DNA of 64,000 bases, taken from NCBI GenBank assembly GCA_013141055.1, contig JABFRS010000001.1:372001-436000 (forward strand), read 5' to 3'. A program made the position numbers and the translations under genes. Below, one piece after another: positions 1 through 64,000 of this stretch (its first letter is position 1; each line of letters starts with the position of its first letter). This stretch comes from Cyclobacteriaceae bacterium (GTDB taxonomy: Bacteria; Bacteroidota; Bacteroidia; Cytophagales; Cyclobacteriaceae). The notes beneath the pieces are model-generated. The model did no database searches, had not been told where the DNA came from, and saw nothing but the letters and a program-made list of their open reading frames with translations.

Positions 1-235
1 GGAAGACAAAGTCGACCGTTCAAAATCTGATCTGGCGTGGCGAAGCACAATCTATCACACACCTCAGGATGATATGAGCCAGGCATTTGATTTCAATGCA
101 GCAGCCATGCACGTTAAGGTAAATTTCCTCATCGGGCATTTCATCAATCAGGAAACGACGCGCCCTTCCTGGAATCCAAATGATTTCTTTGGAGGTAAGT
201 TCGGAAAGAAAGAAAAGATTGATTTAAAGAAATAG
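1..235 (+). CDS. M28-family metallopeptidase, C-terminal fragment
   Basis: The reading frame is open from the first bases of the window to a TAG at 233-235, giving about 77 residues of a C-terminus; the start lies outside the window. The segment YHTPQDDMSQAFDF followed by AMHVKVNFLIG and a Trp-Asn-Pro-x-Asp-Phe-Phe-Gly tail matches the end of the secreted zinc peptidases of family M28, where His in the YHTP.DD motif is a zinc ligand. Such enzymes are usually exported aminopeptidases. The zinc-binding core and any signal peptide are not visible, so only the family is called. Confidence 0.75.
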   Translation, partial: EDKVDRSKSDLAWRSTIYHTPQDDMSQAFDFNAAAMHVKVNFLIGHFINQETTRPSWNPNDFFGGKFGKKEKIDLKK

Positions 236-254
236 AATCAACTTAGAGCAAAGC

Positions 255-566
255 TCATTTTTTCTCTTTTACAAGAGCGAGGTGGTGCTTTGCTTTTTCA
301 ATTTCTTCATCGGAAGATTTCGTGATGATTTCAAGCTTGCCAAGAAATTCCACGTTGGCTCCTTCCTTGATCTCCACTCCCCCTTTGATGACTACGTTGG
401 ATGTCTTTCCAAAAATGACATTTGCTCCTTTATTGATTATCAGTTTGGCATTCGAGGGAGGATTCAACATGCGGAACAAACTATGACAATGATTGCATCT
501 AAGAAATTCATTATCTTCTTTTGTGAAATCAGTTGACCCACACTGACTGCATTGACATTTTTCCAT
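255..566 (-). CDS. small zinc-ribbon protein with beta-helix-like tail
   Basis: A 103-residue protein read from ATG 566; a TTG six codons upstream (584) is possible but less likely. Residues 4-30 hold CQCSQCGS and CNHC, two cysteine pairs spaced as in a zinc ribbon. The next 45 residues are short alternating Gly/Val/Ile/Asn stretches (INKGANVIF, VVIKGG, IKEGANVEF) like the turns of a left- or right-handed beta-helix such as bactofilin. A charged helical tail ends the protein. No signal peptide is seen, so it is probably cytoplasmic. It is convergent with the peptidase gene and upstream of nothing obvious. Function unknown. Confidence 0.6.
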   Translation of the reverse strand: MEKCQCSQCGSTDFTKEDNEFLRCNHCHSLFRMLNPPSNAKLIINKGANVIFGKTSNVVIKGGVEIKEGANVEFLGKLEIITKSSDEEIEKAKHHLALVKEKK

Positions 567-608
567 AGCGAAAAGATAATGCAAATCTTTTATAATGGAC
601 CGATGGGT

Positions 609-1799
609 TTAGAGCTTGCGATCGGCATCAATGAAAAGCCAGAGGAATCCTCCAAAAATTAATAGAGCTCCGATCACAACAACAGGAATTGTATAACTAT
701 GAAATGATGTGACCACATATCCTACCCCCACCGAAATAAGCGTTCCGGCAAGCAGACCTGCTGTATTCATAGCGCCAGTGATCGCTCCACTATTCTTACC
801 TCCCATGCTTGTGGCAACTGCCCACGAGACGGGCGCAGTGACATCCATAAATGCGAGCCCTAGTGCAAGGAATATGATTGCTACAGAATTATCAGTGATC
901 ATGGCTACCATTAGCATGGAGGATCCCGATAATATCAATCCGATTAAAGGTACCAGCCTCCTGCCCCAGTTCATTCCGATCTTCTTTACAAGCAAATCAC
1001 TGATCGATCCGCCGGCAAGACAGCCAATAGCGGCCAGAAAAAATGGAAGCGATGCAGAGTAGGCAAGCTGATCTTCAGTGATGCCCCTGCCATTCTGCAA
1101 GTATCTCGGAAGCCAGGATATAAAGAAGAATACACCCCCCGCATAACAGAAATACATCATCATCAGTAACCAGAAATTGCCATTGGACAACCATACTTTC
1201 CATGACACTCCATCCTCTGACTTCGTTACAGGCTCATGGTTTTCTTCGGCATCACGATACATGATGGTCCATATCAATACCCAGACCACACCCACTGCTC
1301 CCAAAACATAGAAAGAAACTCTCCAGCCATAGTGCATTTGCAATGGAATGACAAGAAACGGTGCAATTGCTCCCCCGATACGACTAGACATCCAGATGAG
1401 AGCCTGAGCTCTTGCACGTTCAACAGCAGGAAACCAGCCACGAATGGCGATAGCAGTGTTGGGATAAGCTCCTGCTTCACCTGCGCCGAACATAAACCTG
1501 ATGATAAACAGGGAAGCAAAACCTCCTGCAAATCCGGTAATGATTGTGAAGAATGACCACCATAATACAACCCTTATCAAGATGCGTTTAGCACCAAACC
1601 GATCTCCCATAAGACCTGTTGGGATTTCGAAGACACCATAAGCAATGGTAAAAGCGCTTAATATCCATCCAAACTGACCATCGGTTAGTTGAAGCTCTTC
1701 TGTGATCCGTTGTCCGGCAAGGGAGATTGCGTTACGATCGAGGAAGGTAATTACCGACAGCACCGAGAGGAGAATGAGTACGACGTATTTTCGTTGCAT
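609..1799 (-). CDS. MFS transporter, anion:cation symporter-like
   Basis: A 396-residue integral inner-membrane protein with about 12 hydrophobic segments. After TM2 it has the major-facilitator motif A (GLMGDRFGAKR), and in TM4-5 the stretch RFMFGAGEAGAYPNT followed by RGWFP..ERARAQA, typical of the anion:cation symporter branch that moves hexuronates, glucarate and similar organic anions with protons. The substrate cannot be read from sequence. ATG 1799 is chosen over GTG 1811 because a TACAACTTTA-like stretch just upstream on the minus strand would put the transcript start about there. It stands alone, so context adds nothing to the substrate guess. Confidence 0.85.
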   Translation of the reverse strand: MQRKYVVLILLSVLSVITFLDRNAISLAGQRITEELQLTDGQFGWILSAFTIAYGVFEIPTGLMGDRFGAKRILIRVVLWWSFFTIITGFAGGFASLFIIRFMFGAGEAGAYPNTAIAIRGWFPAVERARAQALIWMSSRIGGAIAPFLVIPLQMHYGWRVSFYVLGAVGVVWVLIWTIMYRDAEENHEPVTKSEDGVSWKVWLSNGNFWLLMMMYFCYAGGVFFFISWLPRYLQNGRGITEDQLAYSASLPFFLAAIGCLAGGSISDLLVKKIGMNWGRRLVPLIGLILSGSSMLMVAMITDNSVAIIFLALGLAFMDVTAPVSWAVATSMGGKNSGAITGAMNTAGLLAGTLISVGVGYVVTSFHSYTIPVVVIGALLIFGGFLWLFIDADRKL

Positions 1800-1932
1800 A
1801 GGTATAAGCACCTAAAGTTGTATAAAAAAATCAGAGATCATAACTTTAGAAATAAACAGTTATGTAACTTTATACCCACATCAGAAATTCTGATGCACTA
1901 AATCAGAAAACAACCATTAAAAATCAGTTGCT

Positions 1933-2274
1933 ATGGCAAAGAAAAAAGCGAAGAAGATTGTGAAAAAAGCGGCTAAAAAGGCTGTGAAAAAAGCAAAGAA
2001 ATCTATTGCAAGAAAGCTCGGCGCGAAAGCGAAATCGATCAAGAAAGCAGTAACAAAGAAAGCTGCCGGAGTTAAAAAAGCAGTAGTGAAAAAAGCAGGG
2101 ACTGTTAAGAAAGCGGTTACTCAAAAAGCAAAGTCTGTTAAGAAGAATGTGATTGCAAAGGCTGGTCAAGTGAAAACTGCCGTTGTTGATAAAGCATCAG
2201 AAGTTAAAACTGCAGTTGAAAATTCAGTAGAGCAAGCAAAGCTGGATTTCAATGATGGATACACCAAAGGATAA
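1933..2274 (+). CDS. Lys/Ala-rich histone-H1-like protein
   Basis: A 113-residue, extremely basic protein. Residues 2-75 are nearly all Lys, Ala and Val in irregular KKA / KKAV / VKKAG repeats, as in the C-terminal tail of eukaryotic H1 and bacterial AlgP/Hc-type proteins; the last 25 residues turn acidic (SEVKTAVENSVEQAKLDFNDGY). It most likely binds DNA or RNA non-specifically through charge. The leader and first codons (gctATGGCAAA) resemble those of the 20-residue micropeptide at 42882, suggesting a family. A rho-independent terminator follows 21 bases after the stop. The name H1-like reflects composition, not proven homology. Confidence 0.75.
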   Translation: MAKKKAKKIVKKAAKKAVKKAKKSIARKLGAKAKSIKKAVTKKAAGVKKAVVKKAGTVKKAVTQKAKSVKKNVIAKAGQVKTAVVDKASEVKTAVENSVEQAKLDFNDGYTKG

Positions 2275-2295
2275 GTAACTCCTTTTAATAACCAT

Positions 2296-2324
2296 AAAAG
2301 AGCGATCCATAAGGTCGCTTTTTT
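2296..2324 (+). terminator. rho-independent terminator of the Lys/Ala-rich gene
   Basis: Left arm AAAAGAGCGA (2296-2305), 9-base loop, right arm TCGCTTTTTT (2315-2324). The stem is 10 bp with one G-U pair and the right arm itself supplies the T tract. Confidence 0.8.
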
Positions 2325-2426
2325 CATTTATTCCATATTTCAGGAACCGGTTTCGTGCCGCGTTTTCCATTCCCGCCAGCAGAAAAAAATAGTCAAAAAA
2401 ACCTACCTTGCACTACATCCTTTCCT

Positions 2427-3179
2427 ATGTTTAATTTTTCTCTTGACCGGGTTCTTTCCAAACGCGAGCTGCAGCGCGAAAAGACAAAAGACTACCGTAA
2501 CATCGTTCTGATCCAGATCCTCATTATAGTATTCGGTCTCACGCTTTCAGAACCGCTTCTCACCGATTCAAAAAGTGATGCATCTAAATTCATCATTGCT
2601 GTCTTCTCCTTCTTCGGTGCCACCTATGCTTTTCTACTATGGGATCTTTTAAGAGACTTCACCACCAACAAGACGCTCATCCGCACGATCTTTTTTGTTT
2701 TACTGGGAATTGTCGTCGTTGGATCGCTGGTTGAATTCCCATACTATCAAACCATACACATTGCCAATCGCCAGGCGTATCTTCTGACCATCCATAGTCT
2801 CCTCTTTCCAATTGAAGTCACTGTCATTTCATTTGCCATCCGGGACATCTTCTCCGGCGGCTTTATGTCCGGCGATAAACTCTGGGGAGCGGCCTCTATT
2901 TTTCTTATGATAGGAATCTCTTTCGGAAGCCTTTACGATCTTCTTACCATCATTAATCCTGGCTCTCTTGGCGCTGACATTGAACTTGGACTTCCCAACT
3001 ACTCTGAATGTGTTACTTATAGCTTCTGCATTTTGGGAGGTGTTGACCCAGGGTTGGAGCCAACACGTCTTATCCGTAATATCAGCACAATTGAAGCAGT
3101 CTGGGGAAACATCTATGGAATGCTCATCATCGGCCGTCTTTTAGGCCTGCCCCGTCAGGAAGAATCCAAAGAATCCTGA
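2427..3179 (+). CDS. two-pore-type ion-channel-like membrane protein, degenerate filter
   Basis: A 250-residue membrane protein with about six hydrophobic segments. The C-terminal part (YSECVTYSFCILGG, then ARL-like TRLIRNISTIEAVWGNIYG and MLIIGRLLG) has the layout of the pore loop and last helix of small bacterial potassium channels (YFSFVTLTTVGYGD...LEA..G..Y..VLIARLVG). The TVGYG filter itself is replaced by ILGGVDPG, so potassium selectivity cannot be assumed. ATG 2427 is preferred to GTG 2355; the upstream 24 codons are Pro/Phe-rich and look non-genic, and a TACCTTG stretch lies at 2401-2410. Alternative: a non-channel relative that kept the fold. Confidence 0.6.
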   Translation: MFNFSLDRVLSKRELQREKTKDYRNIVLIQILIIVFGLTLSEPLLTDSKSDASKFIIAVFSFFGATYAFLLWDLLRDFTTNKTLIRTIFFVLLGIVVVGSLVEFPYYQTIHIANRQAYLLTIHSLLFPIEVTVISFAIRDIFSGGFMSGDKLWGAASIFLMIGISFGSLYDLLTIINPGSLGADIELGLPNYSECVTYSFCILGGVDPGLEPTRLIRNISTIEAVWGNIYGMLIIGRLLGLPRQEESKES

Positions 3180-3262
3180 GGATCCAGGGCAAAGTCTCCT
3201 TATTCTGAACGATCAATTTTACTAACTTTAACGCTCCTCTAACCTGGAATTAACTAATCAAT

Positions 3263-4078
3263 ATGAATAACCGCAGATTACCCATTATCATTGCCGGAGT
3301 GGTAGGCATCATAATTCTGATGTCAGTATCCTCAAGCTTATTCTTTACCATTGAATCAACCGAAAGAGCAGTCATGTTCTACCCTTTTACCATTGGACTT
3401 GACAAGGAAAATGTAATTGATCAGGGTATTCATTGGAAAGCACCCTGGAACAAGATCTATATCTATAAGGTCAATGAGCAATCCTCTGATGAGAACATGG
3501 ACATTCTTGATAAAAATGGCCTCTCCATTCACGTGGACATCACCGTTCGTTATTTTCCAATCCCCGAACAAATCGGATATGTGCATCAGAAGTTCACTCA
3601 GTCATATGTGGATGTACTTGTAATTCCTGAGGTTCGCTCTACAGTGAGACAGGTCATGGGCCGTTACACAGCGGAGGAGATTTACTCAACGAAACGCCCT
3701 GAAGTTGAAGGAGCGATCAAAAATGAAACTGAAAAGATTCTCACCGCAAACTTCGTCACCGCAACTGCTGTCCTTATCCGATCCATCGTCCTTCCTGAGC
3801 AAATAAAAGGTGCTATTGAAAACAAGCTCCAACAGGAACAAGAGGCATTGGCTTACCAATTCCGCCTTGATAAGGAAAAGAGCGAAGCAGAAAGAAAGAG
3901 AATTGCCGCTGAAGGTGAATCACGGGCCAATAACATTATCAATAACAGCTTGTCTGACAAATTATTGAAAATGAGAGGTATAGAGGCAACTTTGGAGCTT
4001 TCTAAATCTCCCAATTCAAAAGTGGTGATTATAGGATCAGGTAAGGATGGAATGCCTTTGATTTTAGGAAATAATTAA
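3263..4078 (+). CDS. SPFH/prohibitin-family membrane protein
   Basis: A 271-residue protein with one N-terminal transmembrane helix (about residues 8-28), then an SPFH/band-7 domain (about 30-195; note KAPWNKIYIYKVNEQ and VRQVMGRYTAEEIYSTKRPEVE, a prohibitin hallmark), and a charged coiled-coil stretch (QEQEALAYQFRLDKEKSEAERKR region, about 190-230). Such proteins oligomerise into ring scaffolds in the inner membrane, often modulating FtsH-type proteases. No nfeD or ftsH gene adjoins it. A TAACTTTA element at 3223-3230 could be its -7 box (one mismatch). Confidence 0.85.
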   Translation: MNNRRLPIIIAGVVGIIILMSVSSSLFFTIESTERAVMFYPFTIGLDKENVIDQGIHWKAPWNKIYIYKVNEQSSDENMDILDKNGLSIHVDITVRYFPIPEQIGYVHQKFTQSYVDVLVIPEVRSTVRQVMGRYTAEEIYSTKRPEVEGAIKNETEKILTANFVTATAVLIRSIVLPEQIKGAIENKLQQEQEALAYQFRLDKEKSEAERKRIAAEGESRANNIINNSLSDKLLKMRGIEATLELSKSPNSKVVIIGSGKDGMPLILGNN

Positions 4079-4136
4079 CCCAAAGGACTTCCAACTACAA
4101 AAACCCCGATTTACTTTAGAGCAAAATAGACTTATC

Positions 4137-5423
4137 ATGGCAAAGACAGCGCAATTGATTTTGGACGGAAAAACATATGAACTTCCCGTATTTGAAGGCA
4201 CAGAAAATGAACAGGGTATTCAGATTGGTGATCTTTTAGAAAAAGCAGGTGCCGTAACACTGGATCCTGGCTATAAGAATACAGGCGCTACAAAAAGTGC
4301 AATTACTTTCCTTGATGGAGACAAAGGCATTCTTCGCTACCGCGGATATTCTATTGAAGACCTTGCTGACAAATCCAGCTTCCTGGAAGTTGCCTACCTC
4401 CTTATCTTTGGTGAACTGCCTAAGAAAGAAGAACTGGGTAAATTCTCCAATGACATCAAGACGCATACTCTGGTTCACGAGGATATCAAAAAAATACTTG
4501 ACGGATTCCCTTCCACTTCCCATCCTATGGGTGTGTTGGCATCTATGTTCTGTGCACAAACAGCTTTCTATCCAGAGTCACTCGATCCAAATCGTTCGGT
4601 CGAAGGAGTTTATCTAAGCATCGTTCGTTCTTTGGCTAAAATGCCAACGTTCGCGGCATGGGCATACAAAAATGCAGTCGGACATCCTGTTAACTATCCC
4701 GACAATTCGCTCGACTATTGTGCACGTTTCCTGAAGATGTTATATGCTTTACCGGCAGAACAATATGAAGTTGATCCAGTGGTAGCAGGTGCTCTTGATA
4801 AGCTTCTGATCCTTCATGCTGATCACGAACAGAATTGCTCTACTTCTACCGTACGTATGGTGGGATCATCAAAGGCCAGCATCTACTCTTCCATTTCAGC
4901 GGGTATCAATGCACTTTGGGGACCACTGCATGGTGGCGCCAATCAGGAAGTGATCCTGATGCTTGAAGAGATCAAGAAAGATGGTGGCGATACTGAGAAG
5001 TGGATTAACAAAGCAAAAGATAAGAATAGTGGCTTCCGCCTAATGGGCTTTGGTCATCGCGTTTATAAAAACTTTGATCCACGTGCCAAGATCATCAAGA
5101 AAGCTGCCGATGACGTATTAAAGAAACTGGGTGTTAATGATCCGGTTCTCGAAATCGCCATGAAGCTTGAAGAGGCCGCATTGAAAGATCCTTACTTCGT
5201 AGAACGCAAACTCTATCCTAATGTGGATTTCTATTCCGGTATCATTTACCGCGCGTTAGGCATTCCGGTAGACATGTTTACCGTCATGTTTGCCATGGGA
5301 CGTCTTCCAGGATGGATCGCACAATGGAAAGAAATGCGTGAGAATAAGGAACCTATCGGGCGTCCAAGACAGATCTACACTGGACAGAAATTGCGTCCTT
5401 ATGTAGAAATCGCCAAGCGATAA
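4137..5423 (+). CDS. gltA: citrate synthase
   Basis: A 428-residue type II (hexameric) citrate synthase that condenses acetyl-CoA and oxaloacetate at the entry of the TCA cycle. The catalytic triad is visible: His265 in GPLHGGANQE, His307 in GFGHRVYK and Asp364 in YPNVDFYSG. The N-terminal beta-domain of Gram-negative enzymes is present, and length matches E. coli GltA. It is followed by a strong terminator, so it is probably a monocistronic unit. The citrate synthase call is secure. Confidence 0.97.
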   Translation: MAKTAQLILDGKTYELPVFEGTENEQGIQIGDLLEKAGAVTLDPGYKNTGATKSAITFLDGDKGILRYRGYSIEDLADKSSFLEVAYLLIFGELPKKEELGKFSNDIKTHTLVHEDIKKILDGFPSTSHPMGVLASMFCAQTAFYPESLDPNRSVEGVYLSIVRSLAKMPTFAAWAYKNAVGHPVNYPDNSLDYCARFLKMLYALPAEQYEVDPVVAGALDKLLILHADHEQNCSTSTVRMVGSSKASIYSSISAGINALWGPLHGGANQEVILMLEEIKKDGGDTEKWINKAKDKNSGFRLMGFGHRVYKNFDPRAKIIKKAADDVLKKLGVNDPVLEIAMKLEEAALKDPYFVERKLYPNVDFYSGIIYRALGIPVDMFTVMFAMGRLPGWIAQWKEMRENKEPIGRPRQIYTGQKLRPYVEIAKR

Positions 5424-5447
5424 ATACATCCATTATTAAACAGAAGG

Positions 5448-5494
5448 CAGTTGACAAAGCCGTTCGATTGAACAAACTTTGTCAACTGTTTTTT
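5448..5494 (+). terminator. rho-independent terminator after gltA
   Basis: Perfect 12-bp stem: CAGTTGACAAAG (5448-5459) pairs with CTTTGTCAACTG (5477-5488), 17-base loop, then TTTTTT (5489-5494). Confidence 0.9.
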
Positions 5495-5516
5495 ATTTCC
5501 TATCAACCGAAAAACC

Positions 5517-5780
5517 ATGGCACTACAAGAAGACTTCCAATCCGCAGCATCACGCTCCAAGGATTTTACAAAACGTCCTTCCAACGAAGAACTACTAAGC
5601 ATCTATTCATTATTCAAGCAGGCAACGGATGGGGATGTGACGGGCGATCGCCCGGGAGGATTTGATTTCAAAGCTATCGCCAAATACGATGCCTGGGCAG
5701 CGATCAAGGGTAAAACTAAAGACCAGGCAATGCAGGATTATGTGGATCTCGTTGCAAGACTGGAGAAAGAGTATAAATAG
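5517..5780 (+). CDS. acyl-CoA-binding protein
   Basis: An 87-residue protein with the full four-helix ACBP fold signature: ...KRPSNEELLSIYSLFKQATDGDV..., then YDAWAAIKGKTKDQAMQDYV, where the conserved Tyr and two Lys contact the CoA phosphates. Length equals that of the eukaryotic family. It would bind long-chain acyl-CoA esters in the cytoplasm and buffer or deliver them. The gene starts 94 bases after gltA beyond the terminator, and rsmE follows within 28 bases, so it may share a transcript with rsmE. Confidence 0.92.
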   Translation: MALQEDFQSAASRSKDFTKRPSNEELLSIYSLFKQATDGDVTGDRPGGFDFKAIAKYDAWAAIKGKTKDQAMQDYVDLVARLEKEYK

Positions 5781-5808
5781 AATTCACTCATCAATTACCT
5801 GAGATCAG

Positions 5809-6501
5809 ATGCATCTCTTTTATCAACCTGACATCACCCTGGGACATCTGCTGGCAGAAGAGTCGAAGCATGCTATCAGGGTCTTGCGGTTGGAGCAAGG
5901 AACTGAGATTGAATTGACGGATGGAAAAGGTGGTTTCTATCTTGGCAAGATTACAACGGCGGATCCTCACGAATGCGGATTCAGCATTATAAAAATCAGC
6001 ATCATCCCTCCGCGGAACTTTTCCATTCACCTCGCCATCGCTCCCACCAAAAATGCAGACCGAATCGAATGGATGGTTGAAAAGGCTGTGGAGATAGGTA
6101 TCGAAAAAATATCATTCATCCAATGCAGAACATCGGAGCGTAAGAGCATCAATATTGAGCGACTCGAAAAGCTTGTGATCAGCGCCATGAAGCAATCACA
6201 GAAAGCCTGGTTGCCGATGTTATCCTACATGATCCCTTTTGAAAAGTTCGTCGCTGACGCAAAAGAGTCTCAAAGATTCATTGCCTACGTTGATCATGAG
6301 AACCCGGATCAGTTGAAGAATCTTGCAATGTCCGGATCAGATTACCTGATTACCATTGGCCCTGAAGGAGATTTTACCAAAGAAGAACTATCACTCGCCA
6401 TCGCCTCAGGATTTAAAAAAGTAAGTCTTGGCCCTTCCCGCCTCCGGACAGAAACCGCCGGACTCGCAGCCTTAATGACACTCAATCTACTGAATCAGTA
6501 A
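5809..6501 (+). CDS. rsmE: 16S rRNA (uracil(1498)-N(3))-methyltransferase
   Basis: A 230-residue SPOUT methyltransferase that modifies U1498 of 16S rRNA with S-adenosylmethionine. The N-terminal PUA-like domain (residues 1-70) contains HAIRVLRLEQG, and the C-terminal trefoil knot carries ITIGPEGDFTKEE and LGPSRLRTETAGLAAL, the family's SAM-binding and dimer signature. Length is normal. It lies 28 bases after the ACBP gene. Confidence 0.95.
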   Translation: MHLFYQPDITLGHLLAEESKHAIRVLRLEQGTEIELTDGKGGFYLGKITTADPHECGFSIIKISIIPPRNFSIHLAIAPTKNADRIEWMVEKAVEIGIEKISFIQCRTSERKSINIERLEKLVISAMKQSQKAWLPMLSYMIPFEKFVADAKESQRFIAYVDHENPDQLKNLAMSGSDYLITIGPEGDFTKEELSLAIASGFKKVSLGPSRLRTETAGLAALMTLNLLNQ

Positions 6502-6515
6502 CCCTGATTTCGTGA

Positions 6516-8588
<2,073 letters not shown>

Positions 8589-8639
8589 TGCGATTGAAGA
8601 AATTTCCGATAATTTAGCCGTCGCTTAACACCCCAGGTA

Positions 8640-9146
8640 TTGAAACAGACTTTTCTAAAATGGCGTACACAATCGGCTTTGCGTAAGAACAAAAGCCTTC
8701 GTACCAGCACAGCATATAAAAAATCAAATGCTATCGGTATTGTTTTCAGTGTTGAAGACAAACAGAAGCATGATGATATCAAGGAGTTTATCAAACACCT
8801 CGAACAGGATGGCAAGCAGGTGAAAGTGATGGAATTTCTTCCCAAGAAGAAAGACAATTATGAATTCCTGTTTGATTTCTTCACCATTGAGGATCTAAAC
8901 TTCTGGGGTAAGATCAATAATCCCAAAGTGACAGGCTTCAGTCAGACACCCTTTGACTATCTTTTTTATATTGATAACGAACACAATCCTTTAATCTTGA
9001 ATATGCTTGCGGAAAGCAAGGCACAATGCCGCGTTGGCAAGCACGACAATGAAAATCTTGATTACTTTGAATTCATGATTGAAAGTAATGGCACCACCAG
9101 AGGACTCATTGAGAACATGTACAAATACACCAAACAACTTCGATAG
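8640..9146 (+). CDS. conserved hypothetical protein upstream of dapA (DUF6913-like)
   Basis: A 168-residue cytoplasmic protein whose only plausible start is TTG 8640; the next Met lies far inside the conserved part. It begins with a basic helix (KQTFLKWRTQSALRKNKSLRTSTAYK), followed by an alpha/beta region that looks Rossmann-like (AIGIVFSVEDKQKHDDIKEF, then FLFDFFTIEDLNFWG and FDYLFYIDNEHNP). I recognise it as a Bacteroidota-specific family, probably DUF6913, often found beside dapA; the family number is from memory. It ends 3 bases before dapA, implying co-translation. Function unknown. Confidence 0.8.
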   Translation: MKQTFLKWRTQSALRKNKSLRTSTAYKKSNAIGIVFSVEDKQKHDDIKEFIKHLEQDGKQVKVMEFLPKKKDNYEFLFDFFTIEDLNFWGKINNPKVTGFSQTPFDYLFYIDNEHNPLILNMLAESKAQCRVGKHDNENLDYFEFMIESNGTTRGLIENMYKYTKQLR

Positions 9147-9149
9147 GAA

Positions 9150-10034
9150 ATGAAAAAATTACACGGCACAGGCGTTGCCCTGGTTACCCCATTTGATAAA
9201 GACGGCAGCATTGATTTTCCTGCATTGAAGAATGTATTGGCTCACACTGCGAAGGGTGTAGATTATTATGTTGTGATGGGAAGCACTGGTGAAGCTGCCA
9301 CCATATCCAAAGAAGAGAAAAAACAGGTCTTGTCGTTTGTCATTAAGAATAATGTTAAAAAGCTGCCAATCGTTTATGGAATTGGTGGAAACAACACGGC
9401 GGCGGTAATTGACGATATCCATGAGACAGATCTGAGCCAGGTAACAGCCATCCTTTCTGTTAGTCCTTTTTATAACAAACCTACTCAGGAAGGCATATTT
9501 CAGCATTTTACTGCTGTAGCAGACGCGAGCACTCTGCCGATCATCCTTTATAATGTTCCAGGCAGAACCGCTTCCAACATTTCAGCAGAGACCACCCTCA
9601 GGCTGGCCAGACACAAGAATATTATCGGAGTCAAGGAGGCATCAGGTAATCTGGAACAATGCATGAAGATTGCCAAAGACAAGCCAGAAGCATTCCTGTT
9701 GATTTCAGGTGACGATATGCTTACGCTTCCGATGTATGCATTCGGTGCTGAAGGAGTGATCAGCGTTCTGGCAAATGCCCTTCCCGTTGAGTTCAAACGA
9801 TTGAAAGAGTTCGCTTCTAAAAATGATTATTCAAAAGCACAGAAAGAACTATTCAAACTGGTGGACATTAATCCACTTATGTATGAAGAAGGAAATCCTG
9901 TGGGTGTGAAACAATTGATGACAGAAATGGGAATCTGTAGACCATTTGTGCGTTTACCGCTATTGAAAGCCAGTGAGAAGCTTTCTTCAAAAATCAGATC
10001 TGCTTATACAGCAACAAAAAAGGGACAACGATAA
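9150..10034 (+). CDS. dapA: 4-hydroxy-tetrahydrodipicolinate synthase
   Basis: A 294-residue TIM-barrel aldolase that condenses pyruvate with aspartate semialdehyde, the first step of the diaminopimelate/lysine branch. The Schiff-base lysine is Lys162 in IIGVKEASGN, with Tyr134 (ILYNVPGRT) and Arg139 in the expected places. The start is 3 bases after the preceding gene's stop. Its last codons are overlapped by the terminator of the convergent H1-like gene, whose T tract on the minus strand falls within the dapA 3' end. Confidence 0.96.
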   Translation: MKKLHGTGVALVTPFDKDGSIDFPALKNVLAHTAKGVDYYVVMGSTGEAATISKEEKKQVLSFVIKNNVKKLPIVYGIGGNNTAAVIDDIHETDLSQVTAILSVSPFYNKPTQEGIFQHFTAVADASTLPIILYNVPGRTASNISAETTLRLARHKNIIGVKEASGNLEQCMKIAKDKPEAFLLISGDDMLTLPMYAFGAEGVISVLANALPVEFKRLKEFASKNDYSKAQKELFKLVDINPLMYEEGNPVGVKQLMTEMGICRPFVRLPLLKASEKLSSKIRSAYTATKKGQR

Positions 10035-10044
10035 TCGCTGTCCC
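10016..10044 (-). terminator. terminator of the H1-like gene, inside the dapA 3' end
   Basis: On the minus strand GGGACA (from 10044) pairs with TGTCCC ending at 10022, with an inner CGA/TCG pair set and an A-C mismatch, then TTTTTT over 10021-10016. The plus-strand side lacks a T run, so it mainly serves the minus-strand gene. It overlaps the dapA stop codon at 10032-10034. Confidence 0.7.
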
Positions 10045-10075
10045 CTATTGTTAGGCTTTATGCCTTAAGTAAATA

Positions 10076-10258
10076 CTACTTTGTTTCTTTGTTTTTCAGT
10101 TCTTGCACTTCAGAACGGATAGATTGTGCAAGGTTCTTAAGGTCCTGCATTCCTTTGCGTACGCGAGTACCTGCGGCGCTGTTGCCCTTGTTATAGAACT
10201 TGTCAGCATCCATTTCGATTGCGGCAATAAGGGTTTTTAATTCTTCAAATTTTTTCAT
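10076..10258 (-). CDS. small histone-H1/Hc1-like protein
   Basis: A 60-residue protein (KKFEELKTLIAAIEMDADKFY..., then GNSAAGTRVRKGMQDLKNLAQ and a Lys/Glu helix). The motif NKGNSAAGTRVRKAMQ(E/D)LKNLAQ is the hallmark of a small Bacteroidota family annotated as histone H1 (Hc1-type N-terminus). It is expected to bind DNA and help compact the nucleoid. It has its own near-consensus promoter upstream and a terminator downstream, so it is monocistronic and probably well expressed. Confidence 0.88.
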   Translation of the reverse strand: MKKFEELKTLIAAIEMDADKFYNKGNSAAGTRVRKGMQDLKNLAQSIRSEVQELKNKETK

Positions 10259-10297
10259 TGCTATTTAGTGTTTGGTTGAAACAAAGGATTTATAACT

Positions 10298-10326
10298 CAA
10301 AGGTATGTAAAATGGCTTAAAAACAA
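10298..10326 (-). promoter_or_regulatory. Bacteroidota-type promoter of the H1-like gene
   Basis: On the minus strand TTG (10326-10324), 18-base spacer, TACCTTTG (10305-10298), an exact TAnnTTTG. The predicted leader is about 35 bases. Confidence 0.75.
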
Positions 10327-10343
10327 GTAGAAAACCCTATTTT

Positions 10344-11600
10344 TTACATATTCTTCGTTACTGAGACCAATTCTTCCTTGCGGTAAAAGCCCTCATCCAG
10401 CTTGTGTTTTAGCTTGGAAAAGGCCGTTAAAGTCTCCTCCACGTCTGCCATGGTATGGGCAGCGGTAGGGATGATTCTGAATATGATAACTCCCTTAGGC
10501 ACAACAGGATAGATGATCACAGAGCAGAAAATATGGAAGTTCTCCCTGAGGTCCATAGCCATATTGGCTGCCTCTCCGACACCCCCCTTAAAAAGGACCG
10601 GTGTAACCGGGGATTGGGTAGCCCCCATATAGAAGCCTCTTTCCTTCAAACCGGCCTGCAAAGCGTTCACAATCTTCCAAAGATTGGCCTTCATTTCGGG
10701 TTTTGTCCTCAAAAGCTCCAATCTCTTCATGCCCCCCACAACCAGTGGCAAAGGCAGGGATTTTGCGAAAATCTGGGAACGGGTACTGTAACGTAAGAAC
10801 TTAATAATATGCTTATGACCCGCTACGAAGGCTCCAATGCTCGCCATTGACTTCGCGAAGGTTGAGAAATAAAGATCAATGTCATCCTGAACACCTTGCT
10901 CCTCACCCACGCCTGCACCTGTCTTGCCCATGGTTCCAAAACCGTGAGCATCGTCTACAAACAATCTGAAATTATACTTCTTCTTGAAGGCTACAATGTC
11001 TTTCAGGTTACCCATGTCACCCGACATACCAAATACACCCTCAGTGATAACAAGAATACCACCGCCAGTTTCTTCCGCCAGTTTGGTAGCCCTCTGAAGC
11101 TGCTTCTCAAAGTTCTCCATGTTATTGTGAGGGAATACAAAACGTTTTCCCATGTGGAGACGAACTCCATCAATAATACAAGCGTGAGACTCTGAATCGT
11201 AAACAATAATATCCTTACGATCTACCAGCGCGTCAATGATCGACACAACTCCCTGGTAGCCGAAGTTCAAAAGCATTGCGTCTTCTTTCTGAACGAACGT
11301 TGCCAACTGCTTTTCAAATTCCATGTGAAGGTCAGAATTACCTGACATCATGCGTGCACCCATCGGGCTGGCAAGACCATATCTTGTGGCAGCATCTGCG
11401 TCAGCCTTGCGAACTTCAGGATGATTGGCAAGACCTAAATAGTTGTTCAAACTCCAGTTCAGGACTGGCCGTCCCTGAAAATTCATCCTGGGGCCGATAT
11501 CGCCCTCTAGTTTTGGAAAGAAAAAATAGTCATCTGGCAGGTGTGAATATTTGGCCAATGGCCCTGCTTCCATCTTTAGCTTATCGAATAAATCAACCAT
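10344..11600 (-). CDS. alpha-oxoamine synthase (serine palmitoyltransferase / cysteate acyltransferase type)
   Basis: A 418-residue PLP enzyme of the alpha-oxoamine synthase family. Visible: NNYLGLANHPEV near the N-terminus, His139 in SESHACIIDG that stacks on PLP, DDAHGFG at 216-222, and the Schiff-base Lys250 in STFAKSMASIGAF. The TFAKSMASIGAF context is closer to serine palmitoyltransferase than to BioF or Kbl, so the product is probably 3-ketosphinganine or, in sulfonolipid-making Cytophagales, the cysteate-derived analogue. No biotin or threonine genes adjoin it. ATG 11600 is chosen because the longer TTG start (11630) sits inside the -7 promoter box. Confidence 0.85.
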   Translation of the reverse strand: MVDLFDKLKMEAGPLAKYSHLPDDYFFFPKLEGDIGPRMNFQGRPVLNWSLNNYLGLANHPEVRKADADAATRYGLASPMGARMMSGNSDLHMEFEKQLATFVQKEDAMLLNFGYQGVVSIIDALVDRKDIIVYDSESHACIIDGVRLHMGKRFVFPHNNMENFEKQLQRATKLAEETGGGILVITEGVFGMSGDMGNLKDIVAFKKKYNFRLFVDDAHGFGTMGKTGAGVGEEQGVQDDIDLYFSTFAKSMASIGAFVAGHKHIIKFLRYSTRSQIFAKSLPLPLVVGGMKRLELLRTKPEMKANLWKIVNALQAGLKERGFYMGATQSPVTPVLFKGGVGEAANMAMDLRENFHIFCSVIIYPVVPKGVIIFRIIPTAAHTMADVEETLTAFSKLKHKLDEGFYRKEELVSVTKNM

Positions 11601-11627
11601 TTTCGCAGTTTTTGTTTCAATTTGGGG

Positions 11628-11635
11628 CAAAAATA
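11628..11635 (-). promoter_or_regulatory. -7 box for the alpha-oxoamine synthase gene
   Basis: TATTTTTG on the minus strand, an exact TAnnTTTG, 28 bases before ATG 11600. No clear TTG is found at the usual distance. Confidence 0.6.
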
Positions 11636-11754
11636 GAAAAAAATACCCTCATCCTAAAAACCCAGGCACTCCTCACTCGATGAATAAACCCAGGCACTTT
11701 ACTTTAGTCTAATCACAGAATTTTGAGATTACCTTCATCCCCTAATCCTGCTTC

Positions 11755-12480
11755 GTGAAAAAACTGTGTCTTCTTATCCTCCTGATATCCTGGTATTCAG
11801 GTAAGGCACAAAATCAGGATAGTCTTATTCGTATTCTGAAGGATCAGTTCCACCTTGATTCCTTAAGATTATACAGCAAGAAGAGAGTCTCATTCGACTT
11901 TCAATTTGACAATAGAAATTCATTCATCAGAAATCAGGCGATCTCTATTGAGGGACTTAACCCTGCAATCCTCGTCAATGGGAAATTCAGATACGGTCTT
12001 GGACTATATCGGGTGATTGCGCCCTATCAGACTTTTAAGTCCTCCAAGAAAACCTCAGTATCAGGAGATGATGTGATTACCAATCGCGAGCTTGATATGT
12101 ACTTTGCGATGCCCAACTTCCGCTACATCTTTCTCAACAAGAAATGGATTCAGGCCGGTGCCGAGCTTGCTATTGGTTTCGGAATGATTGATTATACCAT
12201 TAAGAATGAAGCCGAGACAAGAGTGCTGGTCCACAAAGATGGTTTATTCATCCCTTCTGGTGCGGGTGTAGAATTAGTATTGATTCCCATTCGGTGGGTT
12301 GGTCTGGGTGGCTCTATTGGTTATCGAAAGTCACTCCAAACCTATGATATCAATGCAGACTTTGATGGAATGTACTATTCTTACGGTGTTAAGGTTTTCA
12401 TTGGCACGATTTACAAGGACCTTAAGTTCCGTTCATGGAGGAAGCACCTCGCAGAATCGATTCGTGCGGTATCCCGATAA
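11755..12480 (+). CDS. exported hypothetical protein, probable outer-membrane barrel
   Basis: A 241-residue protein with GTG start and a clear signal peptide (KKLCLLILLISWYSGKAQ, cut after the Ala-Gln). The mature part alternates aromatic and polar residues (GKFRYGLGLYRVIAPYQTF, AGAELAIGFGMIDYTI, VGLGGSIGYRKSL, GVKVFIGTIY), as in small outer-membrane beta-barrels. The C-terminus does not end in Phe and continues into a basic stretch. No named family recognised. It stands alone between the alpha-oxoamine synthase (divergent) and accC. Confidence 0.75.
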   Translation: MKKLCLLILLISWYSGKAQNQDSLIRILKDQFHLDSLRLYSKKRVSFDFQFDNRNSFIRNQAISIEGLNPAILVNGKFRYGLGLYRVIAPYQTFKSSKKTSVSGDDVITNRELDMYFAMPNFRYIFLNKKWIQAGAELAIGFGMIDYTIKNEAETRVLVHKDGLFIPSGAGVELVLIPIRWVGLGGSIGYRKSLQTYDINADFDGMYYSYGVKVFIGTIYKDLKFRSWRKHLAESIRAVSR

Positions 12481-12592
12481 ATCATAGTCTCCGATTTTTA
12501 CAGTTAAAATTACTCTCCATAACTCTGTACAGAAAGCCCCACTCATCTCAGACGATGCATTAAATCTCCCGGAAATACATTAAAATTGTCCG

Positions 12593-14101
12593 ATGATCAC
12601 ACCTCGTAAAATCACCAAGCTGCTCGTTGCCAATCGCGGAGAAATTGCTCTTCGTGTAATGCGAAGTGCCAGAGAACTTGGCATTAAAACCGTAGCAGTT
12701 TATAGTGAAGCTGATCGCAATGCTCTGCACGTGCGATTTGCAGATGAAGCAGTTTGTATCGGACCTCCCGCCTCTTCCGAATCATACCTGAGAATGGAAA
12801 AGATTATCGCAGCTGCAAAGCAGACAGGAGCTGATGCGATCCACCCAGGTTATGGATTTCTTTCTGAGAATGAAGATTTCTGTCAGGAGGTGATCAATGC
12901 CGGAATTATTTTCGTTGGCCCACCGCCAAAGGCCATTGAAATTATGGGGAGCAAGCTTGCTGCAAAAAATGCTGCTGCCAATTTTAAAGTACCGCTCGTT
13001 CCCGGAACCGCCGAACCCATCACAGATATTGTCAAAGCAAAGAAGCTCTCGAAAGAAATAGGTTATCCAATTCTTATCAAGGCCAGCGCAGGTGGTGGTG
13101 GAAAAGGAATGCGGATTGTAGAAAACGAAGAAGAGTTTTCTGAACAAATGGAACGCGCTGTCAGCGAAGCGATCTCTTCCTTTGGAGATGGCTCTGTCTT
13201 CATTGAAAAATATGTTACCAAACCACGTCACATTGAATTTCAGATCTTCGGCGATCAGCACGGAAATGTTGTCCATCTGTTTGAACGGGAATGTTCAATT
13301 CAGCGGAGACATCAGAAGGTAGTGGAAGAAGCGCCATCTTCTGTATTGACTCCTGAGCTTCGCGCGAAAATGGGTGAAGCGGCTGTGAATGTTGCCCGCT
13401 CCTGCGGATACTTCAATGCAGGAACAGTTGAATTCATTCTCGATGAGAAACTGAATTTCTATTTTCTTGAAATGAATACCCGTCTCCAGGTTGAACATCC
13501 TGTAACGGAGCAGATCACCGGCATTGACCTTGTAAAACTTCAGATCAAAATTGCGGAGGGTGAGAAAATCCCATTCAAACAGGAAGACTTAAAGATCAAT
13601 GGCCACGCTGTTGAAGTCCGCGTATACGCAGAGGATCCCGCCAACAACTTTTTGCCTGACATTGGCACATTGAAAACTTACCGCCGTCCACAAGGACATG
13701 GCATCCGTGTTGACGATGGTTTTGAGGAAGGCATGACCATTCCGTTCTACTATGATCCAATGATTGCAAAGATGATCTGCCACGCGGATACTCGCATGGA
13801 AGCGATTCATAAGACGATCCGTGCGATTGATGAATATCAGATCACAGGCGTAGAAACAACATTGGGCTTCTGTAGGTTTGTAATGAATCATGAAGCATTC
13901 CGTTCCGGTAACTTTGATACAAAGTTCGTTGAACAATACTTCAAGCCGGAAGTTCTGAATCGCGTAGACTCCGATCCTGATGCCATCATGCTTGCTGCGG
14001 CACTGGCTTCAAAGATCATGGAAGATTCAGGGCAAAAAATCACAAACGACGGCACTGTTTCGTCAACACGACCAGGTCAATGGGTGACCAATCGCAAGTA
14101 A
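12593..14101 (+). CDS. accC: biotin carboxylase subunit of an acyl-CoA carboxylase
   Basis: A 502-residue ATP-grasp biotin carboxylase that carboxylates the biotin of a carrier protein with bicarbonate and ATP. Motifs: ATP-binding loop GGGGKG (167-172), ERECSIQRRHQK (231-242) and EMNTRLQVEHPVTE (293-306), all intact. It is about 50 residues longer than E. coli AccC, ending in a variable tail, as in Bacteroidota paralogues that serve acetyl- or propionyl-CoA carboxylase. No accB or carboxyltransferase gene adjoins, so which complex it belongs to is open. The next gene starts 29 bases downstream. Confidence 0.93.
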   Translation: MITPRKITKLLVANRGEIALRVMRSARELGIKTVAVYSEADRNALHVRFADEAVCIGPPASSESYLRMEKIIAAAKQTGADAIHPGYGFLSENEDFCQEVINAGIIFVGPPPKAIEIMGSKLAAKNAAANFKVPLVPGTAEPITDIVKAKKLSKEIGYPILIKASAGGGGKGMRIVENEEEFSEQMERAVSEAISSFGDGSVFIEKYVTKPRHIEFQIFGDQHGNVVHLFERECSIQRRHQKVVEEAPSSVLTPELRAKMGEAAVNVARSCGYFNAGTVEFILDEKLNFYFLEMNTRLQVEHPVTEQITGIDLVKLQIKIAEGEKIPFKQEDLKINGHAVEVRVYAEDPANNFLPDIGTLKTYRRPQGHGIRVDDGFEEGMTIPFYYDPMIAKMICHADTRMEAIHKTIRAIDEYQITGVETTLGFCRFVMNHEAFRSGNFDTKFVEQYFKPEVLNRVDSDPDAIMLAAALASKIMEDSGQKITNDGTVSSTRPGQWVTNRK

Positions 14102-14130
14102 TTCAGTTTTATTCATTCTTAATTTCCGCA

Positions 14131-15432
14131 ATGGCCGAAATAAAGCCCCTCCGTGCATGGAGATATAATAACAAGCTTGGAGCATCAATCGATGAGTTGA
14201 CCTCACCCCCTTTTGATGTCGTTTCTGAGAAACAGCGACAGGCACTTTATAAAAATCCATTTAACAGCATCCACTTATCGGTCCCGCTTGAACCTGATCC
14301 GGCCGACCGCGCAGCAAAAACTTTACAAAAGTGGAAGGACGAAGGGATCATTATACAGGATCATCTTCCCGGAATTTATGTCTACTTCCAATACTTCAAA
14401 TTTGCTGGCTCCGCAAAAGAGTTTTGCCGCAAGGGCATCATCTGTAATATCCGCGCAGACGATTGGGATCAGAAAGTCATTCTTCGCCATGAGAATACAA
14501 TTCCTAAAGCGGTAAACGATCGCGAAGAGTTGTTGGAAAAAACGATGCTGCATGCAAGTCCTACTCACGGACTCTACACCGATCCAACATATGAAATAGA
14601 AGGATATATGGATCAGGCTATCCTGAATCCAATTTATGAAACTGAAGATTATCAGGGTGTTCGGGATGTGCTTGCCATCATTCAGGATGCTGCAGTGATT
14701 AATAAGATCATAAACAATCTTAAGCACAAGACGATCATTCTTGCTGACGGACACCATCGCTATGAAAGCTCCCTGATTCTCAAGCATAAAAAACTCAGGG
14801 AAGCAGCAGAGGCTACAGGAGATGAAGGATATAATTTTCACATGATGTTTTTATCCAATACCGAGACAGATGACCTTCGCATCTTACCAACACATCGTGT
14901 GATCAAGAATCTCCCTGATTTCACGGAAGAGAAAGTATTGAGAAAGCTGGCACTATACTTTTCCATCAAGCCGGTAGAAGATCCCGAATCGGTATATGAA
15001 ATTATTCATGGCAAGCCCTGGACATTCGGATTATTGTTTGGAGAGAATGCTTACAAAATAAGATTGCAGCCAGAAGCTTTCTTTGATTTTCACTGGCCGT
15101 TCCCTGACCTTATCAAAAAACTTGATCTGACGGTGATGCACTATTTTATAATAGAAAAAGCATTGGGCATTACGGGAAAAGAACAACGCGAATCAAACTA
15201 TCTCGACTTTGACAGAAGTTTTTCGGATTGCCTTGCCCGTGTGAACCGGAAAGAGGCACAGATGGCAATTATCACGCAGGAAGTATCTATTGAAGATGTA
15301 AAACGTGTTTGTCAAAGCGGACATACAATGCCGCAGAAGTCAACCTATTTTTATCCAAAAGTGATTTGCGGTTTTCTTTTTGGATCGATCCAGGAAGACG
15401 AATTCAAAACCCCACCCTACTCTCCTTTTTAG
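14131..15432 (+). CDS. DUF1015-family protein
   Basis: A 433-residue protein of the DUF1015 family, recognised from LTSPPFDVVSEKQRQALY, NSIHLSVPLEPDPADRAA, the HENTIPKAVNDREELL block, and LADGHHRYESSL. In many Bacteroidota and Firmicutes the gene sits with serC/serA, but not here; the biochemical role is unproven to my knowledge. ATG 14131 is chosen because the family starts with the ...KPLRAWRYN segment; the longer frame would overlap accC. maf follows after 2 bases, so these three genes probably form an operon. Confidence 0.88.
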   Translation: MAEIKPLRAWRYNNKLGASIDELTSPPFDVVSEKQRQALYKNPFNSIHLSVPLEPDPADRAAKTLQKWKDEGIIIQDHLPGIYVYFQYFKFAGSAKEFCRKGIICNIRADDWDQKVILRHENTIPKAVNDREELLEKTMLHASPTHGLYTDPTYEIEGYMDQAILNPIYETEDYQGVRDVLAIIQDAAVINKIINNLKHKTIILADGHHRYESSLILKHKKLREAAEATGDEGYNFHMMFLSNTETDDLRILPTHRVIKNLPDFTEEKVLRKLALYFSIKPVEDPESVYEIIHGKPWTFGLLFGENAYKIRLQPEAFFDFHWPFPDLIKKLDLTVMHYFIIEKALGITGKEQRESNYLDFDRSFSDCLARVNRKEAQMAIITQEVSIEDVKRVCQSGHTMPQKSTYFYPKVICGFLFGSIQEDEFKTPPYSPF

Positions 15433-15434
15433 AA

Positions 15435-16001
15435 ATGGAATTCAAACGACCTCTGATACTCGCTTCCACTTCTCCACGGAGACAATTTCTGATGAAAGAA
15501 GCTGGCTTTGAATTCACAATAGAAAAACCTGAAGGTGACGAAGACTTCCCTGATACTATGGCTTTGGAAGAAGTGCCAATGTTCCTGGCAGCCAAGAAAG
15601 CCAAAACATTTCAGGAAAAACTTACCGATGAGATTGTTGTGGCCTCTGATACGGTCGTGATTCTTAAAGATAAGATCATGAACAAGCCTGCCGACCGAGC
15701 TGAAGCGATCAGTATGCTGTCATCCCTATCCGGAAAAACACATCTGGTAATCACAGCGGTCTGTCTGCTTTCAAAGGAAAAAATGGATCTCTTCGATGAT
15801 CGCACGAAAGTGACTTTCGTAAAACTCACCAAAGAAGAGATTGAATATTATGTTGATCACTATAAACCTTTTGATAAAGCAGGAGCTTATGGGGCACAGG
15901 ATTGGCTGGGGATGGTAGGAATAGAAAAAATAAACGGTTCGTATTTTACAGTGATGGGTATGCCGATGCATAAGGTGTACTCCCATCTATTAAAATTCTG
16001 A
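15435..16001 (+). CDS. maf: Maf-like nucleoside-triphosphate pyrophosphatase
   Basis: A 188-residue Maf/YhdE-type enzyme that hydrolyses non-canonical or pyrimidine NTPs to the monophosphate. It has the N-terminal LILASTSPRRQFLM, the catalytic Asp72 in VVASDTVV, and DKAGAYGAQDW near residue 150; the AGAYGAQ context fits the dTTP/UTP subgroup. ATG 15435 is preferred to the longer frame at 15309 because the latter overlaps the DUF1015 gene and lacks family similarity. It ends 9 bases from the convergent GT9 gene. Confidence 0.93.
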   Translation: MEFKRPLILASTSPRRQFLMKEAGFEFTIEKPEGDEDFPDTMALEEVPMFLAAKKAKTFQEKLTDEIVVASDTVVILKDKIMNKPADRAEAISMLSSLSGKTHLVITAVCLLSKEKMDLFDDRTKVTFVKLTKEEIEYYVDHYKPFDKAGAYGAQDWLGMVGIEKINGSYFTVMGMPMHKVYSHLLKF

Positions 16002-16010
16002 GAATAGAAA

Positions 16011-17021
16011 TTAAATAGACGGCTCCTGTCTTATGATGGTGGCGAGCAATTGCTCCTTCTGAATATTCAATGCACATTTAAAATGCCCCATCGGACACTC
16101 CCTGTGACCATGAAGCCCGCATGGCCGGCAATCAAGATCCTCTATAATTTCGATGACAAATGATTTATCCGACAAAGGACCAAATCCAAAATCCGTTACC
16201 GTAGAACAATAAACTGCAGATACTGGTGCATTCAAAGCAGATGATAAATGCATTGGAGCAGAATCATTGACGTAATTCATCTCCGAGTTTTTCATCAGAG
16301 CAGCTGACTCCAATAAAGATAATTTGCCAGCAAGGTTAACAATATCTCTTGAAGGAACGGACCTGATGATCTCCTCTCCTAATTCCTTATCAGATGGCGC
16401 ACCCAGGATAAATATTCTGAAATGATCCGGAACTTCAGAAACAAACTCAATCCACTTCTCAACCGGGAACTGCTTTGTAAACCAGACCGATGCAGGAGAA
16501 ACCGTTATATACCGATCCTTAGTAAATTCCTTCACCTTCTCAAATTGATCAGGAGTAGGATATAATCTTGGTTTGCTTTTCTCTTTAGAGCCGGTAAGGA
16601 ATTCAATGAGTCTGTTGTTACGTTCAACTTCATGAAGGCCTTCCTGCTGATGGGTGATCTTTTTTGAAAACAAGAACGACAAAGGATTTTTATCAAATCC
16701 CACTGTCACCTTTGCACCTGAAAGAACCGTCATGATACCTGTCGTAGCAAAACGCTGGACATTGATCACATAGTCGTACTTCTTTTTACGGATCTTCCCA
16801 ATGAGTCCGATGAGGTTCCGGAACTTGTTCTTTTTATCAAATACAAAAAGTTCTCGGATAAACGGATGCCCCTGAAGCAATGCTTCATTGCCTTTTCGAA
16901 CAACGAAATCAATTTTGGCTTCAGGAAATTTATGATGTAAGGATTCCAGAAGCGCAGTGGCAAGAATCACATCGCCAATGAATGCTGTTTGAATGATCAG
17001 TACTGACTCAGGTTGCTTCAT
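16011..17021 (-). CDS. glycosyltransferase family 9 (heptosyltransferase-like)
   Basis: A 336-residue GT-B enzyme of the GT9/ADP-heptose:LPS heptosyltransferase family. N-terminal LIIQTAFIGDVILATALLESL (9-28) is the family's P-loop-like start, SPASVWFTKQFPVEKW (175-190) and NYVNDSAPMHLSSALNAP (249-266) form the donor site. A short Cys-rich tail (CRPCGLHGHRECPMGHFKC, 298-316) is typical of Bacteroidota members. It probably adds a sugar to the lipid A core at the inner face of the inner membrane. The gene starts 12 bases after the ppa stop, so ppa and this gene are co-transcribed. Confidence 0.88.
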   Translation of the reverse strand: MKQPESVLIIQTAFIGDVILATALLESLHHKFPEAKIDFVVRKGNEALLQGHPFIRELFVFDKKNKFRNLIGLIGKIRKKKYDYVINVQRFATTGIMTVLSGAKVTVGFDKNPLSFLFSKKITHQQEGLHEVERNNRLIEFLTGSKEKSKPRLYPTPDQFEKVKEFTKDRYITVSPASVWFTKQFPVEKWIEFVSEVPDHFRIFILGAPSDKELGEEIIRSVPSRDIVNLAGKLSLLESAALMKNSEMNYVNDSAPMHLSSALNAPVSAVYCSTVTDFGFGPLSDKSFVIEIIEDLDCRPCGLHGHRECPMGHFKCALNIQKEQLLATIIRQEPSI

Positions 17022-17033
17022 GCCGACAGGCGG

Positions 17034-17579
17034 TCAGGCGGTTTTTCCCTTTATTTTTTGATCGTAGTAGACAATTGACTTCTCAATGATCTTCATCGCC
17101 GTCTCTTTACCCTGAAAATCCGGAACTGTTACTACTTTATTCTCGAGCTTCTTATAACTCTCGAAAAACTCTTTCAGTTCTTTTGTGAAATGCGGAGGCA
17201 TCTCGCTGACATCGTTCAAATGCCCAACACTTTGATCCTGTTCAGCCACAGCAATGATCTTCTCATCTGCCAATCCCTGATCCACCATCAGCATAACACC
17301 AATGACGCGCGCGGGAACAAGGCATAAAGGTTGAATAGGAACCAGTGAAAGGATCATGATGTCCAATGGATCCATGTCCTCACCCAGTGTCTGTGGTATA
17401 AATCCATAATTGGCAGGATAATACACGGATGAATAGAGAACACGATCAAGCTTCAATAAGCCTGTTTCCTTGTCTACCTCATACTTGGCACGCATGCCAG
17501 TAGATATCTCTATAATTCCATTTACAAATTCAGGCACCTTACGACCAATGGGCGCTTCATGCCAGGGATGTTTTATCAT
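17034..17579 (-). CDS. ppa: inorganic pyrophosphatase
   Basis: A 181-residue family I soluble pyrophosphatase that hydrolyses PPi to drive biosynthesis. The metal-binding signature DMDPLDIM is present, as are [17 protein letters not shown] and [11 protein letters not shown]. Length is normal. The stop codon lies in a tandem ACCGCCTG repeat (17026-17041) just before the GT9 gene. A hairpin terminator of the upstream efflux genes sits 23 bases before its start, so ppa may have its own promoter in a very short space or depend on read-through. Confidence 0.95.
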
Positions 17580-17601
17580 ACGATAAAGGTAATAATAAAG
17601 A

Positions 17602-17619
17602 ACCCCGCTGGTGCGGGGT
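17602..17619 (-). terminator. terminator after the efflux adaptor gene
   Basis: Perfect 7-bp GC-rich stem: ACCCCGC (17602-17608), TGGT loop, GCGGGGT (17613-17619). On the minus strand it is followed by TTCTTTATTATTA, a weak T tract. It lies 5 bases after the adaptor's stop codon. Confidence 0.7.
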
Positions 17620-17624
17620 CTCTT

Positions 17625-19034
17625 TTATTTTGAATCATCTTTCTTCTCTTCCTTTTTCTTCTCGGCCTGCTTGATGGCCTCTCCATCCTTCAGGCGCTTT
17701 GACACTGCCAGGAATGGACCTATCACTACCTCCTGACCCTCTTCCAGACCAGACAGGATTTCGATGTTATCGTAATCACTGATACCCGTTTTCACTTCGA
17801 TCATCTTAGCCTTGCCTTTCTCATTTACAAAGACAACAATCTTGTCCTTCTTGACTTCGACTTTCTTGCTGGCATCCACAACAGCACGGTTGCTATTGTT
17901 ACCACCACCAGGGCCGCCACCGCCGCCATTATTGTTGTTATTTACTTCTTCCTTACCATCCGGGTTACGGGTGGTTACAGAAGCCAATGGCACAGAGAGA
18001 ATACCGCTCTTGCGATTGGTAAGAACTTCAACGCTTGCAGTCATTCCAGGACGGAAAGGATAACGATTTCCTTTCTTAATAAGATCTTCATAAGAGAATC
18101 TCAAAATTTGAATTCTCACTTCAAACTCCGTAATCGCATCAGCTGAAAGTTTGTCTTTTGCAGTGTTCGCAATATTGGTAACAATTCCCTTGAATTGCTT
18201 TCCTATATTCTGATATGCATCCACATCAATCAAAACTGAATCATTCAAATGAACCCGAACGATATCATTTTCATTTACATTCACACGCACTTCCATTTTA
18301 TTAAGATCTGCGATACGCATCATTTCAGTTCCACTCATAGTAGCAGTTCCTACCACGCGCTCACCTTTCTTAACACTCAGCTTTGAAACAATTCCTGTAA
18401 GAGGAGCCACTACCGCTGTCTTGCGAACATTCTCACGGGACTCACGAACAGAAGCTTCTGTGCTGTTCACAATGAACTTTGCTGCTTCTACAGATTGTTT
18501 GGATGCTGAAAAATCATTTTTTGATACTTCATAATTCTGTTTTGCCAATTGCCAGTCAGATTCAGAGATCACTTTCTGATTCCACAATTTCTCCTGGCGT
18601 TTGTAATCAAGATCTGCTCTTGTAAACTGTGCTTCCGCACGACTAAGATTCGCTTTAGAAGATTCAAGGTTGGCGCGTTGCTGGCTCAGAGAAGCTTCTG
18701 ATCTTTCCAACTGGCTCAACCAGGTGTCAGGACGGATCTTGATAAGGGACTTACCCAGATACACTGAATCACCATCCTCAACATTAAGCTCTATAATTTC
18801 ACCGGATACTTCAGGCGCAAGCTTAACTTCAATCACAGGCTGAACCGTTCCTGAAGCACTTACCTTTTCAACAATGTTAACTTTTTTCGCTTTTGCCAGT
18901 TCGACTTCAAGCTCTTTAGATTTACCAATCCATCCCTGGTTTTTACCGATAAAGAGTAAGGCGATCAGGAAGACTAATCCCCCTATCAGATAATACATCA
19001 ATCGGCCTGAATTCTTTGTTTGTTGCTTTGCCAT
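17625..19034 (-). CDS. periplasmic adaptor (membrane-fusion) protein of an efflux pump
   Basis: A 469-residue HlyD/MacA-type adaptor. One N-terminal transmembrane helix (about 12-29), lipoyl half-motifs (VEKVSASGTVQPVIEVKLAPEVSGEIIELNVEDGDSV and KTAVVAPLTGIVSKLSVKKGERV), a long alpha-hairpin between them (about 105-215), beta-barrel and membrane-proximal domains. Near residue 358-380 a low-complexity Asn/Gly run (NNNNNGGGGGPGGGNNSN) interrupts the last beta domain. A second Lys/Glu-rich low-complexity tail ends the protein. It would bridge an inner-membrane pump with the TolC protein encoded 25 bases upstream. No pump permease is encoded beside it in this window. Confidence 0.9.
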   Translation of the reverse strand: MAKQQTKNSGRLMYYLIGGLVFLIALLFIGKNQGWIGKSKELEVELAKAKKVNIVEKVSASGTVQPVIEVKLAPEVSGEIIELNVEDGDSVYLGKSLIKIRPDTWLSQLERSEASLSQQRANLESSKANLSRAEAQFTRADLDYKRQEKLWNQKVISESDWQLAKQNYEVSKNDFSASKQSVEAAKFIVNSTEASVRESRENVRKTAVVAPLTGIVSKLSVKKGERVVGTATMSGTEMMRIADLNKMEVRVNVNENDIVRVHLNDSVLIDVDAYQNIGKQFKGIVTNIANTAKDKLSADAITEFEVRIQILRFSYEDLIKKGNRYPFRPGMTASVEVLTNRKSGILSVPLASVTTRNPDGKEEVNNNNNGGGGGPGGGNNSNRAVVDASKKVEVKKDKIVVFVNEKGKAKMIEVKTGISDYDNIEILSGLEEGQEVVIGPFLAVSKRLKDGEAIKQAEKKKEEKKDDSK

Positions 19035-19059
19035 TCGTAAAGAAAATTAATAGTTAGGG

Positions 19060-20511
19060 TTAGTAATCAATTGGTTTTCCCTGATAGAAGTCAAGGATCT
19101 TTTTCTTAAAAATAAAATTGTACTTCGCGCGCGTCAGATCTGACTTGGCACGAAACAGATCATTACCGGATATCTGATATTCGATGATATTCAATGCTCC
19201 TACTTCAAAGCGCTGCTGATTCATTCTATAAGCTTCCTGTTGAGCATTTACTGCCTTCAACGAGGATCCATAAGAACGTGACGCCGCATTGGCATCATTA
19301 TAAGCAGTCTCAATGCTTTGACGTAATGTATTCTGTGTTTCCTTAATAGTGATGTTGGCAATCTCGCGATTGATGATAGACCGCTGAACGGCAGCTCTTG
19401 TCGCAAATCCATTCAAAATAGGAATGGTAAGCTGTACACTTAAATTCTTAAACAAGTTGTCCGACAACTGATCTCCTGTTGTATACTTTTCAGGAATGGT
19501 TGTCTTTCCCTGAGAGATCAGATACACATTATTCCCAGGAGGATTATTCAAATCCGGCGCTGGTCCAAAGTATGCGAAAGGCGCTGATGTAAAAACTCCG
19601 TTGTCTATTGATCTGTCTTTATTAACGAGGCTGGAATAATTCGAAGTTGCCGCTGCGTTAAAAGTTAATCTCGGCATGTAACTTCCGCGGTTAGCTTTCA
19701 ATGCCATCTCAGCACTTTCCATTTTGAGCATGGCACTCTTGATTTCAGGCATGTTGTTAAGGGCTATCTGATAAACTGCCTCAGCATTCTGCTCGAGCAC
19801 AAGATCTTCTAACGGAAGATCAGGAACCACAACTTCCAAAGGCTCTGATGCAGGAAGCTGCATCGCCTGTTTCAATTGTAGAATAGAAAGGTTAAGGGCA
19901 TTTTCCTGATTGATCGCATTCAATTCATTCGTAGCAACCTGTGCCTCCTGATTAAGCTGATTGGTCATCGCCAGTGAACCTGCATTTACTTGCTTTGTAA
20001 TACGGTCCAGCAATTGCTGACTTGAATTCAACTGATATTTGGCATTCTCAAAAAGCTCCTGATTGAAGATCACATTGGTATACAAAGTCACCACATTCAG
20101 AATTACATCATTCTTTGCTTTGAGAAGATCCTGATCAGCAGATTCAACATCACGTTTGTTCTGGCGGAATGTATTCTGGATACGAAGTCCGTTAAAAACT
20201 GTAATGCTGCTGTTAAGCTGAACGTTAATGCTGCTCGCATCACGGGTAATGAAACTGTTGGTTACAGGGTTCAAAGAACGACCGTAGTTTTCTCCGTACG
20301 ATCCGTTGGCATTGATCGAAGGAAGAAATGCTCCTTTCGCCTGCATCAGATTGGCGCGGAATGTTTCAACGTTATAGACGCTTCTTTTAATTCTCAGGTT
20401 ATTCTCCAGTGCGATATCCACACATTCCTTCATTGTCTTTTTCGCACCCTGACCAAAGGTCAACGTCCATGCACTCAAAAGAACAACGATCAATAGTAAA
20501 ACTCTTCTCAT
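19060..20511 (-). CDS. TolC-family outer-membrane efflux protein
   Basis: A 483-residue TolC-type channel with a signal peptide (RRVLLLIVVLLSAWTLTFGQ). The two internal OEP repeats, rich in coiled-coil heptads (LLKAKNDVILNVVTLYTNVIF, and the SIETAYNDANAASRSYGSSL region), and the GGYLPSINA-like stretch (AKGAFLPSINANGSYGENYG) are typical. It forms the outer-membrane exit duct for the adaptor 25 bases downstream. The sdaA gene ends 8 bases upstream, so all three may be one transcript. Confidence 0.92.
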   Translation of the reverse strand: MRRVLLLIVVLLSAWTLTFGQGAKKTMKECVDIALENNLRIKRSVYNVETFRANLMQAKGAFLPSINANGSYGENYGRSLNPVTNSFITRDASSINVQLNSSITVFNGLRIQNTFRQNKRDVESADQDLLKAKNDVILNVVTLYTNVIFNQELFENAKYQLNSSQQLLDRITKQVNAGSLAMTNQLNQEAQVATNELNAINQENALNLSILQLKQAMQLPASEPLEVVVPDLPLEDLVLEQNAEAVYQIALNNMPEIKSAMLKMESAEMALKANRGSYMPRLTFNAAATSNYSSLVNKDRSIDNGVFTSAPFAYFGPAPDLNNPPGNNVYLISQGKTTIPEKYTTGDQLSDNLFKNLSVQLTIPILNGFATRAAVQRSIINREIANITIKETQNTLRQSIETAYNDANAASRSYGSSLKAVNAQQEAYRMNQQRFEVGALNIIEYQISGNDLFRAKSDLTRAKYNFIFKKKILDFYQGKPIDY

Positions 20512-20519
20512 AACAAACT

Positions 20520-21191
20520 TCAGATTTGTGGTATATATATAATCTCCTTTACCCAGCTAAGACTCTTCAGGTACTCTAATGTTACAGCCTTGATGCCAGA
20601 ATCCATTTCCAGTACGAGACAAGCCAGATCAAATTTACCGCGTCGGGAAACCGACATGGTAGCAATATTGCAATCATCATGTGCCAGCACGTTGGCGATG
20701 AATGCCACACTTCCCTTTACATCTTCTGCTGTGATAATCACGGTATGTAAATTGGCTGAAAAATCTGCCTTAAATCCATTCACTTCGGCAATATTGATAA
20801 CGCCGCCACCCAGACTTTCGCCCAGGATCTCAACGGTCTTCTCTCCTTTGCGGATTTTTACCCTTACGGAATTGGGATGAAGCGTTGATGCATTTCCAAC
20901 GGACTTAAAATGAAAGGTAAGACCCTGCTCAGGAGCAAGAGCAACCGAATCTTTTAATCTCTTATCGTCAGTTTTGAATCCCATGAGACCACCCAGGATG
21001 GCCCGGTCGCTGCCGTGACCTTCATAGGTTCTGGCAAAGGAATTATAAAAGGTGATTTCTGCTTCGTCGGGTGTGTCACCCAGTACTTTGTATGCCGCCA
21101 GTCCAATGCGGACGACGCCTGCCGTGTGAGAGCTGGATGGGCCAATCATGACAGGACCAATCATATCAAAAACACTGCTTTTCTCAGGCAT
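20520..21191 (-). CDS. sdaAB: L-serine ammonia-lyase, iron-sulfur type, beta subunit
   Basis: A 223-residue protein with the beta domain of iron-sulfur L-serine dehydratase (FDMIGPVMIGPSSSHTAGVVRIG, the allosteric SSSHT loop) and a C-terminal ACT domain (about 150-220). With the alpha subunit, which carries the 4Fe-4S cluster and active site, it deaminates serine to pyruvate. The alpha gene is not in the window's neighbourhood. It lies 8 bases before the tolC gene, an association not expected from function. An exact -7 box lies 65 bases upstream. Confidence 0.92.
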   Translation of the reverse strand: MPEKSSVFDMIGPVMIGPSSSHTAGVVRIGLAAYKVLGDTPDEAEITFYNSFARTYEGHGSDRAILGGLMGFKTDDKRLKDSVALAPEQGLTFHFKSVGNASTLHPNSVRVKIRKGEKTVEILGESLGGGVINIAEVNGFKADFSANLHTVIITAEDVKGSVAFIANVLAHDDCNIATMSVSRRGKFDLACLVLEMDSGIKAVTLEYLKSLSWVKEIIYIPQI

Positions 21192-21256
21192 ACGGCTTGA
21201 ATACGGAAAATCACCCTAAAAGGATGTAGGTATTACACAATTCCTTAAAATCTCCG

Positions 21257-21264
21257 CAAAAATA
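21257..21264 (-). promoter_or_regulatory. -7 box upstream of sdaAB
   Basis: TATTTTTG on the minus strand, exact TAnnTTTG, giving a leader of about 60 bases. No convincing TTG upstream element. Confidence 0.55.
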
Positions 21265-21335
21265 GAACTTCTTGACGAATGAACGTCGGATTGCGCTACT
21301 TTTTAACCTGATTGTTATTTTAATGGTTTTCCTGA

Positions 21336-22178
21336 TTATTGGAATAACGGCAGCTGCATCTGTGAAGGAGCCGCAACCGGCTTGGGCGTTAAGCGAATTC
21401 GCTGAAGATCCTCACTGGTGATTGAGTATACCGGAGTTTCGTTATCGCGGGAAGCAATGATAATCTCCGTTCTCCCCGCCATTCTGTTGAAAAGTTCTTC
21501 AACGATCTGTGGCTTATTGTTATTCTCAGAAAGATGCGAAAGCAATAAGTGAGTCATGAAGGCAGGACGGTGGTTGACAAACAAATGCAACGCTTCCATA
21601 TTGGATAAGTGTCCACGGCCATCACGAATCCTGTTCTTCAAAGCAATAGGATACGACCCCTTATCCAGCATCTCTACGTCGTAATTGGATTCCAGAAAGG
21701 CGGCATGACACTGCTCAAAATGCTTTGCCACATGCTTGCACGATCTTCCAATATCCGTAAACACTCCCACGTTGATTCCCCTGCAGCTTACCATAAAACT
21801 GTGCGGATCAACAGCATCGTGAAGTTTTGGAAAACCCGTGATCACCAGGTCACCAATCGAAATGGTTTGATAAGGACGAAAAGCCTTCATCAGATGATCC
21901 TTTAAGTGGATCCTTCCACGCGCCATGGTAGTGGGCGTGATGTATACCGGAATCTCATGCCTGCGTGACAATCGTGAAACTCCATAGATATGATCCGAGT
22001 GTTCATGGGTGATAAAAATCCCTTTTATCTTCTTAATGGATAGTTCCAGACGAAGCAGTCTTCTCTCTGTCTCTCTGCACGATATACCCGCATCAATGAG
22101 CACCGCTTCTTTCTCATTGCCAACATAATAGCAATTGCCGTTACTTCCCGAATTCAGCGATGTGATAAACAATGACAT
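21336..22178 (-). CDS. MBL-fold metallo-hydrolase, WalJ/YycJ-like
   Basis: A 280-residue metallo-beta-lactamase-fold enzyme. The N-terminal SLNSGSNGNCYYVGNEKEAVLIDAGIS and the metal motif FITHEHSDHIYG (HxHxDH) are intact, with later His and Asp ligands (KLHDAVDPHSF, FTDIG, SNYDVEML, HLSHLSENNN). This arrangement fits the YycJ/WalJ group, putative exonucleases acting on DNA. Length is normal. It is divergent from the helicase gene with an 88-base gap. Confidence 0.88.
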   Translation of the reverse strand: MSLFITSLNSGSNGNCYYVGNEKEAVLIDAGISCRETERRLLRLELSIKKIKGIFITHEHSDHIYGVSRLSRRHEIPVYITPTTMARGRIHLKDHLMKAFRPYQTISIGDLVITGFPKLHDAVDPHSFMVSCRGINVGVFTDIGRSCKHVAKHFEQCHAAFLESNYDVEMLDKGSYPIALKNRIRDGRGHLSNMEALHLFVNHRPAFMTHLLLSHLSENNNKPQIVEELFNRMAGRTEIIIASRDNETPVYSITSEDLQRIRLTPKPVAAPSQMQLPLFQ

Positions 22179-22266
22179 TTCTGCGAAGATAACTCACATT
22201 GTCAACTCTTTCATTTTTTAATTCCTTCATTCTTTCATTATCTGTTTATTATAGATAGTTTGAAAC

Positions 22267-23610
22267 ATGATCAAATCGTCACAGGGAGAAGCAGAAAAAG
22301 ATGCCATCATTATTCCTCCCGGATTTCAATTTGATGATGATCTCTCCTTTGCATACCGTCAAATGGAGTTTACAAGTGATTCACTTTTCCTCACCGGTCG
22401 TGCGGGCACCGGCAAATCGACACTACTGAATTACTTCAGAAAGAATACCGTAAAGAAACATGTTGTCCTCGCTCCTACAGGTCTTGCAGCTTTGCAGGTA
22501 GGCGGAAGCACCATTCACTCCTTCTTTGGATTCCCGCTGAGAACTCTTATGAAACATGATCCTGAGATCATCAAATGGAGCAAGGGACATCCGCGACTGC
22601 GAATTCTCAAAAAGCTCGATACCCTGATCATTGATGAGATATCTATGGTCCGTGCTGATCTTCTGGACGGCATCGATCAATCCCTTCGCCTCAATCTGGA
22701 AAACGATCTTCCTTTCGGCGGCAAGCAAGTGATTCTGATCGGTGATGTGTTTCAGCTTTCACCGGTGATTAACCAGCAGGACTATCAGTTCATAGAAGAT
22801 GCAGATTATTCCGATCCATACTTCTTCAGCTCGGATGCGTATCGTTCCTGCAGACCTGCTATCATCGAACTAACTAAAATATACCGCCAGCAGAACGATG
22901 ACTTTATATACCTGCTTAACAGAATCAGGATGGGTCTGGCCGGCAAGGATGAACTCGAAGAGCTGAACAAAAGACTTGATCCCGACACTGACCATGATAA
23001 TGATTTCGCCATCACACTGACTTCCGTAAACAACATTGCAGATACAGTAAATCAACTGAAGCTCATGAACCTGATCAGCCCTTCCTTTGCATTCGAGGCA
23101 AAGACAGAAGGTGTTTTTAACGAACGACTCTACCCTGCCCCTCCGCTTTTGAAATTAAAAGCTGGTGCTCAGGTTATGATGGTTAAGAATGATGTAAAAG
23201 GAAAATGGGTCAACGGCAGCATAGGTAAAATTGAATTTGTTACCCCGGAAGAAATAGTGGTGAGATTTTCAGACGGTACTATTCATAAGATAGAACCCGT
23301 TGCCTGGGAGAATAAAAAATACACATGGGATAAGCTTACCAACACCATTACTTCTGTGGTGCAGGGAACTTACACTCAATTTCCAATCAGGCTTGCCTGG
23401 GCAATCACCATTCACAAAAGTCAGGGACTTACTTTCGAAAAGGTAATTATTGATATGGGAAAGGGAGCATTCGCTCACGGTCAGCTTTATGTCGCACTTA
23501 GTAGATGCAAGACACTGGAAGGAATTTCCTTACGGACAAAAATTACAGAAGCGGATATGATCGTTGATGAAGCAGTAGAACGCTTTGCAGGAAAAGCAAG
23601 ACTTACCTGA
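22267..23610 (+). CDS. Pif1/RecD-like superfamily 1 DNA helicase
   Basis: A 447-residue SF1B helicase. Walker A GRAGTGKS at 44-51, motif Ia LAPTGLAALQVGGSTIHSFF, Walker B TLIIDEISMVRADLLD (119-), motif III GDVFQLSPV, and motifs V/VI AITIHKSQGLTFEKVIID and YVALSRCKTLEGI near the C-terminus. Small Pif1-type helicases of this length unwind 5'-3' and occur throughout Bacteroidota. A TAGTTTG stretch at 22255-22261 lies only 5 bases before ATG, so the mRNA could be almost leaderless. Confidence 0.9.
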   Translation: MIKSSQGEAEKDAIIIPPGFQFDDDLSFAYRQMEFTSDSLFLTGRAGTGKSTLLNYFRKNTVKKHVVLAPTGLAALQVGGSTIHSFFGFPLRTLMKHDPEIIKWSKGHPRLRILKKLDTLIIDEISMVRADLLDGIDQSLRLNLENDLPFGGKQVILIGDVFQLSPVINQQDYQFIEDADYSDPYFFSSDAYRSCRPAIIELTKIYRQQNDDFIYLLNRIRMGLAGKDELEELNKRLDPDTDHDNDFAITLTSVNNIADTVNQLKLMNLISPSFAFEAKTEGVFNERLYPAPPLLKLKAGAQVMMVKNDVKGKWVNGSIGKIEFVTPEEIVVRFSDGTIHKIEPVAWENKKYTWDKLTNTITSVVQGTYTQFPIRLAWAITIHKSQGLTFEKVIIDMGKGAFAHGQLYVALSRCKTLEGISLRTKITEADMIVDEAVERFAGKARLT

Positions 23611-23621
23611 AGTTTTTATAG

Positions 23622-23816
23622 CTAAGCTTCGTCTTTGACTGTTCTGACAAGACTGATTCCCGAGAACAGAAACACAAGTCCAAGAATACCATAAATCACG
23701 AGTGCTCTGATATCCTTGTTGCCATTGTTCATATTGACAAACAGGACTGCTCCATAGATCAATCCGACAATACCGAGTAAAGTCAGAATTGAGCCAAATA
23801 TTCTCTTGATGTTCAT
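23622..23816 (-). CDS. small two-helix membrane protein
   Basis: A 64-residue protein starting at ATG 23816 (MNIKRIFGSILTLLG...). Two hydrophobic helices, about residues 6-27 and 38-57, are joined by a short polar loop (NMNNGNKDIRA), ending in RTVKDEA. The longer frame from 23852 adds 12 residues with no sign of conservation. It resembles small Bacteroidota membrane proteins of unknown role. Its end is 11 bases from the convergent helicase gene. Confidence 0.7.
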   Translation of the reverse strand: MNIKRIFGSILTLLGIVGLIYGAVLFVNMNNGNKDIRALVIYGILGLVFLFSGISLVRTVKDEA

Positions 23817-24237
23817 ATTCACTGTGTTTATACAGAATGGTATAATTAGCATGCCAGCGAAATGACTGATTCAGCCTTATCTCACAATAGATTTCTTGTC
23901 ATCTTTTTAATTGGCTCAACGTTACAATAGCCTCGTTTGGAGATTATATTAGCCTTCCGGGACGCCAGAATAGCGATCAGGACTCACCGGGACGGGCAAA
24001 TTGAAAGTTATAAAACCTAATAATTTGCTCAATTGCACACTTTTTTGAGCGTGCACCAGCGTTTCCAGCATCAATTCGCAGAAAAATGCCAATAAGAGTG
24101 GCCGACCACTGGCCACCCAGTGGCTACCCAGTGGTCACCCCCCTGTTTTAACTGGAAAGACATAGTAAAGACATGGGGATGTCCTTGAGAGGCATCTGGG
24201 AAGCGCTCACTTCAACCTGCGTATAAAATTCTACGGA
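23817..24237. other. 421-bp intergenic region with nested palindromes
   Basis: No credible gene on either strand. It contains a GCTCAA/TTGAGC inverted pair near 24028-24050, the nested CCACTGG palindromes at 24098-24136 (listed separately) and a small GACAT/ATGTC hairpin at 24171-24183. It lies downstream of thyA and upstream of the small membrane protein gene, so it must hold that gene's promoter, which I could not assign. Confidence 0.5.
24098..24136. repeat. nested CCACTGG/CCAGTGG palindrome cluster
   Basis: GACCACTGG (24104-24112) can pair with CCAGTGGTC (24128-24136), 9 bp perfect, or its inner CCACTGG with CCAGTGG at 24117-24123; a third pair is GTGGCC (24098-24103) with GGCCAC (24111-24116). 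ACCCAGTGG is directly repeated at 24115 and 24126, an 11-base period. Confidence 0.85.
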
Positions 24238-25032
24238 TTAGACTGCAATCGGAGCCTTGATGCCTGGATGCGCCTGGTAGTTAAGGATCTCAAAATCCTC
24301 AAACTGATAATCGAAGATTGATGCAGGCTTGCGCTTGATACTCAAAGTTGGCAATGGAAAAGGTGTACGTGACAACTGAAGGTTAACCTGCTCAAGGTGA
24401 TTACTATAAAGATGTGTGTCTCCTCCCGTCCAGACAAAATCTCCTACTTCAAGATCACACTGCTGTGCGATCATGTGCGTCAGCAATGCATAGCTTGCAA
24501 TGTTGAATGGCAATCCCAGAAATGTATCGCAGGATCGCTGATATAATTGACAGGATAGTTTTCCATCAGCAACATAGAACTGAAACAATGCATGACAGGG
24601 AGGCAATGCCATCTTATCAACTTCCGCCGGATTCCACGCTGAAACAATATGACGTCTGGAGTCTGGCTTGGATTTCAATTGATCCATCAGCTTGGTGATC
24701 TGATCTATATGCTCACCATTTGGTGCAGGCCAGCTTCTCCACTGCGATCCATAAACAGGTCCCAGCTCACCATTCTCATCTGCCCATTCATCCCAGATTG
24801 AAACCCCATGATCCTTGAGATATTTGATATTGGTATCTCCATTGAGAAACCATAGTAGTTCGTAAATAATTGATTTCAGGTGGAGCTTTTTGGTTGTCAC
24901 CATTGGAAAGCCATCCTGAAGATTGAAGCGCATCTGATATCCAAAAACAGAAAGAGTGCCAGTACCCGTACGGTCTGTCTTCTGCGTACCATTTTCCAAA
25001 ATATGTCTTTCCAGGTCCAGAAACTGCTTCAT
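24238..25032 (-). CDS. thyA: thymidylate synthase
   Basis: A 264-residue ThyA that methylates dUMP to dTMP with methylene-tetrahydrofolate. The catalytic Cys146 is in [12 protein letters not shown], at the same residue number as in E. coli; RTGTGT, the phosphate-binding [13 protein letters not shown] and the C-terminal IAV end are present. Length is identical to E. coli. It is monocistronic; folA is not beside it. The long intergenic region follows its stop. Confidence 0.98.
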
Positions 25033-25109
25033 CTATCTCTCATTCAGAAATCAAACTTCGCAAATTATTACCACTGTTTCTAAGAACGAAAAGACAAAAA
25101 AGTCATAAA

Positions 25110-25138
25110 AAAACCTGTCCGTTTACCAGACAGGTTTT
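25110..25138 (-). terminator. terminator of the 299-residue lipoprotein gene
   Basis: Perfect 10-bp stem: AAAACCTGTC (25110-25119) and GACAGGTTTT (25129-25138). On the minus strand a run of T follows (A run at 25107-25113 on plus). Confidence 0.85.
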
Positions 25139-25159
25139 CAAATCCTTGTTCCACTATTA

Positions 25160-26059
25160 TTAATTTCCGTCTCCGGCGATATTCACTTCTTTTGACCTAC
25201 CGTTGATCGAAATAGTCACTGTGTTATCGCATGTTCCTGTTCCGAAATTGATCGTCACCAGTTTGTTTTCAGTGACAAACTTCTTTTCACCAGACACTGC
25301 TATGAAAACTTTGTCAGAGATCCAGCAAGCGCGTGAATGAACTATGTCTTCTGTAACTTCCATAACATAGGTTGTGCTGTTACGGGTGGTTCCAAGTGCA
25401 GAGCTTCCTTTCAACAATACCCATTTATCCTGTAATGGATTAGCAGCACGTTGCCATTCGCGTGTGAAGTCCTGCTCACGTGTGATGGTCTTACCTCCAA
25501 GGAATGTAACTTTTCCACCAGCGATCTTCACATTGAATCTCAGGTTACCTGCACTGCTTGGAGCAAGAGCGGTAATGGTGTGAGTTCCCTCAATTTTAAT
25601 ACCGCCAACAGTATAATCTGTAAATGTTGTGATCAGCGTTGAGCCTGCAACAAATCTCTTACCGCTATAAGTAATTGTAATCGTTCCTTTACGAACAACA
25701 CCTCTTGCATCGGTGCATGAACCATTCGAAGGATAAACAATTGTGATCACACCAGAAGGTATGTCAACAGTAGAGTTTGGAGAAGGAATTACTGTAACTT
25801 CTGCACATTTAAGGCGGTCATTTGCTGCAAAAGAGATAACCTTACGGCTACCAAAGTCAGTATCTGAGATACCATTCACCGCATCTGTTGACACATCTGT
25901 TGCATCATTGGAGAATGCATCAGCGGTTGTTTCGCCCTCTACGTTAGAGGCATCGTTACTTGTAAAGTCGATCTTATCATTATCCTTACAAGAAGCTAAG
26001 AACATGACAAACGCCATCGCGAGGTATGTCAGGCCCTTAAGTGAGAATGAGTTTTTCAT
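25160..26059 (-). CDS. hypothetical lipoprotein
   Basis: A 299-residue exported lipoprotein: lipobox FLASC with Cys24 after a hydrophobic signal. Residues 25-65 are an acidic Ser/Thr/Asp linker (DFTSNDASNVEGETTADAF and similar). The rest is beta-rich with several spaced Cys (RLKCAEVTV, NGSCTDARG, RACWISD, GTCDNTV) that may form disulfides outside the cytoplasm. I recognise no domain. It is monocistronic with its own terminator and is divergent from the DUF4159 gene. A TTTCTTTG element in the divergent spacer may be its -7 box. Confidence 0.75.
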   Translation of the reverse strand: MKNSFSLKGLTYLAMAFVMFLASCKDNDKIDFTSNDASNVEGETTADAFSNDATDVSTDAVNGISDTDFGSRKVISFAANDRLKCAEVTVIPSPNSTVDIPSGVITIVYPSNGSCTDARGVVRKGTITITYSGKRFVAGSTLITTFTDYTVGGIKIEGTHTITALAPSSAGNLRFNVKIAGGKVTFLGGKTITREQDFTREWQRAANPLQDKWVLLKGSSALGTTRNSTTYVMEVTEDIVHSRACWISDKVFIAVSGEKKFVTENKLVTINFGTGTCDNTVTISINGRSKEVNIAGDGN

Positions 26060-26156
26060 AGTTTTGTGGTCAGTTTTCGTTTGTTTTGGAGTTTAGATGT
26101 CCCCCATCATTCAAGGTTTAATGGGTACAAAGAAATAATTTAAAAAGCTGCTAATC

Positions 26157-26834
26157 ATGAAGAAAACAGGGATTCCTTACATCTACAATGGTTTAATGAT
26201 TCTGGCGGTGGTGCTGGTAACCCAGAACATCTGTCTCGGTCAGATCAAGATCGCCAAGCTCAAATATGGCGGTGGCGGCGACTGGTATGCCAATAAAACA
26301 GCGCTTCCCAACCTGATCAAATTCTGCAACGAACAGTTCGGTATGAATTTGTCAGCAGAAGAAGATGCCGTTGAAGTCGGAAGCAGGGATCTCTTCTCCT
26401 ACCCATATTTGTACATGACAGGCCACGGCAATGTGGTGTTCTCAACAGAGGAAGCTCAGAACCTGCGCAACTATCTTGTTGCTGGTGGCTTTCTTCACAT
26501 TGACGATAATTACGGACTGGATAAATTCATACGCATTGAATTGAAGAAAGTGTTTCCCGAACTGGAGCTCGTGGAACTTCCGTTCAATCACGCCATCTAT
26601 CATCAGAAATTCAATTTCCCGAAAGGACTTCCTAAGATCCATGAACATGATGGCAAACCTGCACAGGGTTTTGGTTTGCTGTATGAAGGCAGACTGGTGG
26701 TCTTCTATTCTTTTGAATGTGATCTCGGCAACGGATGGGAAGACCCGCGCATTCATAATGACCCGGAAGCCAAACGACTGGAAGCTCTTCAGATGGGAGC
26801 CAACATTATCTCCTATTCATTTAATGGTAACTAG
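26157..26834 (+). CDS. exported DUF4159-family protein
   Basis: A 225-residue protein with a signal peptide (IYNGLMILAVVLVTQNICLGQ) and a DUF4159 domain: KIAKLKYGGGGDWYANKTALPNL, YPYLYMTGHGNVVFS, RNYLVAGGFLHIDDNYG, and the later LGNGWEDPRIHND. The domain resembles class I glutamine-amidotransferase-like folds and in other bacteria accompanies MoxR/DUF58 gene sets; here the DUF58 gene is 28 kb away. Function unknown. The stop lies inside the left arm of a strong bidirectional terminator. Confidence 0.85.
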   Translation: MKKTGIPYIYNGLMILAVVLVTQNICLGQIKIAKLKYGGGGDWYANKTALPNLIKFCNEQFGMNLSAEEDAVEVGSRDLFSYPYLYMTGHGNVVFSTEEAQNLRNYLVAGGFLHIDDNYGLDKFIRIELKKVFPELELVELPFNHAIYHQKFNFPKGLPKIHEHDGKPAQGFGLLYEGRLVVFYSFECDLGNGWEDPRIHNDPEAKRLEALQMGANIISYSFNGN

Positions 26835-26861
26835 TCCCATGCCATTGCTATGGGACTAGTT
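26829..26861. terminator. bidirectional terminator between convergent genes
   Basis: Perfect 12-bp stem AACTAGTCCCAT (26829-26840) / ATGGGACTAGTT (26850-26861), 9-base loop. The left arm covers the DUF4159 stop codon; on the right lies the convergent TlpA-like gene. T tracts are weak on both sides. Confidence 0.7.
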
Positions 26862-26871
26862 AAAATCTCAA

Positions 26872-28020
26872 TTACTTCTTATCCAGCACTTCCATCAACT
26901 TGATTTGCAAGCCGGGACCGCGAAGGTTCTTTGCAATGATGATTCCATTAGGATCCACCAAAATTGAAAATGGTATTGCTGTAATGTTATAATCTTTTGC
27001 TGCCTGCGATTCAAAATACTTCAGATCAGAAACGTGGTTCCACACCAGGCCATCTTCCTTGATTGCTTTTACCCAATCTTCCTTTGTCTTGTCCAACGAA
27101 ACACTTAGAATATCAAATCCTTTGTCTTTATAGGTATTGTAAGCTTTCACAACGTTGGGATTTTCCATACGGCAGGGTCCGCACCACTTTGCCCAAAAAT
27201 CTATCAGGATAAACTTTCCTTTCAACGATGAAAGTGAAATGACCTTTCCGTCCGGATCCGGAAGAGAGATCTCAGGAGCAGGTTGACCAATTGCCGTTCT
27301 CTTGATGTTCTCCACAAAGCTCACAAATCCCTTTCCATAATAATTCTTCTCCCATTCTCCTGTGAACTTGGCAGCAGCATTTGTGTACACTGAAAAGAAC
27401 TTGTCCTTATCCAATGGATTGTTGAATTGAAGCAGGTTGATCAAACCAAGAGATGCCGGCTGATTGTTGATGGTATCCGCAAGCTGCTGATTGGCATGAT
27501 CCAGTATCTTTTGATATTCCTGCTGAAGCTCCGTGATTTTCTTCTCATCATTCTGACCTACTGCAAGCTGAAAGTCAGCCTGAATTCTCTGAGCTTCCTC
27601 AGATGTTTGTGCCGCCTGCGTCATGGTCTGAACCTTCATCATCATATCCATATCGGGCGAACCCTTTACTTCTGAGAATCCATTGGAGTCATTTCCGTCA
27701 ACATTGACTTCAAGATTGCTTCTGTCAAGAATGACATTCACAAACTGTCTGCCATAGAAATTCATTCTGTAATATCCCGGCTCCACGATTGTTACCGTCT
27801 TCTCGTAGGTGTTATCAGTGTTCAACTTGATCGTGTCTTCCTTAGGTTTCTGATCATCCTGACGGATCTCAGTGAGTGTAATGATTCCGGATTGCGGAGA
27901 TTGCACTTTACCCTTAACAGTGATACTTCTGCTTCCGGCAGCCTCTTCTTTCTTTGGAGAACAGTTGATCACTAGCAGCATCACAGATGCCAGAATAAAT
28001 ACGAGCTTATAATTTTTCAT
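26872..28020 (-). CDS. TlpA-family thiol-disulfide lipoprotein with DUF4369 domain
   Basis: A 382-residue lipoprotein (lipobox LLVINC, Cys20) with an N-terminal DUF4369-like beta domain (about 30-115), a helical region, and a C-terminal thioredoxin fold of TlpA/ResA type. The redox pair is Cys280-Cys283 in FWAKWCGPCRMENP, with a cis-Pro in ITAIPFSILVD. It would act in the periplasm as a reductant or disulfide isomerase. Its ATG overlaps the gatB stop by 4 bases, so it is translationally coupled to the gatB-alaS operon. Confidence 0.9.
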   Translation of the reverse strand: MKNYKLVFILASVMLLVINCSPKKEEAAGSRSITVKGKVQSPQSGIITLTEIRQDDQKPKEDTIKLNTDNTYEKTVTIVEPGYYRMNFYGRQFVNVILDRSNLEVNVDGNDSNGFSEVKGSPDMDMMMKVQTMTQAAQTSEEAQRIQADFQLAVGQNDEKKITELQQEYQKILDHANQQLADTINNQPASLGLINLLQFNNPLDKDKFFSVYTNAAAKFTGEWEKNYYGKGFVSFVENIKRTAIGQPAPEISLPDPDGKVISLSSLKGKFILIDFWAKWCGPCRMENPNVVKAYNTYKDKGFDILSVSLDKTKEDWVKAIKEDGLVWNHVSDLKYFESQAAKDYNITAIPFSILVDPNGIIIAKNLRGPGLQIKLMEVLDKK

Positions 28021-29465
28021 TGTTCACTTAGTTTTTTTTCCAATAATTGAGTGGCCACTTTAGGGTCAGCCTTTCCCTTGCTTCTTTTCATCACTTCACC
28101 CATAAACATGGTGACGATTGATTTTTTACCGTTCTTATATTCCTCCACTTTCAGCGGAAACTCCTTAATAACCTCTGCAATGATCGGAAGGATAGAATCC
28201 ACATTGCTATCCTGAATCAGATTCATTTCCTGAGCAATAGCCAGACATGATTTATCGGGTGCGGTCAACAGCACCGGGAAGATCTTCTGCGAGGCAATGG
28301 CAAAATTAACCTTTCCGGCATCAATTAATGCAATCATCTCCGCCATTTGAACTGCCTTCAAGGGAAACAAATTCATCTCTTTATTCTGCTCATTCAGATA
28401 GGACTTCACCGGACCCATGATCCAGTTAGCAGCAGCCTTATGATTCTGAGTATGACGACATATCTCTTCAAAATACAATGCTATCTCTTTGGTATCTGTC
28501 AGCACCTGGGCATCATAGTCTGAGAGTTTATATTCAGTAACAAATCGCTGATGAAGCTCACGTGGCAATGCCGGCATGCTTGATTCTATTTCATCAAGCC
28601 AGTTTTCAGAGATCTCCAGAGTGCTGAGGTCAGGATCCGGGAAATAACGGTAGTCATTCAGCTCTTCCTTCGTCCGCATGCTATGCGTCTTTCCTGTGTT
28701 GGCATCAAAAGTCCGGGTCTCAGAAATGATCGCCTCTCCTTTTTCCGCCAGAAGTATCTGACGCTCTACCTCATGATCGATCGCACGCTGCACATTCCGG
28801 ATCGAGTTCATATTCTTTACTTCAACCTTCTTTCCTAATTCAGTTGCATCGTTCAGCATGATCGATACATTGGCATCACATCGAAGGGATCCTTCCTCCA
28901 TGTTGCCATCACAGATCTCAAGGTATCTCACCAGTTTCCTGATCTCTGTTAACAATGCATACGCATCCTCTGAGCTTTTTATCTCAGGATTCGTTACGAT
29001 CTCAATCAACGGAACACCCGACCGGTTAAAATCGACCAGTGTATCGGCCTCATTGGCAAGGTGTATCGACTTACCTGCATCTTCCTCAATATGAATCCGG
29101 TTGAGACTGATGTTCTTCTCACCATCCTTTGAATTGATGGTAATATATCCTCCCACACAAATTGGTGTGCGGTCCTGTGTGAGCTGATATCCTTTAGGAA
29201 GATCAGGATAGAAATAGTTCTTCCGGTCGAAAATCTGAACCCTGGAGATAGAAGAATGGCATGCCAGGCCCATTTTAGCGGCATACTCGACTACGCGCTT
29301 ATTGAGTTTTGGTAATGTTCCGGGGTGAGCGAGGGTAATGACACTCAGGTTTGTATTGGGTGCCTGACCATACACCGCCGAATCGGAGTTATAAATCTTG
29401 CTTTTGGTGGAAAGCTGAGCATGCACTTCCAGACCGATGATGGTGGTGTATTTTGAATGACTCAT
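28017..29465 (-). CDS. gatB: Asp/Glu-tRNA amidotransferase subunit B
   Basis: A 482-residue GatB. It binds misacylated Glu-tRNA(Gln) or Asp-tRNA(Asn) and, with GatA and GatC, forms the amide. The signature GLEVHAQLSTKSKIY near residue 11, FYPDLPKGYQLTQ, the HIEEDAGKS metal-site segment, and the C-terminal tRNA-binding YqeY-like domain are all visible. The gene overlaps alaS by 4 bases upstream and the TlpA gene by 4 bases downstream. Confidence 0.97.
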   Translation of the reverse strand: MSHSKYTTIIGLEVHAQLSTKSKIYNSDSAVYGQAPNTNLSVITLAHPGTLPKLNKRVVEYAAKMGLACHSSISRVQIFDRKNYFYPDLPKGYQLTQDRTPICVGGYITINSKDGEKNISLNRIHIEEDAGKSIHLANEADTLVDFNRSGVPLIEIVTNPEIKSSEDAYALLTEIRKLVRYLEICDGNMEEGSLRCDANVSIMLNDATELGKKVEVKNMNSIRNVQRAIDHEVERQILLAEKGEAIISETRTFDANTGKTHSMRTKEELNDYRYFPDPDLSTLEISENWLDEIESSMPALPRELHQRFVTEYKLSDYDAQVLTDTKEIALYFEEICRHTQNHKAAANWIMGPVKSYLNEQNKEMNLFPLKAVQMAEMIALIDAGKVNFAIASQKIFPVLLTAPDKSCLAIAQEMNLIQDSNVDSILPIIAEVIKEFPLKVEEYKNGKKSIVTMFMGEVMKRSKGKADPKVATQLLEKKLSEQ

Positions 29466-32059
29466 CCAATCAATGTCCTGGCTTTCGTCAGCACCGCATT
29501 AAGTCCTTCCAGATTCTTTCCTCCAGCCGTTGCAAAGAAAGGCTGACCGCCGCCACCTCCATCGATTTCCTTTGCAAGCTCTTTAACCATATTGCCGGCG
29601 TGGAACTTCTTGCTAGCCTCCAGCTTCTCTCCGATCATCACCGCTACCTGGGGCTTGCTTTCAATGTCCGCAGCCAGCACCATGAGAAGGTCATCAAACT
29701 GGTTCCTCAATCCATAAGCAATGTTCTTCAACGCATCGGCATTGGGAACCGAAACTCTTTCAAGGATCAATGTATGACCATTTGATTTCACGGCTTTCTT
29801 TACAAGCTCTTCCTTTATCTGATTTGCCAGTTGCTGATTAAATGCTTCAAGCTTCTTTTCAAGACTATGTTTTTCTTCAATCAGTGTCTGGATAGACGCT
29901 GACAGATCCTTGGGGTTCTTCAGAAGAGTCTTTACCTCATTCAACACTGCCAGCGATCCGTTGACAAACTCTTGCGCCCCTTCTGCCGTGACTGCTTCGA
30001 TTCTTCTTACGCCTGCAGCAACCGAACTTTCAGAAACGATCTTGAACATTCCAATGTTTCCTGTAGCAGGAATATGAGTTCCTCCACAAAGTTCTACTGA
30101 GAAATTGGGATCAAATGTTATGACCCTTACAAACTCGCCATACTTTTCACCAAACAATGCCATCGCGCCTAGCGATTTCGCATCAGCGATCGGCACACCT
30201 CTCCTTTCATTCAATTGAATGTTCTCACGGATCTTTTCATTGACGATAGCTTCAACTTTTGCGATCTCGGTATCGGTCATCGCGGCAAAATGGGAGAAGT
30301 CGAAGCGTAGGATCTTTTCATTCACCAGCGAACCCTTTTGCTCAACATGTTTTCCCAGCACCTGGCGAAGGGCAGCGTGCAGTAAGTGCGTGGCTGAGTG
30401 ATTGCTCATCGTAAGTCTGCGCTTACTCTCATTGACAGAAGCATAGAACTCACCCTCCAGCTTGTCAGGAAGCGCCTCCGTTAAATGAATGATCAGATCA
30501 TTCTCCTTTTTGGTATCAATGATCCATACTTTCTCATTCGCTGATTCAATGATACCAGTATCCCCTACCTGACCGCCGCTTTCGGCATAGAAAGGAGTCT
30601 TATCCAATACCAGCTGAAACAGCTCTTTATTCTTTTGCTTGATCTTTCTGAACTTAACAATTCGCGATGTTGACGTCAGATGATCATATCCTATAAATTC
30701 TGACTTGCTATCCTCTCCAACAAGAACCCAGTCTCCGGTTTCTTTAACCGCAGCAGCTTTGGATCGGGATTTCTGTTTCTCCATCTCTGACTGAAATCCC
30801 TTTTCATCAATCGTAAGTCCACGCTCGCGTGCGATGAGGGATGTAAGATCAAACGGGAATCCAAACGTGTCGAAAAGTTCAAAAGACTGTTCACCGCTGA
30901 TCGTCTTTAATGATTCTATTCTCTTCAAACCTTTCTCTAACGTTCTCAGAAAAGATTTTTCTTCTTCATGAACCACATTGCTGACATAATCCTGCTGCTT
31001 GTGTAATTCCTGAAAGACATCTTTGAACTGCAAAGCCAGTAATGGCACCAGGCGATACATGAATGCTTCCTTGAAGTTCAGATAAGAATATCCATAGCGC
31101 ACAGCTCTTCTCAGAATTCTTCTAATCACATAACCCGCTCCAGTATTGGAAGGAAGTTGTCCGTCTGAAATAGCAAAAGCCACGGCACGAATGTGATCGG
31201 CCATTACACGAATAGCAATATCTGTTTTATTATCAGCACCGTACTTCACGTTTGCGTGAAGCGCAATGAAATCCATCAACGGTCTGAACACATCGGTATC
31301 ATAGTTCGACTTCTTTGCCTGGATCGCCATGCACAGTCGTTCGAAACCCATACCGGTATCAACATGCTTGTCGGGCAATGATTCCAATGCTCCGGAAGCA
31401 AGTCTGTTAAACTGAATGAAGACCAGGTTCCATATTTCCACCACCTGTGGGTGATCGTTATTTACCAGTTCTTTTCCTGGCGTCTTTTTAACCTCTTCTT
31501 CTGAACGAAGGTCAATATGTATTTCAGAACACGGTCCGCAAGGGCCGGCCTCTCCCATTTCCCAGAAGTTGTCCTTCTTATTGCCATGAAGGATTCTCTC
31601 TTCAGCGATAAACTGCTTCCAGAGTTCTTTGGCTTCCTCATCAACGGGAAGGTTATCACCTTTGTCTCCGCCAAAAACCGTTACATATAATCTCTCTTTA
31701 GGAAGCTGGTATACTTCCGTGAGTAACTCCCACGCCCATGAGATAGCCTCCTTCTTGAAGTAATCTCCAAAGGACCAGTTACCAAGCATTTCAAACATGG
31801 TATGATGGTAGGTATCGAGACCTACATCTTCCAGGTCGTTGTGCTTTCCGCTTACGCGAAGACATTTCTGTGTGTCTGCTATTCTCTTGTATTTGGAGAC
31901 GCTGTTGCCAAGGAAGAAATCCTTGAACTGCACCATACCGGAATTGGTGAAAAGAAGAGATGGGTCGTTCTTAAGCACCAGCGGTGCGGATGGCACGATC
32001 TGGTGTCCTTTACTTTCAAAAAACTCGAGAAACTTCCTTCGTATTGTAGCAGAATCCAT
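29462..32059 (-). CDS. alaS: alanyl-tRNA synthetase
   Basis: An 865-residue AlaRS. It charges tRNA(Ala) with alanine and edits Ser/Gly errors. Visible: class II core beginning RRKFLEFFESKGH, the editing-domain zinc ligands HSATH and CGGTH (SATHLLHAALRQ, ELCGGTHIPATGNIG), the VAAGVRRIEAVT segment, and the C-Ala domain (DGGGGGQPFFATAGG). ATG 32059 is chosen; a longer frame to 32158 adds 33 residues unlike any AlaRS. It is the first gene of the alaS-gatB-TlpA operon. Confidence 0.97.
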   Translation of the reverse strand: MDSATIRRKFLEFFESKGHQIVPSAPLVLKNDPSLLFTNSGMVQFKDFFLGNSVSKYKRIADTQKCLRVSGKHNDLEDVGLDTYHHTMFEMLGNWSFGDYFKKEAISWAWELLTEVYQLPKERLYVTVFGGDKGDNLPVDEEAKELWKQFIAEERILHGNKKDNFWEMGEAGPCGPCSEIHIDLRSEEEVKKTPGKELVNNDHPQVVEIWNLVFIQFNRLASGALESLPDKHVDTGMGFERLCMAIQAKKSNYDTDVFRPLMDFIALHANVKYGADNKTDIAIRVMADHIRAVAFAISDGQLPSNTGAGYVIRRILRRAVRYGYSYLNFKEAFMYRLVPLLALQFKDVFQELHKQQDYVSNVVHEEEKSFLRTLEKGLKRIESLKTISGEQSFELFDTFGFPFDLTSLIARERGLTIDEKGFQSEMEKQKSRSKAAAVKETGDWVLVGEDSKSEFIGYDHLTSTSRIVKFRKIKQKNKELFQLVLDKTPFYAESGGQVGDTGIIESANEKVWIIDTKKENDLIIHLTEALPDKLEGEFYASVNESKRRLTMSNHSATHLLHAALRQVLGKHVEQKGSLVNEKILRFDFSHFAAMTDTEIAKVEAIVNEKIRENIQLNERRGVPIADAKSLGAMALFGEKYGEFVRVITFDPNFSVELCGGTHIPATGNIGMFKIVSESSVAAGVRRIEAVTAEGAQEFVNGSLAVLNEVKTLLKNPKDLSASIQTLIEEKHSLEKKLEAFNQQLANQIKEELVKKAVKSNGHTLILERVSVPNADALKNIAYGLRNQFDDLLMVLAADIESKPQVAVMIGEKLEASKKFHAGNMVKELAKEIDGGGGGQPFFATAGGKNLEGLNAVLTKARTLIG

Positions 32060-32215
32060 GTTGAAATAGCGATCAAAGGGCAAAAATAAAGAATTATGAG
32101 TTAGGAAAGATGGGTTATGAATTTGCTTTACCATCAAAAGATTCTTCACTTCCTTCATTCTTCACCGCACCACTTCTTTTCTTTTCCTTTCTTTGCAGCT
32201 TATCCATTTCCACCT

Positions 32216-33277
32216 ATGAAGTTTATTCCAGTATCGATTGTCTTTTTGTTGATCTCTGTCCTTTCCAGCGCACAAGCTCCTGCTGACTCCACCGCTCTTA
32301 AAAAAGATACCGTAACGGTTATCGGTGTAGGTGACATCATGATGGGAAGCAACCATGGAACTGGCATGTTGCCTCCGGATAGCGGCGCCGGACTGATGGC
32401 GGATGTTGAAAGCATCCTTGCCAACGCAGATATCACCATGGGAAATCTTGAAGGGGTATTGTTAAACGAGGGAGGTGTTGCAAAAACCTGCAAGGACCCG
32501 AGTGTATGTTATGTGTTTCGCACCCCGGTGAAGTATGTTCAGAATCTTACAAAGGCTGGCTTCGATGTAATGAGCATTGCCAACAATCACGCAGGCGATT
32601 TTGGTGACCTCGGAAGAAAAAGCAGTATGTCTACCCTTGCGGATGCGGGTATTGAATATGCCGGTCAGCTGCAAAAGCCCTGGGTAATGTTTGAAAGAGG
32701 AGGAATAAAGTATGGATTCATTGCCTTTGCACCGAACAGCAATACAGTGCCGCTGAATGACATTGCCAATGCAAAGAAATGGGTCGCGCACCTTGATTCA
32801 TTGACTGATATCGTGATCGTTTCATTTCACGGTGGAGCTGAAGGACCTCAATATCAGCATGTGCTTCGCAAGACGGAATTGTTTCATGGAGAAAACCGCG
32901 GAAATGTCTATCAATTTGCTCATCAGGTGATTGATGCCGGAGCGGATATCGTATTAGGACATGGCCCTCACCACACTCGCGGTGTGGAAGTTTACAAAAA
33001 TCGCTTCATCGCTTATAGCTTGGGTAACTTTTGTACCTATGGTATGAACATTACCGGCGTGAATGGACTGGCGCCGATAATTAAAGTGTATACTAATCCA
33101 AAAGGTGAATTTTACAAAGCACATATCACCTCTACTGACCAGAGTGCCCGGCAAAAGGTGAAGATAGATACTGAAAAAAGGGTACTCCATCGCATTCAGG
33201 AGCTTTCAAAGGAAGATTTTCCTGAATCTACCATTACCATAGGCAATGATGGGTGGGTTAGGAAATCCACAAATTGA
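32216..33277 (+). CDS. CapA-family exported protein (poly-gamma-glutamate type)
   Basis: A 353-residue protein with a signal peptide (KFIPVSIVFLLISVLSSAQ) and a CapA metallophosphatase-like domain: VGDIMMGSN, NLEGVL, ANNHAGDFG, VSFHGGAEG, LGHGPHHTRGVE and YSLGNFC. Family members act in poly-gamma-glutamate or exopolymer handling outside the cytoplasm, but the real reaction is not known for most. ATG 32216 is chosen because the longer frame (32117) lacks a signal peptide at its start. Confidence 0.88.
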   Translation: MKFIPVSIVFLLISVLSSAQAPADSTALKKDTVTVIGVGDIMMGSNHGTGMLPPDSGAGLMADVESILANADITMGNLEGVLLNEGGVAKTCKDPSVCYVFRTPVKYVQNLTKAGFDVMSIANNHAGDFGDLGRKSSMSTLADAGIEYAGQLQKPWVMFERGGIKYGFIAFAPNSNTVPLNDIANAKKWVAHLDSLTDIVIVSFHGGAEGPQYQHVLRKTELFHGENRGNVYQFAHQVIDAGADIVLGHGPHHTRGVEVYKNRFIAYSLGNFCTYGMNITGVNGLAPIIKVYTNPKGEFYKAHITSTDQSARQKVKIDTEKRVLHRIQELSKEDFPESTITIGNDGWVRKSTN

Positions 33278-33382
33278 TGTTGAAATCTTGTAGATGAAAT
33301 AAATTTGACTTCATTGCTTGGAAGCTAAAAGAATTGCTACTTTGCATGATGTGATTGTAAAAAATCACGGCTAATTGACCCC

Positions 33383-33721
33383 ATGGCCTACAGAGAAAAA
33401 GAAATAGAAAAATTATATTACTCTATCGGTGAAGTTGCCGAGCAGTTTAATGTAGCCCCTTCGCTGATTCGTTTTTGGGAAACCGAATTCGACATTCTTC
33501 AACCAAAGAAAAACCGTAAAGGAAATCGTCAGTTTACAAAGGAAGATATCGATCAGATACGTTTGATCTATCACCTTGTAAAAGAGAAAGGATTTACCCT
33601 CAATGGTGCGAAAGAAATGCTGAAACAGGATTCTGTAGCAGTGAAAGACAAAATGGAGGTCATCGACTCTCTTAGAAAGATCAGAAAGTTCCTCACTGAG
33701 GTGCGGGACAAGATCCAATAG
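33383..33721 (+). CDS. MerR-family transcriptional regulator
   Basis: A 112-residue protein with the MerR winged-helix: YSIGEVAEQFNVAPSLIRFWETEF, followed by the wing RKGNRQFTKEDIDQIRLIYHL and a short dimerisation helix. It lacks any effector domain, as in the compact MerR proteins conserved in Bacteroidota. Target genes unknown. A CTACTTTGC element 35-43 bases upstream may be its -7 box. A terminator follows. Confidence 0.92.
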   Translation: MAYREKEIEKLYYSIGEVAEQFNVAPSLIRFWETEFDILQPKKNRKGNRQFTKEDIDQIRLIYHLVKEKGFTLNGAKEMLKQDSVAVKDKMEVIDSLRKIRKFLTEVRDKIQ

Positions 33722-33743
33722 CTTTACCTAATACCTAAATACG

Positions 33744-33774
33744 AAAGAGGGTTTGAGAAATCGGACCCTTTTTT
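33744..33774 (+). terminator. terminator after the MerR gene
   Basis: AAAGAGGGT (33744-33752) pairs with ACCCTTTTTT (33765-33774) with one G-U, 12-base loop; the T run is part of the right arm. Confidence 0.8.
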
Positions 33775-33847
33775 GTTGCCCTCCAGTTAAATTCTGTAAT
33801 GTTTTCCGGATTGCGCTGCGTTATTCATTCCCCGTATTTCATTCTCC

Positions 33848-34951
33848 ATGGATCAGGAAAGAATCTCTCTTATGGCGTTGCATTTAGTACCCGGCGTTGG
33901 CGACTTCTTAATAAAGCAATTGATAAGCTACTGCGGTTCCGCTCAGCAGGTGTTCCGGCAATCAAAAGGAAAGCTTCTAAAAATACCCGGCATCGGCGAA
34001 GTCACCGCCAACGCTATCCATGAAGGCAAAGCACGTCATAATGCTGAAAAAGAATTTCGTAAAGCAGAACGTGAAGACACCCGCATACTTTTCTTCACAG
34101 ATAAATCATACCCCGCCAGACTCAAAAGTATTGAAGACGCTCCCCCTCTCTTATATGTAAAGGGCAACATCAATCTCAATCCACTCAAAACCGTTGCCAT
34201 CGTTGGCTCACGTCAGGCAACAGACTACGGAAAGGAACAAGTTGAAAAGATCATTGAAGACCTCGTCCCTCATCAGGCACTGATCATCAGCGGACTTGCC
34301 TACGGCATCGACATTCACGCGCATAAACTGGCACTTCGATATGGCCTCTCTACGATCGGTGTAATGGGTAGCGGCATTGACGTCATCTACCCTTCTGCAC
34401 ACAGGGAAACTGCAAAGAAGATGATCAATCAGGGTGGACTTGTAACTGAGAATCCGTTTGGCACCAAGCCTGACGCACATAATTTCCCGGCCCGCAACAG
34501 GATCATTGCCGGTATGTGCGATGCTCTCGTCGTTGTGGAAGCAGCTGCCAAAGGTGGCGCGCTGATCACGGCAGAAATTGCCAATAGCTATAATAAAGAT
34601 GTATTCGCAATTCCTGGAAACCTGACAAACACCTTTTCCGAAGGATGTAATAAGCTGATCAAGATCAATAAAGCAAACCTGTTCATGTCCGTCAAAGATC
34701 TTGAGTACATCATGAACTGGAATACAGAAAATGAAAGTACCTCTCAGCAATTAAGCCTGGATCTGTCATTGCTTGAACCACATGAGCAGGCAGTTCTGAC
34801 GATCCTGATTCAGAAAAGAACATCTGTTGCTATGGATGAATTAAGTTTTCTTACCGGACTCGGTCAGGGATTGCTTGCCTCCCATTTGCTATCCCTTGAA
34901 TTCAAGAATATGGTCATCTCCCTTCCGGGAAAACTCTACAGAGCAAAATAG
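33848..34951 (+). CDS. dprA: DNA-processing protein DprA
   Basis: A 367-residue DprA/Smf. It binds incoming single-stranded DNA in natural transformation and loads RecA. N-terminal helix-hairpin-helix (about 15-65, KIPGIGEVTANAI), Rossmann core with VAIVGSRQATDYGKEQV, SGLAYGIDIHAHKLAL, GSGIDVIYPS and NRIIAG, and a C-terminal winged helix (about 300-367). All key features are intact. No other competence gene is adjacent. Confidence 0.96.
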   Translation: MDQERISLMALHLVPGVGDFLIKQLISYCGSAQQVFRQSKGKLLKIPGIGEVTANAIHEGKARHNAEKEFRKAEREDTRILFFTDKSYPARLKSIEDAPPLLYVKGNINLNPLKTVAIVGSRQATDYGKEQVEKIIEDLVPHQALIISGLAYGIDIHAHKLALRYGLSTIGVMGSGIDVIYPSAHRETAKKMINQGGLVTENPFGTKPDAHNFPARNRIIAGMCDALVVVEAAAKGGALITAEIANSYNKDVFAIPGNLTNTFSEGCNKLIKINKANLFMSVKDLEYIMNWNTENESTSQQLSLDLSLLEPHEQAVLTILIQKRTSVAMDELSFLTGLGQGLLASHLLSLEFKNMVISLPGKLYRAK

Positions 34952-34963
34952 AAGGAACGAAGA

Positions 34964-35806
34964 TCAGAATATCCCGGCAGCGATCTGCATTGATTTGACA
35001 AACTCATTCTGATCCAGTCCTGTTGGAATGTTCTTTGAATCCAGATAGGAAAGTATCGTCTCCGTAGCGAGGTTCCCTACCAACTCATCCTCTGCCATGG
35101 GACAACCACCGAAGCCATTGATCGCTCCATCAAAACGCTTGCACCCCGCATCCACTGCCGCCTGGATCTTTTCAATCGCTGTCGCCGGATTGGAGTGAAG
35201 ATGTACTCCGAATTCAATAAAAGGAAACTCTGTAGTCAGATTGGTCACCAGGTATTTGATCTGATCCGGTTTGGAAACACCAATGGTATCTGCCAGTGAA
35301 ACAATTTCTATTTCAAGTGTTGAAAGGATGTCCACAAACTTTCCTACCACTGAAATATCATAAGGGTCATTATATGGATTGCCAAACCCCATGCTGATGT
35401 AAGTCACCAGCACCTTTCCGGTCTTGACACAAACCTCCTGGATATCGTTCAGCGTTTCAAGTGCTTCCGCTATGGACTTATTAGTATTGCGCTTCTGGAA
35501 AGTCTCGGATATGGACAGCGGAAATCCCAAATATGTAATATTGGAATGACGACTCGCTTCTTCCGCTCCTCTCACATTGGCAACAATGGCAAGAAGTTTT
35601 GACTTGCTGCTTCCGAATTCTATTTTCTCAAAAACCTCTGCACTGTCCTTCATCTGCGGAATGGCTTTCGGCGATACAAAGCTTCCTGCATCGATGGTGT
35701 CGAATCCTACCTTCATCAACTGATTGAGATAGCGTACTTTCTCTGAGGTAGGAATGAATTTCTCCATTCCCTGCATTGCATCTCTTGGACACTCAATGAT
35801 TTTCAT
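34964..35806 (-). CDS. hydroxymethylglutaryl-CoA lyase-like enzyme
   Basis: A 280-residue TIM-barrel enzyme of the HMG-CoA lyase / DRE-TIM family. It starts ECPRDAMQGM, corresponding to the PRDGLQ catalytic Arg-Asp motif, and has GVHLHSNPATAIEKIQAAVDAGCKRFDGAINGFGGCPMAEDELVGN with the metal-binding His-x-His and the GGCP cysteine loop. Expected reaction: HMG-CoA to acetoacetate plus acetyl-CoA in leucine degradation. ATG 35806 is chosen because the longer start (35842) is upstream of a perfect -7 box. Confidence 0.9.
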   Translation of the reverse strand: MKIIECPRDAMQGMEKFIPTSEKVRYLNQLMKVGFDTIDAGSFVSPKAIPQMKDSAEVFEKIEFGSSKSKLLAIVANVRGAEEASRHSNITYLGFPLSISETFQKRNTNKSIAEALETLNDIQEVCVKTGKVLVTYISMGFGNPYNDPYDISVVGKFVDILSTLEIEIVSLADTIGVSKPDQIKYLVTNLTTEFPFIEFGVHLHSNPATAIEKIQAAVDAGCKRFDGAINGFGGCPMAEDELVGNLATETILSYLDSKNIPTGLDQNEFVKSMQIAAGIF

Positions 35807-35827
35807 AATTAAAGCTACTAAGTATCC

Positions 35828-35835
35828 CAAATATA
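35828..35835 (-). promoter_or_regulatory. -7 box for the HMG-CoA-lyase-like gene
   Basis: TATATTTG on the minus strand, exact TAnnTTTG, 22 bases before ATG 35806; no clear TTG upstream. Confidence 0.6.
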
Positions 35836-36067
35836 ACTTCAATTCAGCATCCTGCTCTGGAGGTAAATGATAGTTATCTCATTAAAACAAAATTTATGTG
35901 TGAATATTTTCAGCAACGAATTCAAAAAAGAATCAAAGATTAATGTTCTGGTAAACTTATACTGTGGAGAAATTCATACAATAGATCGTTGTTAATGTCG
36001 ATTCAACTGAAAATACACCTGCAGGCATCAACTTCTGGGATTAATTGCACCAAATAGACTTAAGATT

Positions 36068-37816
36068 ATGCCGCTGCCCCCCTTTGCCGGAACCTTAGGA
36101 CCCAAACGAGCTGCGCATTTACTACGCCGCGCTTCCTTCGGACCTAACAAGGATGAGATTGATTCTTTCGCAGGACTTACTGCTGCTCAGGCTGTATCGC
36201 AATTGTTTCAACTTCCGTTACCCACTCCGCTTCCACCCATCGATCCCGAAACCGGAACTGAATGGATGACCACCGGGGTGACAGGTGCCAACAGCGGCGA
36301 CAGCGACCTACAGGAATTCTTTAAAGGATGGTATTTGGCTCAGATGCTTAGTCAGGGTGTAACTCCGGGCTTAACAATGCCTTATTCCGTAAGGGAAAAG
36401 ATCGTCTTCTTTCTTCATACAGTCTTCACTACCATTCAAACCAAAGTTGACAACAGCAGATCTCTCTATTTTCAGAATCAGCTTTTCAGAATGTTCGCCT
36501 TTGACCGAACCGCCGGCGCGAGGTTCAATTTTAAAGAGCTCTCCAAAAAGATCTGTGTTGACAATGCCATGCTTCGACTTCTGGATGGAAACCTGAACGT
36601 CAAAGGAAGTCCAAACGAAAATTACGCGCGCGAATTCCATGAACTCTATACCATTGGTCGCGGACTGGAAGGAACGCTTCCTCCCATTACTGATCCAGGT
36701 GATTATTTTCTATACCGCGAAACGGATGTACAGGCTGCCGCGAAAGTTCTGGGTGGCTGGGACATTGATGCAACCTTTACAACCATCGACCCGGATACAC
36801 TTTTGCCCCGCGGAAAAGTAAGAGGCTCCACCACCAATGCTTCCGGTCACGACAATACCATCAAACAATTCAGCGATCGTTTTGCCAATGCCGTTATTCA
36901 ACCCAATCCAACACTGCTGAACGGAGGCAATGCAACAGAAGCCAGCGCATTGGACGAGATCAGTCAGCTGGTAGAACAGATCTATGCAAAGCCTGAAACT
37001 GCGTTGAACATTTGCCGGAGGGTCTATCGCCATTATGTTTATCATGACATAACTCCTGCCCTGGACACGGCAATCATTTCAGTGATGGCTGATACTTTCC
37101 GCACCAGCGGATTTAAAATTCAATCCGTACTGGAAGATCTGTTTCAAAGTCAGCACTTCTATGACGCTGCTGCCGGGGTCAACGATGATAATTTCGGCGG
37201 CATCATCAAATCACCCCTTGATCTCATGATCGGAACCATGAGGTTCTTTGAGAAGAGTGTTCCTGATCCGCAGACTTCCGCCAGTCAACTGTATGAAAAG
37301 ACCAGCAGCATGGTCAATGATCTTACGTCTATGGGCATGCACTTCTACGAACCCTTCGATGTAGCAGGTTATGATGCCTATCACCAGTATCCGATCTATC
37401 ATCGAAGCTGGATCTCTACCAACTATCTCACCAACCGATATGATTTTATCAGGCAACTGGTATCTGAAAATCCGATGATGGCACAGAAGATAGATGTAGT
37501 CAATTTTGTAAGGATCAAAATCTCCAATGCTACTGCCTCCAATGCCAAAGACCTGATCATTGAACTGGCAAAGTACCTGCTTCCTGTCAATGAAAATCTG
37601 ACGTATAATCCTGCACTTGATGATTCATCAGGTCTTACTGCAGAACGAATGAACTATTTCCTTACTGCTTTTCTGAAGTCACCACAAATTGACGCTGATC
37701 CTGAAGGAGCATGGACGTTCCGATGGAATAATCCTGTTGATCCCGAAGTAGTGACACGTCAATTGGAAAGTCTTTTCAATGCCATGATGCAGTCACCTGA
37801 ATATCAGTTGTTCTGA
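36068..37816 (+). CDS. DUF1800-family protein
   Basis: A 582-residue protein of the DUF1800 family: KRAAHLLRRASFGPNKDEID at the N-terminus, YSVREKIVFFLHTVFTT, NENYAREFHELYTIG, and VYRHYVYHD and PLDLMIGTMRFF further on. The family nearly always stands beside a DUF1501 gene, as here (23 bases). No signal peptide is seen at the N-terminus, unlike its partner. The biochemical function is unknown; extracytoplasmic polymer or phosphate roles have been suggested for such pairs but nothing here proves one. Confidence 0.9.
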   Translation: MPLPPFAGTLGPKRAAHLLRRASFGPNKDEIDSFAGLTAAQAVSQLFQLPLPTPLPPIDPETGTEWMTTGVTGANSGDSDLQEFFKGWYLAQMLSQGVTPGLTMPYSVREKIVFFLHTVFTTIQTKVDNSRSLYFQNQLFRMFAFDRTAGARFNFKELSKKICVDNAMLRLLDGNLNVKGSPNENYAREFHELYTIGRGLEGTLPPITDPGDYFLYRETDVQAAAKVLGGWDIDATFTTIDPDTLLPRGKVRGSTTNASGHDNTIKQFSDRFANAVIQPNPTLLNGGNATEASALDEISQLVEQIYAKPETALNICRRVYRHYVYHDITPALDTAIISVMADTFRTSGFKIQSVLEDLFQSQHFYDAAAGVNDDNFGGIIKSPLDLMIGTMRFFEKSVPDPQTSASQLYEKTSSMVNDLTSMGMHFYEPFDVAGYDAYHQYPIYHRSWISTNYLTNRYDFIRQLVSENPMMAQKIDVVNFVRIKISNATASNAKDLIIELAKYLLPVNENLTYNPALDDSSGLTAERMNYFLTAFLKSPQIDADPEGAWTFRWNNPVDPEVVTRQLESLFNAMMQSPEYQLF

Positions 37817-37839
37817 AAGCCCGATAAAAGAGATAAAGA

Positions 37840-39558
37840 ATGAAAAGAAGAAGCTTCCTCCAGAAATTATCGATGGCTGCCATACCGTTAACGTTGGGTG
37901 GAATTCCCATACGAACGCTGGCGGAAAACGCATTCACACGGATGGCACAACAGAGTACCAATGACCGCGTACTCGTCATTCTGCAGATGCATGGTGGTAA
38001 TGATGGTATGAATGCTATTATCCCCGTGGATAAGTATGAGCAGTATTACAGCGTTCGGCCAAACATTGCCATCCCTTCAAAGAACAGCGTGCGCAAAATG
38101 ATTCAACTCGACAGCACATTAAAGTCCGATGCGCAGGTTGGATTGCATCCTGACATGTTATCGATGAAAGCCATGTATGATCAGGCACGCATGTGTATTG
38201 TTCAGGGTGTTTCCTATAAAAATAACAACGGCTCCCACTTTCGTGGACGTGATATCTCCTTCATGGGTGGAAGCTTCGATGATTACTTTTCATCTGGATG
38301 GGTAGGCCGGTATCTTCAGCAGGAGTTTGCACCGAAAGTGTACCCTGCAGATTTTCCAAATCCGGATATGCTGGATCCATTAGCCATCGAAATGGGCAGT
38401 GATGTGTCTCTTATCTTTCATCAGCAGGGAAATATTCCAACTTCCATATCACTGAATGATCCCGAATCATTTGCTCGATTGGTAGATTCACTGGAAGGCT
38501 TCCAGGATCAGGGCATTGATCCACGCGGAAAGCCTCCCGTAGCACTGGATAATTCACCTTACGGAAAAGAACTTAACTGGATCCTGGGTCTTGAGCAGAA
38601 ATCAGAAAATTATGCAGATCGTCTCGCTGCTGTTTATGAACGCTCCTCTCCTTCATCGGTCGTGTATCCGGAAACGTATCCTTATCATGCACCAAAAGGA
38701 AGCTATCACAACGGACTGACTCCTCAGTTAAAGCTTGTGGCCAGACTACTCGACGGCGGTGGCGCTGGTCAGGGAGTAAAGACAAAAGTATTCCTGGTAA
38801 AAATCGGTGGCTTTGATACACATGCCGAGCAGGTTGAGTCATATGATCCTACCATGGGGCAACATGCAGCATTGATGTATCACATTACTTCCGCCATGAA
38901 AGCTTTTCAGGAAGACCTGCGTGCCAGAGGATTGGAAGATCGCGTGCTTACAGTAACTACTTCAGAGTTTGGAAGAAGAATTCATTCCAACGGAAGCTAT
39001 GGAACAGATCATGGTACCGGTGGTCCGATGTTTATATTCGGAAAGGGTGTGCAGCCGGGTGTTATCGGAAAGGTGCCGGATATGACCAAGGATAATGTAG
39101 AGATGCAGTACGATTACCGTCAGGTATATGCTAATCTGCTTAGAGACTGGATGCTCGTAGAAGAATCAAAGATCAACAACGATATCTTCTTCAAGGATTT
39201 CCTGAATGGACCAAGAGAAGAAGGTGGTGGAAACTATGAACCGCTTCCGCTTGCCACACAGGTTATCAACGGAGTTTCAGAATCGTTTATCAGCGATCGC
39301 TTTGCACTCATGGATTGTTATCCGAATCCGGCAAAAAATTCTGCATCCTTTGGATTCAGGATCAACTCAACACGCCAGGTGTCGCTGTCAATACTTGATA
39401 ACACCGGAAGAGTTGTAAAAAATCTGATGGATGAGGGACGTGATGCCGGAGAACATTGGATCACCTCCGACCTGTCCGACCTTAAACCCGGATTATACAT
39501 TTATCACATCAAGTCCGGACTTTTAAAAGAATCGAAGAAACTCGTAATCACTCCCTGA
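37840..39558 (+). CDS. DUF1501 protein with Tat-like signal and T9SS sorting domain
   Basis: A 572-residue protein. The N-terminus RRSFLQKLSMAAIPLTLGG is a twin-arginine signal (RRxFLxK, then hydrophobic core). The DUF1501 domain, related to the alkaline-phosphatase/sulfatase fold, shows LVILQMHGGNDGMNAIIP, GGFDTHAEQ, TTSEFGRR and YGTDHGTGGP. The last ~80 residues (CYPNPAKNSASFGF..., SDLKPGLYIYHIKSG..., KLVITP) are a type IX secretion type-A sorting domain. So it is probably exported folded, then carried across the outer membrane. It follows the DUF1800 gene by 23 bases and precedes the barrel gene by 1. Confidence 0.92.
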   Translation: MKRRSFLQKLSMAAIPLTLGGIPIRTLAENAFTRMAQQSTNDRVLVILQMHGGNDGMNAIIPVDKYEQYYSVRPNIAIPSKNSVRKMIQLDSTLKSDAQVGLHPDMLSMKAMYDQARMCIVQGVSYKNNNGSHFRGRDISFMGGSFDDYFSSGWVGRYLQQEFAPKVYPADFPNPDMLDPLAIEMGSDVSLIFHQQGNIPTSISLNDPESFARLVDSLEGFQDQGIDPRGKPPVALDNSPYGKELNWILGLEQKSENYADRLAAVYERSSPSSVVYPETYPYHAPKGSYHNGLTPQLKLVARLLDGGGAGQGVKTKVFLVKIGGFDTHAEQVESYDPTMGQHAALMYHITSAMKAFQEDLRARGLEDRVLTVTTSEFGRRIHSNGSYGTDHGTGGPMFIFGKGVQPGVIGKVPDMTKDNVEMQYDYRQVYANLLRDWMLVEESKINNDIFFKDFLNGPREEGGGNYEPLPLATQVINGVSESFISDRFALMDCYPNPAKNSASFGFRINSTRQVSLSILDNTGRVVKNLMDEGRDAGEHWITSDLSDLKPGLYIYHIKSGLLKESKKLVITP

Positions 39559-39559
39559 T

Positions 39560-40444
39560 ATGATCAGAACCTCTACGTTGTTGATAGCATTGTTAATTTC
39601 CGCTGAGCTTCTTGCCCAGGGCCAGCGGAAACAGAAATTCAAGAATCAGGACACCAAGAACAGAAGACAGGATGAATTCCTCCAGAAGCAATGGTGGATT
39701 GGTCTTAAGGGCGGACTGAATCTTACGGAAGCAGTACCGGGTCAGCGATACAGTGTTTTATCCGGAACAACGAACTATCCTGTCGGGCAGCTTGATAAAG
39801 TTTATGAAGGCTTTGGCAAGGCCGGCAGTCAGGCTTCAGTGGAAATTACTTTCTACATGAAAGGATTCTCTTTCAGCTTTCAGCCAACCTATCGTCATTC
39901 AAGCTTTACCTATTCCAACCAGTTTGAATGGGAAGACACCAGCAATCCAAACTATCATCTCATCTTGAACTACAAGCAGGAGAACAAAGTTGATTACCTC
40001 GATCTGCCGTTGATCGTTAAATACGATCTCACGAAGACCAAACTCAGGCCGTATGTTCAAGCAGGTGTATTCTATTCATCGATAATCAACGCTACGAAAT
40101 CAGTTACCGTAGAAGGAACTGATGTTGCATCCGGTGGCACAAACACATTCTCCAACGAACCGCTCATTGTCGGAGCTACGGATCTCTACTACAAAGGCTA
40201 CTGGGGACTTATTGGAGGCGCAGGAGCAGATTACAACCTCGGTAATGTGAGGTTAGTGCTGGATGTTACTTACCGTATGGGAATGAGCAATGTGACCAAC
40301 ACTACCAACCGGTTCAGCAACGACCGCCTCAATGGTATTGGTGATGCCATGGATGATATGAAGCTCAACAACATCGTTATTTCCGTTGGCTGTCTTTTCC
40401 CGATGCGCTTTTTAGGTACCGGTTTCAAAACATTAGATCGATAA
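39560..40444 (+). CDS. outer-membrane beta-barrel protein, PorT-like
   Basis: A 294-residue protein with a signal peptide (IRTSTLLIALLISAELLAQ), a short basic linker (QRKQKFKNQDTKNRRQD), then a barrel of alternating strands (WWIGLKGGLNLTEAV, FSFSFQPTYRHSSFTY, YLDLPLIVKYDLTKTKLRPYVQAGVFY, WGLIGGAGADYNL, VRLVLDVTYRMGMS). The layout fits the outer-membrane beta-barrel (OMP_b-brl_2/PorT) family. It starts 1 base after the DUF1501 stop, so it is co-expressed with that secreted protein and could be its surface partner. Confidence 0.82.
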   Translation: MIRTSTLLIALLISAELLAQGQRKQKFKNQDTKNRRQDEFLQKQWWIGLKGGLNLTEAVPGQRYSVLSGTTNYPVGQLDKVYEGFGKAGSQASVEITFYMKGFSFSFQPTYRHSSFTYSNQFEWEDTSNPNYHLILNYKQENKVDYLDLPLIVKYDLTKTKLRPYVQAGVFYSSIINATKSVTVEGTDVASGGTNTFSNEPLIVGATDLYYKGYWGLIGGAGADYNLGNVRLVLDVTYRMGMSNVTNTTNRFSNDRLNGIGDAMDDMKLNNIVISVGCLFPMRFLGTGFKTLDR

Positions 40445-40448
40445 TAGC

Positions 40449-41645
40449 ATGAAGAAAATATTCACTCTCCTTTTTATTGCCTTCGCTGTATTCTCATGCT
40501 CAAATGATTCTGATCCTGCTATCGATAAATCAGAATTCGTCAGGATCTATGACAACACAAGATTCAATTCATCCTACTTCCCTATCGACGTTCGCCAGAC
40601 CAGTGACGGCGGCTATCTCATCCTAGGAGGAAGAAGACTCAGTGACGTAGATCCAGGTGATGATCTGCCTGGCGTTTATCTTATGAAGGTAGACGAATGG
40701 GGGAAATTCATTTCAGACACTGAGTTGGATAAATCCATGATCGGGCCGATCGGGCCACTGCTTGAACAGAATGGCTTGTTCCATTTCTTCTGCATGAAGA
40801 ACTTTCAAACACAACTGATGGTCGTGGATCATTCCGGTACCATCACGAATACTCTTAATATCGGAGGCACGTATCCTTGTGCTTCCGCGATGGACAATGG
40901 CAATTTTCTGCTGCTGGGTTATGACGTCGCTAATAAGAAAAGCCTGGTTTCCATCATTACACCCAACGGGAATATTCAAAAGTCAAGAGGCTTCGTTATT
41001 GAAGCACGCGATGAGGTCGAGAAGTCGATCAAGAATCATTTCCTGAGAACTGGCAAGCAGCTTCCCTACCAGGTGGGCAAGTCGGGTGATGGAAAGTACT
41101 TCTATAACGGATTTTATAACTATACCCTCAGCCTCGTGTTCACCGACTTGAACAGTGATACACCGATGGGTACAGCAAACGGCTATCTGGACAATGGTGG
41201 GTTTAGTCAGTTGCTGCCACTGGAAGGAAATACTTTCGCGGCCGCCCGTTTTAACTTCGGTGATAACTACATTCTTCCCAATGTCACCATCAATACTTCA
41301 GGGTTGAGCGGAATTGACAAGCTGGGTGGGAATAGTTTCCCGGAACTTGTTGGGGATGCTCCCGTAAGGATCATTAAAACAACCATATCCGGCAAGGAAG
41401 TGCTTGTGTATGCAAGCAACACGCGAAGCAGGCAGATCGCTTTGTATTTCTATGATAAGACCACCGGAGCTTTTGCCGGTAGTCATTATCTGGGGTTCTC
41501 AAATCCTTTTGAAGTAACCAACATCGTTGCAACAGCAGACGCAGGATTGGCAGTATGTGGCACTACCTATGTAGCAGGTCGCTTCCCGCGTATTTGTCTG
41601 TTCAAACTTTCAAAGGAGACCTTGAGTGGCTCCATAAAGAAGTGA
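40449..41645 (+). CDS. hypothetical lipoprotein, last gene of the DUF1800/DUF1501 operon
   Basis: A 398-residue lipoprotein (KKIFTLLFIAFAVFSCSNDSD, Cys17). The mature part has short beta-rich stretches such as DVRQTSDGGYLILGGRRL and ATADAGLAVCGTTY, which are the strand-turn motifs (TSDGGYIL.G) seen in beta-propeller proteins; five or six degenerate copies can be guessed. Four bases separate it from the barrel gene. No named family was recognised; a cell-surface propeller is the best guess. Confidence 0.75.
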   Translation: MKKIFTLLFIAFAVFSCSNDSDPAIDKSEFVRIYDNTRFNSSYFPIDVRQTSDGGYLILGGRRLSDVDPGDDLPGVYLMKVDEWGKFISDTELDKSMIGPIGPLLEQNGLFHFFCMKNFQTQLMVVDHSGTITNTLNIGGTYPCASAMDNGNFLLLGYDVANKKSLVSIITPNGNIQKSRGFVIEARDEVEKSIKNHFLRTGKQLPYQVGKSGDGKYFYNGFYNYTLSLVFTDLNSDTPMGTANGYLDNGGFSQLLPLEGNTFAAARFNFGDNYILPNVTINTSGLSGIDKLGGNSFPELVGDAPVRIIKTTISGKEVLVYASNTRSRQIALYFYDKTTGAFAGSHYLGFSNPFEVTNIVATADAGLAVCGTTYVAGRFPRICLFKLSKETLSGSIKK

Positions 41646-41699
41646 GCCAATCCATCCGATTTTCTAATTGAAGTATTTTTTTATTCCTTAGATACTGAA

Positions 41700-42722
41700 A
41701 TGATCAGCATCAGGGATAATATATCTTTAAAACATCTCAATACATTCGGTATTGAAGCAAGAGCAAAGAAATTTGTGGAAGTAACCACAAGAGAGCAGCT
41801 CCAGGAAGTCATTGCACATCCTGTTTACAAAGAACAACGCCATCTGATTCTTGGTGGAGGCAGCAATATTCTGTTTACAAAGGACTTTGACGGACTTGTC
41901 ATTAAGTCTTCCATTACGGGAATTAAAGCAGAAGAGCAGGATGATGACCACGTATTGGTCCATGCTGCATCCGGTGAGAACTGGCATAGTCTTGTGATGC
42001 ATTGCATCAAGCATAACTATGGAGGAATTGAAAACCTTTCATTGATACCGGGCACAGTGGGTGCATCACCCATTCAAAACATTGGCGCATATGGTGTGGA
42101 AATAAAAGATGTGATCGAAAGTGTTGAAGCAATAGACTTACTAACCGGTCAACCGAAGGTCTTCAGCAACTCTGATTGTCGCTTCAACTACCGTGAAAGT
42201 GTCTTCAAACAGGAGTTGAAGGAAAAATATTTTATTTCAAGTATTACTTTAAGGTTGAGCAGAAAAAACCATCAACTCAACATTCAGTACGGAGCAATCA
42301 AAGATGTGCTGCAACAACAACATATTGATCAACCAACGATAGAGGATGTAAGCAATGCGGTGATTGAAATCAGAAGAAGCAAGTTGCCAGATCCATTGAT
42401 CATTGGTAATGCAGGTAGCTTCTTCAAGAATCCAACCATTGATGTCAGTCAGTTTGAAACATTGAAGGCGCAGTATCCCTCAATACCCTCCTATCCTGCT
42501 GATAATCAAAAAGTTAAAATACCTGCTGGATGGTTGATAGAACAATGCGGATGGAAAGGAAAGAGATTTGGAAACATGGGCGTTCATCCGCAACAAGCAT
42601 TGGTGTTGGTGAACTATGATGATGCAAAAGGCGAAGAAATTTTTCAACTCGCGATGAAAATTCAATCATCAGTGAAAGAAAAATTCGATATCACGATTCA
42701 TACTGAAGTGAATATCATTTGA
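41700..42722 (+). CDS. murB: UDP-N-acetylenolpyruvoylglucosamine reductase
   Basis: A 340-residue type I MurB flavoenzyme of peptidoglycan precursor synthesis. It reduces UDP-GlcNAc-enolpyruvate to UDP-MurNAc with NADPH. Motifs: LGGGSNILFT and LIPGTVGASPIQNIGAYGVE for FAD, YRESVFK, and GNAGSFFKNP with the catalytic Ser. Length and C-terminal extension fit the E. coli type. No other mur gene adjoins it. Confidence 0.97.
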   Translation: MISIRDNISLKHLNTFGIEARAKKFVEVTTREQLQEVIAHPVYKEQRHLILGGGSNILFTKDFDGLVIKSSITGIKAEEQDDDHVLVHAASGENWHSLVMHCIKHNYGGIENLSLIPGTVGASPIQNIGAYGVEIKDVIESVEAIDLLTGQPKVFSNSDCRFNYRESVFKQELKEKYFISSITLRLSRKNHQLNIQYGAIKDVLQQQHIDQPTIEDVSNAVIEIRRSKLPDPLIIGNAGSFFKNPTIDVSQFETLKAQYPSIPSYPADNQKVKIPAGWLIEQCGWKGKRFGNMGVHPQQALVLVNYDDAKGEEIFQLAMKIQSSVKEKFDITIHTEVNII

Positions 42723-42811
42723 GTGATAAACATATCTCATCATCGATGATAAATCAATGTCATTGACTCTAACAAAACTTTTCATACTTTAAAAAAAAGT
42801 GCGAAAACCTT

Positions 42812-42840
42812 TTGATCATAACTATTTTATTATACCTTCG
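42812..42840 (+). promoter_or_regulatory. promoter of the 20-residue Lys/Ala micropeptide
   Basis: TTG at 42812-42814, 18-base spacer, TACCTTCG at 42833-42840 (one mismatch to TAnnTTTG). Predicted leader about 35 bases. Confidence 0.6.
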
Positions 42841-42881
42841 AAATACGTTTAATGATTAATTAACTTAAAAATTAAAACGCT

Positions 42882-42944
42882 ATGGCAAAAAAAGCTAAGA
42901 AGGCTGCTAAGAAGAAAAAGAAAGCAGCTAAGAAAAAGAAGTAA
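42882..42944 (+). CDS. 20-residue Lys/Ala-rich micropeptide
   Basis: ATG at 42882 and TAA at 42942-42944 encode M-A-K-K-A-K-K-A-A followed by five Lys, two Ala and four Lys: 20 residues, 14 of them Lys. Support for a real gene: a promoter at 42812-42840, a perfect terminator hairpin starting 22 bases after the stop, and a start context (gctATGGCAAAA) like that of the Lys/Ala-rich gene at 1933. Peptides of this kind have been annotated in Bacteroidota genomes as hypothetical or histone-like; it likely binds nucleic acid by charge. Confidence 0.7.
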   Translation: MAKKAKKAAKKKKKAAKKKK

Positions 42945-42965
42945 TTAGGGTAACACCTAACTTCT

Positions 42966-43005
42966 AAAGAGGGAGCAATCAAGGATTGACTCCCTCTTTG
43001 CTTTT
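42966..43005 (+). terminator. terminator of the micropeptide gene
   Basis: Perfect 10-bp stem AAAGAGGGAG (42966-42975) / CTCCCTCTTT (42990-42999), extended inward by CAAT/ATTG with one bulge; followed by GCTTTT. Confidence 0.85.
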
Positions 43006-43180
43006 ACAATCAATAGTTGTTCAATACCCGCTGTTCGTTGCTTGCAAGATTGAATCAATGATGATTATCTGCATCTGCTTTATCAACCAGCTCCCTCTAA
43101 CCGAATAACAGAAAACAGCCATAAAAGCCCGATTCATCAAAATCTCGCCAACGGTTGCGTAAAATATTGTATCAAAGTCC

Positions 43181-43212
43181 TTGGTTACGGAGTGAACATA
43201 TCTCTAAGTTTG
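43181..43212 (+). promoter_or_regulatory. promoter of the Ala/Lys-tailed protein gene
   Basis: TTG 43181-43183, 21-base spacer, TAAGTTTG 43205-43212 (exact TAnnTTTG). It lies inside a longer reading frame from 43155, which fixes the true start at ATG 43233. Confidence 0.75.
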
Positions 43213-43232
43213 CATCTTCAAACCTTACAATT

Positions 43233-43556
43233 ATGGCCAAAGCACCTTCAAAAGCTCCTGCAGCGACTGCTAAAAAGACACCAGCACCTAAAAAAGCCGG
43301 CTCTCCTATTGAATTGATCGTAAAAGCATGCGAAGTATCACTTACCAAGCTGAACGAATTAAACATCGAGCACGAACTTCAATCAGAGATAAACTGGTGC
43401 CTTGGAAGCTTCCAGAATGATCAGAATCCTATCGGACTCTATCAAATGGTTGAACGTTCATTGATCATCTTCAAAGCTGAGCTATCGAAAAAGACAAAGG
43501 GAGTAACTGCAAAACTGGTTGCTGATCTTGAGAAAGCTCTGAAAGCTGATGCTTAA
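43233..43556 (+). CDS. conserved protein with Ala/Lys/Pro-rich N-terminal tail
   Basis: A 107-residue protein starting at ATG 43233. Residues 2-24 are a disordered basic tail (AKAPSKAPAATAKKTPAPKK). The remaining 80 residues look helical and folded: SPIELIVKACEVSLTKLNELNIEHELQSEINWCLGSFQNDQNPIGLYQMVERSLIIFKAEL..., a four-helix pattern. I recall similar proteins in other Bacteroidota without a function. The tail recalls the Lys/Ala genes nearby and suggests nucleic-acid contact. Its stop overlaps the end of the convergent deaminase gene by 4 bases. Confidence 0.8.
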   Translation: MAKAPSKAPAATAKKTPAPKKAGSPIELIVKACEVSLTKLNELNIEHELQSEINWCLGSFQNDQNPIGLYQMVERSLIIFKAELSKKTKGVTAKLVADLEKALKADA

Positions 43557-44035
43557 TTCATGTGAGTGACGTTGGTCAACGTCCCTCTGTATTGAATACA
43601 TTCTACTCCAAACTTATTAAGGAAGTCTACGCCCTCATCGGTGGGTAGTCCTTTATGCTCAGCATACGAATTCAGATAGATCACCTTCTTGATTCCGGTG
43701 CTGTAAATGATGCGCGCGCAGGCAAGGCATGGCGATAGTGTTACATATAAAGTAGTACCCTCAACAGAAGTACTGTTCTTCACCGCATATAAAATGGCAT
43801 TCTGCTCGGCGTGAATAGCGAGCGAACAGCCGCCCTTTGAATCACGGGGACAACCAGCCTGGGGCCACTCCTCATCACAATTGTGTGTGCCTGACGGTGG
43901 GCCATTATACCCGATAGAAATGATGCGCGTATCCTTCGTCAGCACCGCCCCTACATGCCGCTTGATGCAGTGTGATCTCTTGGCCAGATTCACTGCCAGC
44001 TCCATATAAATATCATCAAAGGCGGGTCGCATCAT
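43553..44035 (-). CDS. dCMP deaminase
   Basis: A 160-residue zinc-dependent deaminase of the ComEB/dCMP type, converting dCMP to dUMP and so feeding thymidylate synthase. Zinc and proton-shuttle residues are His75-Ala-Glu77 and Cys103-x-x-Cys106 in SPCLACARII; the GYNGPPSG and CPRDSKGGC segments are typical. Either ATG 44035 or the next codon may be used. A CAAAGTA complement (TACTTTG on the minus strand, 44046-44040) lies only 5 bases upstream, so the transcript may be leaderless. Confidence 0.93.
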   Translation of the reverse strand: MMRPAFDDIYMELAVNLAKRSHCIKRHVGAVLTKDTRIISIGYNGPPSGTHNCDEEWPQAGCPRDSKGGCSLAIHAEQNAILYAVKNSTSVEGTTLYVTLSPCLACARIIYSTGIKKVIYLNSYAEHKGLPTDEGVDFLNKFGVECIQYRGTLTNVTHMN

Positions 44036-44066
44036 CCTGCAAAGTAAAGAATGGAAACAAAATTCT

Positions 44067-44074
44067 TAATTTTG
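44067..44074 (+). promoter_or_regulatory. -7 box for the DUF2911 gene
   Basis: TAATTTTG, exact TAnnTTTG, 19 bases before ATG 44093; it lies within a longer frame from 44051 and so argues for the internal start. Confidence 0.55.
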
Positions 44075-44092
44075 TTTTTTGAAACTTCCACA

Positions 44093-44629
44093 ATGAAGCA
44101 ATTTTTCACCTTTTTACTCTTTCTCTTAACGGTTTCCTCCTTTGCCCAGGAAGCACTGAAGCTTCGCCCAAGCCCTTTGGCAGTCGTCTCTACTCACTAT
44201 AAAGACACATACCTGAAGATCACTTACAGCCAGCCGCAGAAACATAACAGAGAGATATTCGGAAAGCTGGTTCCCTTCAATGAGGTCTGGAGAACCGGTG
44301 CCAATGAAGCTACTGAAATCACTCTTACCCGTGATCTTAAAATCAATGGACTCGATCTTAAGGCGGGTACCTATTCTGTATTCTCCATTCCAAAGGAAAA
44401 TTCATGGACCATTATCCTGAATTCGGATCTCGGATTATGGGGATCCTATAATTATACAACCAAGTCTGACGTTATAAGATTCGATGTGCCAACACAACCT
44501 ATTACCGATATCGTTTATGATGCCTTTACCATTACTATCAATCAGAGAAATGATAAAGCTGAATTAATTATGAGCTGGGATAAAACGAAAGTTGTTATCC
44601 CTGTGCAATTCCTCGAACCCAAAATATGA
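44093..44629 (+). CDS. exported DUF2911-family protein
   Basis: A 178-residue protein with a signal peptide (KQFFTFLLFLLTVSSFAQ). The mature domain is DUF2911: KITYSQPQKHNREIFGKLVPFNEVWRTGANEATEITLTRDLKINGLDLKAGTYS with the WRTGANEAT core, and VLNSDLGLWGSYNY-like IILNSDLGLWG. Bacteroidota carry several copies; function unknown. The next gene's ATG overlaps its stop by 4 bases. Confidence 0.9.
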   Translation: MKQFFTFLLFLLTVSSFAQEALKLRPSPLAVVSTHYKDTYLKITYSQPQKHNREIFGKLVPFNEVWRTGANEATEITLTRDLKINGLDLKAGTYSVFSIPKENSWTIILNSDLGLWGSYNYTTKSDVIRFDVPTQPITDIVYDAFTITINQRNDKAELIMSWDKTKVVIPVQFLEPKI

Positions 44630-45135
44630 AACTCTCCTACCTCCTACTTTTCTTACTTTCTATTACCTCAGCATTTGGTCAGGATCTGGCTGAACTTGCC
44701 CGTCGCAAGGGCTTTAAAGATCTCAAGTTGGGATCACACCTGGATAGCGTCAAGGTAACTTCATTTAAGAAAGACTTAAAGGAAAAGAATGAGTTCCCTG
44801 TAAAGCTCTACTCCGTTTCAAACAACGAGTATAAGTCCATCGGAGAAGTGAAGGTTAAGAAGGTTGAGATCAAAACCTATAAAGATTTCGTCTACGAGAT
44901 CGATGTGATCACAGCAAAAGATTCCAGACTCATGAAAGGACTTGAAAAATCTTTTGGCAAGCCTGTCTACATTATTCCGACAGATACCTACAACTGGAAA
45001 ACGGACAGCTTAAGCCTGACCTTTAAAGATCATTCCAAAAGCGAACTTCGCCTTACCTACCGCTATTATCCTGTTCTCAAGATGATGTTGGTAGATAAGG
45101 GCAAAAAGATCGACGATATCGCTAACGATTTTTAA
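44626..45135 (+). CDS. exported hypothetical protein
   Basis: A 169-residue protein with a signal peptide (KLSYLLLFLLSITSAFGQ). The mature part begins AELARRKGFKDLKLGSHLDSVK, a G-F-x-(D)-x-x-L-G-x-x-x-x-x-V motif also found in small periplasmic proteins that open with FKGI.LG, followed by alternating strands and a Tyr-rich end. No named family assigned with confidence. It is translationally coupled (ATGA overlap) to the DUF2911 gene. Confidence 0.78.
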   Translation: MKLSYLLLFLLSITSAFGQDLAELARRKGFKDLKLGSHLDSVKVTSFKKDLKEKNEFPVKLYSVSNNEYKSIGEVKVKKVEIKTYKDFVYEIDVITAKDSRLMKGLEKSFGKPVYIIPTDTYNWKTDSLSLTFKDHSKSELRLTYRYYPVLKMMLVDKGKKIDDIANDF

Positions 45136-46328
45136 GACTTGTAGGAAATGCGGTAGATCACACCTGCCTGATCATCACTCACCAGCATTGATCCATCCGG
45201 TAAAAGCAATACATCCACAGGACGTCCCCAGGCTTTCTGAGTTGCTTCATCCATCCAACCGCTTGCAAACGTCTCATAGCTGGTTCCGGCTCCCTTGTCA
45301 ACTTTAACAAGGCTTACCTTATAACCACTTTTCTTGTCGCGGTTCCATGATCCATGCTCAGCAATGAAAAGCTGATTCTTATACTGTGAAGGAAACATAG
45401 ATCCAGTATAGAACTTCAACCCAAGCGGCGCTACGTGTGCTCCCAGGTTCTGTGCGGGCACGGTAAAGTCACTGCAAGGGCGCTTGTTACCGAATTCAGG
45501 ATCCTTGATCGTTCCACCATGGCAATATGGATATCCAAAATGCATTCCGGCCTTTGGTGCTGTATTCAATTCACATGGAGGCATATCATTTCCTAACATA
45601 TCACGGCCGTTGTCAGTGAACCAGATATCTTTTGTTTCCGGGTGCCAGGTAAATCCAACTGTATTACGAACGCCGCTTGCAAAAACTTCAAGACCTGTAC
45701 CATCTGCATTCATTCTTGTAATGCTCGCATAGATCGGTTCTTTTGATTCGCAGATATTACAAGGTGCGCCTACTGGCACATACAACTTTCCATCAGGACC
45801 AAAGGCAATGTATTTCCATCCATGGTGAGTCTCCGTTGGGAACTTGTCATAAACATTAACGGCTGCAGGAGGATTGGCAAGCTTGGATTCGATGCCCGGG
45901 AACTTTGAGATCTTGCTTACCTCAGCAACGTACAGATCACCATCTTTGAAAGCCACACCATTCGGCATGTTTAAGCCTGATGCAATCACCCATTTCTTAT
46001 CAGCCTTGAAATCTCCATCGGTATCTTTAACCGCATACACTTTGTCTTCACTCCTGTTTCCGATGAACAAGGTTCCGGAAGGGCTCATCACCATAGAACG
46101 GGCATTCTCAACCTCAGCATATATTTCAATCTTAAAACCTTCCGGCAGCTTGAGGGTATTTAAAGGGAGTGCAGCGCTGGCATCCGTAATGGCAGGAGAT
46201 CCACCCTGATCTGTTGTCACAGGTGTATCCGTTCCTTCTGTATTTTCTTTTGGCGTGCTGTTGCAGCACAAAGCCAGCAAAGCAATCAATGGTATAATCC
46301 GGGTTGTTTTCATCATCATAGATTTCAT
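45132..46328 (-). CDS. PQQ-type sugar (sorbosone) dehydrogenase-like lipoprotein
   Basis: A 398-residue lipoprotein; three Met codons lie in the first seven, so ATG 46328, 46316 or 46313 are all possible, before the lipobox LIALLALCC. The mature part is a six-bladed propeller of the glucose/sorbosone dehydrogenase family: LPEGFKIEIYAEVENARSMVMSPSGTLFIGNR, PNGVAFKDGDLYVAEV, HHGWKYIAFGPDGKLYV, GVRNTVGFTWHPETKDIWFTDNGRDMLG, and WGRPVDVLLLPDGSMLVSDDQAGVIYRI. It probably oxidises sugars in the periplasm if PQQ is available. Its stop overlaps the convergent gene at 44626 by 4 bases. Confidence 0.88.
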   Translation of the reverse strand: MKSMMMKTTRIIPLIALLALCCNSTPKENTEGTDTPVTTDQGGSPAITDASAALPLNTLKLPEGFKIEIYAEVENARSMVMSPSGTLFIGNRSEDKVYAVKDTDGDFKADKKWVIASGLNMPNGVAFKDGDLYVAEVSKISKFPGIESKLANPPAAVNVYDKFPTETHHGWKYIAFGPDGKLYVPVGAPCNICESKEPIYASITRMNADGTGLEVFASGVRNTVGFTWHPETKDIWFTDNGRDMLGNDMPPCELNTAPKAGMHFGYPYCHGGTIKDPEFGNKRPCSDFTVPAQNLGAHVAPLGLKFYTGSMFPSQYKNQLFIAEHGSWNRDKKSGYKVSLVKVDKGAGTSYETFASGWMDEATQKAWGRPVDVLLLPDGSMLVSDDQAGVIYRISYKS

Positions 46329-46395
46329 TTACAAAGCTAGGGCAAGAACCTCAAGCAATGATGCCTCCCATCGGTTTTTTTGCCCACTTAAATAG

Positions 46396-46403
46396 TATCT
46401 TTG
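46396..46403 (+). promoter_or_regulatory. -7 box for the ABC-F gene
   Basis: TATCTTTG, exact TAnnTTTG, 21 bases before ATG 46425. A TTTTTTG stretch ends 13 bases before it, shorter than the usual spacer. It overlaps the TTG 46401 that would otherwise be the longest start. Confidence 0.6.
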
Positions 46404-46424
46404 TGGCATTTTTCAAGGAAATTC

Positions 46425-48341
46425 ATGATCTCTATTTCAAATATCTCTTACTACATCGGTGGCAGACCACTTTATCTCAATGCTTCGATGTTTATCAAGC
46501 CCAACGATAAAATCGGACTGATCGGTCTTAATGGCCGTGGAAAGTCCACCTTGCTCAAGCTCATCGTGGGCGAAATGAAGCTGGATGAAGGAAGCATCAG
46601 CAAAGCCAAAGAGTGCACCATCGGATTCCTGAACCAGGATCTGCTTTCATTCCAGAGTGACGACGCCATCCTCACCGTGGCGATGGCGGCATTTAAAGAC
46701 GCTGTGGACACGCAACGTCAGATAGAAAAGATCTTACACAAGCTCGAAACCGAATACTCAGAAGATCTCGTCGATAAGCTCACCAAGCTCCAGGAAAAGT
46801 TTGAACAACTCGATGGATACACCATGCAGTCGAAAGCGGAAGAGGTGCTGGAAGGAATCGGATTTAATACCGCCGACTTGCATCGCCCTTTACGGGAATT
46901 CTCCGGAGGGTGGCGCATGCGTGTGATGCTCGCTCAGCTCCTTCTTGAAAAGCCTTCCCTCCTCATGCTCGATGAGCCTACCAATCACCTGGATCTTCCT
47001 TCGATTGAGTGGGTGGAGAACTATCTCAGAAATTATGATGGAGCCGTGATCGTCGTTTCTCACGATCGTCAGTTCATTGATAATGTTGTAACGAAGACTG
47101 TCGATGTTACGCAGCAGCAATTAGTTACCTATGAAGGGAACTACAGCTTCTATCTCAAAGAGAAAGAACTGAGGGAAACCATCCAGCAGGGAGCTTTCGA
47201 AAATCAACAGGCAAAGATCCGTCAGACGGAACGATTCATAGAACGGTTTAAAGCAAAGGCCAGCAAAGCAAAGCAGGTTCAGTCCCGTGTGAAGGCACTG
47301 GACAGAATGGATCTTGTTGAAGAAGTCGTGGATGATAGTGCAGCAGTCAATTTCAAATTCAAATTCAAGCAGCCTTCCGGCAGGAATGTGGTGACGCTTG
47401 AAAATGTATCGAAGGCTTATGGTCCTGTTCAGATATTAAAGAACACCAATGCCATCATTGAACGAGGCGATAAAATTGCATTGATCGGTGCCAACGGAAA
47501 AGGTAAATCTACTTTACTCAGGATTGTATCCGGCTCAGAGCCTGTGGAAGGTGAACGCACACTGGGCTTCAATGTCATTCAGGGATTTTACGCACAGCAT
47601 CAGCTTGAAGCATTGCACGTAGAGAATGAGATCCTGGAAGAACTCAAGCAGGCTGGCAGCGGTAAGACAGAACAAGAGCTGAGAGGAATACTGGGTTGCT
47701 TCCTCTTTTCAGATGATGATCAGTTCAAAAAGATCAAAGTGCTTTCAGGAGGAGAAAAATCCAGGGTAGCGTTGGCAAAGACGTTGATCTCGGAAGCGAA
47801 TTTCCTTTTACTCGATGAGCCTACCAATCACCTGGACTTCATTTCAGAAAACATCCTCATACAGGCATTGAATCAATATGCAGGAACCTTCGTGGTAGTT
47901 TCTCACAATCGTTATTTCATCAGTCAGATCGCCAATAAGATCTGGTATATCGACAATCATCAGATCAAGGAGTATCCAGGCACGTACGATGAGTATGAGT
48001 ACTGGCGCAAAACCAATGAGGCCAATGCGTCGTCTTCTGTAAAAGCCGAACCTTCCAAGCCTAAACCAGCGATGAAGAAGAATGAGAACACTCCTGTTCA
48101 GGATCAGGCACTCAAAAAACTATCAAAGGAGTTGAAGGCTGCTGAAGAGAAGATAGAGAAGCTTCAAAAGGAAAAGATCGATGTAGAGCTTGAGCTGACA
48201 AAGCCGGAAGTGTACTCAAAATTTGAAAATCTGAACAAGCACCAGATACAGTTGAAAAAGATCACTGATCAGATTGATGACTTAAATAATCAATGGGAGA
48301 AGCTTGTCCTCGAAATGGAAGAGCTCGAATCTAAATCCTGA
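46425..48341 (+). CDS. ABC-F family ATPase
   Basis: A 638-residue cytoplasmic protein with two ABC domains and no membrane segments. Walker A GLNGRGKS (34-41) and GANGKGKS, signatures SGGWRMRVMLA and LSGGEKSRVALA, Walker B LLMLDEPTNHLD and LLLDEPTNHLD. A P-site linker rich in Arg/Lys (RFIERFKAKASKAKQVQSRVKAL) joins them and a Lys/Glu coiled coil forms the C-terminus (Uup-like). ABC-F proteins act on the ribosome E site. ATG 46425 is chosen since the -7 box covers the upstream TTG. Confidence 0.95.
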   Translation: MISISNISYYIGGRPLYLNASMFIKPNDKIGLIGLNGRGKSTLLKLIVGEMKLDEGSISKAKECTIGFLNQDLLSFQSDDAILTVAMAAFKDAVDTQRQIEKILHKLETEYSEDLVDKLTKLQEKFEQLDGYTMQSKAEEVLEGIGFNTADLHRPLREFSGGWRMRVMLAQLLLEKPSLLMLDEPTNHLDLPSIEWVENYLRNYDGAVIVVSHDRQFIDNVVTKTVDVTQQQLVTYEGNYSFYLKEKELRETIQQGAFENQQAKIRQTERFIERFKAKASKAKQVQSRVKALDRMDLVEEVVDDSAAVNFKFKFKQPSGRNVVTLENVSKAYGPVQILKNTNAIIERGDKIALIGANGKGKSTLLRIVSGSEPVEGERTLGFNVIQGFYAQHQLEALHVENEILEELKQAGSGKTEQELRGILGCFLFSDDDQFKKIKVLSGGEKSRVALAKTLISEANFLLLDEPTNHLDFISENILIQALNQYAGTFVVVSHNRYFISQIANKIWYIDNHQIKEYPGTYDEYEYWRKTNEANASSSVKAEPSKPKPAMKKNENTPVQDQALKKLSKELKAAEEKIEKLQKEKIDVELELTKPEVYSKFENLNKHQIQLKKITDQIDDLNNQWEKLVLEMEELESKS

Positions 48342-48444
48342 TCACTTCAAGTATTGAGCTTACGAGCAGTAAAGCGGAGATGAATAAAATAGCGTCCAGG
48401 TAACGTGCGATGCGCTTTTTCACAGCTGAATTTAAAGCCTGCAT
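48331..48444 (-). CDS. 37-residue small membrane protein (candidate)
   Basis: Minus-strand ATG 48444 to TAG 48331: a basic N-terminus (MQALNSAVKKRIARYLD) followed by a hydrophobic helix of about 17 residues (AILFISALLLVSSILEV) and a short basic end. The pattern, positive-inside then one TM helix, fits a genuine small membrane protein. It overlaps the ABC-F stop by 11 bases and lies 62 bases after the barrel fusion gene, so it may be the last gene of the sigma-factor operon. Only the composition supports it; no promoter seen. Confidence 0.45.
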   Translation of the reverse strand: MQALNSAVKKRIARYLDAILFISALLLVSSILEVIRI

Positions 48445-48506
48445 AACATTTCAATTTGGACATTGATCTTCTTGCGGAAGAATTTGTAACCGCCTTTAGT
48501 CAATAG

Positions 48507-49919
48507 TTACTTGAAAATGTAACGGAACCTCAATCCAATATCCCAGACCAAAGGATTTGGGCCGGAATCATTTTTATTTGGATTGGTTATAGAATACCGA
48601 ACACCAGGAACCAAAGCAAAACGATAGTGTTCGTTTAATTTTAAGCTCAATTCAGTGTTCAGCAAACCCGACCATGAAACCGGACGATAAGAGGATCCTT
48701 CCGAATTATCTTTATACTGCCCACTCTTATCAGAAAGTGTGGTGTGTATAAACAGATCGGAGGATGCACCGGTGTTCACCATCCAGCCGAACTTCCGGTC
48801 AACAATAACATAACCAATCTGAACTGGTATCGAAATAAACTCTGTTGATCTGTGAATCGTATAGGGTGACGCAAAAGAGTAAAGACTGTTATCAGCAGCG
48901 GTGTATTCCGCACTTAATGCTTCCGTTCCTGTAAACTGAATAATATTCGACTCCATATCAGATTCCTGTTTCCGATACGTCAGTCCTGTCTGAATGATCC
49001 ATCGCTTCGCCAGCTGTTTTCCAAAGAGCACCCCAACAGAATAAGAAACTCCCGAAGAAGGCTTATCCACTGCTTTCTGATTCGGTGGAGCAGGCGATAG
49101 ACCCTGCGCCATAACATTGTCCAGAACACCAAAGGATGAAGGATACTGAAGATTAGAAGAAGAGAAACTGCCACCTCCAAAGCTAAGTGCCGCCCACGTT
49201 GCCTTCACTGATTTCTTCTCTTCAGGCTGATCTTCTTCAATGTCGCCTTTCAGTTTTTTAATAAGTTCCTTTTCTTCTTCCGGTGTCAGAACCTTTGTCT
49301 GCTCTGCTATCAAAGCTCCTTTTAGATTTGATGAATCCGCCAATGATCTGACTTCCTCTTTATCCGCAGAAGCAAAATCTTTTACAGCTTGTTCATCTTT
49401 TGAATTCTCAGCTACAGGAAAAACACCTCCCCTTCTTGCAGAAACTCTTTTTGATTTTTTAGAATTGCCGTTGCTCTTATTTCTGCTTTCATCCTTTAAG
49501 ACATTGCTGGAATTCTCTGAGCCAGGATCATTATCATTCTCTGATGAAGCAATTGCGTTATCCGATACTGATGATTTCGGATTTGAAGTCAGTGACTCTG
49601 AATTCAGCGACTTTGAATTAATTGACTTTGAATTTAGTGATTGCGAATCCGGTGTTTCTACTGCCGGCACCTTGGTTTGTAATTCAGAAGCATCTTCCCA
49701 TTTCCAGTAAGCAATGAATGCTGACGATGCCGCGACGATCAGCAATGAAGCAGCAAGTCTTTGATAGAAGATCACTCTCTTCTTATTGCCTGCATTCTCT
49801 GCCTGCGTCAGGGTCTGATCAATGGAAAGCCACACCTCTTCAGAAGGAGCCGCTGCTTCGGCGCCCTGGAAGGCCTGCTGCCATTGCTCCTCAAAGGGTT
49901 GTCTTTCCGAGTTTTTCAT
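48507..49919 (-). CDS. anti-sigma-like protein fused to an outer-membrane-type beta-barrel
   Basis: A 470-residue protein. Residues 1-45 are a helical segment like an anti-sigma domain (EEQWQQAFQGAEAAAPSEEVWLSIDQ), 48-67 a transmembrane helix (LAASLLIVAASSAFIAY), then a long low-complexity linker with five-residue units (SLNSK, SINSK, SLNSE) and Lys/Ser/Asp-rich parts, and a C-terminal region with barrel strands (GVLFGKQLAKRWIIQTGLTY, ISIPVQIGYVIVDRKFGWMVN, HYRFALVPGVRYSI, WDIGLRFRYIFK ending in Phe-Lys). The start overlaps the ECF sigma gene by 29 bases. It is probably the sigma factor's regulator. Confidence 0.75.
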   Translation of the reverse strand: MKNSERQPFEEQWQQAFQGAEAAAPSEEVWLSIDQTLTQAENAGNKKRVIFYQRLAASLLIVAASSAFIAYWKWEDASELQTKVPAVETPDSQSLNSKSINSKSLNSESLTSNPKSSVSDNAIASSENDNDPGSENSSNVLKDESRNKSNGNSKKSKRVSARRGGVFPVAENSKDEQAVKDFASADKEEVRSLADSSNLKGALIAEQTKVLTPEEEKELIKKLKGDIEEDQPEEKKSVKATWAALSFGGGSFSSSNLQYPSSFGVLDNVMAQGLSPAPPNQKAVDKPSSGVSYSVGVLFGKQLAKRWIIQTGLTYRKQESDMESNIIQFTGTEALSAEYTAADNSLYSFASPYTIHRSTEFISIPVQIGYVIVDRKFGWMVNTGASSDLFIHTTLSDKSGQYKDNSEGSSYRPVSWSGLLNTELSLKLNEHYRFALVPGVRYSITNPNKNDSGPNPLVWDIGLRFRYIFK

Positions 49920-50451
49920 AATTGGTTTGATACTCTGATAAACGTGTTCTTAATAACATCTTTGCGCGGTTGTATTGCGACTTGGAAGTTCCTTCACTGA
50001 TATCCAGCATGGAGGCAATTTCTTTGTGAGGATATCCTTCAATGGCAAAAAGATTGAAGACTACCCTGCAACCATCAGGCAGCGACTTTACAATCGTCAG
50101 TAATTCCTCCACATGAAAATCATTGAGACTTACATCTTCTGATTGGGAGATATCCGTCTCATATACATCCACCATTGGAAAGAGGTACAGTTTTTGTCTT
50201 TGATGATTAAGCGCCGAATTGATGAAGATCCTGGTCATCCAGGTCTCCAGTTTGGAGTCACCTTTGAATGAACTGATATGCGTGAACAACTTTACGAAGC
50301 CTTCCTGAAGGATATCCTCCGCATCTTCCGTGTTGCGCGTATAACGTTGGCAGATCATCATCATTTTCCGGGAATAGCGCGCATACAAAGCCTGTTGACA
50401 GGCCTTGTCATTCTTAACGCAGCCCTTAATGAGTGCTTCATCGCTTATCAT
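49891..50451 (-). CDS. ECF-type RNA polymerase sigma factor
   Basis: A 186-residue group 4 sigma factor. Region 2 spans KACQQALYARYSRKMMMICQRYTRNTEDAEDILQEGFVKLFTHISSFKGDSKLETWMTRIFINSA, and region 4 LTIVKSLPDGCRVVFNLFAIEGYPHKEIASMLDISEGTSKSQYNRAKMLL with its helix-turn-helix. ATG 50451 is preferred to GTG 50475 because MISDEALIKGC is the usual start of this family. It overlaps the anti-sigma/barrel gene by 29 bases, which usually means translational coupling. Its regulon is unknown. Confidence 0.92.
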   Translation of the reverse strand: MISDEALIKGCVKNDKACQQALYARYSRKMMMICQRYTRNTEDAEDILQEGFVKLFTHISSFKGDSKLETWMTRIFINSALNHQRQKLYLFPMVDVYETDISQSEDVSLNDFHVEELLTIVKSLPDGCRVVFNLFAIEGYPHKEIASMLDISEGTSKSQYNRAKMLLRTRLSEYQTNYEKLGKTTL

Positions 50452-50532
50452 TCCGACGATATACCGGTTAGACACAGCTCTTCATCATTTGGTTGGAATA
50501 CGAATTCAACGAATTTTAACGTTATTTAAACG

Positions 50533-51783
50533 ATGCGGTTTGCCCTTCTGATACTTCTTCTGATCCCTTTCTCCGGCTGGTGCCAGAAAGAGCTTGTTCT
50601 TCAGGACCAAATTTACGAACAACAAATAAAGTCTGTTCAATGCTATTTAAACACCAATACACCCGGGAGTTATCTCCTTCCCGCAGTCGCATCCATCGGC
50701 AGGCAAAATCTGATGCTGGAGTTTGACGACCTCGCGGAAAATCGCAACAACTATTACATACGGTTGATCCATTGCAACTTCGATTGGAGTAAATCAACGT
50801 TAATGGACCTTGACTTCATGCGGGATTACAACGAGCAGATCATCAACGACTATGCGTTCTCACTCAACACTCATGTTCCCTATGTTCATTATCGAATGCC
50901 CATCCCTCCCGTCAAACTGCCGGGAAATTATGTCGTGATTATTTACAGGGATGGAGATAAAAAAGACCTGATCCTTTCCAGAAGGATATCCATCTTTGAG
51001 CCACGCTTCGACCTCGCACAGGATGAGACGATCTCAGGTCTCGGAAATATCCGCAACACTAACCAGCCTTTGAATTTTGTCATCAACTACGGACGCACCG
51101 AGGTGATCAATCCCATGGGCAGCATTCATGTAGTGGTGCGGCAGAATCAGCGATGGGACAATGCAAAAGTGGATGTGAAACCTAGCTTCCTGAGAGAAGA
51201 TAAAAGCCAGATGGAGTTTCGTTTTTTTGATGTTGACAAGACTTTTGAAGGCGGCAACGAGTTCAGGTTCGTTGACTTCAGATCCCTCCTCTATCCGGGA
51301 CAGAATACAATGAAGCTGGATAAGGCCCGTAAACCTTACGACCTGTTTGTAAACCCTGATATGCCGCGTGGATCACAGTCGTACACCCAATACCCCGACA
51401 TGAATGGAAATTTTGATCCTGATAACAAAGACTATCAGCAGGAGCCCTGGATCAGCGGCAACTATCTCTATGTGAACTTCGGTTTGAAGTCGCCTCAGCT
51501 GAAAGGAAATGTCTACGTCATCGGTGCATTCAATGGATGGGCCCGGAATGATGAAAACAGGATGCAGTATAAAGATGGTTTCTATACCAGCCGGATGCTC
51601 CTGAAGCAGGGCTTCTACAACTATCAGTACTTTGTAGATTCTTCAGATAAGAATCCAAACCAGGTAGAAGGAAACTACTTTCAGACAGAAAATGTCTACG
51701 AGGTCTTCGTGTACTACAGACCTTTTCAGCCAAACGCAGATCTGCTGGTTGGATATTATGCCATTCCTTTTAATGCGCGCTAA
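50533..51783 (+). CDS. type IX secretion system plug protein (DUF5103)
   Basis: A 416-residue exported protein with signal peptide (RFALLILLLIPFSGWCQ) and the domain formerly called DUF5103: VLQDQIYEQQIKSVQCYLN, LMLEFDDLAENRNNYYIRLIHCNFDWSKS, FMRDYNEQIINDY, FALNTHVPYVHYR-like, the central YPGQNTMKLDKARKPYDLFVNPDMPR, and a C-terminal Ig-like part (KGNVYVIGAFNGWA...YFVDSS). The plug seals the SprA translocon in the type IX system. The window also encodes two T9SS cargo proteins (37840 and 62455). Confidence 0.9.
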   Translation: MRFALLILLLIPFSGWCQKELVLQDQIYEQQIKSVQCYLNTNTPGSYLLPAVASIGRQNLMLEFDDLAENRNNYYIRLIHCNFDWSKSTLMDLDFMRDYNEQIINDYAFSLNTHVPYVHYRMPIPPVKLPGNYVVIIYRDGDKKDLILSRRISIFEPRFDLAQDETISGLGNIRNTNQPLNFVINYGRTEVINPMGSIHVVVRQNQRWDNAKVDVKPSFLREDKSQMEFRFFDVDKTFEGGNEFRFVDFRSLLYPGQNTMKLDKARKPYDLFVNPDMPRGSQSYTQYPDMNGNFDPDNKDYQQEPWISGNYLYVNFGLKSPQLKGNVYVIGAFNGWARNDENRMQYKDGFYTSRMLLKQGFYNYQYFVDSSDKNPNQVEGNYFQTENVYEVFVYYRPFQPNADLLVGYYAIPFNAR

Positions 51784-51819
51784 CGCACGGTAAATCTCTA
51801 ATAGGATATTGAAGGATGA

Positions 51820-52620
51820 TCAGGCGTAGACCAACTCAAGGTCTGCTTCCTTGCGGATAGGGTTATGATTGGCCATGTCAAGCATACCAAAACCCTTGTG
51901 TGAGAATTGCCCAAGGCCATGCTCATACACAAACTGCTGAACAGTCGGCGGAGCAAACAGCGTAAACGGGAAAGTGTATCCTCTCACCTCATACTTGATA
52001 TCGGAATCATAGAGAGGATAGATACGTGCGAACTTCTTGTGAGTAGACTGTATTCTGTTCAGGTAATCCTTATCGGGAACAAGCTGGAACTTATAAAACC
52101 CAGTGATCTGTTCCGGGGTGAACTTACCAGAGCTTTGCATCTGCGCAATGGTAGAGTCATACAGAAGATCTGAAAACTCATCCGTTTCAGGAGGAATAAA
52201 GCGCTTTCCTGATTCATCATTAAATGCTGCACCCATCAGAACGATTGGTGAGATGCACAGGAACTTAACGCTGTCTGATACTGCTACCGGCTCTTCATGT
52301 TCGATTGCCTCCGGTGAAAGCTGCAGTGTTCCGATCATGATCTCTTTGTGCTCGAATAATATCTTCAGGAAGTAATCCAGAAATCCCTTATCAGAAGTGG
52401 AGAATACCAGCGTCACACGGGATGAATAGAAGTGCAGTCCTTTACGACTGATCTTCGTCTGTCCTTTGAGACCTGAGAAATTGAAATGAGTGAACTGCTG
52501 ATAGAGCGGATCCTTTCCTGCAACGATCAATCCCTTCACTGTTTGTGCCAGTAAAAACTGATGATGGAAGGGGACAAAAGCACCCTTGTTCTTAAGCGAA
52601 AAAACGATCCTGATTCTCAC
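51820..52620 (-). CDS. Cas6-family CRISPR RNA endonuclease-like protein, standing alone
   Basis: A 266-residue protein with GTG start. It has the Cas6 RAMP layout: N-terminal strand RIRIVFSL, PFHHQFLLAQTVKGLIV (His19/His20, near where the catalytic His of many Cas6 sits), YQQFTHFNFSGLKGQ (the FTFS.L block), a second ferredoxin-like half, and the C-terminal glycine-rich loop GLGQFSHKGFGML (235-247), the family's clearest mark. Cas6 cuts pre-crRNA at repeats. No other cas gene or repeat array is nearby; neighbours are the T9SS plug gene and ychF. It may serve a distant array or act on other RNA. Confidence 0.8.
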   Translation of the reverse strand: MRIRIVFSLKNKGAFVPFHHQFLLAQTVKGLIVAGKDPLYQQFTHFNFSGLKGQTKISRKGLHFYSSRVTLVFSTSDKGFLDYFLKILFEHKEIMIGTLQLSPEAIEHEEPVAVSDSVKFLCISPIVLMGAAFNDESGKRFIPPETDEFSDLLYDSTIAQMQSSGKFTPEQITGFYKFQLVPDKDYLNRIQSTHKKFARIYPLYDSDIKYEVRGYTFPFTLFAPPTVQQFVYEHGLGQFSHKGFGMLDMANHNPIRKEADLELVYA

Positions 52621-52787
52621 AGAATATGTATAAAAGGAAAAAAATCTTAGTCCAGTAGTCGCAAAAAATTGAATGTGCGAGTAGCTAAAGTACTAAAAAT
52701 CAGGCGCTATGAAAGTGAGCGCAACAGGAATATTTCAATTTCAATATAAAATACTGAAAATGACCAACTTAACAATTACTATAAATA

Positions 52788-53885
52788 TTAAACATTGAAT
52801 CGAAAATGCATGACATCCCCGTCTTGCACAACATATTCCTTCCCTTCGACTGCCAGTTTACCCGCCTCTTTGATGGAAGCTTCTGTCTTATACTTTTGAT
52901 AATCAGGTATCTTGATCACCTCCGCCCGAATGAATCCTTTTTCAAAGTCGGTGTGGATAACACCCGCAGCCTGCGGAGCTTTCCAGCCTTTGTGGATGGT
53001 CCATGCTCTTACCTCCTGCACACCCGCAGTGAAATAGGTGATAAGGTCGAGCAGGTGATACGCTGCCTGGATCAACTTTGACAATCCTGATTCTTTCAGG
53101 CCATACTCGGCAAGGAATGTCTCACGATCCTCGAGGCTCTCCATTTCAGCAATCTCCGCTTCTATGGCAGCACACACAACCACAACTTCTGCCCCTTCGT
53201 CTTTTACAAGATTTTTCAGAGCCTCCACATGCTTATTGCCTGTGTGAACAGCAGCCTGTTCAACATTAGCAACATAGATCACAGGCTTGTCAGTGAGCAA
53301 CTGTAGATCTTCAATGGCCTTGCGATCCTCTGCATCCGTAATGACTGTTCTGGCATTCTTACCGGATGACAGGGCAGTCTGAAACAACTGAAGAACAGAG
53401 AGTTCCTTCTTTGCCTTTACATCTCCGCTTTTGGCCGTACGTTCAACTTTATTGATCTTCTTATCTACTGAATCCAGGTCGCGCAGCTGAAGTTCTGTGT
53501 CGATGATCTCTTTATCGGCAACAGGATTCACGCGTCCGTCAACGTGGATGATATTATCATTCTCAAAACATCTTACGACGTGTGCAATGGCATTCACTTC
53601 CCGGATGTTGGCGAGGAATTGATTGCCCAGCCCCTCACCTTTTGAAGCGCCTTTCACAAGACCGGCGATGTCCACAAACTCAAAAGAGGTTGGCACAAGC
53701 TTGTTAGGATGGACGAGTTCGGCAAGGATATTCAGGCGTTCATCAGGAACGGAGATCACACCTACGTTTGGTTCTATTGTGCAGAAAGGAAAATTGGCAG
53801 CCTCTGCTTTGTTATTTGAAAGAGCATTGAAAAGAGTAGACTTTCCTACGTTTGGCAGACCTACGATTCCACATTTTAAACCCAT
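52788..53885 (-). CDS. ychF: redox-regulated ATPase/GTPase YchF
   Basis: A 365-residue Obg-like P-loop ATPase. Walker [15 protein letters not shown] (8-21), G2 [33 protein letters not shown], and a C-terminal TGS domain (about 278-363, [40 protein letters not shown]). It binds the 50S subunit and 70S ribosomes. All motifs are intact. A perfect -7 box is found 20 bases before the start. Confidence 0.97.
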
Positions 53886-53904
53886 AATTCTTTAAATCAG
53901 GGCG

Positions 53905-53912
53905 CAAATATA
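53905..53912 (-). promoter_or_regulatory. -7 box for ychF
   Basis: TATATTTG on the minus strand, exact TAnnTTTG. A TTTTG stretch lies 24 bases further upstream, a long spacer. Confidence 0.55.
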
Positions 53913-53978
53913 GAGATAAGTTCTATGTTCAGAGATCAAAATTCCGAAGTTTCCCCCTACTTCTGACGGCCTGCAATA

Positions 53979-54006
53979 AAAAACCCCGGATCGCTCCAGG
54001 GTTTTT
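53979..54006 (-). terminator. terminator of the PUR-family gene
   Basis: AAAAACCCCGGA (53979-53990) pairs with TCCAGGGTTTTT (53995-54006), one C-A mismatch, TCGC loop; on the minus strand the stem ends in TTTTTT. Confidence 0.75.
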
Positions 54007-54037
54007 AGGTTTAGGTACTAGGTATAGTTACTTCAGT

Positions 54038-54412
54038 TCAATCCCATTTCAGTTCAGTATCAACTGTAACGATTTTGGACTCTGCATTTTCTGCCACCAC
54101 GGTCTCTTCCCGTTCTTCCCTTGCATGGTCGAACTGTGTAAAATCAACTCCTGGCATGAGTTCATTCTTGACGTGATTAACAGTATTATTCAAAGCATCC
54201 ATGAACTTGTTAAAGTCCTCTTTATATAAAAAAATCTTGTGCTTTTCGTAGGTAAAACCTTCATCATCTTTGTTGTACCGCTTCTTACTTTCGGTGATTG
54301 TAAGATAATAATCGTTTGAGCGTGTCGACTTCACATCAAAGAAATAGGTTCGCTTTCCTGCCTTTACTTTTTCGGAGTAAATCTCATCTCTTCCATTCTT
54401 ATTCTCTTCCAC
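54038..54412 (-). CDS. PUR-family nucleic-acid-binding protein
   Basis: A 124-residue protein with a PUR/DUF3276 repeat: SEKVKAGKRTYFFDVKSTRSNDYYLTITESKKR and HKIFLYKEDFNKFMDALNNTVNHVKNE. The fold binds single-stranded DNA or RNA, as in the eukaryotic PUR-alpha. Bacteroidota and spirochaetes carry short single-repeat versions. The acidic tail (REEREETVVAENAESK) is disordered. Its likely role is in nucleic-acid binding, with the target unknown. Confidence 0.9.
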   Translation of the reverse strand: MEENKNGRDEIYSEKVKAGKRTYFFDVKSTRSNDYYLTITESKKRYNKDDEGFTYEKHKIFLYKEDFNKFMDALNNTVNHVKNELMPGVDFTQFDHAREEREETVVAENAESKIVTVDTELKWD

Positions 54413-54513
54413 AGATCGCTAGGTTTAGGTTTGTTTGGGTCAAGGTATATTCGAAGATAATGGTTTCAAAAATTATAGCAAACACATGCCAATAAAATCC
54501 GGCGCTGTTGCGT

Positions 54514-54521
54514 TACTTTTG
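54514..54521 (+). promoter_or_regulatory. -7 box for the DUF58 gene
   Basis: TACTTTTG, exact TAnnTTTG, 46 bases before GTG 54568; no TTG at the usual spacing. Confidence 0.45.
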
Positions 54522-54567
54522 ATCCACAACCTTCAAATAAAGCTTATAATTACACTTTTCAAAGCCC

Positions 54568-55476
54568 GTGGCCTCTAATTTAAACAACATTCGAAAGACA
54601 GGAAGCCTGGAATTATTGGCAAAACAGCTGGTGGAAGGCTTTATAACCGGCCTTCACAAGTCTCCTTACCACGGCTTTTCTGTTGAGTTTGCAGAGCACC
54701 GTTTATACAACGAAGGTCAGAGCACACGTCACATCGACTGGAAGGTTTTTGCAAGAACAGACCGGCTCTATACCAAGCAATATGAAGAAGAGACCAATCT
54801 CCGATGCCTCATCGCTCTGGATTGTTCTTCGTCCATGTATTATCCATCGAAGACGCTGGCCAAACTTCGCTTTAGCGTCAACGCCGCTTCGGCCCTCGCC
54901 TATCTACTGCACAAGCAACGTGATGCTGTAGGCCTTTGCCTGTTCTCCGATAAGATCGATGAGCTCACTCCCATAAAATCCACTGCTTCAAACCTTGAAA
55001 AGGTGTTTGGCTTGCTGGAAAAAACACTGGAGTCAGGTGTGCAACCCCAGAAAGCCACGCGGGTATCGGAAGTGCTGCATGGCATCGCTGAGAAAATTCA
55101 TAAGAGATCGCTCGTCATCCTCTTCAGCGATATGTTTGATGGCGCGGAAGATCCGGAAGATGTATTTAAGTCACTTCAGCATCTGAAGCACAACAAGCAT
55201 GAGGTCCTTCTGTTTCACGTAAGTGATCATGAGACAGAACTTGATTTTAACTTTGAGGAAAGACCCTATGAGTTTGTGGATCTCGAGAGTGGAGAAAAGC
55301 TGAAGCTCAATCCGGCGGAGATCAAAGTAAATTATACCAGATCACTGGACGAGTTTCACAGAAATCTGAAGTTGAAGTGCAATCAGCTGAAGATCGATTT
55401 TATCTCTGCCAATACACAGACCGATTACTTTACTGTGTTGCAGACCTATCTGCTCAAGCGCTCCAAAATGAAATAA
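54568..55476 (+). CDS. DUF58-family protein with vWA-like domain
   Basis: A 302-residue cytoplasmic protein starting at GTG 54568. The DUF58 block is YHGFSVEFAEHRLYNEGQSTRHIDWKVFARTDRLYTKQYEEETNL, followed by a von Willebrand A-like fold with a MIDAS-type DCSSSM motif in LIALDCSSSMYYPS and VILFSDMFDG later. Such genes usually work with MoxR-type AAA ATPases in chaperone or cofactor-insertion systems; no moxR lies in the window. It has no transmembrane segment. Confidence 0.9.
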   Translation: MASNLNNIRKTGSLELLAKQLVEGFITGLHKSPYHGFSVEFAEHRLYNEGQSTRHIDWKVFARTDRLYTKQYEEETNLRCLIALDCSSSMYYPSKTLAKLRFSVNAASALAYLLHKQRDAVGLCLFSDKIDELTPIKSTASNLEKVFGLLEKTLESGVQPQKATRVSEVLHGIAEKIHKRSLVILFSDMFDGAEDPEDVFKSLQHLKHNKHEVLLFHVSDHETELDFNFEERPYEFVDLESGEKLKLNPAEIKVNYTRSLDEFHRNLKLKCNQLKIDFISANTQTDYFTVLQTYLLKRSKMK

Positions 55477-55501
55477 GTTTAGATACCGGGTACTTTCAGG
55501 A

Positions 55502-55864
55502 CTATGCCTGAAGTTCCTCCTGATGCAACCAGGACTTCTTCAATGAAAGGGCTTCCTTGGTTTCTACATGATCAGGATCAGGAACACAGCAATCCACCGG
55601 ACAAACTGCTGCACACTGTGGCTCTTCGTGAAAGCCGGTACATTCCGTGCATTTCCCGGAAACGATATAATAGAACTCATTTGAGACAGGCTCCTGTAAG
55701 GATTTAGCTTCTACTTTGGAACCATCGCCTACGTCCACCAGGTCGACCAGCTTTGTACCGCCGGCCCAATTCCATTCCCTGCCACCCTCGTAAATGGCAG
55801 TATTTGGGCATTCCGGCTCACATGCTCCGCAGTTAATACACTCCTCTGTGATCTTAATCGCCAT
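55502..55864 (-). CDS. 2[4Fe-4S] ferredoxin
   Basis: A 120-residue ferredoxin of the dicluster type. The first cluster motif is C9INC12GAC15EPEC19P, the second [18 protein letters not shown] with the longer spacing that marks Chromatium-type ferredoxins. It would carry electrons at low potential in the cytoplasm. A near-perfect promoter lies upstream. It is divergent from the acyl-CoA reductase gene. Confidence 0.95.
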
Positions 55865-55892
55865 TCTTTACTGGTTTCCTGTAATTTTGCTG

Positions 55893-55922
55893 CAAAAATA
55901 CCACCCTTTGAATTATTGTCAA
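55893..55922 (-). promoter_or_regulatory. Bacteroidota-type promoter of the ferredoxin gene
   Basis: TTG (55922-55920), 19-base spacer, TATTTTTG (55900-55893), both on the minus strand; 29 bases to the ATG. Confidence 0.75.
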
Positions 55923-55955
55923 AACACAACTCCCGCCCTGAAAGTTTAGCCGACC

Positions 55956-56966
55956 ATGAAGTTATCCCAAAGATTGAATGCCTTTTGCAGCTTAGGCAAT
56001 AGTATACGTGAGATGGAGCTGAACGATCGTAAAGCACTTGCTGAAAGAGTTAAATATCAGAACCAGTGGTTTACCGAAGAGAGTGTATTGCTTTCGCTTA
56101 AAGGAATTGAAGTGCTGCTGGAGAAAGACAAGCTCACAACATGGGTTAACTCCTATTCGCCGGAGCCTGCTACCGCAAAGGCTGTGGGTGTGGCGATGGC
56201 AGGCAACATTCCTGCTGTTGGATTTCATGATTTCCTCTGCGTGCTCTTGTCGGGTCACAAACTCAGAGCAAAGCTCAGCTCTCAGGATACTGTTCTTATG
56301 AAGTTTATCATTGAAAAGCTATTGACGATAGAGCCTGACTTTGCAGAAAGCATATTAATAGAAGAGAAACTAAACGGAGTGGATGCGATGATTGCTACGG
56401 GAAGCGACAACACGTCACGATACTTTGAATATTATTTCAGAAAGGTGCCGCACATCATCCGGAAGAATCGTGCATCGTGCGCCATTATACTTGGAGAAGA
56501 GCCAAAAGAAGAGTTTGAACTTCTGGGTAACGATGTGTTCTCCTATTTCGGGTTGGGATGCCGCAATGTCTCCAAGATCTATATTCCTGAAGAGTTTGAT
56601 CTGGCAACGTTGATGAAGAGCTGGGAATCATTTCAGGATATTTCGAATCATCATAAGTTCGCCAACAACTACACCTATCAGAAATCGATACTGCTGTTGA
56701 ATCAGGAAGTGTTCTGGGACAGTGGGTTTTATCTGTTGAAAGAAAGTGAAGCACTCGTCTCTCCTATTTCTGTGATCTTCTTTGAGAAATACAAAACCCA
56801 GGAGGAAGTTAAAAAGAAGATCGAACAGCATCGCGACAAGCTCCAGGTGATCACATCGGCACAGGGATGGTTTGAAAAGAGTATTCCGTTTGGAACGGCA
56901 CAGTTCCCTCAGGTTAATGACTATGCTGATGGAGTGGATACAATGAGGTTTCTAAAGTCATTTTAA
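55956..56966 (+). CDS. acyl-CoA reductase (LuxC-like)
   Basis: A 336-residue protein of the LuxC/acyl-CoA reductase (aldehyde-dehydrogenase) superfamily. Recognised from AVGVAMAGNIPAVGFHDFLCVLLSGHKLRAKLSS, an NADP-binding segment, VDAMIATGSDNTSRYFEYYF, FGLGCRNVSKIYIPE with the catalytic Cys, and the C-terminal WFEKSIPFGTAQFPQ. Likely reaction: reduction of a long-chain acyl-CoA to aldehyde. It is shorter than LuxC of luminous bacteria (about 480). No alcohol dehydrogenase or lux gene adjoins. Confidence 0.9.
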   Translation: MKLSQRLNAFCSLGNSIREMELNDRKALAERVKYQNQWFTEESVLLSLKGIEVLLEKDKLTTWVNSYSPEPATAKAVGVAMAGNIPAVGFHDFLCVLLSGHKLRAKLSSQDTVLMKFIIEKLLTIEPDFAESILIEEKLNGVDAMIATGSDNTSRYFEYYFRKVPHIIRKNRASCAIILGEEPKEEFELLGNDVFSYFGLGCRNVSKIYIPEEFDLATLMKSWESFQDISNHHKFANNYTYQKSILLLNQEVFWDSGFYLLKESEALVSPISVIFFEKYKTQEEVKKKIEQHRDKLQVITSAQGWFEKSIPFGTAQFPQVNDYADGVDTMRFLKSF

Positions 56967-57040
56967 CCTGTTAAAGAATCATTCATTGAGGATTCGATCA
57001 GGTCCTTGGTAGTATTCATAAAGGATTTTGAGAGTAACCC

Positions 57041-57245
57041 ACATTAACTCTTCTTACTTTTCTTTGCTTGCCCAAAGAAAAGTAAGGCAAAAGAAAAGGC
57101 CCCACGAATGCTGCGCGACGATGATTATGTTGCCTTTCTTCTGATCATTAGTGCATCGTCTTGCGCCGCGCCATTCGTGGACGCCCGCCCGCCACGGCTA
57201 ACGGAGAACGTTCGGTGTTCAGGTTGAAGATTATGTTTCAGTCAG
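57041..57245 (+). repeat. dispersed structured repeat, copy 1
   Basis: About 205 bp, closely similar to 62178-62383 in the same orientation; the first 56 positions are identical. It opens with a perfect 14-bp hairpin (CTTACTTTTCTTTG, 57053-57066, and CAAAGAAAAGTAAG, 57073-57086; 6-base loop). A second stem pairs CCACGAATG (57102-57110) with CATTCGTGG (57172-57180) and inside it GACGATG (57117-57123) with CATCGTC (57154-57160). No reading frame of note. It lies between convergent genes. Confidence 0.9.
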
Positions 57246-57758
57246 TCCCAATTATATACAGAGCACAGTACAGTGGATAATTAAAACAGGCCCGCCTGTT
57301 CATACTCTTCTCAGATTTAAGAGTACCAACCCGCCAAGGCTCTCGAAGAACACTCACGATTCAGCTTAAAGATCATCTTTGAATCGGAAGAAAAAGGTCA
57401 TTTTCAGCGCTTAAACCCACATTTTGCATCTATGATTATCGCTTATCTATTGTAAATCAGATACTTAGCGTACACTTTTCGGAGTTTAATTAGGTTCTAA
57501 TTAGGTTCTAACTAGGTTCCAATTAGGTTCTACTTAGGTTATACCTAGGTTCTTAATAGGTATCAGTTAAGTAATAGAGATATTCCAATTATCCTTCAAT
57601 TAAGAAACCTTTAAATATCATTCACAATGCTGCCTGTCACTATACTGAATAGCTTTTCTTGTAAAGTGATCAGACGATGTCAGGGAAGGGATGAAAAAGT
57701 TAAAGGATCTGAAGCCAGGTAGTGGCCGCAGAAGGTTAAACAGGAAAGTTTAGGATGT
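57246..57758. other. remaining intergenic region with a tandem repeat
   Basis: The space between repeat copy 1 and the hypothetical gene ending at 57759 has no credible coding region on either strand. The only structure seen is the 11-bp tandem array at 57490-57566, listed separately. The whole interval from 56967 is 792 bp, the longest gene-free stretch of the window. Confidence 0.6.
57490..57566 (+). repeat. 11-bp tandem repeat, seven units
   Basis: Seven exactly spaced units with consensus TTAGGTTCTAA: units start at 57490, 57501, 57512, 57523, 57534, 57545 and 57556. The core TAGG is kept in all; the flanks decay to the right. Flanking sequence does not continue the period. Confidence 0.95.
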
Positions 57759-58316
57759 CTAGAACCTCTTCTGAAGTATCTCGCTCAGAATAAATGCCTT
57801 CTTAAAGCTTCTGGGATCTTTAAGATCTCTGAGGATCTCTTCGCGGATGCGCGACTTTGGTTCAGGCTGATAATTTTTAAACTGGTTGAAGCGAACAACA
57901 GTGTCTTCCAACTTCATCGTCTCTTCAAGCGAGGGCTTTACGAAAGCATACTTCGTTGCGTTCTCATACGTCTCGTAAATCTTGTCGTGCTTACGGTAGT
58001 CGTAGTTGGTATCTTCAATGGGTTTCTTCTTCTCGACGACTTCTTCTTCGTAGTCGTACGGCTTCCAGTCGGTTTTCTCCTCTTCGACGTATTCGGGCAC
58101 AGGCTCAGGAAGGCGCTGTGCTTTTTTGGAGCCTTCTATTTCACGGAGCAGATCTTCAAACGTAACGGGCTTGCTGACGGGGGGAGTTTCAGTTTCGTAG
58201 TCAGATTCTACCGGCCTTCTTTTCGGCTGTGCTGCCTCAGCGTCCTTCTTCCTTTTGCGGGCAAAAAGATATACGATGCCTATGACGATCCAGACTAAGA
58301 TTTTTAACTCATCCAT
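57759..58316 (-). CDS. membrane-anchored hypothetical protein
   Basis: A 185-residue protein with one N-terminal helix (MDELKILVWIVIGIVYLFA) followed at once by RKRKK, so the rest lies in the cytoplasm. The middle is a highly charged, Glu/Lys/Tyr-rich disordered stretch (VEEEKTDWKPYDYEEEVVEKKKPIED). The last 50 residues are the most conserved-looking (SRIREEILRDLKDPRSFKKAFILSEILQKRF). Similar C-termini occur in Cytophagales proteins of unknown role. A TACCTTTG box (58331-58324) lies only 8 bases upstream of the ATG. Confidence 0.75.
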   Translation of the reverse strand: MDELKILVWIVIGIVYLFARKRKKDAEAAQPKRRPVESDYETETPPVSKPVTFEDLLREIEGSKKAQRLPEPVPEYVEEEKTDWKPYDYEEEVVEKKKPIEDTNYDYRKHDKIYETYENATKYAFVKPSLEETMKLEDTVVRFNQFKNYQPEPKSRIREEILRDLKDPRSFKKAFILSEILQKRF

Positions 58317-58403
58317 GTGTTTCCAAAGGTATCAAATTAATCAGTTTATTAACCCTGTTTTTTACTGATTAAAGCAATGGTTTAAGGGCAAAAAAAACAC
58401 CCA

Positions 58404-58431
58404 TTGCGATTCATATTTCCTTCTATCTTTG
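58404..58431 (+). promoter_or_regulatory. Bacteroidota-type promoter of smc
   Basis: TTG 58404-58406, 17-base spacer, TATCTTTG 58424-58431 (exact). It rules out the longer start at 58429 and supports ATG 58468. Confidence 0.8.
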
Positions 58432-58467
58432 CCAACTTTATTATTAAGAATAACCACTTTTCAGAGA

Positions 58468-61400
58468 ATGCAGTTAGCTAAATTAGAGATCAAAGGGTTC
58501 AAGAGCTTTGCCGATAAAATTGTAATAAATTTTGACGAGGGAATCACGGGAATTGTAGGGCCAAACGGTTGCGGCAAGTCTAACGTTGTGGATTCGATAC
58601 GGTGGGTGCTGGGCGAGCAGAAAACCAGCGCATTACGCTCTGAGAAGATGGAAAATATCATCTTCAATGGTACGCAATCACGCTCTCCCCTGCAGATGGC
58701 TGAAGTGTCTCTGACGATCAACAATACCAAGAATCTACTTCCTACAGAATACGCTCAGATCACGATCACCCGCCGCCTGTACCGCTCAGGTGAAAGTGAG
58801 TATCTCCTTAATGGAGTGACCTGCCGTCTGAAAGATATCTCCAACCTGTTCCTCGATACCGGTGTTGCATCCAACAGTTATGCGATCATCGAGTTGGGAA
58901 TGGTGGATGATCTTTTGAATGACCGCGACAATTCACGTCGCACGTTGTTTGAAGAAGCCGCTGGGATTTCAAAATTCAAAAAGCGCAAGAAGGAAACCCT
59001 CAAGAAGCTGGAAGATACTGATGCCGACTTAGAGCGCGTCGACGATCTTCTTTTTGAGATTGAAAAGAACATGAAGAGCCTGGAGAAACAGGCGAAGCAG
59101 ACAGAGACGTATTACAAAGCCAAGGAAGATTATAAAGAGAAAAGCATTTTGCTGGCGAAAGTTGTCGTCAACAAGCAGAAGGAAAAATTCAATCATGTCA
59201 ATCAGCTGATCGAAGAGGAGAATGACAAGAAGCTGAAGTTTACAGCAGAGATCGCTGAGAAAGAAGCGTTGATTGAGAATGAGAAGACAGGTCTGATCAC
59301 AAAGGAAAAGACTCTCTCTACAAGACAAAAAGCGATCAATGATCATGTGACGAACATCCGTCATCATGAAAGTGAGAAGCAGATCAACAATGAACGTCTT
59401 CGTTTCCTCAATGATCGTGCTTCCAGCCTGAGAGATCAGATCGATCAGGACAAGAAGAGTGCCGAACGTGGACATTTCGCCATTGACAGTCTTCAGACAG
59501 AGCAACTTTCTTCACAAACGATCCTCGATGACATCGCTTCCAAAGCGGATACGATCAAGTCGGAGTACGAATCACAGAAGTCTGCTACTTCACAGTTGCA
59601 GGTTGATGTAGATTCATTACGCCAGGTTCATCGCGCAAAGCAGGAAGAACATTTTCAGACCAACAAGGATCTTGAGATCCGTGAAATACAGATCACTTCA
59701 CTGAAACAGGAGATTGATCGCGCTACAACTGATACTTCACAGAGAAGTGCAAGTCTGGTTGAATTTGAGAACAAGCTCATCTTATTACAGGAGGAGATCC
59801 AGGAGAAGACTGCTCAGCTTGACAAGATCAAGTATGAAGAGAACGAGGGACTGGCACGCATCAGCTCATTGGAGAAGACCATTGAGATGATCCGCGAGGA
59901 GCTTACCGAGACCGGTAGAAAGCTCGACGCCCGTCAGAACGAATATCAGTTAACGAAATCACTTGTAGAGAATCTTGAAGGATTTCCAGAAGCGATCAAG
60001 TTTCTGAAGAAGAAAGTTGAATGGACAAAGAATGCTCCACTCCTTTCCGACATCCTTACCTGTCCTGAAGAATACAGGGTAGCCATTGAAAACTATCTGG
60101 AGCCATACCTCAATTATTATATTGTTGATCACGAAGCGGAAGCTTACGATGCGATCAATATTCTGAGCGATGCAAGCAAGGGTAAGGCCAACTTCTTCAT
60201 CCTGGATGCATTCGAGAGATTTGTCTCCCATCCTACCCAGATCTATCAGAACGCATACCCGGCTACACAGATCATTGAGTTTGATCCGAAGTACGGCAAG
60301 CTGATGTCATTTATCCTTGACAGGGTTTACTTCTACGAAGGAGATCTGAAGCAAGTTGAAGCGGATGATAATAATACATTCATCACGAAGAGTGGCAAGT
60401 ACACACGCCGTCGTTTTAGTCTTTCAGGAGGTTCTGTAGGATTATTTGAAGGAAAGAAGATCGGTCGTGCCAAGAATCTTGAGAAGCTCAACAAGGAGAT
60501 CGGAGAACTCAATAAGAAACTGGAAGAAGTTCGTCATTCATTGCTGGACCGTCAGCGTGAGCTGGAACACTTAAGAAATAACAATTTCAAGGTTGCTATT
60601 GAAGAAGCTCAGAATGCTGCCAAGCAGGTGAATGATGAGTACATCTCTGTAAAGACCAAGAAAGAGCAGTTTGCTGAAATGATCAACAATGCCGACCTGC
60701 GCAAGGAAGACATTCTTGAGAAGATCGATGTGCTGGTAAGAGAGCTGGAAGAGCTTCAACCGAAGGCACAGTTCATCTTCAGTCAGCTGGAAGAGTTTGA
60801 AGGAAGAGTGAAGCAACTGGCGGATGAGCTATTCACACAGAATGATCTGCTGGAGCAAAAGGCAAATGCATTCAATGAGCAGAACATCTTCTTCCATCAG
60901 CAATCCAACCGGGTAAAGAGTTTAGAACAAGAGATACGCTTCAAGCAGGAAGCTGTTGAGCAAAGTATACAACGTGTTACGGCCAATTCTTCCGAGTTGA
61001 AGCACAACGAAGATGAGATCCGCACGATTTTCGAGAGCACACAATCCGGAGACGAAGAGCTGATCAAGCTTTACGCTCAGAAAGATGAAATGGAGCGTGG
61101 ACTCAATGAAGCGGAGAAAGATTACTATGCAGCACGTGGAGAGATCGACCAGGTAGAGAAAGACCTGAGAAGCATTCAGCACATGCGTGAAGGAATTGAT
61201 GCCATGCTGATGCAGCTTCAGAATGAGCTGAATGAAAGCAAGATGGAACTCAATTCCGTTAAGGAAAGACTTTCCGTGGAGTTCAATGTGGTGATGGACG
61301 ATGTGATCACACAGATCACAGAAGAAGAGAACGCACAGCTGTCAGGGACCAACGAAGAGAAGCTTCGCAATGAAGTAAGCAAGATCCGTGAAAAGCTTGA

Positions 61401-62010
61401 CAACATGGGACCAATCAATCCGATGGCCATGGAAGCATATAATGAGATCAAGGAGCGCAATGACTTTATCATTACACAAAAAGATGATCTTATCAAGGCA
61501 AAGGAATCGCTCTTCAATACGATCAGCGAGATAGAAGGTGTTGCCAGTCAGACATTTAACGATGCATTCCAGCGCATCAAGGAGCACTTTGTACGAGTAT
61601 TCAGATCCCTGTTCAACGAGGGTGATGATTGCGATATCAAGCTTAGCGATCCTTCAAGACCACTGGAATCGGAAATTGAGATCATTGCAAAGCCAAAGGG
61701 AAAACGTCCGTTGGGAATCAACCAGCTGAGCGGAGGAGAAAAGACCTTAACGGCTACTGCGCTGTTGTTCTCGATGTATCTGTTGAAGCCTGCACCGTTC
61801 TGTATTTTTGATGAGGTGGATGCTCCATTGGATGACGCCAACATTGATAAGTTCAATAATATTATCCGAAGCTTCAGCAAGGATTCACAATTCATCATTG
61901 TGACACACAACAAACGTACAATGACCACTACGGATGTGATCTACGGAATTACCATGGTTGAGAAAGGTATCTCACGCGTGGTGCCTGTGGATCTTAGGGA
62001 GCTAGCTTAA
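58468..62010 (+). CDS. smc: chromosome segregation protein SMC
   Basis: An 1180-residue SMC ATPase that compacts and resolves sister chromosomes. N-terminal Walker A GPNGCGKS (31-38) with the DSIRWVLGEQ helix, two coiled-coil arms (about 165-490 and 665-1000), the hinge (about 500-650), then the C-terminal signature QLSGGEKTLTATALLFSMY and Walker B CIFDEVDAPLDDAN with the D-loop. scpA and scpB are not adjacent. A strong hairpin follows the stop. Confidence 0.98.
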   Translation: MQLAKLEIKGFKSFADKIVINFDEGITGIVGPNGCGKSNVVDSIRWVLGEQKTSALRSEKMENIIFNGTQSRSPLQMAEVSLTINNTKNLLPTEYAQITITRRLYRSGESEYLLNGVTCRLKDISNLFLDTGVASNSYAIIELGMVDDLLNDRDNSRRTLFEEAAGISKFKKRKKETLKKLEDTDADLERVDDLLFEIEKNMKSLEKQAKQTETYYKAKEDYKEKSILLAKVVVNKQKEKFNHVNQLIEEENDKKLKFTAEIAEKEALIENEKTGLITKEKTLSTRQKAINDHVTNIRHHESEKQINNERLRFLNDRASSLRDQIDQDKKSAERGHFAIDSLQTEQLSSQTILDDIASKADTIKSEYESQKSATSQLQVDVDSLRQVHRAKQEEHFQTNKDLEIREIQITSLKQEIDRATTDTSQRSASLVEFENKLILLQEEIQEKTAQLDKIKYEENEGLARISSLEKTIEMIREELTETGRKLDARQNEYQLTKSLVENLEGFPEAIKFLKKKVEWTKNAPLLSDILTCPEEYRVAIENYLEPYLNYYIVDHEAEAYDAINILSDASKGKANFFILDAFERFVSHPTQIYQNAYPATQIIEFDPKYGKLMSFILDRVYFYEGDLKQVEADDNNTFITKSGKYTRRRFSLSGGSVGLFEGKKIGRAKNLEKLNKEIGELNKKLEEVRHSLLDRQRELEHLRNNNFKVAIEEAQNAAKQVNDEYISVKTKKEQFAEMINNADLRKEDILEKIDVLVRELEELQPKAQFIFSQLEEFEGRVKQLADELFTQNDLLEQKANAFNEQNIFFHQQSNRVKSLEQEIRFKQEAVEQSIQRVTANSSELKHNEDEIRTIFESTQSGDEELIKLYAQKDEMERGLNEAEKDYYAARGEIDQVEKDLRSIQHMREGIDAMLMQLQNELNESKMELNSVKERLSVEFNVVMDDVITQITEEENAQLSGTNEEKLRNEVSKIREKLDNMGPINPMAMEAYNEIKERNDFIITQKDDLIKAKESLFNTISEIEGVASQTFNDAFQRIKEHFVRVFRSLFNEGDDCDIKLSDPSRPLESEIEIIAKPKGKRPLGINQLSGGEKTLTATALLFSMYLLKPAPFCIFDEVDAPLDDANIDKFNNIIRSFSKDSQFIIVTHNKRTMTTTDVIYGITMVEKGISRVVPVDLRELA

Positions 62011-62056
62011 ATGAGGAAGGTCATGAGTGAAAGCTCATGCCTTCCTCATTTGTTTA
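62009..62056 (+). terminator. terminator of smc
   Basis: AAATGAGGAAGG (62009-62020), one bulged T, CATGAG (62022-62027), 6-base loop, CTCATG (62034-62039), CCTTCCTCATTT (62040-62051), then GTTTA. An 18-bp stem with one bulge; the left arm begins in the smc stop codon. Confidence 0.8.
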
Positions 62057-62060
62057 TTGA
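62021..62060 (+). repeat. 40-bp direct repeat, left copy
   Basis: Paired with 62422-62461; the last 28 bases (from GCTCATGCC at 62033) are identical and the first 12 differ at three positions. This copy includes the right arm of the smc terminator. Confidence 0.85.
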
Positions 62061-62177
62061 GTGCTGTCATTCCAGATCACAACTATTCAATGTAACAAAT
62101 CTTCAATAGTAATCTCACCGAAGTTATAGATAGTTCATTCACCCTGATAGCAACCACAAGCTTCCATCCAGTTCCCA

Positions 62178-62383
62178 ACATTAACTCTTCTTACTTTTCT
62201 TTGCTTGCCCAAAGAAAAGTAAGGCAAAAGAAAGGGCTCCACGAACGCTGCGCATCGATGATCGATTTGCAATTGTTCTGATCACTTGTTACGTCGCTTT
62301 ACGCCGCTCCGTTCGTGGACGTCCACGCGCCACGGCTATCGAACAACGTTCGCTATTCAAGATAATTATTATGTTTCAGTCAG
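62178..62383 (+). repeat. dispersed structured repeat, copy 2
   Basis: About 206 bp, same orientation as copy 1. The same 14-bp hairpin is at 62190-62203 / 62210-62223. The outer stem is CCACGAACG (62239-62247) with CGTTCGTGG (62310-62318): T-A in copy 1 has become C-G, a compensatory change. It lies between the convergent smc and CotH-like genes, within the interval bounded by the 40-bp direct repeats. Confidence 0.9.
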
Positions 62384-62421
62384 ACTCAACAATGACGACT
62401 TAATCAACTCACGTTAAGAGT

Positions 62422-62461
62422 TCATGGGTAAAGGCTCATGCCTTCCTCATTTGTTTATTGA
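62422..62461 (+). repeat. 40-bp direct repeat, right copy
   Basis: Right partner of 62021-62060. It contains the stop codon (62455-62457) of the minus-strand CotH-like gene, so the last three residues of that protein are encoded inside or against the repeat. Confidence 0.85.
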
Positions 62462-64000
62462 CGCAGCACTTTAATCACTTGCACTTCCTGCCCGAATTTT
62501 ACTTTGAGGAAGTAAATCCCTGAAGGAAGATGCGTCTGGGAGAATGTGACCTGATGTTTTCCTTCTTCACGAAATTGGCTTTCCTCATAAAGTTTCCTTC
62601 CTGCAAGGTCGAGGATCTCTGCCCCTACTGTTCCGGCAACGCTTAGCTCATACTCTACCTGAAGCTGACTTGAGAAAGGATTTGGAAAGGCGGCAACTCT
62701 TAAACTTTTTGAAGTATTGAATTCTTCGACTCCAGTCGTGATACCCGGGATACTTGCATCCAGCCATTGAAGACGCTTGGTGGTCCAGTCCTTTAAGAAA
62801 TTAACTTCTGATTGGTAGGTATTGCCGACGAATGAATTAGGCCACACATAAGCACCCAGGACGGGCCATGCCTGAAAGTTCCGTTGCTGAGATTCAACGT
62901 TGAGTACGGTAGCAACCGAATCAATGTAGGTCATCACCTTTGAAGTCTGGAACGGACCGGCCCGCAAGTCACTCCATCTCGCAACGACCTGGGCTTTGAA
63001 GGCTTCGTCTTTAAACAGTCTGTTCCACCAGAACGGAGTCAGCCATCCGTCGGTGGGACATGTGTAGTTGTAGTCGATGACAAAACCTTCCGTTCCGCCT
63101 TTGATACAAAAGTCTACGTTGCCGAAGCCGAGATTGAAATCCCAGATAGGCCCCATAAAGATCTTTCCGCCATCAGAATCTTTCTTCTTATGCAGGTAGG
63201 TACTGAGGCGATAGGCATCAGGATTGCGCGACAGTTCATTCGCAATGAAATAGTCAACGAAGGAGTTTACGTCGATGTATTTCCTGTATCCGTTGGCAGG
63301 ATCTTTGAAATTCTCACCTGCTAAAGCTGTCTCAAAAGAGGCAAAGTAATTTTTAATGTATGCTTTCTGTTCGGGAGCAATGTCTTCCTGCTTGGGGTAA
63401 TCATATTGAAAGAAGGTAGTTTGATTTCCGCTTCTGTGAATGGGCGGAAAGGTTGAGGACCAGCCATCGCCCCCACTGCCGGTGGTCTTATCGATCTTGA
63501 CGATGTATCCACCGGTAAGATTGTCGCCTGATATTTCAGCAGGATCAAGCTTGTCAATGTTAACACGGTTCTTATCCCGTTTTACTTTTTCAAGGAGAAC
63601 ATAGACCCCCTGATAGACATTGTTCAATACTAGTTCGCAGTAGCGCGACCGCGATGCATAGTCACCCATGTCACGACCCAGCTTGTAGGCAAGCACATCA
63701 CGCATGAGACTCTTATCATTGTAAGGCGCAAAGAGCACCCAGTCATCTTTCTTTGGAAGGCCGAGCAGAGGAGCATCGATACCCTCGCCGGCGTTATCAC
63801 GGAGCTCGATGCCGTATTGCTTTTTAGGGAATAAGGTTTGAGAGGTAGATCCACGTCTTTCGATTCCGATCTTTCCGGAGAAGTTGTTGAAGGGATCATT
63901 CACATTATTTCTTACACCTACTCCATTATAAATGATCCCCATGTCAGCGGTGATCTTGGGTTCGTCAAGAATTTCCTGATTGGAAGTGTTGATTACTATG
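62455..64000 (-). CDS. secreted CotH-kinase-like protein with T9SS sorting domain, 5' end outside window
   Basis: The frame is open to the window end (64000); an internal ATG at 63942 is not the true start, because the codons upstream read VINTSNQEILDEPKITADMG, a continuation of the family. The CotH domain shows GIERRGSTSQTLFPKKQYGIEL, WVLFAPYNDKSLMRDVLAYKLGRDMG, CELVLNNVYQGVYVLLEKVKRDKNRVNI, NELSRNPDAYRLSTYLHKKKDS and GPIWDFNLGFGN. The last ~85 residues (AFPNPFSSQLQVEYEL, DLAGRKLYEE, LPSGIYFLKVKFG) are a T9SS type-A sorting domain. CotH proteins phosphorylate protein Ser residues in spores; a surface role is inferred here. Confidence 0.9.
   Translation of the reverse strand, partial: IVINTSNQEILDEPKITADMGIIYNGVGVRNNVNDPFNNFSGKIGIERRGSTSQTLFPKKQYGIELRDNAGEGIDAPLLGLPKKDDWVLFAPYNDKSLMRDVLAYKLGRDMGDYASRSRYCELVLNNVYQGVYVLLEKVKRDKNRVNIDKLDPAEISGDNLTGGYIVKIDKTTGSGGDGWSSTFPPIHRSGNQTTFFQYDYPKQEDIAPEQKAYIKNYFASFETALAGENFKDPANGYRKYIDVNSFVDYFIANELSRNPDAYRLSTYLHKKKDSDGGKIFMGPIWDFNLGFGNVDFCIKGGTEGFVIDYNYTCPTDGWLTPFWWNRLFKDEAFKAQVVARWSDLRAGPFQTSKVMTYIDSVATVLNVESQQRNFQAWPVLGAYVWPNSFVGNTYQSEVNFLKDWTTKRLQWLDASIPGITTGVEEFNTSKSLRVAAFPNPFSSQLQVEYELSVAGTVGAEILDLAGRKLYEESQFREEGKHQVTFSQTHLPSGIYFLKVKFGQEVQVIKVLRQ

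What the first reader, a model, noticed from the sequence alone, without database searches (positions are those of the whole stretch)
57041..62383. Dispersed 205-bp repeat with a conserved hairpin and a compensatory base change
Two copies (57041-57245, 62178-62383) lie in the same orientation, 5 kb apart, each between the 3' ends of convergent genes. The first 56 bases are identical and form a perfect 14-bp hairpin. Downstream, sequence drifts but the outer stem is kept: CCACGAATG/CATTCGTGG in copy 1 is CCACGAACG/CGTTCGTGG in copy 2, a T-A to C-G double change. Drift with pairing kept argues for selection on a folded RNA or DNA form, not simple duplication. I see no coding frame in either copy. 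It could be a REP/MITE-type element, a 3' processing signal or a non-coding RNA.
Basis: seen in the sequence. Interest (0 to 1): 0.75.

Follow-up and report, generated by a model that had tools for sequence, protein, structure and literature searches.

The report
Repeat encoding a triple-helix RNA fold
The two repeats are copies of a scattered non-coding element, found in several bacterial phyla, whose opposite strand appears to encode an RNA ending in a knotted three-stranded helix; in bacteria that have the regulator CsrA it often also carries hairpins of the kind CsrA binds.

Summary
In detail: two 205-bp copies, first 56 bases identical, a perfect 14-bp hairpin, a kept outer stem. The genome has 7 full and 10 partial copies. 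The hairpin core recurs, patchily and often many times per genome, in species named as Bacteroidota, Pseudomonadota, Desulfobacterota, Nitrospirota, Bacillota, Lentisphaerota and Fusobacteriota.

Comparison shows more than a hairpin. On the MINUS strand a pyrimidine tract precedes the hairpin, and bases before that tract pair with the hairpin loop: an H-type pseudoknot. The tract matches the hairpin's purine arm as a parallel third strand (U.A-U, C.G-C, in one genome G.U-A). In 147 distinct hairpins not selected on the tract, the purine arm departs from consensus at 40 positions and the tract follows at 37: three-way covariation for a major-groove triple helix.

In Psychromonas the domain just 5' is Rfam's TwoAYGGAY RNA (predicted CsrA binder). 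Of 30 TwoAYGGAY matches examined, 22 carry the core on the 3' side, none on the 5' side. GGA hairpins occur in 11 of 18 csrA-bearing genomes, 1 of 18 without. The window's host lacks csrA; its copies have another 5' helix.

Most likely a dispersed RNA with a variable 5' protein-binding domain and a 3' triple-helix cap. Transcription here, function and mobility are unproven.

The parts
57041..57245 (-). Copy 1 of the element (RNA reads from 57245 down to 57041)
57053..57066 (-). P2b, purine arm of the main stem (minus strand CAAAGAAAAGUAAG)
57067..57072 (-). P2 loop, contains P1b (minus strand GGC)
57073..57086 (-). P2a, pyrimidine arm of the main stem (minus strand CUUACUUUUCUUUG)
57089..57096 (-). 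L1, third strand (minus strand UUUCUUUU), parallel Hoogsteen partner of P2b
57098..57100 (-). P1a (minus strand GCC), pairs with the loop of P2
57102..57180 (-). P0 5' domain: outer helix CCACGAAUG/CAUUCGUGG with internal stems, just 5' of the pseudoknot on the RNA strand
62178..62383 (-). Copy 2 of the element
62190..62203 (-). P2b of copy 2
62204..62209 (-). P2 loop with P1b of copy 2
62210..62223 (-). P2a of copy 2
62226..62233 (-). L1 third strand of copy 2
62234..62237 (-). P1a of copy 2 (minus strand GCCC)
62239..62318 (-). P0 5' domain of copy 2 (T-A to C-G double change against copy 1)
62018..62060 (+). left member of a 43-nt direct repeat (91%) that brackets copy 2; contains the hairpin just after the smc gene
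62419..62461 (+). right member of the same direct repeat, 401 bases away

Best explanation
The repeats are copies of a dispersed, patchily distributed non-coding element read as RNA from the minus strand. Supported by comparison: (i) an H-type pseudoknot, order P1a - L1 (UUUCUUUU) - P2a (UUACUUUUCUUUG) - P1b in the loop - P2b (CAAAGAAAAGUAA); (ii) L1 matches the purine arm P2b base for base as a parallel third strand, so it should lie in the major groove of P2 as a pyrimidine-motif triple helix; (iii) a separate structured domain lies 5' of it and differs between hosts. Inferred: the triple helix caps the RNA's 3' side against 3'-to-5' exonucleases, in the way of MALAT1-type triple helices, and so makes a long-lived RNA whose 5' domain binds a host protein. 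In csrA-bearing hosts that protein is probably CsrA. In this csrA-less host the partner is unknown.
For: Triple: of 147 distinct hairpins found without regard to L1 (side chosen by T count alone; linker of 1-3 nt chosen for best fit), 125 score 7/7 for the rule T.A, C.G, G.T. In the 29 with a variant purine arm, 37 of 40 departing positions are matched by L1; mean 6.45 of 7, against 5.32 +/- 0.14 with L1s dealt anew among variants and 5.92 +/- 0.15 with L1s of consensus hairpins, none of 2000 as high in either. Variant pairs: AAAGAAA/TTTCTTT, GAGAAAA/CTCTTTT, AAGAGAA/TTCTCTT, AGAAAAA/TCTTTTT, AATAAAA/TTGTTTT. In G039 (33 copies, 22 parsed), plus-strand letters: all 7 C-G centres have G in the third run, 14 of 15 A-T centres have C. 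P1: mean pairing run 3.40 against 2.42 +/- 0.09 in 1000 shuffles, 78 distinct cores. Strand: of 26 non-Watson-Crick P2 pairs on the minus strand, 19 are U.G and 2 are A-C type; GGA-loop hairpins in 30 of 59 elements on the minus strand, 6 of 59 on the other. Known RNA beside it: RF01731 directly 5', same strand; of 30 RF01731 matches the core is 3' of 22 and 5' of none. csrA: 11 of 18 against 1 of 18, Fisher p = 0.0009. Spread.
Against: No expression data for this host; I saw no conserved promoter in passing but made no promoter search. All triple-helix evidence is comparative, and ssDNA could form the same triple. P1 is only 3 bp in copy 1. Some cores (Rikenellaceae, some Lentisphaerae, some Selenomonadales) show little P1 pairing. 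In P1, of 35 distinct cores where the two differ, 23 gain more from G.T on the plus strand and 12 more from A.C, which speaks for the plus strand. 15 of the 19 U.G pairs in P2 sit at one pair, and the scan's pattern limits which mismatches it can see. The flank 3' of the core folds better as the plus strand (54 against 39, p = 0.04). 7 of 18 csrA-bearing genomes show no GGA hairpin, and the csrA contrast follows phylogeny. The P0 outer helix is clear in G000/G006/G023, but across phyla the stem test is weak (8.59 against 8.12). In the count two of five measures do not exceed the shuffles. 3' protection is analogy only. Several phyla are represented only by MAGs.
Confidence: 0.62

Rival explanations
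1. A DNA-level mobile element: folded single-stranded DNA (hairpin plus triple strand) is recognised by a transposase or recombinase acting in trans, as for REP/MITE elements.
For: Patchy, many copies per genome, several phyla, intergenic, sharp edges; mirror-repeat pyrimidine tracts also form triple DNA (recalled); copy 2 is bracketed by a 43-nt direct repeat.
Against: No core beside the 12 Y1-transposase loci read of 16 hits in five genomes (one stray 9-mer). No recurrent neighbour gene (178 proteins, largest cluster 5). U.G rather than A-C changes in P2 and GGA loops on one strand point to RNA. No match in the phage collection; in plasmids only four records, all over 0.9 Mb.
Confidence: 0.2
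2. A CsrB/Rsm-type sponge RNA family (extended TwoAYGGAY) that spread widely; the copies in csrA-less hosts such as this one are relics or have been taken over.
For: Rfam clan CL00106 neighbour, GGA hairpins, csrA contrast; CsrA binding predicted in PMC4333381 (passages).
Against: Copies in the csrA-less genomes G000, G006, G023 and G039 largely keep P2, the triple and P0 through compensatory changes, so most are not decaying; GGA is absent in many hosts.
Confidence: 0.12
3. A 3' UTR or attenuator element acting on the neighbouring mRNA (processing, termination).
For: Both window copies lie 3' of a minus-strand ORF; right-hand gene minus 54, plus 37, none 13 of 104.
Against: Left-hand gene plus 45, minus 44, none 15 of 104; all arrangements occur, 11 of them divergent; no T-run after P2 on the RNA strand (by reading).
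Confidence: 0.06

Closest known systems
TwoAYGGAY RNA (Rfam RF01731, clan CL00106)
   Same: Directly 5' of the core on the same strand in Psychromonas; many copies there too (12 matches in each of two genomes)
   Different: Rfam's 168-position model ends before P2a and so lacks the pseudoknot and triple helix; the window copies have no AYGGAY hairpins and no Rfam match at gathering score
MALAT1/PAN-type 3' triple helices; telomerase RNA and SAM-II/SAM-V pseudoknots (recalled; for SAM-V the start of an abstract in a listing, PMC6061858)
   Same: Pyrimidine strand in the major groove of a U-A-rich stem; in MALAT1 an A-rich 3' strand is held by it
   Different: Different sequence and order of parts, bacterial, dispersed, no known ligand or poly(A)
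REP elements with Y1 transposase (RAYT)
   Same: Dispersed intergenic palindromes
   Different: No Y1 gene found beside a copy (12 loci read), different core, third strand
AaHKsRNA22 (RF02902) and Bp1_684 (RF02421)
   Same: Annotated sRNA families next to (L099, Aggregatibacter) or overlapping (L114, Burkholderia, twice) the element on the predicted strand
   Different: They cover flanking parts, not the core fold; how they were detected was not looked up

Membership tests
TwoAYGGAY RNA (RF01731) | match to the covariance model at gathering score | tested here: not met
   window: no Rfam match
TwoAYGGAY RNA (RF01731) | two hairpins with AYGGAY loops | tested here: not met
   by reading, no such loop in the window copies; present in Psychromonas relatives
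REP/RAYT | Y1 transposase gene flanked by the repeat | tested here: not met
   12 of 16 Y1 hits in five genomes read: no core
MITE | terminal inverted repeats and short target duplication at each copy | tested here: inconclusive
   no inverted ends seen by eye; 43-nt direct repeat around copy 2, none found around copy 1
Intrinsic terminator | stem followed by a T-run | tested here: not met
   by reading: P2 is followed by AAGAGUUAAUGU on the minus strand
Major-groove triple-helix pseudoknot | third strand covarying with the stem by triple rules | tested here: met
Major-groove triple-helix pseudoknot | Hoogsteen contacts seen in a structure | not testable with these tools
   needs probing or a 3D structure
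CsrA-binding sRNA | GGA in hairpin loops, in a csrA-bearing host | tested here: not met
   window host has no csrA match and its copies no such hairpins; met in 11 of 18 csrA-bearing genomes with elements
Integron attC site | attC core sites and a nearby integron integrase | not tested
   considered only in passing

The most novel reading that the evidence does not exclude
A modular RNA element has spread across at least seven bacterial phyla. Its constant part is a 3' triple-helix pseudoknot that protects the RNA, and its 5' domain is exchanged to suit the RNA-binding protein of each host (CsrA where present, another protein in Bacteroidota). It would be a bacterial counterpart of the MALAT1-type triple-helix cap and a new class of mobile RNA.
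Probability: 0.3. Interest if true: 0.92.

Novelty: new variant of a known kind. Interest (0 to 1): 0.74.

Why it matters
A base-triple network recovered from three-way covariation in natural sequences is rare (recalled). This one sits in an element shared by distant phyla. Rfam's neighbouring model stops short of it, and covariance models cannot express a third strand or a pseudoknot. It gives TwoAYGGAY a missing 3' half and a testable role, and it offers a bacterial system for asking whether RNA triple helices protect 3' ends.

Tried and rejected
Rejected: REP/RAYT (no core beside the 12 Y1 loci read); intrinsic terminator (no T-run, by reading); a partner gene beside the element (no recurrent neighbour); carriage by phages or ordinary plasmids (viral contigs were not searched). 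A simple second pairing of P2a with the third run was rejected: in G039 the third run changed G to C where the stem became A-T, which breaks such a pairing but fits a G.U-A triple.

Led nowhere: the empty-site test behind smc (of 29 other same-genus loci none has both core arms, two have one stray 9-mer, and the window's next gene was found in none); two Pseudoalteromonas comparisons (breakpoints not at the element's ends); paper searches for the core letters (only unrelated papers) and for a bacterial triple-helix repeat or its link to CsrA (listings only, none fitting); a paper on the Aggregatibacter sRNA (none found; PMC9577009, passages, concerns another family). The cross-phylum test of a P0 helix next to P1 was weak.

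Limits: the counts use 105 of the 120 loci (L056-L160); one search used 80. One search kept only elements with L1 score 5 or more; the unselected count is, which uses the loci held. For one search I chose 13 copies: 7 full copies of G000 and 3 each of G006 and G023. One search examined 30 of the 33 RF01731 matches (those with loci); in one of its 8 misses (L200) the core lies nearby on the other strand. In one search loci were tied to assemblies partly by accession prefix, by hand, and only 59 of 104 oriented elements could be used. G351 and G353 count as GGA-negative there though one search gives them sub-threshold TwoAYGGAY matches. ORF calls in GC-rich loci are crude. No tool names the window's host; Bacteroidota is inferred from a T9SS sorting domain (that T9SS marks this phylum is recalled). 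Several phyla rest on metagenome-assembled genomes.
Full report
OBSERVATION. The two copies are as described. The genome (4.65 Mb, 2 contigs) has 7 full and 10 partial copies, all hit on the + strand as stored. The host's phylum is not told; a T9SS sorting domain in the ORF right of copy 2 points to Bacteroidota (inference). On 13 aligned copies from G000, G006 and G023 the 9-bp outer stem pairs in every cell, with two double changes; sliding one side by 1-3 columns drops pairing of the whole structure from 90.6% to 37-51%. In that test the number of pairs with a change on both sides (4 against 4.2) and of further pair types (10 against 13.9) does not exceed the shuffles; cells paired (90.6 against 87.9%), cells with double changes (17 against 7.4) and the covariation score (0.129 against 0.083) exceed all 500.

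SPREAD. 5 of 58 genomes (its own and relatives) have a match to the 205 bases. A BLAST match adds a replicon of Ilyobacter polytropus, Fusobacteriota. Exact-arm matches are patchy: 3 of 296 genomes of its own phylum, its own included (reversed-pattern control 1 of 296), and 11 of 229 genomes in the class of Xanthomonas sp. F10, the centre included (control 0), with up to 18 copies in one genome there and 33 in G039.

FOLD. Of 111 cores in 105 loci, 104 have an A-run on exactly one side and 7 on neither; the run is A4-G-An in 103 of 104. The bases after it pair with the loop: mean run 3.40 against 2.42 +/- 0.09 shuffled. The A-run is not a second pairing partner of the hairpin but its mirror: when the stem's tract changes, the run changes in mirror register. 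Read on the minus strand this is a pyrimidine third strand parallel to the purine arm. The unselected test (147 hairpins; 37 of 40 departing positions obeyed) and the named classes show U.A-U, C.G-C and, in G039, G.U-A states. That G is the usual third-strand base for a T-A or U-A step is recalled, not from a call; PMC3711454 (passages) treats U.U-A as a mismatch there. Exceptions: 11 of 147 hairpins score 5 or less of 7 (8 of them 4 or less), and 3 of 40 positions fail. The Fusobacteriota copy, read by eye, falls into the AAAGAAA/TTTCTTT class.

STRAND. U.G outnumbers A-C-type mismatches 19 to 2 in P2 on the minus strand, though 15 of the 19 are at one pair. The 5' domain folds better on the minus strand in 64 of 99 loci, on the plus in 34 (p = 0.025), while the other flank points the opposite way (54 plus, 39 minus, p = 0.04). 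GGA hairpins: 30 of 59 elements minus, 6 of 59 plus. P1 wobbles lean to the plus strand, 23 to 12. On balance minus.

LINK TO A KNOWN RNA. RF01731 matches end right before P2a on the same strand in L073 and L121. Of 30 RF01731 loci (22 above the gathering score; 33 matches in all) the core follows in 22 (17 of 22) and precedes in none. Three of the 8 misses, L220, L221 and L223, show L1 and P2a but have P2b replaced by another sequence. PMC2864571 (passages) lists TwoAYGGAY for human gut, gammaproteobacteria and Clostridiales; PMC4333381 (passages) predicts CsrA binding; PMC11701678 (passage) lists it among families whose structure was improved with R-scape. In the passages seen none mentions a pseudoknot or triple strand for it; I did not read the papers whole.

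HOST CONTRAST. csrA is found in 18 of 40 genomes searched, and not in G000, G006, G023 or G039. Of the 36 genomes with assigned elements, GGA hairpins occur in 11 of 18 with csrA and 1 of 18 without. Phylogeny confounds this.

CONTEXT. Neighbour genes show no fixed orientation and no recurrent family. Copies occur singly, in clusters, and in tandem units: about 550 bp in G000 and about 748 bp in Pseudoalteromonas.

READING. A dispersed RNA element with a constant 3' triple-helix pseudoknot and a variable 5' domain. The fold is supported by comparison; RNA rather than ssDNA is likely; 3' protection and protein binding are inference. In the window's host the partner of the 5' domain, and whether it is transcribed, are unknown.

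Noticed in passing
window 62018-62060 and 62419-62461: A 43-nt direct repeat (91%), the first member being the hairpin just after the smc gene, brackets copy 2; it could be a scar of insertion or duplication.
   Followed up: partly
window 57477-57550: Tandem array with an 11-nt period (AATTAGGTTCT) a few hundred bases right of copy 1.
   Followed up: no
G000 contig 2, 328411-330123 (L037): Tandem units of about 550 bp with half copies of the element joined to another structured repeat.
   Followed up: no
L008-L012 downstream of the partial copies: A second dispersed repeat of the form ACAGGCCGCTCCTACGGAGCTTA / ACAGGTCGCCCCTAACGGGGCTTA follows these partial copies.
   Followed up: no
L220, L221, L223, and further copies in L203 and L213 (Psychromonas): P2b is replaced by a shared unrelated sequence, as if another repeat were fused inside the stem.
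   Followed up: no
L309 (Pseudoalteromonas piscicida large replicon): Core arms at a spacing of about 748 bp, three times, as in a tandem repeat; one unit at the related place in strain NC201.
   Followed up: partly
Proteobacterial loci such as L105, L066, L071, 3' of P2b on the RNA strand: By reading, a short hairpin CGCC-loop-GGCG, in some with a GNRA loop, follows P2b in many proteobacterial copies and was not seen in the Bacteroidota copies looked at.
   Followed up: no
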